NCBI GenBank assembly: GCA_938082375.1
Contig: CALKCJ010000027.1
Span: forward strand, 1 to 50,879
Origin: an uncultured Thermomicrobiaceae bacterium
GTDB lineage: Bacteria; Chloroflexota; Chloroflexia; Thermomicrobiales; Thermomicrobiaceae
Direction of reading: 5' to 3'
Length of the DNA stretch: 50,879 bases
Positions within the stretch are counted from its first letter, which is position 1. Every line of letters starts with the position of its first letter. Under the pieces are notes generated by a model, which did not search any database, was not told the DNA's origin, and saw only the letters and a program-made list of their open reading frames with translations. The translations under genes were made by a program, and so were the position numbers. Below, piece by piece: positions 1 to 50,879 of the stretch.

Positions 1-1
1 G

Positions 2-175
2 CACCCCTCTCCCGCGTGGTGGGAGAGGGGCCGGGGGTGAGGGTGGCACCCCTCTCCCGCGTGGTGGGAGAGGGGGCAGGGGGTGAGGGTGGCTCGGCGG
101 GTGAGGCCGCCCAGCCGCCCGTCGATAACACCCCCTCTCCCACGTGGTGGGAGAGGGGGCAGGGGGGTGAGGGCG
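2..175. repeat. Array of three palindromic intergenic repeats
   Basis: Three copies of a unit of about 46 bases start at 2, 47 and 129. Each has an inverted repeat, CCCCTCTCCC and GGGAGAGGGG around a 7-base loop (GCGTGGT or ACGTGGT), followed by a G-rich tail ending in GGGTGAGGG. The first two copies are directly adjacent; the third comes after 36 bases of other sequence. The array ends just past the last gene of the chemotaxis operon, so it may act as a terminator or RNA-stabilising element. More copies may lie beyond the left edge. No other copy was seen in this window. Confidence 0.85.
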
Positions 176-187
176 CCCAGCCTCACC

Positions 188-964
188 CTACGTGGCCCAA
201 CGCCAGAGGCCGGTGGTGGCCAGCCAGGCAGTCTTGTCGCGCTCTTTGCCGTCGGGCGCTCCCCAGAGCGTGCGCAGTGCCAGCTCTTCAGGCAGCACTA
301 GCAGCCACACTGCCAGCTTCTCGTACTGCGGCGGCTGACCCTTCACCGGTCGCAGTGGCCGCTCGCTGTACCCGAAACTCGCTTGCAGCGCCAGGTATCT
401 CCCGTACGCCAGTTCGGCCGGAAAGTCGCGCGGTGTGACTGCCGACACGCCGTCGAGCAGGATGTACAGCGGCCGATCGAGCCGTGCCCGCCAGGCACGG
501 GCGAGCACGCCACAGGTGACCACGTTGCAGACCTCATGGTAGGCCAGCAGGTCACTCTCCTGGGCTTCATCGAGCACGAGGCTGCCGTCCGGGCGTGCCT
601 GGGGTGCCTGGCGCGCGGCCGGCGGCCGGCGCAGGCCGATGGCGCCCCAGTCCAGCGCCTCCGGTAGCGGCTGCAGCAGATAGGCTGGCGTCGATTCTTG
701 TGCCAGGTTCATGGTGAAGCGTGCCAGCGCCCAGGTCGAGCGCGGCGGCAATTTGTGCAGCTCCCAGTAGGCACCGACGACCGACTCTGGCAGGAAGTGG
801 ACCGTGATGCCGAGCAGCGTGCCCAGGTTCTCGGCCGCCACCGGCAGCAGATGGTTTTCCCAGAGCACCGGGCGGTACTTCTGCGGCGCTTTGGGGTTTC
901 GAATCAACGGAGCACTCTCGGAGAAGATGGTGGCTGCCTTGGCCGTCATAGGTATCCCTGTCAT
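188..964 (-). CDS. Unassigned protein of the chemotaxis operon
   Basis: This is the last gene of the minus-strand chemotaxis operon, 258 aa. Its ATG (964-962) overlaps the TGA of the upstream cheX-like gene (ATGA), so the two are probably translationally coupled. I do not recognise a family with certainty. The segment around residues 145-160 reads HEVCNVVTCGVL. Its E-x2-N spacing recalls the phosphatase helix of the CheC/CheX/FliY family, but the proline expected about 22 residues later is not at the usual place. No signal peptide or membrane helix is apparent. Its position suggests a role in the chemosensory system, perhaps a diverged CheC-like partner; this is inference. A second ATG in frame five codons downstream is an alternative start. 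Confidence 0.7.
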   Translation of the reverse strand: MTGIPMTAKAATIFSESAPLIRNPKAPQKYRPVLWENHLLPVAAENLGTLLGITVHFLPESVVGAYWELHKLPPRSTWALARFTMNLAQESTPAYLLQPLPEALDWGAIGLRRPPAARQAPQARPDGSLVLDEAQESDLLAYHEVCNVVTCGVLARAWRARLDRPLYILLDGVSAVTPRDFPAELAYGRYLALQASFGYSERPLRPVKGQPPQYEKLAVWLLVLPEELALRTLWGAPDGKERDKTAWLATTGLWRWAT

Positions 965-1473
965 CCCTCCTTTGCCGCGAAACCGACGGCCAGCACTGGC
1001 CGGTTCGGCAGCTCGAGCTGGACGCGGGCCGACACCCCATTGACCAAGCTCGCGCCGACATTGAGACTCCTGGCGCCGCCAACATACACCGGTAGCCCGA
1101 GGCCGAGCACCATCCCCGCGCCGCGTAGCCGCTCCTGCATCCGCCCGGCAACAATGTTGGCCAGCTCGCGCACGGCGTCTTGGAGCAACTCGTCGTCTTC
1201 GGCCGGGCGCTCTCCCAGGAGCACCTCAGCCAGCGAAGCCAGCGCCTCAAACGAGCCCCCCACCCAGGCGACCGCCTGAAACCCGCTTCCACCGGTGTCG
1301 GTCAGCGAGACGAGAGCGATGCCGACCGGCGGATCGCTCCAGGGGAGCGGCCCCTGGCCGAGTACGGTCGCGTCGATACCGCAGAGTGGACAAATGCTCT
1401 CCAGCGCGGCTTGACTGACGAAGTCGAGGAGTTGCCCGCTGGCGGCCAGCTCCTCGACGATCGCTTGGCTCAT
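961..1473 (-). CDS. CheX/CheC-family chemotaxis phosphatase
   Basis: This 170-aa protein is predicted to dephosphorylate CheY-P and so help reset the chemotaxis signal in the cytoplasm. The key evidence is DAVRELANIVAG near residues 98-109. It gives the D-x3-E-x2-N core of the CheC/CheX/FliY phosphatase helix, and a proline lies 21 residues after the Asn as in the family. Only one such helix is visible, as in CheX rather than two-site CheC. The start is supported by GAGGGAGG upstream of the ATG at 1473. It lies 16 bases after cheY and overlaps the next gene by four bases, so it is in one operon with its presumed substrate. CheX-like is favoured over CheC-like. Confidence 0.75.
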   Translation of the reverse strand: MSQAIVEELAASGQLLDFVSQAALESICPLCGIDATVLGQGPLPWSDPPVGIALVSLTDTGGSGFQAVAWVGGSFEALASLAEVLLGERPAEDDELLQDAVRELANIVAGRMQERLRGAGMVLGLGLPVYVGGARSLNVGASLVNGVSARVQLELPNRPVLAVGFAAKEG

Positions 1474-1489
1474 ACGGTGCCTCCCTCGC

Positions 1490-1876
1490 CTAGGTCCGAA
1501 CGGTCAACAGCATGTCAAGCGTGGCCGCCAGTGCCTCCGGGGTGACCGGCTTCGTCAGTAGCGTGTCCACCCCGGCGTCCTTGGCCTTGTACATCTGCTC
1601 CTCGGTGCTTTGACTCGTGATCATCAGGAAAGGCGTGCGCTGCGAGCCGGACTCCCGCTCCCGCTCACGTGCCGCTCGTACGAAGTCCACACCGTCCATG
1701 CCCGGCATGTTCCAGTCGACGATCACTAGGTCGTGCGCGCCCGGCCGGAAAAGCTGGAGCGCCTCCTCACCCGAGCCGGCCTCGGTGATCTCGGCCTCGT
1801 ACCCGGCCTGGCGCAGCGAGCGGGCGTGCATAATGCGCATCATCTTCGAGTCATCGACAATCAGGACTCTCAGCAC
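1490..1876 (-). CDS. cheY: CheY-like single-domain response regulator
   Basis: A stand-alone receiver domain of 128 aa. The GTG start at 1876 is chosen because AAGGAGG lies 7-8 bases upstream and the product then begins directly with the receiver strand VLRVLIVDDS; an upstream extension of 24 codons has no family character. The acidic pair (DD in IVDDS), the phospho-acceptor Asp in VIVDWNMPGMDG, the Thr/Ser position (MITSQS) and the Lys in LLTKPV are all present, so it should be phosphorylated normally. It sits 16 bases after the CheR-CheB fusion and before the phosphatase gene. It probably carries the signal from a CheA (not in the window) to the flagellar switch. Confidence 0.93.
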   Translation of the reverse strand: MLRVLIVDDSKMMRIMHARSLRQAGYEAEITEAGSGEEALQLFRPGAHDLVIVDWNMPGMDGVDFVRAARERERESGSQRTPFLMITSQSTEEQMYKAKDAGVDTLLTKPVTPEALAATLDMLLTVRT

Positions 1877-1892
1877 CTTGCGCCTCCTTGCG

Positions 1893-3731
1893 CTATGACC
1901 GAACCACCAGTGCCCGCCGGCCACTTCCAGCCCAGCGGACGACTTCACTTGGGATATCGTCAGCCGGCAGCACCTTCTGAACCGCTCCTCGCACCAGCGC
2001 CGCGTCGATCATCCCGGCGACCACCGCTTCCCGAGGGTCCTGCGCCAGCGTGTACGCTCCGCCCGCCGCCAGCCTGGCCATCCCCTCGGCGCCGTCGTCG
2101 CCCATGCCGGTCAGGATTACCGCCAGTGTGCGCTCAGCCATGCCGGCCCGCACGACACTGAGGAAGGCGCGGTCGACATTTGGCACATAGATGTCGTCGA
2201 CCCCAGGTGGCTCGACCTTTAACCGCCCACCCAGAGCCACGGTTGTATTCTGCTGCCCCGGCGCGATGTAGACGGTGTCTGCCTGGAGCAGATCGCCATT
2301 CGCCGCCTCTCGCACCGAGTAAGCACTCAGGCGGTCGAGCCGATCGGCGAAGCTGCGCGTGAAGTTGGCCGGCATGTGCTGCACGACCAGCACCGCCAGC
2401 CCGAGGCCGATCGGGAGACGCTGCAGGAGTTCAGTCACCACTGCCGGACCACCAGTCGAGGAGCCGATGAGCAGCAGACGCTCCCAGGACGAACTACGTG
2501 GCCAGACCAGCGGCCCGGTACCGGCCAACGCCGGCCGGTGGCCACGCGCAGCGACGGTGCGGATGCGGCGAACCAGCTCCTCCCCGAGCCCGCGGAGTGT
2601 CTCAACGCGCTCGTCGGGGAGGACGAGGGTCCCCGTGCCGCGAGACTGCCCGCTCGCTGGCCCAACCAGCGTGAGTACGGCAGCCGACCGCCCCCAACCC
2701 TCCCGGCTCGGCGCAGCCGGCACCGGATCGCTGACCGCGTCGAGCAGCACGACATCAACCGGCGTCTCGCGAAGGCGCTCAGCGACCTCGCTCGCCGAGC
2801 GCACCTCACCAACCAGGTCCAGGCCGGCCGCGGCCTTGAGTACCTGGCGGAGCGCCACCCGGACGGCCGGTGAGCGACTCACCACCAGGATGCGAAGCGG
2901 ACTTCCCTCCCGCCGCTCACGCGCCGTGGCGGTAGAGTCAGCTTCCCGGCGGCGAAACAGGTGCGCCCCGACGACGGTGACCCGTTCCAGCTCGGGCGGG
3001 GGCGCATCGAGTGTCTCAGCAGAGCCAATAAAGAGCACACCGCCGGGCGGCAGCAACTTGGCTAGGCGAGCGATGACGGCCTTGCGGTGCTCAGGGGTGA
3101 GATACATGAGCGTATTGCGACAGAAGACGATGTGAAAGGGGCCAGTTGGCACCTGTTCAACCAGGTTCATCTGCTCAAAGCGCACGCGCTGCCGGATATC
3201 GGCGCGGACGAGCCAGCCATCTCGCTCCTTCCGGACATACCCCTGTGCGAGCGCCAACCCCTGTTCGCGGAACGACCAGGTTCGGTAGTAGCCCGCTTGC
3301 GCGCGCTCGAGCGCCCGACGGTCGATATCGACGCCGACGACCTCGAACTCTTTGGCCAGCGGGCTGAGCACACGGTGAGCTACGATGGCCAGCGAGTAGG
3401 CCTCCTCACCGGAGGCACAGCCGGCTGAGAGGATCCTGATCCTCTCAACCTTGCGGGCCAGTTCGGGCAGGAGCTGGCGCAGAGCGTCGAAGTGTTTCGG
3501 CTCGCGGAAGAAGTACGTCTCGTTGATGGTGAGGGCTTCAGCGAGCTGGTCGAGCTCCTGCTCGCTCGCGTGGAGCAGGTAGCGCAGGTAGTCCTCGGGA
3601 GCGTCGAAGCCGGCCTGGCGCGCCTGCTGCTGGATGACGCGCGCCAACCGCTGCCAGAGCAATTCAGTCGGACTGAAGCCGAGCCGGGGGAATACCCGCT
3701 CACTGACCGCGCGCAGCAACTCTTCAGACAC
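1893..3731 (-). CDS. CheR-CheB fusion: chemoreceptor methyltransferase and methylesterase
   Basis: One protein of about 612 aa carries both adaptation enzymes. The N-terminal CheR part has NETYFFRE (about 70-77), the SAM loop LSAGCASGEEAYS (about 101-113), VVGVDID and FCRNTLMYL. A receiver-like segment (about 278-390) follows. It keeps the phospho-acceptor position (VVLLD, D331) but has SRSP where the two acidic residues belong. The C-terminal CheB esterase has GSSTGG (Ser425), QHM (His452) and GMGDDG (Asp545), so the catalytic triad is complete. The GTG at 3731 is preferred because AAGGGGAG precedes it at good spacing; a GTG at 3761 would add ten residues. It is the first gene of the operon with cheY and the phosphatase. 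Separate CheR and CheB proteins are the common arrangement. Confidence 0.93.
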   Translation of the reverse strand: MSEELLRAVSERVFPRLGFSPTELLWQRLARVIQQQARQAGFDAPEDYLRYLLHASEQELDQLAEALTINETYFFREPKHFDALRQLLPELARKVERIRILSAGCASGEEAYSLAIVAHRVLSPLAKEFEVVGVDIDRRALERAQAGYYRTWSFREQGLALAQGYVRKERDGWLVRADIRQRVRFEQMNLVEQVPTGPFHIVFCRNTLMYLTPEHRKAVIARLAKLLPPGGVLFIGSAETLDAPPPELERVTVVGAHLFRRREADSTATARERREGSPLRILVVSRSPAVRVALRQVLKAAAGLDLVGEVRSASEVAERLRETPVDVVLLDAVSDPVPAAPSREGWGRSAAVLTLVGPASGQSRGTGTLVLPDERVETLRGLGEELVRRIRTVAARGHRPALAGTGPLVWPRSSSWERLLLIGSSTGGPAVVTELLQRLPIGLGLAVLVVQHMPANFTRSFADRLDRLSAYSVREAANGDLLQADTVYIAPGQQNTTVALGGRLKVEPPGVDDIYVPNVDRAFLSVVRAGMAERTLAVILTGMGDDGAEGMARLAAGGAYTLAQDPREAVVAGMIDAALVRGAVQKVLPADDIPSEVVRWAGSGRRALVVRS

Positions 3732-3940
3732 AGGAGATCTCCCCTTCCCCCGGGCACTCACGCCACGCCCTCACCCTGTATCTCGGCTGAAGCCGCCGGC
3801 TCCTGAAGGCTCCGCCTCCTCCCACGCCACCCGGCTCCTGGAGCTGTACAGCGTCCTCAGGGAGCTGCGACAGGCCAGAACGCACCGGAAGAAAGGCAAA
3901 TCGTGTAGACTTGTCAGCAGAGAGACTGAGGGCTTGAAGG

Positions 3941-4912
3941 ATGTCGTTCACTGTCGAAAACTTCCGCGACCTCATTCGCCTCCTCGAAGAGCACCCGGAG
4001 TGGCGCGCCGAGCTGCGGCGGCTGGTGCTGACCGAAGAACTCCTCAGCTTACCCGAGCGGCTCGACCGGCTGACGCGGGCAGTCGAGGGGGCACAGGAGC
4101 GCCTCGCCAAGGTGGAGGCGGCGCTGGCTGAGCTGGCTGCCCGCCAGGCCCAGACCGAAGCCACCCTCACCCGCCTCGCTGAGCGCGCCGAGCGGCTGGA
4201 AGAGGGCCAGGCGGCGCTGGTCGGCCGGATGGATCGGGTGGAGGCGGCGCTGGCTGAGCTGGCCGCCCGCCAGGCTCAGACTGAGGCCGCCCTGGCTACC
4301 CTTACCCAGCGCGTCGACGAGCTGGCTGCCCGCCAGGCCCAGACTGAGGCCGCCCTCCGCGAGCTGGCCGAGCGGCAGGCCGTCGTGGAGACGACGCTCG
4401 CGGGACTTATCGAACGGAGCGACCGGTTAGAGGCGCTGCACATCGGGCTGCGGCGCGATGTCGACGAGCTCAAGGGCTGGGCCCTGGAGACGCGCTACGA
4501 GCGGCGGTTGCCGAGTATCCTAGGCCGGCTGCTCCGCCGCGCCGAGGTCGCTACCCCGATCTCGTTCCTTGAAGCAATCGAGGATCGCCTGAGCCAGGAG
4601 GCGTTCGAGGAGCTGCGCAACGCTGACCTGCTGGTGCGGGCGCGCTTACGGGACGACCCGCAGCGCACGGTCTGGCTGGTCGTCGAGGTCTCGGCGGCAG
4701 TCGACCCGAACGACGTGGCCCGCGCCACGCGGCGGGCGGCGCTGCTGCGGGAGACCGGGGAGTTCGCCTTGCCGGTGGTGGCAGGCGCGCGGGTGACTGC
4801 CGAGGCTGAGGCATTGCTCGACGTCCAGCCGGTCGTCTTCGTCCAGGACGGCACCGTCGCCGGCTGGGAGCGGGCACTCACCCACTGGGAGTCTCCCCCG
4901 GCCTCTCTATAA
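3941..4912 (+). CDS. Coiled-coil protein with PD-(D/E)XK-like C-terminal domain
   Basis: A 323-aa soluble protein. Residues 40-180 form a long predicted coiled coil rich in Ala, Glu, Leu and Arg, with three near-identical modules ELAARQAQTEA at 64-74, 106-116 and 127-137. The C-terminal 130 residues look like a PD-(D/E)XK nuclease fold: an Asp in NADLLVRARL (D229), the strand WLVVEVS (E249), and a following basic helix ARATRRAALLR in place of the usual catalytic Lys position. Proteins of this layout (DUF3782-like) recur in Chloroflexota and Cyanobacteria, with unknown function. It stands alone, convergent with flagellin across a strong hairpin. GAAGG lies just before the ATG. Nuclease activity is inferred, not shown. 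Confidence 0.8.
   Translation: MSFTVENFRDLIRLLEEHPEWRAELRRLVLTEELLSLPERLDRLTRAVEGAQERLAKVEAALAELAARQAQTEATLTRLAERAERLEEGQAALVGRMDRVEAALAELAARQAQTEAALATLTQRVDELAARQAQTEAALRELAERQAVVETTLAGLIERSDRLEALHIGLRRDVDELKGWALETRYERRLPSILGRLLRRAEVATPISFLEAIEDRLSQEAFEELRNADLLVRARLRDDPQRTVWLVVEVSAAVDPNDVARATRRAALLRETGEFALPVVAGARVTAEAEALLDVQPVVFVQDGTVAGWERALTHWESPPASL
4130..4351 (+). repeat. Three in-frame repeats inside the coiled-coil gene
   Basis: Segments 4130-4162, 4256-4288 and 4319-4351 are near-identical at DNA level and encode the same 11 residues, ELAARQAQTEA. The 126-base and 63-base spacings equal 42 and 21 residues, multiples of seven, so the heptad register is preserved. This points to recent duplication or gene conversion inside the coiled coil. 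Confidence 0.8.
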
Positions 4913-4991
4913 AGACCATCCCAGCCAGGCAGCAGGATAGGCCCCACTGACGGTTTTGCGGGCATGCGGCGAAGCCGTAGGACAGCAAGCA

Positions 4992-5018
4992 GCCCCGGCC
5001 GGGATATCCGGCCGGGGC
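4992..5018. terminator. Strong GC hairpin between two convergent genes
   Basis: A perfect 11-bp stem, GCCCCGGCCGG at 4992-5002 pairing with 5008-5018, closes a 5-base loop GATAT. It lies 22 bases past the flagellin stop (minus strand) and 80 bases past the coiled-coil gene (plus strand). There is no T tract on either side, so termination is inferred from position and stem strength. Confidence 0.6.
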
Positions 5019-5040
5019 AGGCTCAGCGCGTCGTCGTGCG

Positions 5041-6249
5041 CTAGCGGAGGAGCTGCAGCACCGACTGCGGGATAGCGTTGGCCTGGGCCAGCACAGCGAT
5101 GCCCGCCTGCTGCAGGATCTGGCCACGGGTGAAGCTGACCATCTCTGCAGCCATGTCCACGTCGCGGATGCGGCTCTCCGAGGCCAGCAGGTTCTCGTGC
5201 GCCACGCCCAGGTTGGCGATCGCGTGCTCGAGCCGGTTTTGCACCGCGCCGAGTCCCGAGCGAACCTCGTTGACGTATCCGATCGCCGTATCGACCACCC
5301 CGATCAAATTCTGTGCAGCGAGCACCTGATCTGCGTTAGTCTGGCTGAGAGAGTTTTGGAAGAACCCAATGAACACTCCCACATTTGTCATTCTGGGCTC
5401 GGTACCGCCGTTGATGCGGGTATCCTGGAACTGCACGTTGAAGAAATCGGTGGCGTTCGGGCCGACCTGCATGTTCGCGCTACCACCACCCGAGGCTGTG
5501 GTAATCGATCGAGTATCGAAGGAGTTACCGATCGCGTCAGCGTTAGAGAACCCACCAGTGGTGGTCAGGGTGAGACGGACACCAAGACCGGCAAAGTTCA
5601 GTTGCAGGCTCTGTCCGGCTGCCAGCCCACCGGATAGTGTCAGGGTCTGCGAGACGTTATCGCTACCCCGAGTGAGCGTCAGCGCTGCTGTGCTCGAATT
5701 GTAGGAGAACGTGTACGTCTCGCCCGGCCGCGCCGCTGCGACGTTCAGCGCGGTGATGTGACCGGAATCGGTGCCATCGGTCACAACCGTGCCAACATTC
5801 AGGTTGCTCGCGGCCGCGACGGTGGTCACGAGCGAGCCGTTCAGAAGCTGCTTGCCGTTGAACGTGGTACGCCCGACGATCGCGTCGACCTCAGTTTGCA
5901 GGCTCTGGAGTTCCCGGTTGATCGCTGCGCGGTCCTCGGTGGACAGCGTGTCGTTGGCCGCCTGCACCGCCAGCTCGCGCATGCGCTGGAGCATCGAGTG
6001 CACTTCGTTCAGCGCGCCCTCAGCCGTCTGGATCATCGAGATGCCGTCCTGCGCGTTGCGCTGGGCTTGGGCGATGCCCTTGACCTGCGCCCGCAGCTTC
6101 TCGCTGATCGAGAGCCCGGCCGCATCGTCGGCCGCGCGGTTGATGCGCAGACCGCTCGAGAGCTTCTCAATCGACTTGGCCAGCGCGAACCCGGTGATGC
6201 TCAGGTTCCGCTGGGCGTTGACCGCGTTGACGTTGTTGTAGATCCGCAT
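5041..6249 (-). CDS. fliC: Flagellin
   Basis: Flagellar filament subunit of 402 aa, exported by the flagellar type III system. The conserved N-terminal D0/D1 region starts at MRIYNNVNAVNAQRNL and includes LSSGLRINRAADDAAGLSIS. The C-terminal D1/D0 region includes NRLEHAIANL, ASESRIRDVDMA and a final QANAIPQSVLQLL. The middle (about 140-300) is a Thr/Ser/Gly-rich variable domain as expected for the exposed face. The ATG at 6249 is preferred over an upstream in-frame codon: it gives the family N-terminus and has GAGGAGG at good spacing. A near-perfect sigma-28 promoter lies about 140 bases upstream. The rest of the flagellar genes are not in the window. Confidence 0.97.
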   Translation of the reverse strand: MRIYNNVNAVNAQRNLSITGFALAKSIEKLSSGLRINRAADDAAGLSISEKLRAQVKGIAQAQRNAQDGISMIQTAEGALNEVHSMLQRMRELAVQAANDTLSTEDRAAINRELQSLQTEVDAIVGRTTFNGKQLLNGSLVTTVAAASNLNVGTVVTDGTDSGHITALNVAAARPGETYTFSYNSSTAALTLTRGSDNVSQTLTLSGGLAAGQSLQLNFAGLGVRLTLTTTGGFSNADAIGNSFDTRSITTASGGGSANMQVGPNATDFFNVQFQDTRINGGTEPRMTNVGVFIGFFQNSLSQTNADQVLAAQNLIGVVDTAIGYVNEVRSGLGAVQNRLEHAIANLGVAHENLLASESRIRDVDMAAEMVSFTRGQILQQAGIAVLAQANAIPQSVLQLLR

Positions 6250-6391
6250 CGCTGGCCTCCTCTGCCTATCCTTCGCCGGCACGTCCCTGCACCGGCTTTA
6301 TCTCCAGATGAGCCTCGCGACCGTGCGGCGTCGCCCCCGGTTGACCATAGCTACCGCCGACCTGGCGGTCGTTCCTCCCTTCTGCAAGGGT

Positions 6392-6418
6392 GTATCGGCA
6401 AGGCGGCCGGAAACTTTA
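6392..6418 (-). promoter_or_regulatory. Sigma-28 (FliA) promoter of flagellin
   Basis: Read on the minus strand, TAAAGTTT (6418-6411), exactly 11 bases, then GCCGATAC (6399-6392). The known sigma-28 consensus is TAAAGTTT, N11, GCCGATAA, so 15 of 16 fixed positions match. It faces the flagellin gene and predicts a leader of about 135 bases. Confidence 0.9.
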
Positions 6419-6729
6419 CCCCCCAGCGACCGGCGGCCCCGCCCTCGGCATTCTGCGGCACCTCCTCCACCGCGATGCGCGGGAGAGAGGAGAAGCGGCG
6501 GTGAGAGCACCGGCGCGTCGGACGAAGGCGCCGACAAGTGTGCGCGCGGCGGACCGGCGAGCGCTGCGCAGCGGGGCACTCGATAAGAGCGAGCCGGCTC
6601 TCCCGGCTAAGAGCCGCAGCAACCGCAGGGTGCGTACGGTAAGGGTGGAGCAGAGAGAACCCTCGTGTCGCCCGGTTGTCCGGCCTGCCGATCGCCCAGC
6701 ACGAAGACAAGCGCCGGGCTACAGGCGGC
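6419..6729. other. Intergenic stretch without a credible gene
   Basis: These 311 bases lie between the flagellin promoter and the end of the lipoprotein gene. Open frames on both strands are Arg/Pro-rich, lack family features and read as GC-rich noise. I see no RNA gene or convincing terminator. Confidence 0.6.
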
Positions 6730-7935
6730 TTACGGCCGCACCACTAGTGAGTGGTCGCGGACTGGTGTGCCGTTAAGCACGACGATCGCACGGTAGGCGA
6801 CCGTGCTGTCGGCCGGCTGCTCCGGGATCTCATAGGACAGGCTGACCCAGTTGTAACGGAGTTGCAGGCCGGTGATCGGGTAGCGTGCCACCTCGACGCC
6901 GTTTCGCACCCAGACGATCTCGATGAGGTCACCGGCCTCAACATCGCGCACCAGCACGGCGGCGTAGACCGTGGCCGGCGCGTCCACTGCATCGACCGGC
7001 GGGCCACCCGGCGCCTGGGTCCCGGGGTCGATCGCGGTGACCACCGTAAAGTCCTCGACTGCCGCCTGACTCGCTGCAGGCGGCGATCCCTGAACGATGA
7101 ATTCACCGGACGCGACCACCTGCCCGCTGGCCAAGACCTCCACCCGATAGGGGCCGGACGGCAGCGGCTGTTCCGATCGGAGCGTGAAGGTGCGCATCGC
7201 CGGGGTCAGGAGTTCGTCAGGTGGGATCTCGGCAAGGAGACCGTTATTGTAGTACCAGCGGCTGAGCAGCTCGGTTCCCGGCGGAGGATCCGTGAGAACG
7301 GCGACGACCTGTCTCGTCTCCGACGAGAAGAGGGAGCGCGGCTCGACTGTGCCCCCCTCGACAGGGAGCTCAGCGACAAAGGCAAGTTGCGCGCGCCCCT
7401 GTGCGGCAGGAGGGCCAGCCGCGCTGCCGCTCACGGTGAACACCAGTGAATCGACGACCTGACCGTTGACCAGCAGCCGCACGACATAGTCGCCACCTGG
7501 CAGCGGGCTCGTGGGCCGGAGTGGGAAGGCCAACCACTGCGGCTCTCGGATGACCTCGCCGACAACCCGGTCGCTGCGCGAGAACTCGCTGCCGTCGTGC
7601 AGCCACACAGCGGTCAACGTCGTACCCGCCGGTACTTCGTTGACTTCGACAGTAAGGTAGACCACCTCCACCTGGCCGGGCACGGTCGTCAACTCCTCTG
7701 CTGGCGCCTCATCGGCATCGAGCCGGGTGGTCACGGCCATCCGGGCGATCCGCGGGTAGAGCATTGGGGCCGGTGAGGGACGTTGCTCAGCACGCTCGGA
7801 AGCTGGCCGAGCGGGCAGGCTCGCCGGAGCTGCAGGGGTGGTCTGCGGGGTGGCAGGACCGACCTCGCAGCCAAGGAGCACGACACCGAGCGCAACGAGG
7901 ACACCGATCGATCGAGGCAACGACGGGAGACGCAT
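6730..7935 (-). CDS. Secreted lipoprotein with three repeated beta-type domains
   Basis: A 401-aa predicted lipoprotein. A basic start, a hydrophobic stretch and the lipobox VLLGC (Cys23) predict lipid attachment outside the membrane; a Pro/Ala/Thr-rich linker follows. Three similar units of about 100 residues follow, each ending in a related strand pair: GDYVVRLLVNGQVV, GPYRVEVLASGQVV and VAYRAIVVLNGTPV. They look like immunoglobulin-like beta sandwiches. The ATG at 7935 shares a base with the TGA of the recombinase gene (TGATG), so translation is probably coupled; a GTG one codon earlier is also possible. I do not recognise a named family. A cell-surface or envelope role is inferred. Confidence 0.8.
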   Translation of the reverse strand: MRLPSLPRSIGVLVALGVVLLGCEVGPATPQTTPAAPASLPARPASERAEQRPSPAPMLYPRIARMAVTTRLDADEAPAEELTTVPGQVEVVYLTVEVNEVPAGTTLTAVWLHDGSEFSRSDRVVGEVIREPQWLAFPLRPTSPLPGGDYVVRLLVNGQVVDSLVFTVSGSAAGPPAAQGRAQLAFVAELPVEGGTVEPRSLFSSETRQVVAVLTDPPPGTELLSRWYYNNGLLAEIPPDELLTPAMRTFTLRSEQPLPSGPYRVEVLASGQVVASGEFIVQGSPPAASQAAVEDFTVVTAIDPGTQAPGGPPVDAVDAPATVYAAVLVRDVEAGDLIEIVWVRNGVEVARYPITGLQLRYNWVSLSYEIPEQPADSTVAYRAIVVLNGTPVRDHSLVVRP

Positions 7936-8948
7936 CACGTCCTTCCCCAGCCGGGGGGCTGCCGGTAGGGCCCGAAGGCCTCTTGGTACTCCTCAGCCAC
8001 GTCGAGCGCGGTCTTGTGTACGTAGATGCGCGTCGTCGCTGGCGAGGCATGTCCGAGGATCGTCTGCACCGTCGACTCACGCACGCGCCGGCGTACCAGC
8101 TCGGTGGCCAGTCCGTGACGGAAGGAGTGTGGCGTGACCTGGCGCTCGACCCCAGCCGCCTCGGCGAGCTGGCCGATGAGGTGCTCGACAGTGCGTGGGC
8201 TGATCGGGCGACCGGGCGTTCCGGGTCGGTCGCGCCCGCTGAACGCTGGGAGCGAGCCGCTGCCGCGTCCGGCATCGCCACGCGCCGTCCAATAGGCCAC
8301 CAGCGCCTCGGCCGTCTCGGCATCGAAGTGGACGGTTCGGCTCTTGCCCCCCTTGGCGCGGTAGATGTGAGCGGTACCACGCGCAAGGTCGATGTCGCGG
8401 CGCCGGAGAGCACACAGCTCGGAGACCCGCACGCCCGTCCGGTAGAGGAAGAGCACCAGGGCCCGGATTTTCAGCCGGCGCAAGTCACGCGCTGGGTTCC
8501 CCTCGCGCGGCAGCCGCCGCACGTGCTCGACGATCCGGTCGAGATCGGCTGTCGAAACATCGGGGGGCGGTGGCGTGAAACGCGGCATCACCGCAGAGAC
8601 CCGGGCCCGCAACTTCTCGGTCGAAAGGGTGGGGTGGAGATCGAACGAGACGAGGTAGCTGTAGAACTTGCGCACTGCGGCCAGCTTGGTCTGCGCAGTG
8701 CGCATCTGGGACACTTCTTCAGGCGATCGGACATCTGGGGGCATCCGCTCCGTTGCGAAGCCGGCGGCATGGTCCTCGGTCAGCTCGATGATCGGCGCGG
8801 CTTCCGGGTCGAGCTGGCAGTGCTCGCGGAGATAGGTTAGGAACTCCTGGATCGCGATGCGGTACGTCTTTTTGCTCCGTGGCGACAACCGCAAGTCCTC
8901 GAAGAATTGCTCAGCTGCTGCCTGAACCGTGACCGTTTGGCCAGCCAT
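7935..8948 (-). CDS. Tyrosine recombinase (XerC/XerD-like integrase)
   Basis: A 337-aa site-specific recombinase, predicted to cut and rejoin DNA through a covalent 3'-phosphotyrosine. It has the N-terminal SAM-like core-binding domain (about 5-115) and the catalytic domain (about 130-325). The catalytic residues can be read: Arg174 (TGVRVSEL), Lys202 (KGGKSR), His274 and Arg277 (HSFRHG), His300 (LGHAS) and Tyr309 (TRIYVH). Length is slightly above E. coli XerC/D (about 300 aa). No integrase-type att repeats or phage genes flank it, so a housekeeping dimer-resolution role or an orphan integrase are both possible. It is cotranscribed with the lipoprotein gene. Confidence 0.92.
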   Translation of the reverse strand: MAGQTVTVQAAAEQFFEDLRLSPRSKKTYRIAIQEFLTYLREHCQLDPEAAPIIELTEDHAAGFATERMPPDVRSPEEVSQMRTAQTKLAAVRKFYSYLVSFDLHPTLSTEKLRARVSAVMPRFTPPPPDVSTADLDRIVEHVRRLPREGNPARDLRRLKIRALVLFLYRTGVRVSELCALRRRDIDLARGTAHIYRAKGGKSRTVHFDAETAEALVAYWTARGDAGRGSGSLPAFSGRDRPGTPGRPISPRTVEHLIGQLAEAAGVERQVTPHSFRHGLATELVRRRVRESTVQTILGHASPATTRIYVHKTALDVAEEYQEAFGPYRQPPGWGRT

Positions 8949-8992
8949 GCATCCCTCCGTGGTCGAACTCGGCGATCAGCCGCGCTGTGGCT

Positions 8993-9021
8993 AGTGTACG
9001 TACACAAACACGTGCGCGCAA
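8993..9021 (-). promoter_or_regulatory. Promoter of the recombinase operon with a palindrome on the -10
   Basis: On the minus strand, TTGCGC (9021-9016), 17 bases, then TACACT (8998-8993); each hexamer matches the housekeeping consensus at four of six positions. A perfect 12-base palindrome, GTGTACGTACAC (8994-9005), overlaps the -10 and looks like a repressor site. The start codon is about 45 bases downstream. Confidence 0.45.
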
Positions 9022-9397
9022 CGCATCGCCGGATATCCACCTGCGGAACGTGCCGGGACGGCCAGGCACGCAACGGTGGGTAGCATAGCATCATCAGAGC
9101 TGAGGCGGAAAGCATGGCGACACCACTGGTGGTTTACAGACCACCTGCAGCGCGCCTGGCGGTGGCGTGGTATGGGATACCGCTCTGCCCGGTGCCATGA
9201 CGGCGTAGCGAACACCTGTCGCGCCACGCTACGTGGCGCACGCGCAGCCCCCCTGGACAGCACGGCCGTACTCGTGCAAGACTTGCACGAGCCGGGGACA
9301 CGTCACCTCTCTCGACACACCCGACAGTGCCCTGGTGACCGCCACCCGGAACGGTGCCCAGGTCGCGGCAGCCGTCGAGACGAGGAGATTGCCGAGG
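9022..9397. other. Intergenic stretch with one small inverted repeat
   Basis: No credible gene is seen here. An 8-bp inverted repeat (GCGCCACG at 9221-9228, CGTGGCGC at 9232-9239, loop CTA) lies about 160 bases before the PAP2 gene; its role is unknown. An in-frame extension of the PAP2 protein back to 9233 is rich in Arg, Thr and Ser and lacks family character. Confidence 0.5.
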
Positions 9398-10177
9398 ATG
9401 CTTCCTGAGCGGACAGGGCCGCACGTCCAGGCAGCGACGGTGAGCCGCCTGCGTGCTGCACCGTTCGAGCTTGGGCTCATGGCCAGCCTGTTTGCGTTGT
9501 ACTACGTCACGCGCGGGGTCGCGGCCGGCCGGGCCTATGACGCGTTCGTCCACGCCTTCGAAGTGATGCACCTGGAGCAGAAGCTCGGGTTGTTTCGGGA
9601 ACTCTGGATCCAGGGCTGGGTCTTAGGTACGCCTGCACTCGTCCGCTTCCTCAACTTCGTCTACGCATACACGCACCTGACCGCCGTCGTCCTCTTCGGC
9701 ACCTGGGTCTTCCTCCGTCATCACCACTACTACCGCCAAGTCCGAGCGATCTTCCTGTCGATGCTGGGCGTGGGGCTCCTCAGCTATACCCTGTTCCCGC
9801 TGGCGCCGCCTCGCTTCTTCAGTTGGCGCGGCTTTGTCGATACCCTGGCGCTCTACAACGGGGTTAACTACGATCATCCAGGTATCGCGACGCTCTACAA
9901 CCCGTTCGCGGCGATGCCGAGCCTGCACGCGGCGTTCGCGCTCTTCAGCGGCATCGGCCTGATCTGGATCGGCCGGCGTTGGTTTCACTGGGCGCTCGGT
10001 GTTACCCACCCCACCCTCATGGCGTTGGCTGTCGTCGGCACCGGCAATCACTATGTCCTCGATGTGATTGCTGGCTTCGCGTTGGCGGCCGTCGCCTGGA
10101 TCGTGGTACCGCGACTCCTGCGGTCCCGCGGCGACTCGCTCGACGATTGGCTCACCGTGACGCCTGCGCCACGGTGA
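9398..10177 (+). CDS. PAP2-superfamily integral membrane phosphatase/transferase
   Basis: A membrane protein of about 259 aa with five to six hydrophobic helices. PAP2 enzymes act on lipid phosphates or transfer phospho-head groups at the membrane. The motif pair is visible: MPSLHAAF (His177) and GTGNHYVLDVIAG (His218, Asp222). This is the pattern of the inositol-phosphotransferase-like branch (PAP2_3, Aur1-related) rather than classic PgpB, which has a KYSTGR-type first motif. The ATG at 9398 is preferred because GAGGAG precedes it by about ten bases and the protein then begins just before the first helix. The substrate cannot be told from sequence. It has no obvious operon partner. Confidence 0.85.
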   Translation: MLPERTGPHVQAATVSRLRAAPFELGLMASLFALYYVTRGVAAGRAYDAFVHAFEVMHLEQKLGLFRELWIQGWVLGTPALVRFLNFVYAYTHLTAVVLFGTWVFLRHHHYYRQVRAIFLSMLGVGLLSYTLFPLAPPRFFSWRGFVDTLALYNGVNYDHPGIATLYNPFAAMPSLHAAFALFSGIGLIWIGRRWFHWALGVTHPTLMALAVVGTGNHYVLDVIAGFALAAVAWIVVPRLLRSRGDSLDDWLTVTPAPR

Positions 10178-10255
10178 GACGATTCCAGCGCCGCTTGTGC
10201 CCTCCACCCCCATCGCCGCGGCCACGCGCGAGCAGTGTGTTGTCCTCGGTTCCCG

Positions 10256-10285
10256 TTGACGAGTCATCGGCGATGGTGCTATTTA
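10256..10285 (+). promoter_or_regulatory. Likely promoter of the nicotinamidase gene
   Basis: TTGACG (10256-10261), 18 bases, then TATTTA (10280-10285), about 80 bases before the start codon. The -35 matches the consensus at five of six positions. Confidence 0.45.
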
Positions 10286-10363
10286 TGTCGTATGGGCAAC
10301 TTGAGTGGGACAACCGATCCGGAGCGCGGGGCGGCAAGGCCCGCGTAGTGAGGGAGTGAGACG

Positions 10364-10981
10364 ATGGCAGAAGACAGGGCTGGGCTCCTGGTCGTCGATG
10401 TACAGAACGACTTCGTTCCGGGAGGGGCTCTCCCGGTTCCCGAGGGAGACCGTGTGGTGCCGGTGCTGAATGAGTATACCCGGCGTTTCCGCGAGGCCAG
10501 TCTGCCTGTCTATTTCTCGCGCGACTGGCATCCGGAACGGACGAAGCACTTCAAGGAGTACGGCGGCACGTGGCCTCCGCACTGCATTCAGGGGACATGG
10601 GGCGCCGAGTTCCATCCGGAACTCGAGGTGCCACCTGACGCAGTCATCATCACCAAGGGCGCCGACCCGGAGGAAGACGCGTACTCGGCCTTTCAGGGTC
10701 GCACGCCTGAAGGTGAGCCGTTCGCCGAGCGTCTCCGGCGCGACGGCGTGACCCATCTCTATGTTGGCGGGCTGGCGACCGACTACTGTGTCCGCGCGAG
10801 CGCGCTGGACGCGCTCAAGCAGGGGCTGCGCGTGACGGTGCTCCTGGACGCGGTGCGCGGCGTTGACGTCCAACCGGGCGACTCTGAGCGTGCGCTAGCC
10901 GAGCTGCGTGAGGCGGGTGCTGACACAGCGACACTCGACTCACTCTCAGTCGAGGAGGGCGCTGCTCAGTCCGCCTCCTAG
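10364..10981 (+). CDS. pncA: Nicotinamidase
   Basis: Hydrolyses nicotinamide to nicotinate and ammonia in the cytoplasm, feeding NAD salvage. The 205-aa protein has the full isochorismatase-like hydrolase triad: Asp12 (VVDVQNDF), Lys98 (ITKG) and Cys142 (ATDYCV). The metal site typical of nicotinamidases is also present: Asp54, His56 and His62 in DWHPERTKHF. This last feature separates it from other cysteine hydrolases of the family. Length matches bacterial PncA (about 190-215 aa). GAGGGAG precedes the ATG. It stands alone, convergent with a receiver-domain gene; other NAD-salvage genes are not in the window. Confidence 0.95.
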   Translation: MAEDRAGLLVVDVQNDFVPGGALPVPEGDRVVPVLNEYTRRFREASLPVYFSRDWHPERTKHFKEYGGTWPPHCIQGTWGAEFHPELEVPPDAVIITKGADPEEDAYSAFQGRTPEGEPFAERLRRDGVTHLYVGGLATDYCVRASALDALKQGLRVTVLLDAVRGVDVQPGDSERALAELREAGADTATLDSLSVEEGAAQSAS

Positions 10982-11087
10982 AGTGCGACGACGGGTCGCT
11001 GTACTCCTGAAGGCCGACGCGCTTCGCGCCGCCCGCGGTCATACGGCCAGACAGCCGGCATCGGTATCGTCGCGCAGATCACCTGGG

Positions 11088-11519
11088 CTACAGCTCCATG
11101 ACGAACACCGAGGACGCGCCGTGCGCATCGGTCGAGGTGGCACGCTGCCGGCGGGCTGTGCAGGCGACCCGGAGACTCACACTGATAGCCGCGAGGTCGG
11201 CGGTACGTGGCAGGGAACCAACCGGCCAGTGACTGGCGGGCGGCATCCGCAGCCGTGCAGTCCCACCCGAGGTGATGCAGAACACCAGCGGGCGAACCTG
11301 GCTCGTGCTGAAGAGGGAGTCGAGCAGCTCAAACCCATCACAATCCGGCAGAATCGGGTTGAGGAACACCGCGTCCGGGCGCCAGCGCTCGATCGATTCC
11401 CTGGCCTCACCGCCTTCTGTCAATACCCGGACCTGCGCCCAGCTCGCCAGGTGGGACGACAGCTCGCGCATGAAGTCCTGGTCATCGTCGATGATGAGAA
11501 TACGGATCGGGTCGGTCAC
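11088..11519 (-). CDS. Receiver-like protein with Asn at the phospho-acceptor position
   Basis: A short protein (143 aa from the GTG at 11519) with a response-regulator receiver fold. Strand one and the acidic cluster are normal (RILIIDDDQDF). The strand that should carry the phospho-acceptor reads AVFLNPILPDCDGFELL, with Asn where Asp is expected. The expected switch Thr region reads VFCITSGG, and no clear conserved Lys follows. It may therefore be a pseudo-receiver that works without phosphorylation, or a degrading gene. AGGAG lies nine bases before the GTG; a longer form from 11615 would add a hydrophobic N-terminus of doubtful reality. No output domain or partner kinase is adjacent. The partner is unknown. 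Confidence 0.65.
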   Translation of the reverse strand: MTDPIRILIIDDDQDFMRELSSHLASWAQVRVLTEGGEARESIERWRPDAVFLNPILPDCDGFELLDSLFSTSQVRPLVFCITSGGTARLRMPPASHWPVGSLPRTADLAAISVSLRVACTARRQRATSTDAHGASSVFVMEL

Positions 11520-11726
11520 CGTCTCGGGCTCCTGAATGAGCGTGCTGCTGTGACGATACCCGCTGCTGCTAACCACGCCAAGCATCCACGAGAGCCACCA
11601 GGACAGCCAGGGCAATCTCTCCTACACCCGCAGGGACGATCGGGTCAGTCGGACCTAACACCGCTGGCGCACACAACTAGGCCGCCAGCGCTACCGCTGG
11701 GACGCACGCGCCGAAACGCGCTGGGT

Positions 11727-11945
11727 TCAGCCAGCTATCTCGTAGCCGGCCTCCGCGATGCCAGCGCGGATCAGCTCTTCGGAGACCGAGTCGTCTGCGA
11801 TCACCGTTACGAGCTTCGTGTCCAGGTCGACCTGGACGGATCGGATCCCGGGGATCTTCTCCAGTTCGCCGGTGATCGCCCGCACGCAATGCTGGCAACT
11901 TACGTCCGGAACGCGGTAGACACGCTGAACCATTTCGACCTCCAT
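11727..11945 (-). CDS. copZ: CopZ-like heavy-metal-associated copper chaperone
   Basis: A 72-aa HMA-domain protein, predicted to bind Cu(I) in the cytoplasm and hand it to copper ATPases or regulators. The metal site is the Cys pair in DVSCQHCV (residues 17 and 20), and the domain ends with the usual AGYEI segment. The ATG at 11945 has AAGGAAG upstream; an ATG four codons later is possible. It is a single gene behind a TATAAT -10 overlapped by a GC-rich palindrome typical of copper-responsive repressors. No CopA ATPase is nearby. Confidence 0.9.
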   Translation of the reverse strand: MEVEMVQRVYRVPDVSCQHCVRAITGELEKIPGIRSVQVDLDTKLVTVIADDSVSEELIRAGIAEAGYEIAG

Positions 11946-11969
11946 CGTGCTTCCTTGCTCTTCCCACCG

Positions 11970-11989
11970 ATTATACCCGGTGGGGGTAT
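11970..11989 (-). promoter_or_regulatory. Promoter and CsoR-type operator of the copper chaperone gene
   Basis: On the minus strand a perfect -10, TATAAT (11975-11970), overlaps an inverted repeat ATACCC and GGGTAT around five bases (11973-11989). This resembles operators of CsoR-family copper sensors (TACCC...GGGTA). No good -35 is seen. Regulator identity is inferred; no csoR gene is in the window. Confidence 0.6.
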
Positions 11990-12153
11990 GACGCGCATGA
12001 GTATAGCTGATCGGGTGGCACGCAGGCAGGGACGCGGCCAACTTCCACGCGGGTGGATGCTGGCGAGTACCGAGTCCAGGGAACCCTCGCGCTCGCAAGC
12101 GTGCTATGCTGTGGGATGCCCGAGCCGGGCGGGAACGTGAGGTGAGCAACCGC

Positions 12154-13302
12154 ATGGCGCACATCCTCAGTGCTCGGTACGTCATTGCCAACCGTGTGCC
12201 CCTGGCAGCAATCGACCTCACGTTCCGTCTCGCCAGCGCCGCGGTGCTCTCCCGCGCCGGGCGCTATCGCTTTCTGGTGAGTGGCATCAGCCCCCGGCAG
12301 CTCGCCGCGACACTGGCCCGCATCCGAGCCGTGCACTCCTGGCCCGTCGCCTGGGTGCGGACAGCGCGCTCCTACCTCGCCCAGGCTCGCGATCGTCGCC
12401 GCTCCGGTGACTTCGCCGTCGCTGCCCAGCAGCAGCGCTCCGCTGCACTGTGCTACCACTTCGCGCAGATTTTGGAGCTTCACGATCTGGAGCGGCGGCG
12501 CCGACTCTACCGGCGGGCGGCAAGCCTGTTCCGTCAGATCGCGCCCCATCTGGCTCCACCCGCCTATCCCGTCGAGCTCGACTGGCGAGATACGACGCTA
12601 CCAGGCTACCTTTGCCTGCCCGAGGGGACAGCTCAACCTTCTCCACTGGTCGTCCTGCTGAACGGCTCGAGCACGGTGAAAGAGGAGACGATCGGCTGGG
12701 CGCTACCCTTTCTCCGGAAAGGCCTCGCCGTGCTTGCGCTGGACACCCCGGGGAGTGGCGAGGCATGGGAGCGCGTGCTGGCTGCCCCCGGTCAGGAGGA
12801 TATCGCCGACGCTCTTTTGAACTTTACGTCCATCCATCCCCTACTCGATCCCCGGCGTGTCGCGCTTCTCGGCATCAGCCTCCGGGGTGCGATGGCCGTG
12901 CAACTTGCCGCTTACCAGCCAGAACTGGCAGCGGTCATCGCCGTGACGCCACCGTATGACCCTGCGCCCTACTTGCCTTACCTTCACCCGCTGGTACGGC
13001 AAGATGTGGCATGGGCTATCGGGGTCGACCCGGCCGATCTTCCCGGCCTGGCCTCTCACATCTCACTCGTGGACACAGTGCGGACGCTGCGGGTTCCCCT
13101 CATGGTCGTCGGCGCCGGAGCCGACCTGATCGTCCCCCCTGCTGAGTCACTGCGACTCTACCGCTCGGCCGCGTCGCCCAAACATCTCCTCTACCTTCAG
13201 GAGGCGAACCACGTCGGTTTCACCCACCTCGAGCAGTGGACCGCCGCCGCCGCCGACTGGCTCGCGACAACGCTGGGGTACGCGAGGCCGCAGCGGGCTT
13301 AA
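12154..13302 (+). CDS. FrsA-like alpha/beta hydrolase
   Basis: A 382-aa hydrolase of the dienelactone/FrsA esterase group. A helical N-terminal part (about 1-135) precedes the alpha/beta domain. The likely triad is Ser242 (GISLRG), Asp324 (GAGADLIVPP) and His353 (ANHVG); the oxyanion region reads LLNGSS. The usual GISxGG nucleophile elbow has Arg in place of the first of the final glycines. The start at 12154 follows GAGGTGAG; an ATG at 12106 would add 16 residues without family support. The substrate (an ester, possibly of a xenobiotic or polyketide type) cannot be predicted. It is divergent from the copper chaperone gene. Confidence 0.8.
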   Translation: MAHILSARYVIANRVPLAAIDLTFRLASAAVLSRAGRYRFLVSGISPRQLAATLARIRAVHSWPVAWVRTARSYLAQARDRRRSGDFAVAAQQQRSAALCYHFAQILELHDLERRRRLYRRAASLFRQIAPHLAPPAYPVELDWRDTTLPGYLCLPEGTAQPSPLVVLLNGSSTVKEETIGWALPFLRKGLAVLALDTPGSGEAWERVLAAPGQEDIADALLNFTSIHPLLDPRRVALLGISLRGAMAVQLAAYQPELAAVIAVTPPYDPAPYLPYLHPLVRQDVAWAIGVDPADLPGLASHISLVDTVRTLRVPLMVVGAGADLIVPPAESLRLYRSAASPKHLLYLQEANHVGFTHLEQWTAAAADWLATTLGYARPQRA

Positions 13303-13318
13303 CACCGTACAGCGGGGA

Positions 13319-13379
13319 GGGCGGCGCTTGCTCGCAACGTCCCGCGCCCTGCAGCCGTGCACCGCGGCGAGCGCCGCCC
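13319..13379. terminator. Inverted repeat between convergent genes
   Basis: GGGCGGCGCT (13319-13328) pairs with AGCGCCGCCC (13370-13379) across 41 bases that can fold further. It lies between the hydrolase (plus) and the FtsH-like gene (minus). There is no T tract; a bidirectional terminator is inferred from position. Confidence 0.4.
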
Positions 13380-13388
13380 CCCAGCGTG

Positions 13389-15287
13389 TTAACCGCCGAG
13401 GCGATCACCTTCGCCCGAAGGCGCTTCGGAGCCATCGGGGCCTGTCACTGCCCCGTCAGATCGTGGCGTCGCCTCCGGCGCCGCCACGCGGCTCAAGGCC
13501 GCCTCCTCAGCCTGCCGGGTCTCCAGCGGCTCGGTCGGTTCCGGCAGCGGCGGCGGGATCACGAGCTCAAAGCGCTCCAAGATCTCGCGGATCTGCTGCT
13601 CGTTCAACTCGTCACGCGCGAGCAGTTCCTCAGCCAGCGCGACGAGAGCCTCGCGATTGGCCTCCAGCAGGTGCTTGACGTTCTCGAACTGGTGCGCCAG
13701 GATCCGCTCGATCCGCTGCTTTCGGAAGAGATCAGGAACCATCTGGTTGTAGGGGAGTGCGGAGTACAGGCTACCGTCCATACCCCACATCGATACAGCC
13801 AGGTTGGCCAGGTGTGTCGCCTGAGCCAGGTCGTTCGTGACGCCAGACATCTGGATACCGAGGAACATCTCCTCGGCGGCGCGGGAGGCCAGTGCGACCT
13901 GGATATCACTCATGATCTCGTCGCGCGTCTTGGTGAAGCGCTCCTCGGTCGGCTTGGTAGCCGAGAAACCGAGCGCCTCGCCGTGCCGGATAATCGAGAC
14001 CTTCACGACGCGGTTTCGTGGCTGGAGCAGGTACTGCGCCAGTGCGTGCCCAGCCTCGTGGTAGGCGATGCGACGTCGCTCCTCGTAGCCCATTGAGGTG
14101 ATCGGTTGGCGCAGGCCAAGCTCGTGCATTTCGCGAGCGGCGGTGAAGTCCTCGTACGTGATGTAGTTGCGCCCGGCGAAGTGAGCATGGATCACGGCCT
14201 CATTGATGACATAACGTATCGCAGCCGGGGTATAGCCGATGGTATCGTAAACCATATAGTCGATTGGTATGTTCGGGTCGTGCTTTACCTTGCGCAGGTA
14301 GTATTCGATGATTTCCCGGCGGCCCTCCGCGCTAGGCGCGTCGACCACGATCTTCCGGTCGAACCGTCCTGGCCGGAGGAGAGCCGGGTCGAGGGAGTCA
14401 GGCATGTTGGTCGCGGCGATGGTGAGCACCGGTGGCAGCTCGACGCGGCGCCGGCGCAGCCCGAGGAGTCGCAGGAGGCGGCCGATAAGCGTGATTTCTT
14501 GCGGCGGCGGGTCGAGCTGCAAGAGGAGCTCATTGAGCATCCCGCTGCCTCCCCAACCGAACAGCGGGCCGAGGAAGCCCTGTCCCGAATAGCGCCCGCC
14601 GCGCGCCTGCCCGATCGCGTCGATCTCGTCGATGAAGAGGATACAGGCGCCGTACTTCCGGGCCAGCTTGCGGGCCTTGCGGTAGAGCATCATGATCCGC
14701 AGGTTGCTCACGCCGAAGAACATGTTCTGGAACGACGGCGCGCTGGCGTAGCCGAACGGCACGTTCGCCTCGGTGCTGATGCACTGCGCCAGGTACGACT
14801 TGCCGGTGCCGGGTGGGCCCACCAGCAGCAGGCCCCGTATCGCCTCGCCACCCATTTCCTTAAACTCTTTGACACCACGCAGCAGCGTCACCACGCGGCG
14901 CGCCGACTCGAGCACCTCGGGGTTGCCCTTGTAGTCAGCGAAGCTGACGCCCGTCTCCCCAGGCTTGATCCAGTACGTCCGGCCACGGCCGAGGAACCAA
15001 AAGATGGCACCGAACTGCACGATAACGAAGACGATGGCGAAGGCGATCTGTAAGAGCGCGAAGCCGATCATCAGGGCGACAGGCCCCCACGTGCCTCGCG
15101 CGGGCCAGAGCCAAACAAAGAAGCCAGCCACCAGCAGCGCCGTGAGCAGCAATCCACGGAAGTGAAAGCGGAAGAGATCGATGATGCCCTGGATGAACTC
15201 ATCGATCTGCGCTTCGAGATCGTCGCGGTAGCGAGGGCGCGGTTGCCCGCTGAGGGTGGTCGGAGCTGGTTCGATTCTCTGCGCCAT
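13389..15287 (-). CDS. Variant FtsH-family membrane AAA+ zinc metalloprotease
   Basis: A 632-aa membrane-anchored ATP-dependent protease. Two hydrophobic segments (about 45-61 and 68-98) are joined by a very short loop, so the periplasmic domain of ordinary FtsH is missing. The AAA domain has Walker A GPPGTGKS (157-164), Walker B ILFIDEID (217-224) and a second region of homology with RPGRFDR. An insertion rich in Gly, Leu and Arg lies between Walker B and that region (about 230-285). The peptidase domain has HEAGH (410-414) and Asp486 as third zinc ligand. The pore loop, normally close to MFVG, reads MFFG. A housekeeping FtsH probably exists elsewhere. It follows a membrane-protein gene by 12 bases, which suggests a dedicated partner. 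Confidence 0.9.
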   Translation of the reverse strand: MAQRIEPAPTTLSGQPRPRYRDDLEAQIDEFIQGIIDLFRFHFRGLLLTALLVAGFFVWLWPARGTWGPVALMIGFALLQIAFAIVFVIVQFGAIFWFLGRGRTYWIKPGETGVSFADYKGNPEVLESARRVVTLLRGVKEFKEMGGEAIRGLLLVGPPGTGKSYLAQCISTEANVPFGYASAPSFQNMFFGVSNLRIMMLYRKARKLARKYGACILFIDEIDAIGQARGGRYSGQGFLGPLFGWGGSGMLNELLLQLDPPPQEITLIGRLLRLLGLRRRRVELPPVLTIAATNMPDSLDPALLRPGRFDRKIVVDAPSAEGRREIIEYYLRKVKHDPNIPIDYMVYDTIGYTPAAIRYVINEAVIHAHFAGRNYITYEDFTAAREMHELGLRQPITSMGYEERRRIAYHEAGHALAQYLLQPRNRVVKVSIIRHGEALGFSATKPTEERFTKTRDEIMSDIQVALASRAAEEMFLGIQMSGVTNDLAQATHLANLAVSMWGMDGSLYSALPYNQMVPDLFRKQRIERILAHQFENVKHLLEANREALVALAEELLARDELNEQQIREILERFELVIPPPLPEPTEPLETRQAEEAALSRVAAPEATPRSDGAVTGPDGSEAPSGEGDRLGG

Positions 15288-15299
15288 TGGTCACCGTCC

Positions 15300-15941
15300 T
15301 CACTGCTGGAGCTGCGGCGTGTCGACCTCGATGACCTTTCCCTCCCGATCGACGACGAAGATTTGATAGACCTGCGCTGACTGACCAGCATCGTTACCGA
15401 CCTCTGTGACATAAAAGTAGTAACTCAGCCCGTTCCGCAGGCGATAGCCCCCAATATACGCACTCTCGCCATAGCGCAGGCCACTGTCGCGCATCCGCTG
15501 GATGGCGCGCTTAAAGGTGGAAAGCGAGCTTCCCTCTGCCAGGTGCGCTGCCTTCGTCTCCTCGCTGAACGCGTCCCACATCGCTTCCGCGTCGAACGTG
15601 CGCTGTCCTTCGAGGTACTGCTTGACGCTCTCGGGCGGCTGAATGAGGGGAGCTGCTTGAATGGGGGGAGCTGGCGCCGTTGCCAGGGGAGGGGTGAAGT
15701 AGGCCACAGCCTGCTGATAGCCAAGGTAGCCAACGAGGGCGACGAGCAGCGTCAGTGCTGGATGCCGCCAGGCGACACGGAGCACCAAGAACACCACCCA
15801 CAGGAGCTTGCGGAGGACGAAGCGCAGCGCCTGACCAACCCGGCGCCCCACAACATCGACCACCCGTACGCCTTGTCGAATCGGCCTCGGCAAGGTCGCA
15901 GCCGGGCTCGACGAGTGCGACCCGTCACCAGACGCCGCCAT
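15300..15941 (-). CDS. Membrane-anchored partner of the FtsH-like protease, function unknown
   Basis: A 213-aa protein with a basic, hydrophilic N-terminus and one or two membrane segments (about 42-82). A Pro/Ala-rich linker leads to a C-terminal domain of about 110 residues. That domain (SVKQYLEGQRTFDAEAMWDAF at its start, then YYFYVTEVG and YQIFVVDREGKV) has the look of an NTF2/DUF4878-type fold, in which a helix is followed by a curved sheet. I cannot assign a family with confidence. It lies just upstream of the FtsH-like gene on the same strand, so it may be an adaptor or substrate of the protease. A TACAAT -10-like element at 16039-16044 (minus strand) is about 100 bases upstream. Confidence 0.75.
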   Translation of the reverse strand: MAASGDGSHSSSPAATLPRPIRQGVRVVDVVGRRVGQALRFVLRKLLWVVFLVLRVAWRHPALTLLVALVGYLGYQQAVAYFTPPLATAPAPPIQAAPLIQPPESVKQYLEGQRTFDAEAMWDAFSEETKAAHLAEGSSLSTFKRAIQRMRDSGLRYGESAYIGGYRLRNGLSYYFYVTEVGNDAGQSAQVYQIFVVDREGKVIEVDTPQLQQ

Positions 15942-16281
15942 GCCAGTCCTCGCTTTGCCGGTACCGATTCCGGCACTCTTCGGTTACGGCTCCACCACAA
16001 CGCTGCCCGGCACAGTGGGAAGCATCTCGCGGTTCCTTATTGTAGCACCTGGGTAAGCAATGAAATACAGGTGCCCGCGGCTACGGATCCATACAGCCAC
16101 ATCTCCGCGACGGCCTGACATCACTCGCGCCGCGGTGCCCGCACCTGGCACCTGAGGTTGCCAGACTCCACCCGGGTGGACTGCCAGGTCGAGTAGTGCG
16201 CAACGCACAGGCACCCACGCTGTGCTAGGCTACGCCCCGATATGACCGACGGGCGCAAGCTGCCGGGAGGAGCGTTGCACT
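15942..16281. other. Divergent intergenic region
   Basis: These 340 bases separate the FtsH-like operon (minus) from the CoA-transferase operon (plus) and should hold promoters for both. Apart from TACAAT (minus strand, 16044-16039) I see no well-matched promoter, RNA gene or open frame of interest. Confidence 0.5.
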
Positions 16282-17472
16282 ATGCCTGGCCCCCTCGAAG
16301 GTATCCGGGTTCTCGATCTGTCGCGCGTGCTGGCAGGGCCGTTCTGCACCATGATCCTTGGTGACCTTGGCGCCGACGTCATCAAGGTCGAGCAGCCCGG
16401 AACCGGCGACGACACCCGCCAGTGGGGGCCGCCCTGGGCCGGCGGCGAGAGCGCCTACTACCTCTGCGTCAACCGGAACAAGCGCAGCCTCACGCTGAAC
16501 CTCAAGCACGAGCGTGGGCGTGAGATCCTCGTCGCGCTCGCCCGCGACTGCGACGTGGTGGTCGAGAACTTCCGCGTCGGCATGCTCGATCGGCTCGGCA
16601 TCGGCTACCACGCGCTCTCGACGCGCTTCCCGCACCTCGTCTGGTGCTCGATCACTGGCTACGGCCTCGACGGCCCCTATGCCGACCGCGCGGGCTACGA
16701 CTTCGTCGCCCAGGGCGAGGGCGGGCTCATGAGCATCACTGGCGAGCCCGGCGGCGAGCCGATGAAGGTCGGCGTCGCAATAGTCGACCTCTTCACCGGC
16801 CTCTACGCCGCTAACACCATCCTCGCCGCCCTCCACGCCCGTGCCCAGACCGGCCGCGGCCAGCTCATCGACGTCGCGCTGCTCCCGGTGACTGTCGCCA
16901 TGCTGGCCAACGTCGCCAGCAACTACCTCATCTCAGGCCAAATTCCCCAGCGCTACGGCAACGCCCATCCCAACATCGTCCCCTACCAGACCTTCCGCGC
17001 CCGTGACCGCTGGATGACGGTCGCCGTCGGCAACGACCGCCAGTTCCGCCAGCTCTGCCGCATCCTCGGCAAGGAGGAGCTGGCCGATGACCCCCGCTTC
17101 GCCACCAACCCCAAACGGGTCGCGCACCGCGACCAGCTCATCCCGCTCCTCCAGGCCACCTTCGAGACGCGCGACGCCGACGAGTGGCTCGCCGCCATGA
17201 CCGAGGCCGGCATCCCCTGCGGCCCGATCAACACCCTCGACCGCGTCTTCAGTCACCCGCAGATCCTCCACAGGGGGATAGTGGTGGAGCTCCCACACCC
17301 GACGGCGGGCTCAGTCCGGCTCACCGGCCCCCCGTTCACCCTCTCCGAAACCCCGGCCGCGGTGCGGCGCCACCCACCACTGCTGGGCGAGCACACCCAA
17401 GAGATCCTCCGCGAGCGGCTCGGCTTGTCCGCAGAGGAGATCGCGCGGCTGCGCGAGGCGGGGGTAGTCTGA
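16282..17472 (+). CDS. Family III CoA-transferase (CaiB/BaiF type)
   Basis: Transfers CoA between an acyl-CoA and a free carboxylic acid through an aspartyl-CoA intermediate. The 396-aa protein has the family start (PLEGIRVLDLSRVLAGPFC), the CoA-binding segment ADVIKVEQPGTGD and VNRNKRSLTLNL. Asp169 in VAIVDLFTGLYAA lies at the same number as the catalytic Asp of formyl-CoA transferase. The C-terminal part (PPLLGEHTQEIL) is also typical. Length matches the family (about 390-430 aa). The specific acid cannot be told. It is followed after 79 bases by the alpha-mannosidase gene on the same strand; a shared function is not obvious. Confidence 0.93.
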   Translation: MPGPLEGIRVLDLSRVLAGPFCTMILGDLGADVIKVEQPGTGDDTRQWGPPWAGGESAYYLCVNRNKRSLTLNLKHERGREILVALARDCDVVVENFRVGMLDRLGIGYHALSTRFPHLVWCSITGYGLDGPYADRAGYDFVAQGEGGLMSITGEPGGEPMKVGVAIVDLFTGLYAANTILAALHARAQTGRGQLIDVALLPVTVAMLANVASNYLISGQIPQRYGNAHPNIVPYQTFRARDRWMTVAVGNDRQFRQLCRILGKEELADDPRFATNPKRVAHRDQLIPLLQATFETRDADEWLAAMTEAGIPCGPINTLDRVFSHPQILHRGIVVELPHPTAGSVRLTGPPFTLSETPAAVRRHPPLLGEHTQEILRERLGLSAEEIARLREAGVV

Positions 17473-17551
17473 CCGGTCTGACCTCCCAGGCCGGCCACGC
17501 GCCGAGCCGCCCTCGACCGTCGCGCTCAAGACGCTCGGGGAAGGATCGCCG

Positions 17552-20500
17552 ATGGACGTCTACGATGCTCAACGCCTGGAACGACTCCTGGCACGGCTCC
17601 AGGAGCTTCGCCTCTGGCGCGACGCCTCGATGCGCCAGATCGAGCCCTGGGAGTTCACCGCGCCGTCGGGCAAGGCCGCCCTCCTGCGGGTCGGTGACGC
17701 CTGGCCAGTGGTCGAGCTGCCGGTGCAGCTCCGGGCAGCGGTGACCGCCCCGGAGGAATGGGCCGGGGCGCCGGTCGAGCTCGATCTCTGGCTCGGCGGC
17801 GAGGGCTTCTTGCGGCTCTCGACCGGGCTGGAGAGCGGCCTCGACCCCTTCCACCACCGGTTCCCGGTCACCCGCTCGGCCCACGGCGGGGAACGGCTGG
17901 AGATCGAGGCCGAGGTGGTGCCCAAGGGGCCGTTCGGTACCCATATCGCCGAGCCGCGGGTGTGGTGGGCGTGGCTGGTGGTCCCGGAAACCGACGTGCG
18001 CGAGCTGGAGCGCGACCTCACCGTGCTGGCCGAAGCGTGCGCCCATCTGGGCGGCCACGAGGTCGTGCCCCACCTGCTCGACGTCGCCGAAGCCGCGTTG
18101 AATGTGCTGTCCGCGAGCTGGCCCTCGGCGACCGCCCCGACGCTCGGGCGCCTGTCCGCGCGCTATGGCAACGTTCCGGGCAACATCTGGCACCTGCCGC
18201 CCGAGCTGCACCGGGAGGCCATCGACATCGCCCCGCTGACCGTCGGGCTCTGGAGCGGCCCACCGGCCCCGCCGCTGCTCGAGCCGCTGCCTGAAGCGGC
18301 GCGGCAAGCTGCCCGGCGCGCCCGGGAGCTCGTGCGAGCGCGCCTGGCCGAGATCAGGGAGGCGTACCCGCCGGTCGGCCGGCTGGCGCTGGTCGGGCAC
18401 GCGCACCTCGACCTCGCCTGGCTCTGGCCGGTCGCTGAGACCCGCCGCAAAGGCCGGCGCACCTTCGCCACCGTGCTCGGGTTGATGGATCGCTACCCGG
18501 ACTTCACCTTCGTGCAGTCCTCGGCGCAGCTCTATGCCTGGATCGAGGAGGACAACCCGGAACTGTTCGCACGCGTGCGCCAGCGGGTTGCCGAAGGGCG
18601 CTGGGAGCCGGTCGGCGGGAGCTGGGTCGAGCCGGACTGCCAGCTGGTGGGCGGAGAGGCCTTCGTGCGGCAGCTCTTGTACGGCCAGCGGTACTTCGAG
18701 CAGCGCTTCGGCCAGCGCTGCTCGGTCGCCTGGTTGCCGGACACGTTCGGCTTTTCCGGTGGTCTGCCGCAGCTCCTGCGCGGCGCTGGGATCACTGGCT
18801 TCCTGACGACCAAGCTGACTTGGAACGAGACCAACGCCTTCCCCTACGACCTCTTCTGGTGGGAGGGGATCGACGGCAGCCGGGTCAAGGCGCACATCTT
18901 CCGCAACCCGGCACACGGCTATAACGGCGACATCGCGCCGCGCGACCTGCTCGGTACCTGGCGCGGCTTCGAGGGCAAGCGTCGACACGGGCAGAGCCTG
19001 ATGACGTTCGGCCGGGGCGACGGCGGCGGCGGGCCGAGCGAGCAGATGCTCGAGAACTACGCCCGGCTCAAGGACTTCCCGGCACTGCCCCGGCTGCGCA
19101 TGGTTCGGGTCGAGGAGTTCTTCCGCTCCCTGCCCGAGGAGGGCCTGCCGGTCTGGGTCGGCGAGCTATACCTGGAGCGGCACCGCGGCACGCTCACCTC
19201 ACAGGCGCGGGTCAAGGCGCTCAACCGCGCCGCCGAGCACCGGCTCTTTGAGGCCGAGGCCTGCTCGACCCTCGCCGCGCTCCTCGGCGCGGAAGAAGGG
19301 CAGCCAGATTTGGACGACGCTTGGAAGGCGCTGCTCCTCAACCAGTTCCACGACGTGCTGCCCGGCTCCTCGATCCGGGAAGTCTACGAGGAGGCTCATC
19401 ACCAGCTCGCCGCTGTCATCGACGCGGCTACTGAGCGGCGAGACGCCGCGCTCGGCGCCCTGGCGGCGCGCCTGCGTGCCCCGGCGGGAGGGCCGGCGGT
19501 GCTGGTGGCCAACCCGAGCTTGGCTCCCCGGCCCCTCACCACGCTCCTCCCGAATGTGGTTGAGCCCGACATAACTCTCCTGGATACGCGAGGAGAGCCG
19601 CTGCCGGCTCAGCGCACGGCCGATGGCTTGCTGGTGCACGCGCCGGAGCGCCGAGTGCCGGGGTTGGGCTGGACAACGCTTCTCGTCTCCCACAATTCGC
19701 CTCCGGCTGCCGGGCGGCCCGTCGCGGCGGTGCGGATCGAGCGGGTAGGGGAGGAGATCGTCCTGGAGAACGACCTGCTGCGGGTGGCCGTCGGCCGGGA
19801 CGGCACGCTCGCCAGCGTCTTCGATCGCGAGCTGGCCCGCGAGGTCCTGGCCGGCCGCGGCAACCAGCTCTGGGCCTACGTCGACAAGCCGCGGGCCTGG
19901 GATGCCTGGGACATCGATGAGGGCTACGAGCGGGAGGGCCAGGAGATAGGCGAGGTCGAGGAGATCCGGATCGTGGAGACAGGACCGCTGCGCGCCGCCG
20001 TGCGGGTCGCTCACCGCTGGCGCGACTCCCGGATCGCGCAGACCTACCGGCTGCTGGCCGGCTCGCGACGGCTGGACGTCGTCACCGAGATCGACTGGCA
20101 CGAGCGGCAGGTGCTGCTGCGGGCGCTCTTCCCGGTCGCGGTGCGCGCTCCCTACGCGACTTACGAGACCATGTACGGCGCGCTCACCCGGCCCACCCAC
20201 GCCAACACCTCCTGGGAGCGAGCGCGCTTCGAGGTCTCGGCCCACCGGTTCGTCGACCTCTCCGAGCCGGGCTACGGCGTGGCGCTGCTCAACGACGGCA
20301 AGTACGGCCACAGCGCCCACGGCAATGTCCTCGGTCTCAGCCTGCTGCGCAGCCCGGTCTACCCCGACCCGCAGGCCGACTGGGGCACTCACCGCTTTAC
20401 CTACGCCCTCTTCCCTCACCCAGGCGACTGGACGGCCGCCGAGGTCGTCGACGAAGCGCTAGCGCTCAACAGCCCGCTGTGCGTGGCCTTGGCGCGGCAG

Positions 20501-20794
20501 GCGGGTGGGGAGCTGTCGCTCGAGTTCGGGCTGGTCGAGGCCACCGGCCTCCGGGTGCGGCTGGGCTGCCTCAAGCGGCCGGGGGTTGGCTCCGGCGTGA
20601 TCCTGCGGCTGTACGAGCCGCACGGCGCGCGGGGCACGGTGACCTTGCGCTTCGCCCGACCCGTGCGGAAGATCGAGCGAGTGAACCTCCTCGAAGAGCC
20701 GGAGACGACCGCCCCCGCGCCTGAGCTGGCCGGCGAGGCCGTGCGGCTGGCCCTCAGGCCGTTCGAGCTCGTGACCCTGCGAGCCGAGCTGTAG
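17552..20794 (+). CDS. GH38 alpha-mannosidase
   Basis: A 1080-aa cytosolic retaining glycosidase predicted to release alpha-linked mannose. The family 38 catalytic domain starts near residue 280 with GHAHLDLAWLWP, which carries zinc ligands His285 and Asp287. The nucleophile is Asp397 in WLPDTFGFSGGLPQ, also a zinc ligand, and NQFHDVLPGSS supplies a later family motif. The C-terminal beta domains run from about 690 to 1080. The N-terminal 270 residues match the extra domain of the class II/cytosolic type (yeast Ams1-like, E. coli MngB-like layout). No signal peptide is present. GGGAAGGA precedes the ATG. It probably works on imported or stored mannosides or mannosylglycerate-like solutes; this is inference. 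Confidence 0.93.
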   Translation: MDVYDAQRLERLLARLQELRLWRDASMRQIEPWEFTAPSGKAALLRVGDAWPVVELPVQLRAAVTAPEEWAGAPVELDLWLGGEGFLRLSTGLESGLDPFHHRFPVTRSAHGGERLEIEAEVVPKGPFGTHIAEPRVWWAWLVVPETDVRELERDLTVLAEACAHLGGHEVVPHLLDVAEAALNVLSASWPSATAPTLGRLSARYGNVPGNIWHLPPELHREAIDIAPLTVGLWSGPPAPPLLEPLPEAARQAARRARELVRARLAEIREAYPPVGRLALVGHAHLDLAWLWPVAETRRKGRRTFATVLGLMDRYPDFTFVQSSAQLYAWIEEDNPELFARVRQRVAEGRWEPVGGSWVEPDCQLVGGEAFVRQLLYGQRYFEQRFGQRCSVAWLPDTFGFSGGLPQLLRGAGITGFLTTKLTWNETNAFPYDLFWWEGIDGSRVKAHIFRNPAHGYNGDIAPRDLLGTWRGFEGKRRHGQSLMTFGRGDGGGGPSEQMLENYARLKDFPALPRLRMVRVEEFFRSLPEEGLPVWVGELYLERHRGTLTSQARVKALNRAAEHRLFEAEACSTLAALLGAEEGQPDLDDAWKALLLNQFHDVLPGSSIREVYEEAHHQLAAVIDAATERRDAALGALAARLRAPAGGPAVLVANPSLAPRPLTTLLPNVVEPDITLLDTRGEPLPAQRTADGLLVHAPERRVPGLGWTTLLVSHNSPPAAGRPVAAVRIERVGEEIVLENDLLRVAVGRDGTLASVFDRELAREVLAGRGNQLWAYVDKPRAWDAWDIDEGYEREGQEIGEVEEIRIVETGPLRAAVRVAHRWRDSRIAQTYRLLAGSRRLDVVTEIDWHERQVLLRALFPVAVRAPYATYETMYGALTRPTHANTSWERARFEVSAHRFVDLSEPGYGVALLNDGKYGHSAHGNVLGLSLLRSPVYPDPQADWGTHRFTYALFPHPGDWTAAEVVDEALALNSPLCVALARQAGGELSLEFGLVEATGLRVRLGCLKRPGVGSGVILRLYEPHGARGTVTLRFARPVRKIERVNLLEEPETTAPAPELAGEAVRLALRPFELVTLRAEL

Positions 20795-20824
20795 CGCCGC
20801 CTGCTGGGTCGCCTGTTCCGGCCT

Positions 20825-22258
20825 TCAGTGCTCGCCTAGGCGCTCGACCAGGCTCTTGCCGCTCGGCGGCCGACCGGTGCGCTCGGCCTCGTCGTCGATA
20901 CGCATGAAACCGCGTTGGACGAAGCGCACGCCGAGCCAGCGGATCGGCTCCGGCTCCCAGGGTCGGATCCGGTGGCTGGTCATCGGCAGCCGGGTCAGCT
21001 CCGACTCGTGCCCGGTGATCAGGTCGGCCAGCACGCGGCCGGAGAGGTTGGCGGTGGCCACACCCTGGCCGGTATAGCCGCAGGCCACCGCCAACCCCTC
21101 GCCGGGGTCGTAACGCATGGTCGGCATCCAGTCGCGCGGCATGCCCAGCGGGCCGCCCCAGGCGTGCGTGAAGCCGATGCCTTTGAGGCGCAGGATCGGG
21201 AACCACTCGTAGCACATCTGGCGGAGCATCTCGTGTGTCGGCCCGTGGCGGTCGAAAGCGTCGTCGATGCGCGAGCCGAAGTGGTAGGGAGCGCCGCGCC
21301 CGCCGAAAAGGATCCGGCCATCGACCGTCTGGGAGAGGTAGTCGACCGTATAGCGGTTGGAGGCAACGCACTCGCGGTTACGCCAGCCGATCTCCTCCCA
21401 AACCTCGCCCGGTACCGGCTCGGTAAGGACGATCAGCGAGTAGACCGGGATCAGTGCGCGCCGCAAGCGGGGCAACTGCGAGAGATACGCCTCGCCGGCC
21501 AGCACCAGCACCTTGGCCCGCACGTCGCCACGCGGCGTGATGAAGCGGGGCGCCGGCCCGGTCACGAAGTCGACCACCGGCGTCTGCTCGTAGATCGTCG
21601 CGCCCAGCCGCTCGACCGCCCGAGCCAACCCGCGCACCAGTCTACCCGGGTGCACCACGGCGCACTGCTTGACGAAGATCGCGCCCTCGGCTCGGGTGAC
21701 CCGGATACGCTGGGCCAGTTCGGCCGGGCCGAGGCGCTCGTACCACTCGGTCAGCCCCAGGCGCTCGTAGGTGCGCCATGACTCCTCGATTGCCGGGAGC
21801 TGGTGTCGGCCCCGGGCGATCCTGAGCGCCCCGCCTTTGTGGAAGTGGGCCTCGATCCCCTCCGCAGCGAGCACCCGGCCAACCTCGTCGACCGTCTCAA
21901 ACATGGCAAGGGCGATGGCCCGCGCGGCATCAGCGCCGTAGCGCCTGGCCAGCACGCTGAGCGAGAGCGGGAAGCCAGGGGTCACCCAGCCGCCGTTGCG
22001 GCCGGAGGCGCCAAAGCCAGCGATCTCACGCTCGATGACAGCAACCCGCAAGGAAGGGTCGCGCTTGAGCAGGTAGTAGGCCGTCCAGAGGCCGGTGTAG
22101 CCAGCGCCGAGGATGGCAAGGTCGACGTCAATCGAACCGTCGAGCGGTGGTCGCGGGGTGAGGTCGTCGTCACAGGTCTCGAGCCAGTAGCTGTACTGGC
22201 GGTAGCGCATGGTCGCCAACGGCCCGAACAGTGGAACAGCCCTGCCCTCAGCCGACAT
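20825..22258 (-). CDS. FAD-dependent amine/amino-acid oxidase (DAO family)
   Basis: A 477-aa flavoprotein of the D-amino-acid oxidase/glycine oxidase superfamily, closest in layout to gamma-glutamylputrescine oxidase (PuuB). It binds FAD at its N-terminal Rossmann motif, LAILGAGYTGLWTAYYLL, with a Glu ending strand two (VIERE) and GFGASGRNGGW after it. The C-terminal part has GGPLGMPRDWMPTM and GYTGQGVATANL, the second FAD contact. It should oxidise an amine or imino acid with release of peroxide or electrons. The ATG at 22258 is chosen because GGGAGGAGGGG lies upstream; eight extra codons to 22282 have no support. It is convergent with the mannosidase. Confidence 0.88.
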   Translation of the reverse strand: MSAEGRAVPLFGPLATMRYRQYSYWLETCDDDLTPRPPLDGSIDVDLAILGAGYTGLWTAYYLLKRDPSLRVAVIEREIAGFGASGRNGGWVTPGFPLSLSVLARRYGADAARAIALAMFETVDEVGRVLAAEGIEAHFHKGGALRIARGRHQLPAIEESWRTYERLGLTEWYERLGPAELAQRIRVTRAEGAIFVKQCAVVHPGRLVRGLARAVERLGATIYEQTPVVDFVTGPAPRFITPRGDVRAKVLVLAGEAYLSQLPRLRRALIPVYSLIVLTEPVPGEVWEEIGWRNRECVASNRYTVDYLSQTVDGRILFGGRGAPYHFGSRIDDAFDRHGPTHEMLRQMCYEWFPILRLKGIGFTHAWGGPLGMPRDWMPTMRYDPGEGLAVACGYTGQGVATANLSGRVLADLITGHESELTRLPMTSHRIRPWEPEPIRWLGVRFVQRGFMRIDDEAERTGRPPSGKSLVERLGEH

Positions 22259-22980
22259 CGCACCCCTCCTCCCTGCACCCACAACCGGGCACTCTCCTCA
22301 CCTGCCGCCGCCGTAGTCTACCGCGCCTCACCCATGCGGTCATGAGAGGAAGAAGGGTCTGCGTCTCCAATCGAGACCCGGATCTCGAGTGATGTCCCGT
22401 CGGTCTGGTAGGCGCAGTCGTCGCCCGGGTCACGCTCGGCATCCTTATCCTCATCGTGATCCTTCACATCTCGCCGGTCGATGCGCGGTTGGAGGCGCTG
22501 ACCCGCGCCCCGAGCCGATCCGAGCATCCCGTCTGCCAGCCATCTCTACCTCTTCGACTCTCAGTTCCACAGCAGGGCCCGGCGTGGCGCAAGGCTTCTC
22601 CCGCCACCGGCCATGAGTGCCAAGGTGCCCGACTCGATCCCAGGTGAACAACACCCGGCTAGATAGTGACCACCACTCGGCTATGAATTGGTCATCACCA
22701 GAGCTGGTAGCGCTGAGCCGGGCTCGCTATAAGGTCTCCATGCGTTGCGGATCGCTCGAACGCGGCGCAACCAGGGCGATCCCAAGGGGAGTACTCCACC
22801 CTCTGGCTTCGTCAGGCGCGTGCCGAGCGCGTACTCATCGTGGTGCCTTCGGATCTCCCACGCCCCGGCAGCGACCGAGCACGCCGAATCATCGCCCGAA
22901 AGCGGGTCGCCCTGGGCTCCGCATGCGCCACTCTGCCCGAATCACGCCATGCAGCAGTCCTGGCCTCATCTCTCCTAACC
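22259..22980. other. Region without an intact gene, probably decayed coding DNA
   Basis: No intact gene is seen in these 722 bases. Around 22815-22860 the plus frame reads ERVLIVVPSDLP, which resembles the conserved strand of a protein but has no proper start or continuation. This stretch leads directly into the broken FN3/metallophosphatase gene, so it may hold its lost 5' end or remnants of another gene. Confidence 0.5.
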
Positions 22981-22983
22981 CGC

Positions 22984-23985
22984 TGCAGGAGCAGGGCACG
23001 ACGTATGCCTACGAGGTGCGCGCGCGAAGCCGGAAACCTCTCCGAGCCGAACACTCCGGCAACGGTGACGATTCCGGAGCCCGTTCCGCCGCGGTCTCCG
23101 CGGTCTAGCGGTAACCCCGTCGTCATCGTGGCCGCTGGCGACATCGCCCGCGACCCACAATCCGATAGCTGGAACGACAACAACGGCACCAGCTCAGCCT
23201 GCCGCCACAACTTCACCTCGGACGTGGCGCTGGCCCAGAGCCCGGACTACGTCCTGGTGCCCGGCGACACACAGTATGAAGACGGAGCGCTCCAGGAGTA
23301 TCGGGCCAGCTACGACCCCACCTGGGGTTGTTTGCTCGATCGTACCTATCCTGCTGTCGGCAACCATGAGTACCGTACCAGCGGCCCCGCTGGCTACTTC
23401 GCCTTATTCGGTACTCGCGCCACGCCGTTGGAGTCCAGTTGCCGCACGGACTGCAAGGGGTACTACGCCTGGGCGCTGGACGAGCACTGGGTCGCTATCG
23501 CCGTCAACTCAAACTGCGGCGAGGCTGGCGGCTGCCGGGCCGGTTTGCCGCAATACCAGTTCGTCGCTAGCGTGCTCGAGGCCAACGCCGGGAAACATTT
23601 GCTCATCTACATGCATCACCCGTACTGGTCGACCGGCAAGTACTACAACTGCTGCAAGGGCGAGCTTGCCGACCTGTACAAGCTGTTCGAGCGCTACGGG
23701 GTGGAGCTGACACTGTCGGGCCACCACCACAACGACCAGCGGTTCGCGCCATAGACGGCAAGCTCGGTCTGCTCGGCAGTCGGCATCCGGCACTTCGTGG
23801 TCGGCAGCGGCGGGAAGAACCTGCAGGACACTGACGCGAACAAGGACCAGGAGCCCTGCGAGGAGTATCTCAACGAGACCAGCTTCGGTGTCCTGGTGCT
23901 CCGCCTCTTCTCCGACCACTACGAGTGGGCTTTCGTGAGCGAGAGCGGGGCAGTGCTCGACCGGGGCTCGGCGGTGATGAGCTAG
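22984..23985 (+). pseudogene. Broken FN3-metallophosphoesterase gene (frameshift and amber stop)
   Basis: Remnant of a secreted fibronectin-III plus purple-acid-phosphatase-like protein. The end of an FN3 domain reads GTTYAYEVRAR in one frame (to about 23020) and continues as EAGNLSEPNTPATVT in the next, so a frameshift lies near 23018-23026. The metallophosphatase domain then runs with all metal motifs: AAGDIA, PGDTQYEDG, GNHEY, MHHPYW and SGHHHN. After QRFAP an amber TAG (23752-23754) interrupts it, and the same frame goes on for 76 codons (IRHFVVGSGGKN, ending at 23985). Relatives usually read QRFAPQ there, so CAG to TAG is likely. No signal peptide is found; an open frame from an ATG at 22840 is probably not the native N-terminus. 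Confidence 0.85.
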
Positions 23986-24089
23986 CCCCCTGGCATGAGG
24001 CGCTACCCGGGAGCCTCGCGAGCCAGTCCGAGGCTCCATCACGGCACGGCGAAGCGCGGCCCAGTGCTTAACTGCAGTGACATGCTCCC

Positions 24090-24117
24090 TTGCACGTGCC
24101 CACCGGACTGTTACGAT
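24090..24117 (+). promoter_or_regulatory. Possible promoter of the deacetylase-SDR operon
   Basis: TTGCAC (24090-24095), 16 bases, then TACGAT (24112-24117), about 40 bases before the GTG start. The same -10, TACGAT, also stands before the copper-delivery operon. Confidence 0.4.
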
Positions 24118-24158
24118 GGACGCGCACGGGCGTGTGTAGCCAGCGGAGGGAGGTCGAC

Positions 24159-25031
24159 GTGGGCCGCTGGAAGGATGGAGCCCAATGCGCCGTAATGCTG
24201 ACCTTCGATCTCGACGCGGAGACGCTCTGGCTGGCCGGGTCGCTGGAGAACCTCGACAAACCGGGCATGCTCTCGCACGGCACCTACGGCGCCCGGGTCG
24301 GGACGCCCCTGATCCTCCAGCTCCTACGCCACAACGACCTCAAAGCCACGTTTTTCGTCCCAGGGTGGACGGTCGAGCAGCACCCGGAGGTCATCGAGGC
24401 CATCCGTGATCAGGGCCACGAGCTCGCCCACCACGGCTACCTGCACGAGCGGCCGACCGAGCTGACCCGCGAGCAGGAGGCTGAGGTACTGGTCAAAGGG
24501 ATCGAGGCGTTGCGGCGGATCACCGGCGAGGCACCGCGCGGCTACCGCTCGCCGGCCTGGGAATTCTCAGCGAATACGCTCCAGCTCCTCAAGGAGCACG
24601 GCTTTCGCTACTCCTCGAACTTGATGAGCCACTTCCTTCCCTGGCAACATCCGGATACTGAGATCATCGAGCTGCCGGTGCAGTGGCTGCTCGACGACGC
24701 GCCGTTCTTCCTCTTCCGCTCCGGCCCCGGCTCGCGACCGATCCAGCCCGCGGCGGTCGCATATCAGGCGTGGACGGAGGAGTTCCGCGGCATTTACCAC
24801 TATGGCGGGCTATTCAATCTCACCATGCACCCGCAGCTTATCGGCCGGCCGGGCCGAATCCTGATGCTCCAGCAGGTCATCGACTACATCCGGAGCTTCC
24901 CCCACCTCTGGTTCGCGACCGGCAGCGAGGTGGCCGAGTACTGGGCAGAGCACGTGCGTGAGAACCCAGACGAGTGGCGGCAGGGGACGATCTATGACCC
25001 TGTCAGGGCAGCACGGCCGTCTGGCCGGTAA
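24159..25031 (+). CDS. Polysaccharide deacetylase (NodB homology, PuuE/Cda1-like)
   Basis: A 290-aa carbohydrate esterase family 4-type hydrolase. The NodB motifs can be read: TFDLDAET near residues 15-22 (general-base Asp and metal Asp), HHGYLHE (H-x3-H metal pair) and GYRSPAWEFS (motif 3 Arg). This branch includes deacetylases and allantoinase-like amidohydrolases (PuuE), so the substrate may be a small amide rather than a polysaccharide. No signal peptide is present, which favours a cytosolic small-molecule role. The GTG at 24159 follows GGAGGGAGG; an earlier in-frame codon at 24090 lacks support. Its 3' end overlaps the SDR gene by 38 bases, so the two form one operon. Confidence 0.88.
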   Translation: MGRWKDGAQCAVMLTFDLDAETLWLAGSLENLDKPGMLSHGTYGARVGTPLILQLLRHNDLKATFFVPGWTVEQHPEVIEAIRDQGHELAHHGYLHERPTELTREQEAEVLVKGIEALRRITGEAPRGYRSPAWEFSANTLQLLKEHGFRYSSNLMSHFLPWQHPDTEIIELPVQWLLDDAPFFLFRSGPGSRPIQPAAVAYQAWTEEFRGIYHYGGLFNLTMHPQLIGRPGRILMLQQVIDYIRSFPHLWFATGSEVAEYWAEHVRENPDEWRQGTIYDPVRAARPSGR

Positions 25032-25749
25032 GCGCGCCATCGTCACCGGCGCTGGCCGGGGGATCGGCCTGGCGATCGCCACCGCCTTCCTACAGGAAGG
25101 TGCCAGGGTACTGCTGAACGATCTCCAAGCCGAGCTGCTCGAGCAGGCCCGCTCGTCTCTGCCCGCCGCGACCGGGCACGTCGCCTTTCACCAGGGCGAC
25201 GTCTCCGACCCCGGGGCAGTGGCAGGGATGGTGGCGCTGGCCCGCGAGGTCTTCGGCGGAGCAGACGTGCTGGTCACCAACGCGGCCATCGGCGGTACTG
25301 GCAAGACACTACTCGAACTCTCGCTCGAGGAATGGGAGCGCTTCCTGCGCATCGACCTGACCAGCGTCTTCCTCTGCTGCCAGGCTGTGGTGCCGCTGAT
25401 GCTCGAGCAGGGGCGGGGCAGCATCATCAACCTGTCCTCGATCACCGCGCTGGCTGGGACGGCTGGCAGCATCCCCTACGCGGCTGCCAAGGCTGGCGTT
25501 CTCGGCCTCACCAAGTCGCTAGCCCGGGAGCTAGCCCGATATCGGATCAACGTGAACGCGATCGCGCCGGGGTTGATCGACACCGAGATGTCGCGGGCGC
25601 GCGGGCAGGAAGCGTCACGCCGGGCGGTGCTGTGGCCGCGGATCGGGATGTCGGAGGACGTCGCCTGGCTGGCGGTGTACCTGGCCTCCGATGAGGCGGA
25701 GTTCGTCACCGGCCAGGTGATCAGCCCCAACGGCGGCGCCTGGATGTGA
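24994..25749 (+). CDS. Short-chain dehydrogenase/reductase
   Basis: A 251-aa NAD(P)-dependent oxidoreductase of the classical SDR type. The cofactor loop is TGAGRGIG (18-25), NAAIGG follows near 96-101, and the catalytic residues are Ser149 (NLSSITA) and Tyr162/Lys166 (YAAAK). The C-terminal NVNAIAPGLIDTEM and VTGQVISPNGGAWM segments are typical of the FabG-like group. The ATG at 24994 follows AGGGGA and lies inside the 3' end of the deacetylase gene. Asn40 in LLNDL at the end of strand two does not settle NADH against NADPH. The substrate is unknown; the operon suggests a step on the same small molecule as the deacetylase-like enzyme. Confidence 0.92.
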   Translation: MTLSGQHGRLAGKRAIVTGAGRGIGLAIATAFLQEGARVLLNDLQAELLEQARSSLPAATGHVAFHQGDVSDPGAVAGMVALAREVFGGADVLVTNAAIGGTGKTLLELSLEEWERFLRIDLTSVFLCCQAVVPLMLEQGRGSIINLSSITALAGTAGSIPYAAAKAGVLGLTKSLARELARYRINVNAIAPGLIDTEMSRARGQEASRRAVLWPRIGMSEDVAWLAVYLASDEAEFVTGQVISPNGGAWM

Positions 25750-25837
25750 GGATAAAGACGCTTGACATTGAACGGCAACTCAAGACGGCCCGGTACTTCG
25801 CGCAGCGTCACTGTCCTATCCTGGAGGAGGAACACGA

Positions 25838-27643
25838 ATGCGCGTTACCGCGCATGACTACGAGCGTCTCCGCGAGAGCTTTATCCGCGGTGAGCTCGTT
25901 GCCTTCCTCAGAAAGGGGGAGCTGCTCGATCCCGCTCGCGCTGAAGCTGTTGCTCACGCCCTCGTCGATATCGCCGAGGCGCTGTTCGAGATCTACGGCG
26001 AGATCGCCCCCCACCTCCTCGAGGCACACAACCTCGAGGCGTTTCGCGATGCCCTGCTCGACCTGAGCGAGGCGTTCCGCCACATCGACTACCACATCCA
26101 CGACGCCGGCCTTACCGACCTCCAGCGAGGGAGTGCCCCTGAGCAGAATGGACCGGCGCCTCCCGCCAGGTCACTGCCCCCCATCCCCGGCACGCAGGCG
26201 ACCAGATGGGCGACGCTAGCAATTGCGCTACGCGCGCAGCGCGGCGACAATGCCGCCGCTATGGCCGGGGAGTCTGAACTGCTGCTTGCTCAGGTCTGGA
26301 ACGCCCAGTGGCTCGCTCCCGAGCTGCGGACGAGCGAGGGGCAGAGGCTGCGCGTGGTCTACCGGGGGGTCTGGACCCACGCCGACGGCCCCGACTTCAC
26401 CGGCGCGCTGCTCGAGCTCGACGGCCGGCTGGTCAGCGGCGACGTCGAGCTACACCGGCGCGCCTCGGACTGGCTCGCCCATGGCCACCACCTGGACCCG
26501 GCCTACGAGCGGGTCGCTCTACACGTGGTGCTCGAGGACGACCTGGGCCAGCCCGTCCGGCGCCGCAGCGGCGAGCGCGTGCCGACGCTCGTCCTCGCCA
26601 CCTGCCTGCCCGGCCCGCTGGCCAGCTTCCCGGCGCTGCCTGGACTCCGCCCGCTCGGCGCGATCGGCTTCGACTATTGCGCGCCGCAGGTCGCAGCCAC
26701 TGCCCCCGAGCGCATCATCCAGGTCTGGGAAGCGGCCGGCGACGCCCGGCTGGCGGGCAAGGTCGCGCGGATCGCGGCCCGGCTCGCCCTGGAGCCACCA
26801 GCCCAGACGCTCTACTGGCTGCTACTCGATGCCCTCGGCTACAGTCGCAACCGCGAGGGCATGCGGGCCGTCGCCGAGCGCGTGCCCTACGACCACCTGG
26901 ACAGCCTGCTGGCCGGCCGCTCGTCGGATGAGCGCCGAAAACGAGCGGCCGGGCTCCTGCTTGGTGTCGCCGGGTTCCTGCCGCTTTCACCGGCCGACGA
27001 GGAGCTGGCCGGGCTGAATCCGCGCGAGGCGCGAGCGATTGAGCAGGCCTGGCAGCTTCACGGCGGGGCCTGGCGAGGGCTGGAGCTGTCCCCAACGATG
27101 TGGCGACTGCATCGCCAGCGGCCGGCCAACCACCCCCTGCGCCGGCTGCTAGCCCTGGCCTGGCTGCTCGCCAGGGACGACCAGGGGTTGCTCCCCGCGC
27201 TCCTCGGCCATCTGGTTCAGCCCAACGCAGCGCGTGCCCTTCAGAACTGGCTGACCCGCAACAACCCCTACCTGGGCGAGGAACGTGCTCACCAGATCGT
27301 GGTCAACGTGGTGGTACCGTTCGCGTTGGCCTACGGCGAGGCCGTGGAGCAGGAAGAGCTGCTCTCCGCAGCCGGCGAACTCTGGGCCAGGCTCCCGGCC
27401 GGGCACGGCAACGCGATCGTGCGCCGGACGGCCGAGCAGATCTGCGGCCCCCACCAGCTCCGCGTGCCGACAGCCCGGGCCGAGCAGGGCTTGCTCCAGC
27501 TCTACTCCACTGGATGCCGCCAGCTTCGCTGCTACGAGTGCCCGATCGCCCATCTGGCACTCGCCTGGGGGCGAGGGAGCGCCGAGGGAGCGGTATCCCA
27601 CGAAGTAGGCCGAGCGCGGCCGGCCGGCCCGCCGGAAGCTTAG
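25838..27643 (+). CDS. DUF2851 protein with an extra N-terminal helical region
   Basis: A 601-aa protein. Residues from about 145 to 590 match the DUF2851 family by eye: LLLAQVWNAQWL, then GVWTHADGPDFTGALLELDG, SGDVELHRRASDWLAHGH, YERVALHVVL, and a C-terminal cysteine cluster CRQLRCYECPIAHL. The family has no known function; the GDVELH/DW..HGH signature has a nuclease-like look. The first 95 residues are a separate, acidic helical segment joined by a Pro-rich linker. The strong GGAGGAGG before the ATG at 25838 supports the long form. An ATG at 26261 could start a DUF2851-only product but lacks a ribosome site. It follows the SDR gene by 88 bases. Confidence 0.8.
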   Translation: MRVTAHDYERLRESFIRGELVAFLRKGELLDPARAEAVAHALVDIAEALFEIYGEIAPHLLEAHNLEAFRDALLDLSEAFRHIDYHIHDAGLTDLQRGSAPEQNGPAPPARSLPPIPGTQATRWATLAIALRAQRGDNAAAMAGESELLLAQVWNAQWLAPELRTSEGQRLRVVYRGVWTHADGPDFTGALLELDGRLVSGDVELHRRASDWLAHGHHLDPAYERVALHVVLEDDLGQPVRRRSGERVPTLVLATCLPGPLASFPALPGLRPLGAIGFDYCAPQVAATAPERIIQVWEAAGDARLAGKVARIAARLALEPPAQTLYWLLLDALGYSRNREGMRAVAERVPYDHLDSLLAGRSSDERRKRAAGLLLGVAGFLPLSPADEELAGLNPREARAIEQAWQLHGGAWRGLELSPTMWRLHRQRPANHPLRRLLALAWLLARDDQGLLPALLGHLVQPNAARALQNWLTRNNPYLGEERAHQIVVNVVVPFALAYGEAVEQEELLSAAGELWARLPAGHGNAIVRRTAEQICGPHQLRVPTARAEQGLLQLYSTGCRQLRCYECPIAHLALAWGRGSAEGAVSHEVGRARPAGPPEA

Positions 27644-27742
27644 CAGCCGTGAGCGGCGCTGCGCGTCTGTCTTGTCGCCTGGCCGCTGGGCTCACTGCGT
27701 TGCCTAATGAGGGTCGATGCCAGCCTGGCCTGATATGGCCAA

Positions 27743-28302
27743 TCAGCCAAGGAGGTCGACGACGGCGAGCGCGCGCTCGGGGAACGCAGCCGGAGCGATC
27801 GAATCGCCGCGGTGCAGCACTCGGGCCGTACGATAGCCGTCGGGAGTCGGGTCGCGGTAGACGGTCAGCGTCTCCTGCTGGAGGTCGATGAGCCAGACCT
27901 CGGGGATGCCGCTCCGGGCATAGAGCGGGATCTTCACCCGCCGGTCGAGTTCGGCCGAGGTGTCGGCGACCTCGACGAGCAGGAAGACGTCGGGCGGAGC
28001 CGGATGGCCGGAGGCATAGAAGTCAGCGCGGCGACGCAGGAGCGCCAGACCGGCTGGGGCTCGCTCTGCTCATCGAGGCGAACGGGATTCTGGACCGCCA
28101 CAATGGCGACATCCGCAAACGTTCGGACGAAGCGCTCGTTCAGTCGATTCACGCACCCGGCGTAACGGTCCCCGATCGGCGGCATTTCGACGACTTCGCC
28201 CTCGATGAGCTCGACACGGTCGTCCTCGCCCAGGATGCCTGCCTGAGCCATCTGGTAGTACTCGGCCACGGTAAAGCGCCGCCGCGGCAAGTGCAGTTTC
28301 AT
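27743..28302 (-). pseudogene. Uma2-family endonuclease gene with a one-base frameshift
   Basis: A Uma2 (DUF820) protein with a PD-(D/E)XK fold. The 5' part, from the ATG at 28302 behind GGGAGG, reads FTVAEYYQMAQAGIL, DRVELIEGEVVEMPPIG and NPVRLDEQSEPQP (to residue 84). The next residues are found only in another frame: LALLRRRADFYASGHP, PPDVFLLVEVADTS and KIPLYARSGIPEVWLIDL. One base seems to be missing near 28049-28051, where relatives encode EPQPDLAL. The catalytic residues (Asp in PPDVF, Glu-Val-Ala, Lys in VKIP) are all present beyond the break, so the loss is recent or a sequencing error. Confidence 0.85.
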
Positions 28303-28490
28303 CGCAGGCCTCCCGCACCAGTATAGTCCATGGGCGGGCCATCCTTGCTCTCCGGCGGCGCATGGCGAACGCTCTACGCGCTGGTGGCGCTGATGGCCGA
28401 CACTGTCCAGCCAGGCGCGCACTCACCAGGCGGCCCGCAGAGTACGGGCGACGTGTTGAACCAGGCCGTGGCGATCGATGAGGAGGAAGG

Positions 28491-28862
28491 ATGATCGAGG
28501 GCGAGGAAGGCTGGGAGCTCCTCAGACGAGCTTCGACACTTACGCTGGTGACACGTGGCCGGCGGACAGGCCGGCCGCACCGGGTTCAGCTCTGGTTCGT
28601 CTACCGCGAGGGAGCAGTCTACCTGATGGCGCACGCCCGCGCGCACGGTCGGGGTACTGATTGGTACCGGAACGCACGTGCGCATCCGACGGTGACGGTC
28701 GAAGCCAGCGGTCGCCGGTGGATCGGGAGAGCCGAGCCACTTCCCGAGGCGATGCTCCCGGCGGTCACGCAGTGGTTCGCGGAAAAGTACGGTTTGGCCG
28801 CGGTGCGCGCCTGGTACGAAGGGACACCGCGCCTGCCGATTCGGATCACGTTCGGTCGCTGA
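28491..28862 (+). CDS. Deazaflavin-dependent-nitroreductase-like split-barrel protein
   Basis: A 123-aa single-domain protein with the flavin/F420-binding split beta-barrel fold. It reads TLVTRGRRTGRPHRVQLWFV, then VYLMAHARAHG, DWYRNARAHPTVTVEASG, the pattern of the DDN family (TxGRxSG-R, then W-x-x-N-x2-A-x-P). Relatives reduce substrates with F420H2 or act as FMN-binding proteins; which cofactor is used cannot be read here. GAGGAAGG just before the ATG supports the start. It has no operon partner and is convergent with the copper-delivery operon across a strong hairpin. Confidence 0.8.
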   Translation: MIEGEEGWELLRRASTLTLVTRGRRTGRPHRVQLWFVYREGAVYLMAHARAHGRGTDWYRNARAHPTVTVEASGRRWIGRAEPLPEAMLPAVTQWFAEKYGLAAVRAWYEGTPRLPIRITFGR

Positions 28863-28966
28863 CCAGCCAAGCTGACCGCCCTCTCTCACCAGAGCGCGAC
28901 AAGGCGAACTGGGAGCGGCGGGCTGCCCATCGCGAGAGGGGGCAGCTCGCCGCTGAGTCCAGCATG

Positions 28967-29004
28967 GGCGAGCAGGCCGGCCGACGATCACCGGCCTGCT
29001 CGCC
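28967..29004. terminator. Bidirectional hairpin terminator
   Basis: GGCGAGCAGGCCGG (28967-28980) pairs perfectly over 14 bases with CCGGCCTGCTCGCC (28991-29004) around a 10-base loop. It sits between the convergent DDN-like gene and the PCuAC gene. There is no long T tract; position and stem strength support the call. Confidence 0.65.
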
Positions 29005-29019
29005 TGCCGTTAGCGGCTT

Positions 29020-29691
29020 CTAGGGCTGTCGCACTTCAGCCTCTACCTCGATATCGCCAGCGTGCTCGAAGTGGAGAACCAGGGTGAGGCGCTCGCCTGC
29101 CGGCAGGTCTCGCTTCAACCCGATGAGCATGATGTGGAGCCCACCCGGCTTCAGCTCTACCTGGCCGCCAGGCGGTATGTCGATCGCCTCGACAGGCTCC
29201 ATTTTCATCGTCCCACCTTCCATCTTGGACTGATGCAGCTCCACCGTCTGCGCCGCGTCGCTCTCGGCACCGAGCAGGCGATCCGCCTCCTTTCCCTCGT
29301 TGCGGATGACCAGATAGACGGCGCTGGTGGACGTCCCACCCATCTGCATCGCCGCTCTGGCCCAGGGATCGACAATACGGATGGTCTCCTTAGTTCCCTC
29401 GCCACTCGCCGGAGTCTCGGTGCCGGTCGAAGGTTTCTGAGCTGGCTCGTTCGTGAGCGTCGGAGTGAGATGCGTATGTTCCATCGGAGCAGTTGCACTG
29501 GGCTCCGCTGCTGCGGTCGGGGTGGGATGAGCAGGTTGCGTCGGAGCAGCGGCAGTTTGCTCCGCCACTCCGGTCGGCGTCGGCAGACCGGCAGGCGCGC
29601 TCTCCCCACCGCACGCAATGAGGGCGAGCAGGATCAGCAGCGCGAGCGCGACCATCGCCGTCGCGCGCGCCGTTACGTATCGTCGTGACAT
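29020..29691 (-). CDS. PCuAC copper chaperone lipoprotein
   Basis: An extracytoplasmic Cu(I) carrier that delivers copper to the CuA or CuB sites of heme-copper oxidases. The 223-aa protein starts with a signal peptide and lipobox (LIAC, Cys27) and a long Thr/Pro/Ala linker with scattered His (30-100). The PCuAC domain follows. Its copper signature H-x10-M-x21-H-x-M is exact: His153, Met164, His186 and Met188; extra Met157 and Met162 lie in the loop. It is the last gene of the copper-delivery operon, 45 bases after SCO1, and is followed by a strong hairpin. Its likely client is the CuA protein of an oxidase such as the one at the right end of the window. Confidence 0.94.
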   Translation of the reverse strand: MSRRYVTARATAMVALALLILLALIACGGESAPAGLPTPTGVAEQTAAAPTQPAHPTPTAAAEPSATAPMEHTHLTPTLTNEPAQKPSTGTETPASGEGTKETIRIVDPWARAAMQMGGTSTSAVYLVIRNEGKEADRLLGAESDAAQTVELHQSKMEGGTMKMEPVEAIDIPPGGQVELKPGGLHIMLIGLKRDLPAGERLTLVLHFEHAGDIEVEAEVRQP

Positions 29692-29736
29692 CGCTCAAAC
29701 GCTCCCTATCGTTCTTGCACGCCTTGGTCTCACGCG

Positions 29737-30360
29737 TCAGTGCTGCCGAAGCAGATACCGCACGTCTTGAGCAAGCTGCTCAGCCGTCAAGTCATAGGGG
29801 GCCACGATGCGTAGGCGGCCCTGGCGATCGACGATGAAGCTGGCTGTGGTGTGCTCAACCAGGTAGCCGAGCGCCGAGTTCGACTCGTAGGTCGAGTAGT
29901 ACACACCGAACGCGGCCGCCAGCTCCTGGATGGCCGCCGCGTCCCCGGTCAGTCCCAGGAAGTCTTCACCGTACATGGTCAGGTACTCCCGCAGCCGCTC
30001 GGCTGTATCCCGCTGGGGATCGACGGTCACCATGACGACCTGGACATCGGCGGCCTGCTCACCGAGCGCCGCCTTGAGGCGAGCGAACTTGCCCAGCGTC
30101 ATCGGGCAGGCATCAGGGCAGGTGGTGTACCCGAAATAGACAAGGACGACCTTGCCCTGGAAGTCGCGCAGGCTATGAGGCTGACCGTCCGATCCCTGCA
30201 AGGTGACCGCCGGCACTTCGCGCGGGCTCTCCAGCACCAGCCCGTTCACCGAACCGGCACTGGGCACAGTTCGCCACCACCAGCCAGCAAAGCCAGCCAG
30301 CAACAGCGCGAGCACGCCCACCCAAGCCACCAGGATGAGCTGTCGTCTTGAGAAACGCAT
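29737..30360 (-). CDS. SCO1/SenC copper-insertion protein
   Basis: A membrane-anchored thioredoxin-fold protein (207 aa) that inserts copper into, or reduces, the CuA site of cytochrome oxidase. The N-terminal anchor covers about residues 8-29. The copper ligands are intact: Cys81 and Cys85 in TTCPDACP and His170 in YLVEHTTASF. VTVDPQRDT and the C-terminal GRLRIVAPYDLT are family features. It begins nine bases after the end of the second SCO-like gene and precedes PCuAC, so all are expected on one mRNA. Confidence in function is high because all three ligands are present. Confidence 0.95.
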   Translation of the reverse strand: MRFSRRQLILVAWVGVLALLLAGFAGWWWRTVPSAGSVNGLVLESPREVPAVTLQGSDGQPHSLRDFQGKVVLVYFGYTTCPDACPMTLGKFARLKAALGEQAADVQVVMVTVDPQRDTAERLREYLTMYGEDFLGLTGDAAAIQELAAAFGVYYSTYESNSALGYLVEHTTASFIVDRQGRLRIVAPYDLTAEQLAQDVRYLLRQH

Positions 30361-30369
30361 CGCAGGCCC

Positions 30370-31014
30370 TCACTGCACTCGGCAGGTAAAGAGGTGCAGC
30401 CCCTCGTACAGAAGCCGCTTCGCCCCGCGCGAGTTCGCGATCTCTTCCTGGAGCACGGCCAGGTCAGCCTTCAGCACCTCGCTCGCCGGCAGCGGTGCGC
30501 GGTACTCCGCCCGGACGATACCAGCCGGATCGACGAGCACGAGCATCGGTTCCACGTTGGCCATTCCCTCGGCTCCAGCGACCAGCGGCATCCGAAAGCC
30601 TTGCCGAACCAGCCGGACAGACGTCTCGTCGCCTCCGAGCACCTGCCAATTCCCACTCGACGACCGGGTCTCCGCGGCGATAGCCTGGATTCCCTCGGGA
30701 TCCGTTGGCTCGACAATCACCGTCACCAGTCGCACCGGCACGGACCAGTCCTGCTCGGTCACCGGCTCGAGCGCACGCACGAGGTCGAGCGTCGCCCTAC
30801 ACGACTCATCGCACCGGGCGCCGACGAACGAGTAGAGGACGACCGATCCAAGGAAATCTTCACCAGAGACCGGCCGAGCAGCCGGGTCGGTGAGCTGAAA
30901 GCTCGGGGCCAGATCGAGCCGGGGCAACACTCGCGCCGGTTCCGCTGCGAAGATGACGAACACCCCGAGGACGAACAACAGCGGCGGCCCAGCGAGGAGT
31001 AACCTCCAATACAT
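30370..31014 (-). CDS. SCO-like protein lacking the copper-ligand histidine
   Basis: A second SCO/thioredoxin-fold protein, 214 aa, anchored by an N-terminal helix (about 5-24). The Cys pair is present (Cys68 and Cys72 in GARCDESC). Where SCO1 has the His ligand, this protein reads NVEPMLVLVDPAG, so the His is replaced. It may work as a thiol reductant for CuA cysteines or for its neighbour SCO1 rather than as a copper carrier; this is inference. The ATG at 31014 follows AAGGGGGT. It is the second gene of the operon, nine bases before SCO1. The pairing of a complete and a His-less SCO in one operon is notable. Confidence 0.82.
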   Translation of the reverse strand: MYWRLLLAGPPLLFVLGVFVIFAAEPARVLPRLDLAPSFQLTDPAARPVSGEDFLGSVVLYSFVGARCDESCRATLDLVRALEPVTEQDWSVPVRLVTVIVEPTDPEGIQAIAAETRSSSGNWQVLGGDETSVRLVRQGFRMPLVAGAEGMANVEPMLVLVDPAGIVRAEYRAPLPASEVLKADLAVLQEEIANSRGAKRLLYEGLHLFTCRVQ

Positions 31015-31082
31015 CCATGACCCCCTTGTCCAGGCCGGAATCGCAGTCCGTCGACCTTCCGCTTCGGCCGCGCCGTTAGGCG

Positions 31083-31502
31083 CTACGCGGCTGCCGGCCT
31101 GGGCGGGGGTGTGGCTGGAGTCACCAAATAGTTGCGCAGGCGCCGACCGCAAGACCACGGCGACGCCGGCCGGTTGAACACCAGGAGCTCGATCATCGTC
31201 ACCCAGATGGCGAAGCCGCTTCCCCAGGACGGGACGACCGGCCAGCTCCGCACAGTCTCGACATCTCCATTGCTGTCGGACGAGAGGTGCTGCTGATGGA
31301 CGTGCCCATCGCCATGGTGGTGTGTACCACCGTACGCGTGCGTGTGTCCGGGGATCTCGAACAGGGCATGGGCGTGCGGCACATCGGCACCACAGCGACA
31401 GAACGACGGAATCGCCAGCAAGCCGACAACCAGCAGCCAGGCCGGCAGGCTAGCCAGCATCATCGCGAGGAGCCGCTGTTGCGAGACCAGCATCGGGCCC
31501 AT
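31083..31502 (-). CDS. Histidine-rich membrane protein of the copper operon
   Basis: A 139-aa protein with two hydrophobic segments (about 11-33 and 93-110). Between them lies an exposed loop with ten histidines in residues 43-72 (HAHALF, GHTHAYGG, HHHGDGHVHQQH), plus Cys35 and Cys37. This loop is an obvious candidate for binding copper or another divalent metal outside the membrane. I do not recognise a named family. It is the first gene of the copper-delivery operon, with GAGG before the ATG at 31502; a second ATG three codons later is possible. A promoter stands about 60 bases upstream. A role in metal capture or sensing for the SCO/PCuAC proteins is inferred. Confidence 0.75.
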   Translation of the reverse strand: MGPMLVSQQRLLAMMLASLPAWLLVVGLLAIPSFCRCGADVPHAHALFEIPGHTHAYGGTHHHGDGHVHQQHLSSDSNGDVETVRSWPVVPSWGSGFAIWVTMIELLVFNRPASPWSCGRRLRNYLVTPATPPPRPAAA

Positions 31503-31560
31503 GACCTCGCTCCGCCGGGGTTTCGCCACCGTTCTTCGGCACCCCCCGACTTCGGTATCA

Positions 31561-31589
31561 ATCGTATTTGCTCGCGAGGTCGCTCACAA
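31561..31589 (-). promoter_or_regulatory. Promoter of the copper-delivery operon
   Basis: On the minus strand, TTGTGA (31589-31584), exactly 17 bases, then TACGAT (31566-31561). The hexamers match the housekeeping consensus at four and five of six positions. The first gene starts about 60 bases downstream. Confidence 0.5.
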
Positions 31590-31866
31590 GTAGGAGCCGC
31601 GTCCACCCTCATCAGCGATGCCAGTACGCTCTCCGCTCTGAACGCTCGTCCAAAGGTACCCGAAGCCTACGCCTCGGGCGATCGATCAGGTAGTCGCTAG
31701 AGACACCTCGCCGGGAACGATGATGTAACTGGCGGCAGGTCTTCTTCCAGGTGGTGCGAATCGTTCCGCTGCACCATGCAGCACGCGACCGAGGCGCTCC
31801 TGGGAGATGAGGGAGCCGAAAAGCAGCGGCGCGCGGCGAGCAAGGAACTACTCTCGCCGGAACGTC
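31590..31866. other. Intergenic stretch between promoter and D-aminopeptidase gene
   Basis: No gene, RNA or repeat is apparent. Short open frames here are Arg/Ser-rich and have no ribosome sites. Confidence 0.5.
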
Positions 31867-32781
31867 TTAGCTGGTCGTGGGGGTCGAGCTCCCCTTCGGC
31901 CACGGGCTCTCGAGCCGGAGTTGCCCGCGTCGGCGCGCACGCTCTCGCTCGAGAATGAGGCCAGCAGCCGGGTCGGCGGCGATCGCCTCCAACAGCTCGC
32001 GCTGCTCCTCGAAGCGCATCAGCGCCGTCAGGACATCGATCAGGTCGATCAGCGCCTTGACGCTCGGAAGCGTCACCTGGAGCGAGCCGTCTTCAAGCGA
32101 CACACCTGGGATCCGCGCAGCCAGCTCGGTCGCGCACCGGAGTCGCACCTGGGCCTCCACCGGCCGGGCCGGGCGATATACCCACCAGCGGTCGGGCCGT
32201 CCCAGCACCCGCCCGACCATCTCCCGCAGCGCCCGATGTGCCTGCTCCACCGGCAGGGCTGCGGCCCGGTCCCAGGCGACGGCCTGCTTGACGGTGAGCG
32301 TCGGTGTCTGATCCAACCAGGTCTCGGCTTCGAGTGAGGTGGCGCGATCGCCGGTCACGAGGCCGATCGGAATCCCGTGCTCGCCCGCCCAGCGGCTCAA
32401 CAGTGCCAGCTCCCCGGCGGGGCGGCCCTCGAGCATCAAGGCGAGCCCGCCGGTCATCGTATGGCTCAAGAACGCTGCCTCGGTCCCGGCCATGGCATGG
32501 AAGCCGCTAAGGATCGCCACGTCGTAGCCGCGAGTCAAGTCTTCCGGGGCGAGAACAACACGGGGATGGAGCAGCTCTGGACGGAGATTGCCACCCCCGC
32601 CGTGCCAGTCGATCACCGCCACCGAGTGCGCTCCCGCCTCGAACGCAGCCTCGGCCAGCGCATTCACCTCGGCGGACAGTAGCCGCAGCCCCCCGGCATA
32701 GGCGGGGTGACTGCGGACGGTCGCCTCGTACGTCTCGATGCCGCTGACGCCCTCCATATCGGCGATGATCACGACACGCAC
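31867..32781 (-). CDS. D-aminopeptidase, M55 family (DppA-like)
   Basis: A 304-aa zinc peptidase predicted to release N-terminal D-amino acids, for example from D-Ala-containing peptides of cell-wall turnover. The N-terminus MRVVIIADMEGVSG has the metal ligands Asp8 and Glu10, and DWHGGGGN carries His60, all three at the numbers known for Bacillus DppA. SGFHAMAG and LSHTMTG supply further conserved His residues (95 and 107). Length is a little above DppA (274 aa), with a basic tail of about 25 residues at the C-terminus. It is monocistronic. Family assignment is firm; the natural substrate is inferred. Confidence 0.92.
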   Translation of the reverse strand: MRVVIIADMEGVSGIETYEATVRSHPAYAGGLRLLSAEVNALAEAAFEAGAHSVAVIDWHGGGGNLRPELLHPRVVLAPEDLTRGYDVAILSGFHAMAGTEAAFLSHTMTGGLALMLEGRPAGELALLSRWAGEHGIPIGLVTGDRATSLEAETWLDQTPTLTVKQAVAWDRAAALPVEQAHRALREMVGRVLGRPDRWWVYRPARPVEAQVRLRCATELAARIPGVSLEDGSLQVTLPSVKALIDLIDVLTALMRFEEQRELLEAIAADPAAGLILERERARRRGQLRLESPWPKGSSTPTTS

Positions 32782-33695
32782 AGCGGCCGGTCTCCCTTCC
32801 GTTGCTCGCCTAGCATACCAGGCTGGACAGACACCAGAGACGGTACCCGGCGACGAGCGGTGATAGACTTCCGGCGCGGTTCAGGCTCGACATAAATTCG
32901 CTTCGATCGGCTGACAAGCGAGGGAATCTTTTCCCACCGCCTCGGTCAGGGTGCGATCGAAACCGGTGACGCTCTCCTGGGCTAAAGCGGGTGCTGCCGA
33001 TCGCTTTCTGATCGCCGCTTCTGGTTGCCGATCACGATCCACAACGTTGATCATGCAGCCACTTGCAATATGGCTGCCACTTGTAGTACTGTAGTCCCGG
33101 ATCTCGACAGACGGTGACCACGGGTGAATCCAACTCGGTCCATCTTCCGTTATAGTAGAGTGTAAGACCCGCACGTTCCATTCCAGTTTGGCTCCGCTCG
33201 AGCCATACCCCGGTCGGGAATCCGCGGTTCCCGCCTCGCGTGGTCTTTGAATCCCGCGCGAGAGGCTACTGGTGCACCGCCAGCCGGGGGGCCGGGCGAG
33301 AGGGGGTGGCAGCACAAAGTTAGTGCAACGTCTAGATACCCTGAACAGCAGTCACGTCCGAACACGCGAGCGCCGACAAATCGACGTCCTGCCGCGTATG
33401 CGGACGAGCTGGCAACGAGCTGATGCAACGGTGATTATGCCCGCTGGCTCCTTGATTCGGCGGGGGATTTTCCAGCTTTACAAGCTAGCGTCGAAACGCA
33501 GGCACCCGGCCTGAATCAGTCTGGCGTTGTCAAGCCAGCCCTGAGTGCGTCTTTCTCGGGGGCTCATTAGGCGATCGTTCGGAGGGGCAGCTGATGACGT
33601 CGAATGGTCGACGAATCATCGCGGCAACAGGGCACGACAGGATGAGCGCCGAGCGAGCGGCCACGCAGCAGCTACCCACAGAGAGAGGATCAGTG
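32782..33695. other. Long region without a credible gene, upstream of prkA
   Basis: About 0.9 kb, less GC-rich than its surroundings. Open frames on both strands lack family features. A 7-bp inverted repeat (GCAGCCA at 33055-33061, TGGCTGC at 33071-33077) overlaps a direct repeat GCCACTTG (33059 and 33076). It may hold a long prkA leader, a small RNA or decayed DNA; I cannot decide. An in-frame extension of PrkA back to 33594 is not supported. Confidence 0.5.
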
Positions 33696-35633
33696 ATGGG
33701 ACTCATCGAACGACTCGAGGCGTACCGGGCCGAAGAGGAGCGGCTGAACTGGGAAGGCACCTTCGCCGACTATTTCGAGCTGGTACTCAAAAACCCACAG
33801 ATCGCTCAGCTCGCGCATGCCCGGATCTACCACATGATCATGGACGCGGGTGTCGAGGAACTCAGTGATGGTCGCACCCGCTACAAGTTCTTCGCCGACG
33901 AAATCTTCGGGCTCGAGAAGCCGCTCGGACAGATCGTCGAGTACTTCCGCTCCGCAGCGCAGCGGCTCGAAGTGCGCAAGCGCATTCTCCTCCTGATGGG
34001 GCCGGTCGGCGGTGGAAAGTCGACCATCGTCGCCAAGCTCAAGCGCGGTCTCGAGCAGTACACCCGCACCGAGCGCGGCGCGGTCTACGCCATCAAGGGC
34101 TGCCCGATGCACGAGGAGCCGCTGCACCTGGTGCCCGAGACGATCCGCGAAGAGCTGATGCGGGAGTACGGGATCTACATCGAGGGCGAGCTCTGCCCGT
34201 GGTGCCGCTTCCAGCTCGAGAAGGCCGAGCGCGGCCCGAATCATCCCTGGAGCCGGCCAGGCCAGCCGTTCATCGGGCGGCATGAGGATGTGCCGGTCGT
34301 GCGCATCGCCTTCTCCGAGAAGCACCGCATCGGCATCGGCACCTTCACGCCATCCGACCCCAAGAGCCAGGATATCGCCGAGCTGGTCGGCGGCATCGAC
34401 CTCTCGACGATCGGCGAGGTCGGCTCCGAGTCCGACCCGCGCGCCTATCGGTTCGACGGTGAGCTGAACATCGCCAACCGGGGCCTGGTCGAGTTCATCG
34501 AGATGCTGAAGGTAGACGAGCGCTTCCTCTACGTCCTGCTCACGCTCTCGCAGGAGCAGAACATCAAGACCGGGCGCTTCTCGATGATCTACGCCGATGA
34601 GGTGGTAATCAGCCACACCAACGAGCACGAGTACAACGCGTTCGTCGGCAACAAGCGCAGTGAGGCGCTGCAAGACCGGATCATCCTGGTCAAAGTGCCG
34701 TATAACCTGCGCATCTCCGATGAGGTGAAAATCTACGAGAAGTTGCTCAAGCAGAGTGCGATCAGCGACATCCACATCGCGCCGGGTACGCTGGAGACGG
34801 CCGCGACCTTCGCCGTGCTCTCCCGCTTGGAGGAGAGTAAGAAGGCCGGCATGACCCTCATGAAGAAACTCAAGCTCTACGACGGCCAATCGGTCGAGGG
34901 GTACACGCAGCAGGACGTGCGCGAGCTGCAAGAAGAGGCAGTGCGTGAGGGCATGGACGGCGTCTCGCCGCGCTACGTCATTAACCGGATTTCGGCAGCC
35001 ATCGTCCGCGACGGCGTGACCTGCATCAACGCGATCGACGTGTTGCGCAGCCTGCGCGACGGGCTGGAGCAGCACACCAGCATCACCCGCGAGGAGCGGG
35101 AGCGCCTGCTTAACCTGATCGCCGAGGCACGCCGCGAGTACGACGAGATGGCCAAGCGTGAGGTGCAGCGGGCCTTTGTCTACTCGTTCGAGGAGTCGGC
35201 CCGCACTCTACTCAACAATTACCTGGACAACGTCGAGGCCTACTGCAACAAGTCCAAGGTGATCGATCCCATCACCGAGGAGGAGATGGAGCCGGATGAG
35301 CGGCTGATGCGCTCGATCGAGGAACAGATCGGCATTACCGAGAACGCCAAGCGGCAGTTCCGTGAGGAGATCCTGATCAAGATCTCGTCGTTGGCCCGAC
35401 GCGGACAGAAGTTCGACTACACCTCGCACGAGCGGCTGCGGGAAGCGATTGAGAAGAAGCTCTTCGCCGACCTGCGCGACGTGGTCAAGATCACGACCTC
35501 GACCAAGACCCCAGACGCCGACCAGCTCCGGCGGATCAACGAGGTGATCGACCGGCTCGTGCAGCGACACGGCTACTGCCCGGTTTGCGCCAACGAGCTG
35601 CTCAAGTACGTCGGTGCGCTGCTCAACCGCTAG
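33696..35633 (+). CDS. prkA: PrkA serine protein kinase / AAA+ protease
   Basis: A 645-aa cytoplasmic AAA protein with a C-terminal region historically described as a serine kinase and, in Bacillus, also reported to act as a protease. The N-terminus has NWEGTFADYFELV, then Walker A GPVGGGKS (102-109). Family segments GCPMHEEPLHL, LCPWCRFQLEKAE and GTFTPSDPKSQD follow, and the C-terminal part is highly charged and helical. Length matches the family (about 630-645 aa). The ATG at 33696 follows GAGAGAGGA and gives the family start MGLIERLEAYR. It begins the prkA-yhbH-spoVR operon, in other bacteria a stationary-phase, nutrient-stress or sporulation unit. Here a general stress role is inferred. 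Confidence 0.96.
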   Translation: MGLIERLEAYRAEEERLNWEGTFADYFELVLKNPQIAQLAHARIYHMIMDAGVEELSDGRTRYKFFADEIFGLEKPLGQIVEYFRSAAQRLEVRKRILLLMGPVGGGKSTIVAKLKRGLEQYTRTERGAVYAIKGCPMHEEPLHLVPETIREELMREYGIYIEGELCPWCRFQLEKAERGPNHPWSRPGQPFIGRHEDVPVVRIAFSEKHRIGIGTFTPSDPKSQDIAELVGGIDLSTIGEVGSESDPRAYRFDGELNIANRGLVEFIEMLKVDERFLYVLLTLSQEQNIKTGRFSMIYADEVVISHTNEHEYNAFVGNKRSEALQDRIILVKVPYNLRISDEVKIYEKLLKQSAISDIHIAPGTLETAATFAVLSRLEESKKAGMTLMKKLKLYDGQSVEGYTQQDVRELQEEAVREGMDGVSPRYVINRISAAIVRDGVTCINAIDVLRSLRDGLEQHTSITREERERLLNLIAEARREYDEMAKREVQRAFVYSFEESARTLLNNYLDNVEAYCNKSKVIDPITEEEMEPDERLMRSIEEQIGITENAKRQFREEILIKISSLARRGQKFDYTSHERLREAIEKKLFADLRDVVKITTSTKTPDADQLRRINEVIDRLVQRHGYCPVCANELLKYVGALLNR

Positions 35634-35670
35634 CGTGGGGCTGAGCGACGCTTGCGAGGGTGGTGCTGCC

Positions 35671-36828
35671 ATGTTCTCGATCTCACTAACCCGTGACGAT
35701 TGGTCGTTACATCGTAAGGGCGTCATCGACCAGGCGCGCCACATGCAAAAGGTCAAGGAGGCGATCAAGCAGAACCTCGCCGACATCGTCAGCGAACAGT
35801 CGATCATTACCAGCGACGGAAAGAAGCTGGTGCGCGTCCCGATCCGAACGCTGGAAGAGTATCGCTTCCGCTTCGACCCGAACAGCTACCCCCAGGTGGG
35901 CCAGGGCGAGGGCGGCTCCAAGGTCGGCGACGTGATCGGCCGGGTCGGCCCCGGCCAGGGGCCGGGTCAGGGGAAGCAAGCTGGCGATCAACCAGGGATC
36001 GACTATTACGAGGCCGAGTTGACGGTCGACGAGCTCGGCCAGCTCATCTTCGAAGACCTAGAGTTGCCGAACTTGGAAGAGAAACGACTGCGCGAGCTGG
36101 AGTCGGAGGCGGTGCGGTTCACCGATATCCGCAAGCACGGTCCCTTTGCCAACCTGGACAAGAAGCGTACGATCCGGGAGAACATCAAGCGCAACGCCAA
36201 GCGGGGGAACCCGCGCTTCGGCGGGATCAAGAACGACGACCTCCGCTTCAAGACCTGGGATCGCGACGTCACGCGCGAGTCGAACGCCGTCGTGATCGCG
36301 ATGATGGACGTCTCCGGATCGATGGGTACCTTCGAGAAGTACATTAGTCGGGCATTCTACTACTGGATGGTGCGCTTCCTACGCACCCGCTATGACCACG
36401 TCGAGATCCGCTTCATCGCCCACCATACGGAAGCGAAGGAGGTCACGGAGGAGGAGTTCTTCACCCGCGGCGAGAGCGGCGGTACCCGTGCCAGCTCGGC
36501 CTACCAGCTCGCACTCCAGATGATCGAGGAGCGCTTCGACCCAGCATCGTGGAACATCTACCCGTTTCACTTCTCCGATGGCGACAACTGGCCGTCCGAC
36601 AACGACCTTTGCCGTCGCTTGGCGGAACAGTTGATCGAGCGATGCAACCAGTTCGGCTACGGCGAGATCCGGCAGGGCCGCTACGCCTACCAGAGTACGC
36701 TGATGCACACGCTGGAGCGGATCCACAGCCCCAAGCTGGTGACCGTCACGATCAGCGACAAGGCCGACGTCTACCCCGCGCTCCGCCGGTTCTTCGGCCC
36801 CGAAGCCAGGGAGGTCGCGCGTGCCTGA
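35671..36828 (+). CDS. yhbH: YhbH/YeaH (DUF444) von Willebrand A-like protein
   Basis: A 385-aa partner of PrkA. A long charged N-terminal part (about 1-200) with a Gly/Gln-rich linker (GRVGPGQGPGQGKQ) leads to a VWA-type domain. Its metal-ion site is VVIAMMDVSGSMG (D-x-S-x-S), with a later Thr and Asp (ESGGTRASSAY, HFSDGDNWPSDN). The start at 35671 follows GAGGGTGG; an earlier in-frame codon at 35614 would overlap prkA. It lies 37 bases after prkA and overlaps spoVR by eight bases, the conserved order of this three-gene system. The domain suggests Mg-dependent protein binding, perhaps linking PrkA and SpoVR. Confidence 0.95.
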   Translation: MFSISLTRDDWSLHRKGVIDQARHMQKVKEAIKQNLADIVSEQSIITSDGKKLVRVPIRTLEEYRFRFDPNSYPQVGQGEGGSKVGDVIGRVGPGQGPGQGKQAGDQPGIDYYEAELTVDELGQLIFEDLELPNLEEKRLRELESEAVRFTDIRKHGPFANLDKKRTIRENIKRNAKRGNPRFGGIKNDDLRFKTWDRDVTRESNAVVIAMMDVSGSMGTFEKYISRAFYYWMVRFLRTRYDHVEIRFIAHHTEAKEVTEEEFFTRGESGGTRASSAYQLALQMIEERFDPASWNIYPFHFSDGDNWPSDNDLCRRLAEQLIERCNQFGYGEIRQGRYAYQSTLMHTLERIHSPKLVTVTISDKADVYPALRRFFGPEAREVARA

Positions 36829-38188
36829 GATGACGCCTGCCCAACTGGCCCAGCTCGAAGCGCGGATCGCCGAGGTCTGGGAGGTCGGCTCCCGCCTCGG
36901 CCTACGGCCCTTCCCGACCCACTTCGAGATCGTCCCGGCGACCGTCATGTACGAGATCGGCTCCTACGGGATGCCGGGTCGCTTCTCGCACTGGACACAT
37001 GGCAAGGCCTATCAGGTGCAGAAGACGCTCTACGACTACGGCCTGAGCAAGATCTACGAGCTGGTGATCAACACCAACCCATGTCACGCCTTCCTCCTGG
37101 ATACCAACACCGTGCTCCAGAACACGCTCGTGGCGGCCCATGTGATGGCGCACAGCGACTTCTTTGCCAACAATGCCTACTTCGCCCGCACTTCCCGCCG
37201 GATGCTTGATACCGTCTCGCTCAATGCCGTGCGGATCGAGCGCTACGAGTTCGAGCACGGCGAGGCCGAGGTCGAGCGGCTGCTCGACGCCGTCCTCTCT
37301 ATCCAGGAACACGTTGACCTCTATGCCACCGAAGACGAGGGACAACCGCCAGAGGTGCCGCCTGCCCGGCAGCCAGGGCCATACGACGACCTCTGGCGGC
37401 ACGATCGACTAGCCCCGCCTGATGTCGCCAAGCCAGCCCAGCGGCGCAGCCGACGCCGGCCGGCAGAGCCGGTGCGCGATCTCCTCGCCTTCATCCGCGA
37501 CCACTCGCCCATCCTCGACGACTGGGAGCGTGATGTGGTCTCGATCGTGCGGACCGAGATGCAGTACTTCATCCCGCAGATCCAGACCAAGGTGCTCAAC
37601 GAGGGGTGGGCGTCTTACTGGCATGCCCGGATCATGCGGGAGCTGGATCTCTCGACCGATGAGCATGTCGAGTTCGCCCGGCTGCACGCGGCGATCCTGC
37701 AGCCATCGCCGCGCCGCCTCAACCCGTACTATCTTGGCTACCAGATCCTGCTGGATATCGAGCGGCGCTACGGCGAGCAGCATCTCTTCGAGGTGCGGGA
37801 GGTGGAGAACGATGTCTCCCTGATCCGCAATTACCTGACGCGAGAGTTGGTAGATGAGCTTGACCTCTACCTCTACGAGCGCCAGGGGGACGAGCTGGTG
37901 ATCGTGGACAAGGACTGGCAGGCGGTGCGCGAACGGCTGAGCGGCGAGCTGGGCGGCAACCAGACGCCGGTGATTCTGGTCGAGGACGGCGACTACGAGG
38001 GGAACCTGGAGCTGTACCTGCGCCACTCGTGGGACGGGCGCAAGCTTGACCTCGATTGGGCCGAGAAGACGATGGAGCACATCTACCGGCTGTGGGGTCG
38101 CCGGGTCTGGCTCGAGACAAAGGCGGACGACCAGTCGCGCTTGCTTCTCAGCTACCATCCCCGCGAGGGGCACAAGCAGCATCGATGA
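36821..38188 (+). CDS. spoVR: SpoVR family protein
   Basis: Third member of the PrkA-YhbH-SpoVR system, 455 aa, cytoplasmic. Family segments include FEIVPATVMYEIGSYGMPG, FSHWTHGKAY, VINTNPCHAFLLD, VAAHVMAHSDFF and the C-terminal LNEGWASYWHARIMREL. Bacillus SpoVR affects the spore cortex, but the family also occurs in non-sporulating bacteria where PrkA and YeaH serve stress responses. The GTG at 36821 has AGGGAGGT at good spacing and overlaps yhbH by eight bases; an ATG nine bases further is an alternative. Nothing in the window points to sporulation. Confidence 0.95.
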   Translation: MPEMTPAQLAQLEARIAEVWEVGSRLGLRPFPTHFEIVPATVMYEIGSYGMPGRFSHWTHGKAYQVQKTLYDYGLSKIYELVINTNPCHAFLLDTNTVLQNTLVAAHVMAHSDFFANNAYFARTSRRMLDTVSLNAVRIERYEFEHGEAEVERLLDAVLSIQEHVDLYATEDEGQPPEVPPARQPGPYDDLWRHDRLAPPDVAKPAQRRSRRRPAEPVRDLLAFIRDHSPILDDWERDVVSIVRTEMQYFIPQIQTKVLNEGWASYWHARIMRELDLSTDEHVEFARLHAAILQPSPRRLNPYYLGYQILLDIERRYGEQHLFEVREVENDVSLIRNYLTRELVDELDLYLYERQGDELVIVDKDWQAVRERLSGELGGNQTPVILVEDGDYEGNLELYLRHSWDGRKLDLDWAEKTMEHIYRLWGRRVWLETKADDQSRLLLSYHPREGHKQHR

Positions 38189-38234
38189 GGGCAAAGGCGT
38201 TGTCCCGGTGACTCTCACCAGGCCGCGCCCTGCC

Positions 38235-38978
38235 TCAGCCGGCTGGCCCCCAGAGGAAGAGGGCCACGATCGTGCCGGCGCAGAGGTACGCGCCGTAGGG
38301 GATGTAGTCCATCCGGCTCTTCCGCCGCAGCGCCACCAACACGATACCGATCACCGCGGCCGTGGCCATGCCGAGGAAGAGCGCTGGCACCACACTTCGG
38401 ACGCCGGTCATCGTCCCGATCAGCCCGGCCAGCAGGATATCCCCGGCACCGAGCGCCGCTCGGCGGTAGAGCACGACTCCCAGCAGGAAGAAGAGCCCGA
38501 AGACCGCAGCAGCTCCGCTGCCGGCCAACGCCGCAGAGAGCAGCGTCGCAGGCGACTCCAACGCCGCGAGCAGGAGTGCGAGCACGACGCCGGGCACGAC
38601 TGTGACCGTGAAGATCAGGTGGTGCTCCCAGTCGATGCGCAGGATGAGGAGGAGCAGCAGGCCGAACAGCGCAACGGCCAGTGCGTCTCGCGTTCTGCCG
38701 TAGCGCAGCAGTGCCAGCACGCCCAACAACGCTCCCATGAGCTGCGTCGCCAACGCCGCGCGGCGTTCGGAGGGAGCGCAGCGAAGACAGGCACCAGGGA
38801 GAATCAGCCAGGCGTAGCCACGAGCGGTCTCGCCCGCGCAGGAGGCGCAGACCGGTGGGCCGAGGACCGCCTGCCCTACCGGCAGGCGCGTCGCGAGCGC
38901 GTGCACTAACCCTCCGGCCAGATAGCCCGTTATCGCTGCAGCGACCACCAGGGTGAGGAGTGCGGCATCGACCGGCAC
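38235..38978 (-). CDS. Type IV prepilin peptidase (A24)
   Basis: An inner-membrane aspartic protease (247 aa, about seven helices) that cuts the leader of prepilins or pseudopilins and often methylates the new N-terminus. The catalytic aspartates can be read: Asp in LRIDWEHHLI (about 115) and Asp in GAGDILLAG (GxGD motif, about 179). The cytoplasmic zinc-binding cysteines of the methylase part are present as CASC and CLRC (about 44-66), although the intervening loop is short. No pilin or pilus assembly gene is near, so its substrate lies elsewhere in the genome. It is convergent with spoVR. Confidence 0.9.
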   Translation of the reverse strand: MPVDAALLTLVVAAAITGYLAGGLVHALATRLPVGQAVLGPPVCASCAGETARGYAWLILPGACLRCAPSERRAALATQLMGALLGVLALLRYGRTRDALAVALFGLLLLLILRIDWEHHLIFTVTVVPGVVLALLLAALESPATLLSAALAGSGAAAVFGLFFLLGVVLYRRAALGAGDILLAGLIGTMTGVRSVVPALFLGMATAAVIGIVLVALRRKSRMDYIPYGAYLCAGTIVALFLWGPAG

Positions 38979-39056
38979 CGTGCAGTCTCCGTCCTATCGA
39001 ACTGCCCTGTAGATCAATTCTCTAGGCGAGGCCGCAAGGCGTGGATGGCCCAAAAG

Positions 39057-39908
39057 TCACGATCGCCGGCTGAGCTGCTCGTGCGCCTGGCGGCCGGCGA
39101 GCGCCGCGCGCCACATCACCTCCAGCGGTGGTTCCTGGCTCGTCCAGAGCCGAAACGATTCGGCTCCCTGGTAGACCAGCATGGCGAGGCCATCGATCGT
39201 GGTCAGGCCCCGGAACCGCGCCACCTGGAGGAGTGGCGTGTCGCGGTAGGTGAGATCGTAGACGAGTGCGGTCGCCGGGAGAGCGTCCAGCAGTGCAGCG
39301 TCGATCGGCAGTGATGCCCCATCCCAGCCAACGCTGGTGGCGTTGACAAGCAGGTCAGCCCGCCGGAGATATAGGTCCAGCTGCTGGTCGAGGGGAGCGG
39401 CGACCACCCCGAACTCCGCCGCCAGCTCGTAGGCACGCTCGGCCGTCCGGTTCGCGACCGTCACCTGGCGGCAGCCCGCTTCAGCCAGCGCGACCAGGAT
39501 GCCGCGTGCAGCGCCGCCAGCCCCCAGCACGACGACGGCCAGCTCCCCCACCGGTAGGCCCCGCTCGCGCAGCGGGGCCAGAAAGCCCGGCACGTCGGTG
39601 TTGTCTCCATACAGCACGCCGCCTCGGTTGACAATAGTGTTCACGGCGCCAGCCCGGCGGGCACGCTCGGCTACCTGGTCTACCCGGGTGAACGCGGCAG
39701 CCTTGTGTGGCACCGTCACGTTCGCCCCCAGCACCTCTGGCCTCCGCAGCCAGCGGAAGCGCTCATCCAGCGCTTCCGCTGACGTCGGCCACAGCTCGTA
39801 GCGAGCGGGGATCCCAAGGGCGTCGAAGGCAACCTGCTGGAAAACAGGCGACAGGCTATGGTCGACAGGGTAGCCGATCAAGCCAACAAGAAGTGGCAAG
39901 CAGCCCAT
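39057..39908 (-). CDS. aroE: Shikimate dehydrogenase
   Basis: Reduces 3-dehydroshikimate to shikimate with NADPH in the pathway to aromatic amino acids. The 283-aa protein has the shikimate-binding HSLSP (17-21), the catalytic Lys69 in NVTVPHK and Asp105 in GDNTDVPG. The dinucleotide loop is VLGAGGAARG (about 128-137), with NRT after strand two as in NADP-dependent members. Length is typical (about 270-290 aa). It starts five bases after mltG ends, so both are on one mRNA. This pairing next to mltG is seen in many bacteria where aroE follows the mltG/ruvX group. Confidence 0.96.
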   Translation of the reverse strand: MGCLPLLVGLIGYPVDHSLSPVFQQVAFDALGIPARYELWPTSAEALDERFRWLRRPEVLGANVTVPHKAAAFTRVDQVAERARRAGAVNTIVNRGGVLYGDNTDVPGFLAPLRERGLPVGELAVVVLGAGGAARGILVALAEAGCRQVTVANRTAERAYELAAEFGVVAAPLDQQLDLYLRRADLLVNATSVGWDGASLPIDAALLDALPATALVYDLTYRDTPLLQVARFRGLTTIDGLAMLVYQGAESFRLWTSQEPPLEVMWRAALAGRQAHEQLSRRS

Positions 39909-39913
39909 CCGGC

Positions 39914-40960
39914 CTATCCCCCATGCTGCTCGTTGATGTTCCGCAGGTGCTCTTCATAGGTAGCGGCGAAGACATGCCCGCCGCTTCCATCCCCCTTTAC
40001 CACGAAGTAGAGGTAGTTCGTCTCAGCCGGCTCCAGCGCTGCCTCGATCGAGGCCAGGCTCGGGTTACAGATCGGCCCAGGGGGTACCCCAGGGTGCTGA
40101 TAAGTGTTATATAAGCCCGGCCGAAGGAGATCGTCCGGCGTGAGCGCCGGCCACCATCTTCCCGGCTGGCCCAGCATGTACTGCACCGTCGGGTCAGCCT
40201 GCAGCGGCATGTTCTGACCCAGTCGGTTATAGAAAACTGAGGCGATGATGGGCCGCTCCTCTGGGATGGCCGCCTCGCGCTCGACAATGGACGCGATCGT
40301 GAGTACCTGGTGGAAGTTGAGGCCGCGCTCGGCGGCTCGGGCCCGCAGCGCAGGCGATACCCGGCGGTCAAAATTGTCGAGCATCGTACGGATAATCTCC
40401 TTGGGCGTCGCATCTACCCGGAACTCGTACGTATCGGGGAAGAGGTATCCTTCCAGACTAGCACCGGGTGGGAGGTCACGTAGGAAATCGTATGTCGTCC
40501 GCCACGCTTCCCCCTGTGCGGCGTCGATGAACTCCTCCGGCGAGGAGATGAGGCCGGCCTGGACGAGCTGCTCGGCATACTCTTCGAGACGCCAGCCTTC
40601 CTGAAAGCGGACCCGGACGACTTCGATCGGTTCGGAGGACGTGAGCGTTTGAATGATCTGATTGACCGACATCCCAGTATAGAGGACGAAACGCCCGGTC
40701 TGGATCCGAGTGTCGGCATTGCTCAGCCGCATGCGCAGCTTAAAGTACGTCGTCGAGCGGATGAGCCCCTGCTCGTGCAGGCGTGCGGCGATACTGTCAA
40801 CCGACTCGTCCGGCTCGACGACGAACGTCACTGGCTGCCCGACGTCCGCGTTCGCGGCCGCCAGGTAGCGGGCCAGCGTCCGCTGGGTGGTCACCACGAT
40901 GACGGCCGCCAGGACGAGGATGGCACCGATCTTGAGGGACTGCACCATCAACTTGAGCAA
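39914..40960 (-). CDS. mltG: Endolytic murein transglycosylase
   Basis: A membrane-anchored lytic transglycosylase that cuts nascent glycan strands and so sets their length. The 348-aa protein has one N-terminal helix (about 8-27), a LysM-like region (FVVEPDESVDSIAARL) and the YceG/MltG catalytic domain. Glu227 in IASIVERE corresponds to the catalytic Glu of E. coli MltG, and LQADPTVQYML and CNPSLASIEAAL are further family segments. The TTG at 40960 is proposed because GGAGGG lies six bases upstream; an ATG four codons later is the alternative. It is divergent from miaA with very little space between them. Confidence 0.95.
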   Translation of the reverse strand: MLKLMVQSLKIGAILVLAAVIVVTTQRTLARYLAAANADVGQPVTFVVEPDESVDSIAARLHEQGLIRSTTYFKLRMRLSNADTRIQTGRFVLYTGMSVNQIIQTLTSSEPIEVVRVRFQEGWRLEEYAEQLVQAGLISSPEEFIDAAQGEAWRTTYDFLRDLPPGASLEGYLFPDTYEFRVDATPKEIIRTMLDNFDRRVSPALRARAAERGLNFHQVLTIASIVEREAAIPEERPIIASVFYNRLGQNMPLQADPTVQYMLGQPGRWWPALTPDDLLRPGLYNTYQHPGVPPGPICNPSLASIEAALEPAETNYLYFVVKGDGSGGHVFAATYEEHLRNINEQHGG

Positions 40961-41050
40961 GCTGAATCCCTCCGAGGTTCACCGGTCAGGCAGAAGCGCG
41001 GTCGAGCCGCCGAGAGTCTACCAACCGCGCAGAAACGCGGCAAGCCGCCA

Positions 41051-42028
41051 GTCATCGCGCTGGTCGGCCCGACCGCCGTCGGCAAGACTGCCACCGCGAT
41101 CCGCCTGGCCCGCGACCTCGGCGGGGAAGTCGTCTCAGCCGACTCGCGCTACCTGTACCGCGGTATGGATATCGGCACGGACAAGCCAACGCCAGCGGAG
41201 CGGGCCGCTGTCCCTCACCATCTCATCGATATCCTCGACCCGGGGGACGACTACTCGCTGGCGCTCTACCAGCGCGACGCCTACCAGGCGATTGCCGCAG
41301 TCCATGCCCGCGGGCGGGTGCCGATCCTGGCCGGTGGCACGCCGCTCTACATTCGCGCGGTGCTCGAGGGCTGGCGCATTCCCCCGGCACCGCCCGATCC
41401 GGAGTTCCGCGCCCGTCTCGAGCTACGGGCGCGGATGGAGGGGCCGCAAAGCCTGCACCGCGAGCTGGCGCTGGTCGATCCAGCGGCTGCGGCCCGGATC
41501 CCACCGGAGAACGTCCGCCGCGTCATCCGCGCGCTCGAGATCTATGCCCAGACTGGCAGGCCGATGACCGCGCTCGAAGGTCGCACGCCGCCGCCCTGGC
41601 GCGTGCTCACCCTTGGTCTCACGCTCCCGCGCGACGAGCTGTACCGACGGATCGACGAGCGCGTCGAGCGCCAGATCGAGCGTGGGCTGGTCGAGGAGGT
41701 ACAGCGCCTGCTCGAGGCTGGAGTACCCCCCGATGCGCCAGCGCTCACCGCGCTCGGTTACCGTCAGATCGTGGCCTACCTCCGTGGCGAGTGCAGCCTC
41801 GCTGAGGCGATCGAGCGGATCAAGTACGAGACGCACCGGTACGCCCGCCACCAGATGACCTGGCTGCGGCGCCTTTCGGCAGTCCAGTGGTTCGACCCCC
41901 GAGCGCCGGGATGGTACGAGCGCATGCTGGCGCTCGCACAGGAATTCCTGCTCGATGAAACCGATCCCCGGCCACCTGACGTAGATTGTGGCAAATGGCA
42001 AGAGCCCGCACGTGAGGAGGGGCAGTAG
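41051..42028 (+). CDS. miaA: tRNA dimethylallyltransferase, start codon not evident
   Basis: Adds a dimethylallyl group to A37 of tRNAs reading UNN codons. The domain is complete: P-loop GPTAVGKT, SADSRYLYRGMDIGTDKPT, HHLIDILDP, GGTPLYIRA, RRVIRALEIY and the C-terminal RRYARHQ-like segment (HRYARHQMTWLRR). The start is a puzzle. Between 40775 (a GTG far inside mltG, antisense) and 41164 (an ATG already inside the enzyme) the frame has no ATG, GTG or TTG. The conserved part begins at about 41051 (VIALVG), which is given here as the start. A rare start codon, an unusually long antisense leader or a base change are possible. The stop codon lies inside the downstream terminator stem. Confidence 0.9.
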   Translation, partial: VIALVGPTAVGKTATAIRLARDLGGEVVSADSRYLYRGMDIGTDKPTPAERAAVPHHLIDILDPGDDYSLALYQRDAYQAIAAVHARGRVPILAGGTPLYIRAVLEGWRIPPAPPDPEFRARLELRARMEGPQSLHRELALVDPAAAARIPPENVRRVIRALEIYAQTGRPMTALEGRTPPPWRVLTLGLTLPRDELYRRIDERVERQIERGLVEEVQRLLEAGVPPDAPALTALGYRQIVAYLRGECSLAEAIERIKYETHRYARHQMTWLRRLSAVQWFDPRAPGWYERMLALAQEFLLDETDPRPPDVDCGKWQEPAREEGQ

Positions 42029-42056
42029 GGCGGCGTTCACCCGCCGCCCTACTGCC
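42021..42056. terminator. Bidirectional terminator between miaA and a Gfo/Idh-like gene
   Basis: A perfect 15-bp stem: GGCAGTAGGGCGGCG (42021-42035) pairs with 42042-42056 around the loop TTCACC. The miaA stop codon (42026-42028) is inside the left arm. GTCTTC follows on the plus strand. It is between two convergent genes. Confidence 0.85.
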
Positions 42057-42109
42057 GTCTTCAGGCTCGGATGAGCTGCGAAAGGCGTGGCGCAACGCCA
42101 CGGTAGCGA

Positions 42110-42958
42110 TCATAGCCGCATTGCGCTGCCTTCTGCGGCCGCGGCCCAGAGCGCCCTCAGCGTCTCGAAGGTGCGCACCTCGCGAGGTGGATCAGGCTGC
42201 TCGAGACGCGTCAGCGCGGCCTCGAGGTACCTCTCTCCCGGCTCAGGCATCCATGGCACGGCCTTCGTCAGCCCGCTACGACCGATGCTGACGACCGCCT
42301 GGCGGGTCGGCTCGGCGCGGATCACCGCATCGGAGCCGGTCGCCTCCACCAGCAGCCGCTCAGCCTCCGGGCCATCCGCAGGGAGCGCCGCGACGGCCTC
42401 CAGGGTTACCAGCGTCTCGTCCTCGAGCCGCAGGACCGCATGCCAGGCGTCGGCCTGATCCCCACAGAGCGCCGAGCGACGAGCGTAGACCTCGACCGGC
42501 CGACGCTCGAGCGCCTCCAGCGCATAGTGGAGTAGATCGGCGAAGGCATCGTCGACTGGCGTCGGTGCGTTCCTGGCGAAGTGATACACCGCGAACAACC
42601 CGTAGCGGCGGCCGAGCTCACCCCGGTGCACCCGTTCGGCCAGCTCGCGAAGCGGGGCGTAGCCGAGCAGCGGGCTCACCTGCACCACCAGCCCGCTGGC
42701 CAGAGCCTCGCGCCCGCGTTCATCCATGGCCGGAAGCGGCGGCACGGCCAGCCGGCATCCCATATCCAGCGCCATCGCGGCGACGGAAACGCGCTCGTAC
42801 CCGTACAGACCAGCACAGACCACCACGTCTGCCCCCACGGGCAGCGCGCCCGGCTCGGCCTGCCCCACCAGCCGCAGGCCAGGCCGCTCCCGCACGGCAC
42901 GGGCCAGGCTCGCCAGGACGGCACCCCGGCCGACGAGGCCGATTGCTCCCTCGCTCAT
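42110..42958 (-). CDS. Diverged Gfo/Idh/MocA-like protein
   Basis: A 282-aa protein that looks like a reduced relative of its upstream neighbour. The N-terminus IGLVGRGAVLASLARAV resembles a Rossmann start, but the glycine pattern is weak and the EKP motif of active Gfo/Idh enzymes is missing; the equivalent place reads VPPLPAMDE. The later part (GRRYGLFAVYHFARN, then LEDETLVTLEAVAALP) has the strand order of the C-terminal sheet domain. It starts two bases after the neighbour ends, with AAGGAG before the ATG, so both are cotranslated. It may bind sugar-type ligands without catalysis or form a mixed complex; both are inferred. Confidence 0.7.
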   Translation of the reverse strand: MSEGAIGLVGRGAVLASLARAVRERPGLRLVGQAEPGALPVGADVVVCAGLYGYERVSVAAMALDMGCRLAVPPLPAMDERGREALASGLVVQVSPLLGYAPLRELAERVHRGELGRRYGLFAVYHFARNAPTPVDDAFADLLHYALEALERRPVEVYARRSALCGDQADAWHAVLRLEDETLVTLEAVAALPADGPEAERLLVEATGSDAVIRAEPTRQAVVSIGRSGLTKAVPWMPEPGERYLEAALTRLEQPDPPREVRTFETLRALWAAAAEGSAMRL

Positions 42959-42960
42959 CT

Positions 42961-44040
42961 TCAGGCTCCTTCCTCTCGGGCCTCGAGCGATGCCAGCAGT
43001 ACGGGCTGGCCGAGCTGGCTCGAGCGCACTGCCGCGATCGAGAGCGCCAGCGCCTGGCGTGCGTCCCACGGGTCGAGCGGTGGATCGCGATCCTCGCGGA
43101 CGCAACGGGCGAATGTGGAGATCTCGTCGCGGTAGGCGTCGTCGACGTGCAACAAATGGCTGAAGTTGAGCGGGTAGGCCATACCGTCTGGCCGCCAGAC
43201 CTCGAGGGGCGACATCGGCGGATCGGCGGCGCGAATCAGGCCCGCAGTACCCACCACCTCGAGCATGTGGTAGTAGGGATAGTCGGCGGGGAGCTGGTTG
43301 ACGATCTCGGCCGCGGCGAGCGCGCCGCTGGCAAAGGTGATGATGTAGGTGAGGAAATCGGGCACCTCGCCTGCGGGGTCGGTGATCCGGGCTGCCGCGT
43401 AGACCGAGATCGCCTCGCTGCCCGTGAACCAGCGCGCGAGATCGGTCTCGTGTACCGCGTTCGTGAGGGCAGCGCCCTGCGCGTAGGCTGACGAGGCAAG
43501 CCAGGGGCGGCCACCCTCTGGCGCCCAGTGATCGACAGGCAGGTCGAGCCGGCCATACATCGCCCGAGGCCGCCGCTCGTTTTCCCGCACCAAGCGTACC
43601 TCGCCGATGGCCCCGTCCCGGATCAGCCGAGCGACTTCCCGGTAGCGGCGGGTAAAGCGCCGGCTGTGGCCAATCATGAGCTTGACGCCGTTGCGCCGGG
43701 CGGCAGCGATCATTGCGTCGGCCTCCGCGAGGGTGGAGGCCATCGGCTTCTCGCAGAGCACGTGCTTGCCGGCTTCGGTGGCGGCCACTGTTTGCTCGCA
43801 GTGGAGGAACTCGGGCGTGCAGATATCGACCAGGTCGATATCTGGCCGGGCAATCAGCTCGCGGTAATCGGTGTACCAAACTTCGGCGCCGTAGCGGCGG
43901 GCAGCATCGGCCGCCACCTCCGCCCGCACGTCGGCAACGGCCACCAGCTCAAGCTCGTCCGCCAGGCGCCGGATAGCCGGCAGGTGCGCGCTCTGGGCGA
44001 TGGTACCAGCACCGATCAGCCCGACCCGCAGTCGTCGCAT
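42961..44040 (-). CDS. Gfo/Idh/MocA-family NAD(P)-dependent oxidoreductase
   Basis: A 359-aa dehydrogenase of the glucose-fructose/inositol family, which oxidises or reduces sugars, inositols or related polyols. The nucleotide loop is VGLIGAGTIAQSAHLP (about 5-20), CTPEFLH follows, and the catalytic Lys is in CEKPMAS. HETDLARWF gives the expected His and Asp of the active site, so it should be active. GAAGGGAGAG precedes the ATG at 44040; an upstream extension has no family character. It is the first gene of a two-gene operon with a diverged paralog. The substrate cannot be read from sequence. Confidence 0.92.
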   Translation of the reverse strand: MRRLRVGLIGAGTIAQSAHLPAIRRLADELELVAVADVRAEVAADAARRYGAEVWYTDYRELIARPDIDLVDICTPEFLHCEQTVAATEAGKHVLCEKPMASTLAEADAMIAAARRNGVKLMIGHSRRFTRRYREVARLIRDGAIGEVRLVRENERRPRAMYGRLDLPVDHWAPEGGRPWLASSAYAQGAALTNAVHETDLARWFTGSEAISVYAAARITDPAGEVPDFLTYIITFASGALAAAEIVNQLPADYPYYHMLEVVGTAGLIRAADPPMSPLEVWRPDGMAYPLNFSHLLHVDDAYRDEISTFARCVREDRDPPLDPWDARQALALSIAAVRSSQLGQPVLLASLEAREEGA

Positions 44041-44156
44041 CGTTCTCTCCCTTCGCCTCGCACCACCCGCGCCATCATAGCGTAGGCTCTTGGGCGTGAC
44101 ACGGCCGCGACCGAACACGCTCGCTCTGAGTGAGGCCTTTGGTGTATTACAGTGCC

Positions 44157-45137
44157 ATGAGCCGAGCGATGGCGTCCGATCCGCTCAACGCAATCCCGTC
44201 GGAGCATGTCGCAGTGGTACGCGACCGACTGCTGACCTGGTTCCGGGCTGGACACCGCGATCTGCCCTGGCGACAGACTCACGATCCGTACCATATCCTC
44301 GTCTCCGAGGTCATGCTCCAGCAGACACAGGCTGAGCGCGTCATTCCCAAGTATCGCGAGTTCCTTAACCGCTTCCCGACCATCCAGAGCCTAGCGGCAG
44401 CGCCAACCGCCGAGGTAATCAAAGCCTGGGCCGGATTGGGCTACAACCGGCGGGCAGTGCACCTGCAGCGCGCAGCGCAAGCCGTCGTGGAGCGCCATGG
44501 TGGGCAGCTCCCGCCGGATCGATCCAAGCTCGAGCAACTACCAGGTGTCGGGCGCTACACGTCCGGAGCCGTCCTGTGTTTCGCTTTCGGCCAGGACATC
44601 GGGTTCTGGGACACCAACATCGCTCGAGTGCTGCACCGCGTCTTCGTCGGGCCGGAGCTGCCGGCTCGTCGGCTGAGCGCTCGCGAGCTCGACGCGCTGG
44701 CCGAGCGCCTGGTGCCGCCCGGTCAGGGCTACGAGTGGAACCAGGCCCTCATCGAACTCGGCGCTGTGCAGTGCACGGCCCGCCGGCCGTCCTGCCCGAG
44801 CTGCCCCCTCCAGGCCTGCTGCCACGCCTTCCCCGAGATCCAGGTGCTGCTAGGCGCTCTTCCCCGCGGTACCCGGCTGAAACGAGAGACCCCTTTTGCC
44901 GGTTCCGCCCGCTACTACCGTGGACGGCTTGTCGACCTCTTGCGGCAGGCGCCCGACGGCGACGGGCTCGACCTGCTGACGCTCGGCCAGCGGCTCCGGC
45001 GGGACTTCTCCACAGCTCAGCTCCCCTGGCTTCGACAGCTCGTCGATGACCTGGCGCGGGACGGGCTGGTACTGGCCGAGGAACGGCCAGGGTACGACGC
45101 GGCCGACCCCCGGTCTGTGCGGGTGCGCCTCCCCTGA
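44157..45137 (+). CDS. mutY: A/G-specific adenine glycosylase
   Basis: Removes adenine mispaired with 8-oxoguanine. The 326-aa protein has the catalytic Glu in SEVMLQQTQ, the helix-hairpin-helix LPGVGRYTSGAV, the Asp in FWDTNIARV and the [4Fe-4S] cysteines in the order C-x6-C-x2-C-x5-C (CTARRPSCPSCPLQACC). The C-terminal 80 residues are shorter and more basic than the usual NUDIX-like 8-oxoG recognition domain. They contain a winged-helix-like segment (LLTLGQRLRRDF...LRQLVDDLARDGLV) instead. The start is uncertain: ATG at 44157 or 44169, or GTG at 44130; none has a strong ribosome site. Confidence 0.93.
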   Translation: MSRAMASDPLNAIPSEHVAVVRDRLLTWFRAGHRDLPWRQTHDPYHILVSEVMLQQTQAERVIPKYREFLNRFPTIQSLAAAPTAEVIKAWAGLGYNRRAVHLQRAAQAVVERHGGQLPPDRSKLEQLPGVGRYTSGAVLCFAFGQDIGFWDTNIARVLHRVFVGPELPARRLSARELDALAERLVPPGQGYEWNQALIELGAVQCTARRPSCPSCPLQACCHAFPEIQVLLGALPRGTRLKRETPFAGSARYYRGRLVDLLRQAPDGDGLDLLTLGQRLRRDFSTAQLPWLRQLVDDLARDGLVLAEERPGYDAADPRSVRVRLP

Positions 45138-45368
45138 GCGGCACGGCCAAGCTCGAATCCTGCCCAGTCGGCCACTTTTAGTGGCGCGCATAGCACTCGC
45201 TAGCTTTGGAAGGTTCTTCCGCAAGACGCTTGCGACTCGCTTCAGGAGCATGCAGAATGGTTTGCGCATCTGGCACACTCTCTCTACATGGTGGAGAATC
45301 GACGAGCGGGTCGACGGGCAGCGAGTTAGGGGTGGTTGCCGAGCGGCTGGGGCGAGAAGGAGGAGGGA

Positions 45369-45845
45369 ATGGCGGACCGCGACGTGATCGACGGCCTGAT
45401 CGCAACCTATCGGGAACTGAACCAGCGGTTCCGGCCTAAGCTGCTGACGCTCAACAGTGGCCAGGATCCAAGGTCGAATCCGAATTCCGCCATCGGGATC
45501 CTCTACCGGCTGCGTAACCGGGAGCTCAACGCCTCGCAGGCGGTCAAGGAAATGTTGCTCAGCGGCGAGACGAGCATCACCGATGACGAGGCCGAACCCC
45601 TGGTCACGCTGCAGCAGACCGCGCTCGGCCTGACAGCTGCGGTGCTGCTCAGCCAGTTCGGCACCGCCCGCGAAGCAACGCTCGCAATGGTGCGCGACCT
45701 GCCCGACGAGGTCTGGCAGCAAGCCTTCAATACCCCGCTGGGTCAGATGACGCTTCGCGAATACCTGCAATCGCTGGTCGAACGCGATCGCGCCGCGATG
45801 GAGCAACTCGAGCAGCACCTGGCCCAGGCGAGCCCCAGCAAGTAG
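45369..45845 (+). CDS. DinB-like helical protein, function unknown
   Basis: A 158-aa soluble, mostly helical protein. The C-terminal half (LPDEVWQQAFNTPLGQMTLREYLQSLVERDRA is the region, residues about 113-145) has the feel of the DinB/YfiT-like four-helix bundle. However, the usual three metal-binding His residues are not visible, so any such relation is distant. GGAGGAGGGA just before the ATG gives a very strong start. It stands between mutY and the sensor kinase without clear operon ties. I cannot assign a function. Confidence 0.7.
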   Translation: MADRDVIDGLIATYRELNQRFRPKLLTLNSGQDPRSNPNSAIGILYRLRNRELNASQAVKEMLLSGETSITDDEAEPLVTLQQTALGLTAAVLLSQFGTAREATLAMVRDLPDEVWQQAFNTPLGQMTLREYLQSLVERDRAAMEQLEQHLAQASPSK

Positions 45846-46053
45846 CAGCCGCGCGGGACTGCCCGGTTCGGACTCTGCCTCCCCGTGGCGGGAGTCTGGA
45901 GCGCTCCCACTGCCTCTGGCCCGCACCGGAGCCTGCGGCGACGGGCCAGGGCAGGCTAGCGCTGACGATCGAGTAGACTTGTGTTAGTCAGCGTGTTCCG
46001 TGAGAGCGGGCGCGACAGTCTGAGCGCGTCGCGCGGGCTTCGGTGGCAACGCG

Positions 46054-47265
46054 ATGCCAGAAGACGAGCTTGCCTCGGCTACAGCACGAGGGCGGCGCCG
46101 AGCTCCAGTCGAGGATCGGCGCACTCGGGAGCTGCGCATCCTCTACGCGGTCTCCGAGGCACTCAACAGCGCAGCGGACGTCCGGCTCGCGCTCGAGCGG
46201 ACACTGGCGCTGGTCACTGACCTGCTTGGCCTGCCCACCGGGTGGGTCTGGCTGCTCGACCCCGAAAGCGGCCAGTTCTATAACGCTGCCGCCCATAACC
46301 TTCCGCCCTATCTCCAGGAGCCGGTCCGCATGACCGGCAAGAGCTGCTGGTGCATCGGCGACTTCCGTGACGGCACGCTCGCACCCAGAAACATCTCGCT
46401 GATCGAGTGCAGCCGGCTGCAGCCGGCCGTCGAAGCCGGAGCCATCGAGGCGACGGGTGGGCTGCGCTACCATGCCAGCATCCCGCTCTATTTCCGGGAC
46501 AAGCCCCTCGGGATCATGAACATCGCTGCGCCGTCCTGGCGCGAGCTCTCCCGGAGCGAGTTGCGGCTCCTCTCGACAATCGCCAATCAAATCGGGATCG
46601 CGATCGAGCGAGCGCGGCTGGCCGAGGAGAGCGCCCGGCTGGCCCGCGCCGAGGAGCGGGCCAGAATCGCTCGCGAAATCCACGACACGCTGGTGCAGGG
46701 GCTGACCGCCATCGGGCTGCACATCGAGAGCGCGCTGAACCACCTGGAGAGCGAGCCGGAGCGCGCCCGCGAGCGGATCGAGCGGGCGCTCGCGATGACC
46801 CGGGAGAGCCTGGAGGAAGCTCGGCGATCGGTGACCAACCTGCGCACCGGGCTGCCGTCCGGCAAGCCGCTTGCCGAAGCGCTGGGGATGCTGGCCCGCG
46901 CGTTCACCGCCGAGACCGGTGTGCGCATCGCGCTGCAGGTCAGCGGAGGACGGTCGCTTCCGCTGCGTGTGGAGAACGAACTCTACCGGATCGCCCAAGA
47001 GGCGCTGGCCAACGTGCGGCGGCACGCAGAGGCGAGCGAGGTACGCATTGCGCTGCGCGTTGGAACTGGGCAGCAGGTCGTGCTCTCGGTTCATGACAAT
47101 GGCCGCGGCTTCGACCCCGCCGCGATTCCGGTCGGCTGTCACGGGCTCCTGGGCATGCGGGAGCGCGCCCGGCTGCTGGGCGGCCGGCTGCACGTTGCCA
47201 GCCGGCCGAGCCGGGGCACGACGCTCACCGCCATCGTGCCGCTGCTCGCGGAGGGCGAGCCGTGA
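46054..47265 (+). CDS. GAF-domain sensor histidine kinase (NarL/DegS type)
   Basis: A soluble sensor kinase of 403 aa without membrane segments. The GAF domain (about 30-190) carries three cysteines: Cys98 and Cys100 in KSCWCIGDF and Cys119 in IECSRL. Such Cys could bind an Fe-S cluster or heme-like ligand or react with redox signals or NO; this is inference. A short coiled coil leads to the HisKA_3 domain with the phospho-acceptor His210 (AREIHDTLVQG). The ATPase domain has ELYRIAQEALANVRRHAEA, DNGRGF and GLLGMRERA. Its stop overlaps the regulator start (GTGA), so the two form a pair. Next to oxidase genes, an oxygen, redox or NO signal is likely. Confidence 0.92.
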   Translation: MPEDELASATARGRRRAPVEDRRTRELRILYAVSEALNSAADVRLALERTLALVTDLLGLPTGWVWLLDPESGQFYNAAAHNLPPYLQEPVRMTGKSCWCIGDFRDGTLAPRNISLIECSRLQPAVEAGAIEATGGLRYHASIPLYFRDKPLGIMNIAAPSWRELSRSELRLLSTIANQIGIAIERARLAEESARLARAEERARIAREIHDTLVQGLTAIGLHIESALNHLESEPERARERIERALAMTRESLEEARRSVTNLRTGLPSGKPLAEALGMLARAFTAETGVRIALQVSGGRSLPLRVENELYRIAQEALANVRRHAEASEVRIALRVGTGQQVVLSVHDNGRGFDPAAIPVGCHGLLGMRERARLLGGRLHVASRPSRGTTLTAIVPLLAEGEP

Positions 47266-47888
47266 TCCGCGTGCTCGTGGTCGACGACCACCCCGTCGTC
47301 CGGGAGGGGTTGATCAGCGTGCTGGAGCTCCAGCCAGATCTCCAGGTCATCGGAGCGGCGGGCTCGGCCGAGGAGGCGCTCTCGCTGGTCCGGCGCCTGC
47401 GACCGGACGTGGTGCTGCTCGATCTGGAGCTGCCGGGCATGGGCGGGATCGCGGCCATCCCCTATCTGCTGGCCGGCTCCGCGCCGCCGCGCGTGCTCGT
47501 CTTCACCGCCTACGACACCGACGACCGCGTGCACGGCGCGCTCGAGGCCGGAGCTGCCGGCTATCTGCTCAAAGGCGCTAGCGGCGAGGAGATCGCCCGC
47601 AGCGTGCGGGCGGTCTATGAGGGTCGGTTAGCGCTGGAACCTCGGATCGTCGCCCGCACGCTGCCGCAGCTCCGCAGCTCGACGCGCCGTCGCGGCCTGC
47701 TGACCCCACGCGAGCGCGAGGTGCTCGAACTCGTGGCGCACGCACTGGCCAACAAGGAGATCGCCGGGCAACTCGGGATCTCCGAGCGGACGGTGAAGTT
47801 CCACATCGCCTCGATCATGGGCAAGCTGGGGGCCGAGAACCGTGCGCAGGCGACGGCGCTCGCGCTGCAGGGCGGCCTGCTGCGGTGA
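47262..47888 (+). CDS. LuxR/NarL-family response regulator
   Basis: A 208-aa DNA-binding regulator, the partner of the upstream GAF kinase (GTG start overlaps its TGA by three bases). The receiver has VLVVDDHP, the phospho-acceptor Asp54 (VLLDLELPGMGG), the Thr in VFTAYD and Lys in LLKGA. The C-terminal LuxR-type helix-turn-helix reads LTPREREVLELVA, NKEIAGQLGISERTVKFH and GAENRAQATA. All signature residues are intact. It lies about 60 bases before ctaG. The operon downstream of the hairpin at 48840 is a natural target; this is inferred from position. Confidence 0.94.
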   Translation: MIRVLVVDDHPVVREGLISVLELQPDLQVIGAAGSAEEALSLVRRLRPDVVLLDLELPGMGGIAAIPYLLAGSAPPRVLVFTAYDTDDRVHGALEAGAAGYLLKGASGEEIARSVRAVYEGRLALEPRIVARTLPQLRSSTRRRGLLTPREREVLELVAHALANKEIAGQLGISERTVKFHIASIMGKLGAENRAQATALALQGGLLR

Positions 47889-47947
47889 CCTGGCACAACT
47901 GACGCGTGCCAGGAGACTGCCGACAGAAGAAAGAAGGGAAACGAGCC

Positions 47948-48838
47948 ATGCTCCTTCCGCCGCTCCACGCCACCGCAAATGCCGATTCCTGGCTGCGAGC
48001 CTGGCACTTCGACCCCATCCTGGCGCCGCTGCTGACCGCTGCAGGAGTCGGATACCTGATCGCGTACCAGACCGTCCAGCGCTCTGGCCGGCGCCCACCG
48101 CCGTTCTGGCGCGCTACCGCCTACTTCGCAGGACTGGCAGCGCTGGCCATCGCGCTCCTCGGTCCGCCAGACCACTTCAATGGGATCCTTTTTTCAGTGC
48201 ACATGGTTCAGCACCTGCTGCTGATGCTGGTCGCCGCCCCACTGCTCGTCCTCGGGCGTCCGGCCGCGCTCGCGCTGTGGGCATTGCCGTCGCGCCCGAG
48301 GCAGCGGATCTGGCGAGCCCTTTTGGGACACCGGCCGGTGCGCTCGTCGCTCACACTGCTCACACACCCCTTCATGGTCTTCCTCCTCTACAACGGCAGC
48401 TTTGTCGCTTGGCACCTCCCTGCGCTCTATCAGGCTGCGGTGGTCGATCGCCTTGTGCATGAGGTGGAGCACGCGTCGTTCTTCGGCACCGCACTACTGT
48501 TCTGGCAGGTGCTCCTCGATCCCCGGCCCTGGCGACGCCGCCTCTCGACCGAAGCGGTCGTGCTACTCCTGTTTGCCACCTGGATGGTCTCGGATCTGCT
48601 CTGCGCGACGGTCACGCTCTCGAGCGAGCTGCTCTATCCGGTCTATGCATCGCACTCCAAGCCCTGGGGGTTGAGCCCGCTGGGCGACCAGCGACTGGGT
48701 GGCGCGATCATGTGGATTGCCGGGGGTGTCCTGTACGTAGCGCTCCTCCTCGGGTATCTGGCATATCCGGCTGTACGGCGCGGCAGCCCGTCGCCACGGC
48801 ATGCTCGATACCCCTTGACGGGACGGCGCACCCTGTAG
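47948..48838 (+). CDS. ctaG: CtaG-type (caa3) oxidase assembly membrane protein
   Basis: A polytopic membrane protein of 296 aa (about seven helices) of the caa3_CtaG family, which helps mature caa3/ba3-type oxidases, probably by bringing copper to CuB. Family features include the His-rich helix FSVHMVQHLLLML, the TM segment ending FVAWHLPALYQAA, HEVEHASFFGTALLFW, and the C-terminal helices. It is not the Cox11-type CtaG of proteobacteria. The ATG at 47948 follows AAGGGAAA; an upstream in-frame codon at 47906 has no such site. It lies between the two-component pair and the oxidase structural genes, with a hairpin directly after its stop. Confidence 0.9.
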   Translation: MLLPPLHATANADSWLRAWHFDPILAPLLTAAGVGYLIAYQTVQRSGRRPPPFWRATAYFAGLAALAIALLGPPDHFNGILFSVHMVQHLLLMLVAAPLLVLGRPAALALWALPSRPRQRIWRALLGHRPVRSSLTLLTHPFMVFLLYNGSFVAWHLPALYQAAVVDRLVHEVEHASFFGTALLFWQVLLDPRPWRRRLSTEAVVLLLFATWMVSDLLCATVTLSSELLYPVYASHSKPWGLSPLGDQRLGGAIMWIAGGVLYVALLLGYLAYPAVRRGSPSPRHARYPLTGRRTL

Positions 48839-48839
48839 T

Positions 48840-48863
48840 GATCCTACCCAGATGGGTAGGATC
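48840..48863. promoter_or_regulatory. Perfect hairpin/palindrome between ctaG and the oxidase genes
   Basis: GATCCTACCC (48840-48849) and GGGTAGGATC (48854-48863) flank a 4-base loop AGAT. It starts one base after the ctaG stop. It could be a terminator (a weak GTCTC follows) or an operator. Its core, TACCC and GGGTA, resembles the CsoR-type site before the copper chaperone gene, and a further GGGTAG half-site follows at about 48877-48882. A TACAAT -10-like element lies at about 48907. Confidence 0.55.
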
Positions 48864-49048
48864 GTCTCACCCCGTTGGGTAGTTCTATTGGAGCCGGCTC
48901 TGTATTACAATGGCCTCGAATACGAACCCCCTATGAGCATGAACTGCTGCGCCATCGAGAGGGCGGGTTACATCGATGGTACCGGGGCTGCCGAGGGGGT
49001 TTCCTATTCAGGAGACAGTGTCCGACGCGATGTGGGAGGAGGCTGGCG

Positions 49049-49219
49049 ATGTCGGGCTCTCGGGAGAACGGCGGTGGCTCGGGGCAGCGCATCCCGTGGC
49101 AGCAAGTGTTACTCGACGACATCTTCCTCCTGATCATGGCCGGGCTGGTCGTACCGACGGTCTTTTACATCGTGTGGGGCCTGATCAGCCTGGGGAACGT
49201 ACCGCTGTTCGGGCGCTAG
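49049..49219 (+). CDS. Small single-helix subunit of the heme-copper enzyme
   Basis: A 56-aa protein with one membrane helix (about residues 27-50, FLLIMAGLVVPTVFYIVWGLI) behind a Gly/Ser-rich, polar N-terminus. The ATG at 49049 follows GGAGGAGG, one of the strongest ribosome sites in the window. It ends 34 bases before the subunit II gene. Its size, single helix and position just ahead of the CuA subunit match the small subunit IIa of ba3-type oxidases (34 aa in Thermus). Similarity cannot be proved by eye in so short a protein, so the role is inferred from topology and context. Confidence 0.72.
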   Translation: MSGSRENGGGSGQRIPWQQVLLDDIFLLIMAGLVVPTVFYIVWGLISLGNVPLFGR

Positions 49220-49253
49220 CGCGGATACCTGGTTGAGGGGGTGGAGGCAAGCG

Positions 49254-49805
49254 ATGGCCGTTCGGTTCAGCAGCCTGGCCAAGCCGCAGGGGACGTGGTG
49301 GCAACCCCTCGGACGCGACGAGCGACTCTGGGGTGCGCTCGCGGTGATCTGGGGGCTGGCGATGTTCGCGATGATCGCGGTCATCTGGCCAGCCATCGGG
49401 CGAGAACAGAACCGTATCCAGAGCTACCGCATCGAGCCGAGTGAGTTCGCCGCCCGCACCGACGAATTTATCCAGACCTATCAAATTGGCGAGGTGGATG
49501 GTGTCCCACTGGTCGCGCCGCCGCCAGGGGGCGATGTCTACCTCGAGGCGCGGGCCTTCGCCTGGCGACCGGTGATCCAGCTCAAGCGCGGCGAGACCTA
49601 TCGCTTCCTTATCTCCTCGCGCGACGTGCAGCACGGCTTCTCGCTGGTCATGGCGCCGCATACGATCAACTTCCAGATCTTGCCTGGCTTCGTGACAGTA
49701 ATCCAGCTCACACCTGAGGACGCTGGCGAGTATCCGATCGTCTGCAACGAGTACTGCGGCCTGGGCCATCACCTGATGCTTGGCCGCATCGTGGTGACCG
49801 ACTAG
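49254..49805 (+). CDS. CuA subunit II of a ba3-type heme-copper enzyme
   Basis: A 183-aa membrane-anchored cupredoxin that takes electrons from a cytochrome c or similar donor into subunit I. One helix (about 28-47) is followed by the periplasmic beta-barrel. The binuclear CuA ligands are complete: His127 (DVQHGF), Cys164, Glu166, Cys168, His172 and Met175 in the C-x-E-x-C-x3-H-x2-M motif. A single anchor helix is the B-family (ba3) arrangement, against two in A-family oxidases. GGAGG precedes the ATG at 49254. It is 25 bases before the subunit I start. An intact CuA site shows that the enzyme accepts electrons one at a time from a soluble donor. Confidence 0.95.
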   Translation: MAVRFSSLAKPQGTWWQPLGRDERLWGALAVIWGLAMFAMIAVIWPAIGREQNRIQSYRIEPSEFAARTDEFIQTYQIGEVDGVPLVAPPPGGDVYLEARAFAWRPVIQLKRGETYRFLISSRDVQHGFSLVMAPHTINFQILPGFVTVIQLTPEDAGEYPIVCNEYCGLGHHLMLGRIVVTD

Positions 49806-49830
49806 CGCCACCGAAGGGAGAGATGAGGCC

Positions 49831-50879
49831 ATGCAAGCCGTAGCAGCCGTACAGCGACGCTGCCAGGTGACGGGGCTCCTGGTCGACCGCTCGGCCGAGC
49901 GCCAGATCATGGCCTTCGCGGTCACGGCGGTCATTTACCTGGCGATCGGGGGAGTGCTGGCCCTGCTGATCGCGCTGACCCGGTGGCAAGCCGTCCACCT
50001 TCTGCCGTACGAGAGCTTCTACGCCTTCGTTTCGACGCACGGCATGGTGATGCTGATCTTCTGGATCATCTTCTTCGAGATAGCCGGCCTGATCTTCGGC
50101 AGTACGGTGCTGCTCAGTGCGCGGATGGTCGTGCCTGTGCTGGGCTGGATCGCCTATGGGTTGATGCTGGCTGGGTCAGTGGTCGCCACGTACCTTATGA
50201 TCACCGGCCAAGCGGTTGTCATGTTCACGTCGTACCCACCGCTCAAGGCGCCCCCGCTCTACTACGCCTCGGTGCTGGTCTTCGCCGTCGGCGCGATCCT
50301 CGGCATCGTGCACTTCGTGATGAACCTCGTGGGGGCGCGGTTGCGTGGCGACGTCGGCTCGCTCCCGCTGTTCACCTTTGCCCTGCTCGGCGCGGCGATC
50401 ATCGCGCTCTGGAGCCTCGTGTCCGGCGCGGCCGCGCTGCTCCCGGTGCTGCTGTGGTCACTCGGGGCCATCCCGTCCGTCGATCCCGGCGTGTATCGCC
50501 TGCTCTACTGGGGCCTGGGCCACGGCGCCCAGCAGATCAACCTGGCGGCGATGGTGGCGGTCTGGTACGGCCTCGCCAGCCTGACCACCGGCGCCAAGGT
50601 GCTCAACGAGGGGTTCAGTCGAATCGCAATCGTCCTCTATGTCCTGTTCATCAACATGGGGGCGATGCACCACTTGCTGGTCGATCCGGGCCTGGGCACC
50701 TGGGTGCGCAACATGAACGCCAGCTACTTCATGTACGGCGCGGTCATCGGGAGTTTGATCCACGCCTTCAGTATCCCGGCCTCGGTGGAGCTGGCGATGC
50801 GGGAGAAAGGCTTCCGCCGGGGGCTGTTCACCTGGCTGCGCCGGGCGCCATGGGGGGAGCCGGGGTTCGCAGCCCTGGT
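49831..50879 (+). CDS. Heme-copper subunit I, B-family like, active-site Tyr replaced by Gln (partial)
   Basis: The first 349 codons; the gene runs off the right edge. By eye it aligns with Thermus ba3 subunit I: STHGMVML (His70, low-spin heme ligand), SYPPLKAPP, then the CuB region. His231 (GLGHGAQQ) and the pair His280-His281 (GAMHHLLVDPG) match CuB ligands 233, 282 and 283 of ba3. The Tyr of the cross-linked His-Tyr pair (H-x3-Y) is Gln235. Lack of this Tyr is a mark of nitric-oxide-reductase-type members of the superfamily rather than oxygen reductases. GAAGGGAG lies upstream of the ATG. The heme ligands of helix X lie beyond the edge. Either NO reductase or an oxidase with the Tyr placed elsewhere is possible. 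Confidence 0.93.
   Translation, partial: MQAVAAVQRRCQVTGLLVDRSAERQIMAFAVTAVIYLAIGGVLALLIALTRWQAVHLLPYESFYAFVSTHGMVMLIFWIIFFEIAGLIFGSTVLLSARMVVPVLGWIAYGLMLAGSVVATYLMITGQAVVMFTSYPPLKAPPLYYASVLVFAVGAILGIVHFVMNLVGARLRGDVGSLPLFTFALLGAAIIALWSLVSGAAALLPVLLWSLGAIPSVDPGVYRLLYWGLGHGAQQINLAAMVAVWYGLASLTTGAKVLNEGFSRIAIVLYVLFINMGAMHHLLVDPGLGTWVRNMNASYFMYGAVIGSLIHAFSIPASVELAMREKGFRRGLFTWLRRAPWGEPGFAAL

Follow-up and report, generated by a model that had tools for sequence, protein, structure and literature searches.

The window, meaning the whole analysed stretch of 50,879 nucleotides, is one entire contig (G000:C27:1-50879) of a 3.36 Mb, 61-contig Thermomicrobiaceae genome close to Thermalbibacter. Its 3' end carries a putative operon for an eNOR, an NO reductase that contains CuA and has its relatives among the B-family O2 reductases. 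The operon continues on a second contig (C18), and its genes follow the order ctaG, small subunit, CuA subunit II, subunit I and ctaA-ctaB (Table 1). Translation of 49831-50879 gives 349 open codons from an ATG to the contig end. When the nearest orthologue's C-terminal half was searched against the genome itself, the last 38 codons of subunit I were located at the extreme end of contig C18 (G000:C18:127553-127666, minus strand; 95% identical to that orthologue), and the gene is therefore broken only by an assembly gap. The remainder of the gene, which the preliminary description lacked, is thus recovered in part: these 38 codons lie on C18, and the portion encoding the C-terminal heme ligands (AHFH motif) falls within the gap, being seen in orthologues only.

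Table 1. Features of the putative eNOR operon within the window.
Feature	Position	Strand	Evidence
Copper-centre assembly factor of CtaG type (Caa3_CtaG, PF09678), immediately upstream	47906..48838	+	Pfam, 217 bits
Small protein (56 aa), single predicted transmembrane helix	49049..49219	+	Counterparts precede subunit II in eNOR-like lineages
Subunit II: one N-terminal helix and CuA cupredoxin domain	49254..49805	+	PDB ba3 CuA-domain matches, E 4e-17
Invariant Glu at start of subunit II helix	49320..49322	+	Present throughout the eNOR-like subunit II alignment
CuA ligand His	49632..49634	+	Subunit II alignment; ba3 CuA-domain matches
CuA ligand loop C-N-E-Y-C-G-L-G-H-H-L-M (Cys, Cys, His, Met)	49743..49778	+	
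Subunit I, catalytic, putative eNOR type, residues 1-349 of about 578	49831..50879	+	PF00115, 122 bits
His70, low-spin heme ligand (ba3 His72)	50038..50040	+	Alignment
Glu83, helix II; 39/39 in Gln clade, absent from B-family oxygen reductases	50077..50079	+	Alignment
His231, CuB ligand (ba3 His233)	50521..50523	+	Alignment
Gln234-Gln235; Gln235 (50533-50535) replaces cross-linked Tyr237	50530..50535	+	Alignment
Asn237, in place of invariant Trp of B-family oxygen reductases	50539..50541	+	Alignment
Tyr246 (ba3 Tyr248, K-pathway), kept in both groups	50566..50568	+	Alignment
His280-His281, CuB ligands (ba3 His282-His283)	50668..50673	+	Alignment
His311, replaces ba3 K-pathway Thr312; 39/39 Gln-clade proteins	50761..50763	+	Alignment

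Operon organization and accessory subunits

The CuA ligands of subunit II (His; Cys, Cys, His, Met) are invariant across eNOR-like operons and, together with the matches to ba3 CuA domains, bear out the earlier view that the CuA subunit is intact. From its position, the invariant glutamate of subunit II (Table 1) is likely the counterpart of the proton-entry residue Glu15(II) of ba3. A homologue of the 56-aa protein precedes subunit II in each of the eNOR-like lineages compared, with the weakest similarity in Thermus, and that of T. roseum is annotated as a 51-aa hypothetical protein; a PDB sequence search with the 56-aa protein returned no match. The protein is probably the small third subunit of eNOR, resembling subunit IIa of ba3. 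This conserved one-helix subunit is newly noted here; the published passages on eNOR that were consulted make no mention of it.

On contig C18, the next gene after the subunit I stop codon encodes a CtaA-CtaB (heme A/O synthase) fusion of 602 aa. The same fusion lies downstream in Thermalbibacter longus, and in T. roseum a 600-codon gene annotated as heme o synthase is located downstream of subunit I. The CtaA-fused heme O synthase (G000:C18:125607-126440) is the only one in the genome, and must therefore serve the oxygen reductases too. Directly upstream of ctaG (46054-47888), a GAF-domain histidine kinase and a response regulator are encoded, and a kinase of like make-up occurs upstream in Thermalbibacter longus; it is possible that this pair regulates the operon. 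At Thermomicrobium loci (L074:1221-2600; L006-L008, near 5200-6600), a 457-466-aa protein is encoded upstream of the eNOR operon. It has a CuA-like loop (CTELCGPSFREM) with the second His ligand lost, and is named a cytochrome c oxidase assembly protein in the T. roseum annotation.

The active site of subunit I

Subunit I aligns with the ba3 oxygen reductase of Thermus thermophilus (1EHK and others; phmmer, E 7e-27), an enzyme of the same fold family that is distant overall. The ligands claimed in the preliminary description (His70, His231 and His280-His281) are present and fall on ba3 ligand positions, and the H-G-A-Q-Q reading at 50521-50535 is exact. The phmmer alignment places GHGAQQ onto GHPIVY of ba3, and hence Gln235 onto Tyr237. 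In an active-site alignment of 39 Gln-type proteins (the window protein included, with relatives from Chloroflexota, Thermus and one alphaproteobacterium) and 26 Tyr-type B-family oxygen reductases, this column holds glutamine in 39/39 of the former and tyrosine in 26/26 of the latter. Gln235 is therefore neither a sequencing slip nor a chance change, and the claimed replacement of the catalytic tyrosine is confirmed. Because the gene is incomplete in the window, it might be taken for a decayed or mis-assembled oxidase gene in which the glutamine is an error or a neutral change; the 3' end at another contig end speaks against this, and full-length orthologues (about 580-626 open codons) with the same glutamine refute it, leaving such a reading with virtually no probability.

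Glu83, Gln234, Gln235, Asn237 and His311 are common to all 39 Gln-type proteins and occur in none of the Tyr-type set. Compared with ba3, the histidine ligands, the CuA domain and the residues equivalent to Tyr248 and Ser309 are shared, whereas Tyr237 and Val236 are each replaced by glutamine, Trp239 by asparagine and Thr312 by histidine, with Glu83 in addition. All 26 B-family oxygen reductases have threonine at the position of His311. A single K-type proton channel is predicted for eNOR; at the level of sequence, Tyr246, Ser308 and the subunit II glutamate are retained here and Thr312 is changed to histidine.

The retained CuA, CuB ligands and K-pathway-like residues, along with the CtaG and heme A/O synthase genes that oxidase operons also have, could suit a genuine oxygen reductase of the B family whose tyrosine was lost or moved elsewhere and which still reduces O2 to water. 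The tyrosine expected of such enzymes on helix VI, four residues after the first CuB histidine, is replaced by Gln235. In C-family (cbb3) enzymes the tyrosine belongs to helix VII and precedes the His-His pair by six residues; no tyrosine occurs there in the Gln-type proteins, residue 274 being isoleucine in 38 of the 39 and leucine in one. Tyr299, the sole clade-specific conserved tyrosine in the matched region, sits close to where helix VIII begins, twelve residues ahead of His311, and was judged too far from the active site. AlphaFold2 models of nine close orthologues (mean pLDDT 48.8) were too poor for use. The glutamine and four other fixed changes, the separate placement of these proteins on a long stem (see below) and the presence of three Tyr-bearing oxidases in the genome likewise argue against oxygen reduction, which is very unlikely.

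Relatives and family assignment

In a quick tree in which several branches are long, the Gln proteins group together in a single clade, separate from the B-family O2 reductases (SH-aLRT 99), and its support is 100 with the diagnostic columns of helices VI, VII and VIII removed. Clustering with oxygen reductases that carry a compensating tyrosine, named in the preliminary description as grounds for abandoning the NO reductase reading, was thus not found. Subunit I orthologues with 77-97% identity occur in Thermalbibacter, Thermomicrobium, Sphaerobacter and related MAGs, more distant relatives are spread across Chloroflexota (strong full-length-type matches in 28 of 400 sampled genomes) and others are carried on Thermus thermophilus plasmids and a Defluviimonas plasmid. 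The Thermus operon lies beside genes for an Rrf2 regulator, DUF542, cytochrome P460 (L075 only) and a multicopper oxidase, a plasmid region (L075/L077) that constitutes an NO-handling island, and the Defluviimonas gene beside those for hemerythrin, SCO and cytochrome b. The position of these relatives beside NO-linked genes supports the assignment to eNOR. On both Thermus plasmids, the eNOR-like operon is annotated as a cbb3/ba3 oxidase. Haloarchaeal, Deinococcus, Burkholderia, Methylobacterium and Geobacillus plasmid matches were considered as sNOR, bNOR or archaeal eNOR references and rejected, all those fetched having tyrosine.

NO reductases of this superfamily are distinguished by their active-site residue, which is given as Gln in eNOR, Asn in sNOR and CuANOR (bNOR), Asp in gNOR and Glu in cNOR and qNOR (PMC8756737, Table A4). 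Four NOR families are listed as biochemically characterised, and eNOR, a relative of the B-family O2 reductases, is one of them (PMC11388526); in Ardenticatena maritima (Chloroflexota), eNOR was reported in an operon with NirK (PMC4653789). By these published criteria, the glutamine at the position of the cross-linked tyrosine (39/39), the cupredoxin subunit II beside subunit I and monophyly apart from B-family O2 reductases (SH-aLRT 99-100) indicate that 49831-50879 is very probably the subunit I gene of eNOR, within the heme-copper superfamily. By published description, the eNORs of Ardenticatena maritima, SURF MAG 42 and Rhodothermus marinus agree with the window operon in the active-site glutamine, the CuA/cupredoxin subunit II directly upstream, the K-pathway-like residues, the denitrification context and the presence in Chloroflexota, and no difference was found. 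One member of the eNOR group is biochemically characterised; reportedly, in a 2024 PNAS paper on NOR diversity, it comes from Rhodothermus marinus.

The preliminary description had drawn a parallel to the bNOR (CuANOR) of Bacillus azotoformans, which is likewise a CuA-containing NO reductase related to B-family enzymes. The published CuANOR residue is Asn, not Gln (PMC8756737), and bNOR is reported only from Bacillota (PMC11388526). Since Gln is the published eNOR residue, the family is very probably eNOR rather than Bacillus CuANOR, and membership in the latter is extremely unlikely. The proposal of a CuA-type NO reductase in Chloroflexota thus appears sound in kind, in view of the Gln clade and intact CuA site, and its bNOR parallel is to be dropped. 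cNOR and qNOR (NorB) would share the same reaction, but they lack CuA and their active-site residue is Glu.

Denitrification context and proposed function

The genome encodes, on other contigs, NarG (1523 bits, cut-off 1084; 1215-aa frame), NirK (354 bits, cut-off 296) and NosZ (906 bits, cut-off 625), and no cNOR or qNOR was found in it. Its four heme-copper proteins comprise one A-family and two B-family oxidases with tyrosine, plus the Gln235 protein. Given NarG, NirK and NosZ and the absence of cNOR and qNOR, the Gln235 enzyme would supply the otherwise missing NO-to-N2O step. A search for flavodiiron NO reductase as another NO sink gave one weak match (302-aa frame), from a family that also matches most control genomes. 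In another Chloroflexota genome (G148), NirK (360 bits, cut-off 296) lies upstream of the gene and heme O synthase downstream, in favour of the eNOR reading and in line with the eNOR-NirK operon reported from Ardenticatena maritima. Against the eNOR reading, one related genus (g6, Thermomicrobium) includes three genomes in which the gene occurs without NirK over the cut-off, the association of the gene with NirK is not significant within the family alone (Fisher p = 0.12), and the adjacent heme A/O synthase is also needed by an oxidase. Over 61 relatives the association with NirK is strong (8e-9) but confounded by descent.

In the proposed mechanism, electrons would pass from a soluble donor to CuA of subunit II, then to the low-spin heme (with His70 as one ligand and the second in the missing half) and on to the high-spin heme-CuB centre, with CuB held by His231, His280 and His281. 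As it lacks a redox-active His-cross-linked tyrosine, this site would be without the four-electron O2 mechanism; two NO molecules would bind and couple to form N2O, consuming two electrons and two protons. The protons would be drawn from the cytoplasm, probably through a K-pathway-like route comprising the subunit II glutamate, Tyr246, Ser308, His311 and Gln235. Within the cell, the enzyme would connect NirK (nitrite to NO) to NosZ (N2O to N2). The high-spin site may be of the heme A type, and turnover may conserve energy. A fuller proposal, that Glu83, Gln234, Gln235, Asn237 and His311 together with the small subunit form an eNOR-specific proton relay and complex, that NO reduction conserves energy and that the adjacent synthase provides a heme A-type site, is tentative and rather doubtful as a whole.

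eNOR is a known but little-studied relative of the enzymes of oxygen respiration. As it is already known in Chloroflexota, the window gene is an ordinary further member; its unusual residues are genuine and of use in studying mechanism, but the group they mark out has already been described. The fixed residues of the Gln clade are direct targets for work on N2O formation at a heme-copper site that lacks the tyrosine, and on whether energy is conserved in the process. With NO as its presumed substrate, the gene would complete a nitrate-to-N2 gene set in a heat-loving bacterium. Such genes are annotated as cytochrome c oxidases by standard annotation, and N2O-producing steps in thermophilic Chloroflexota would consequently be missed.
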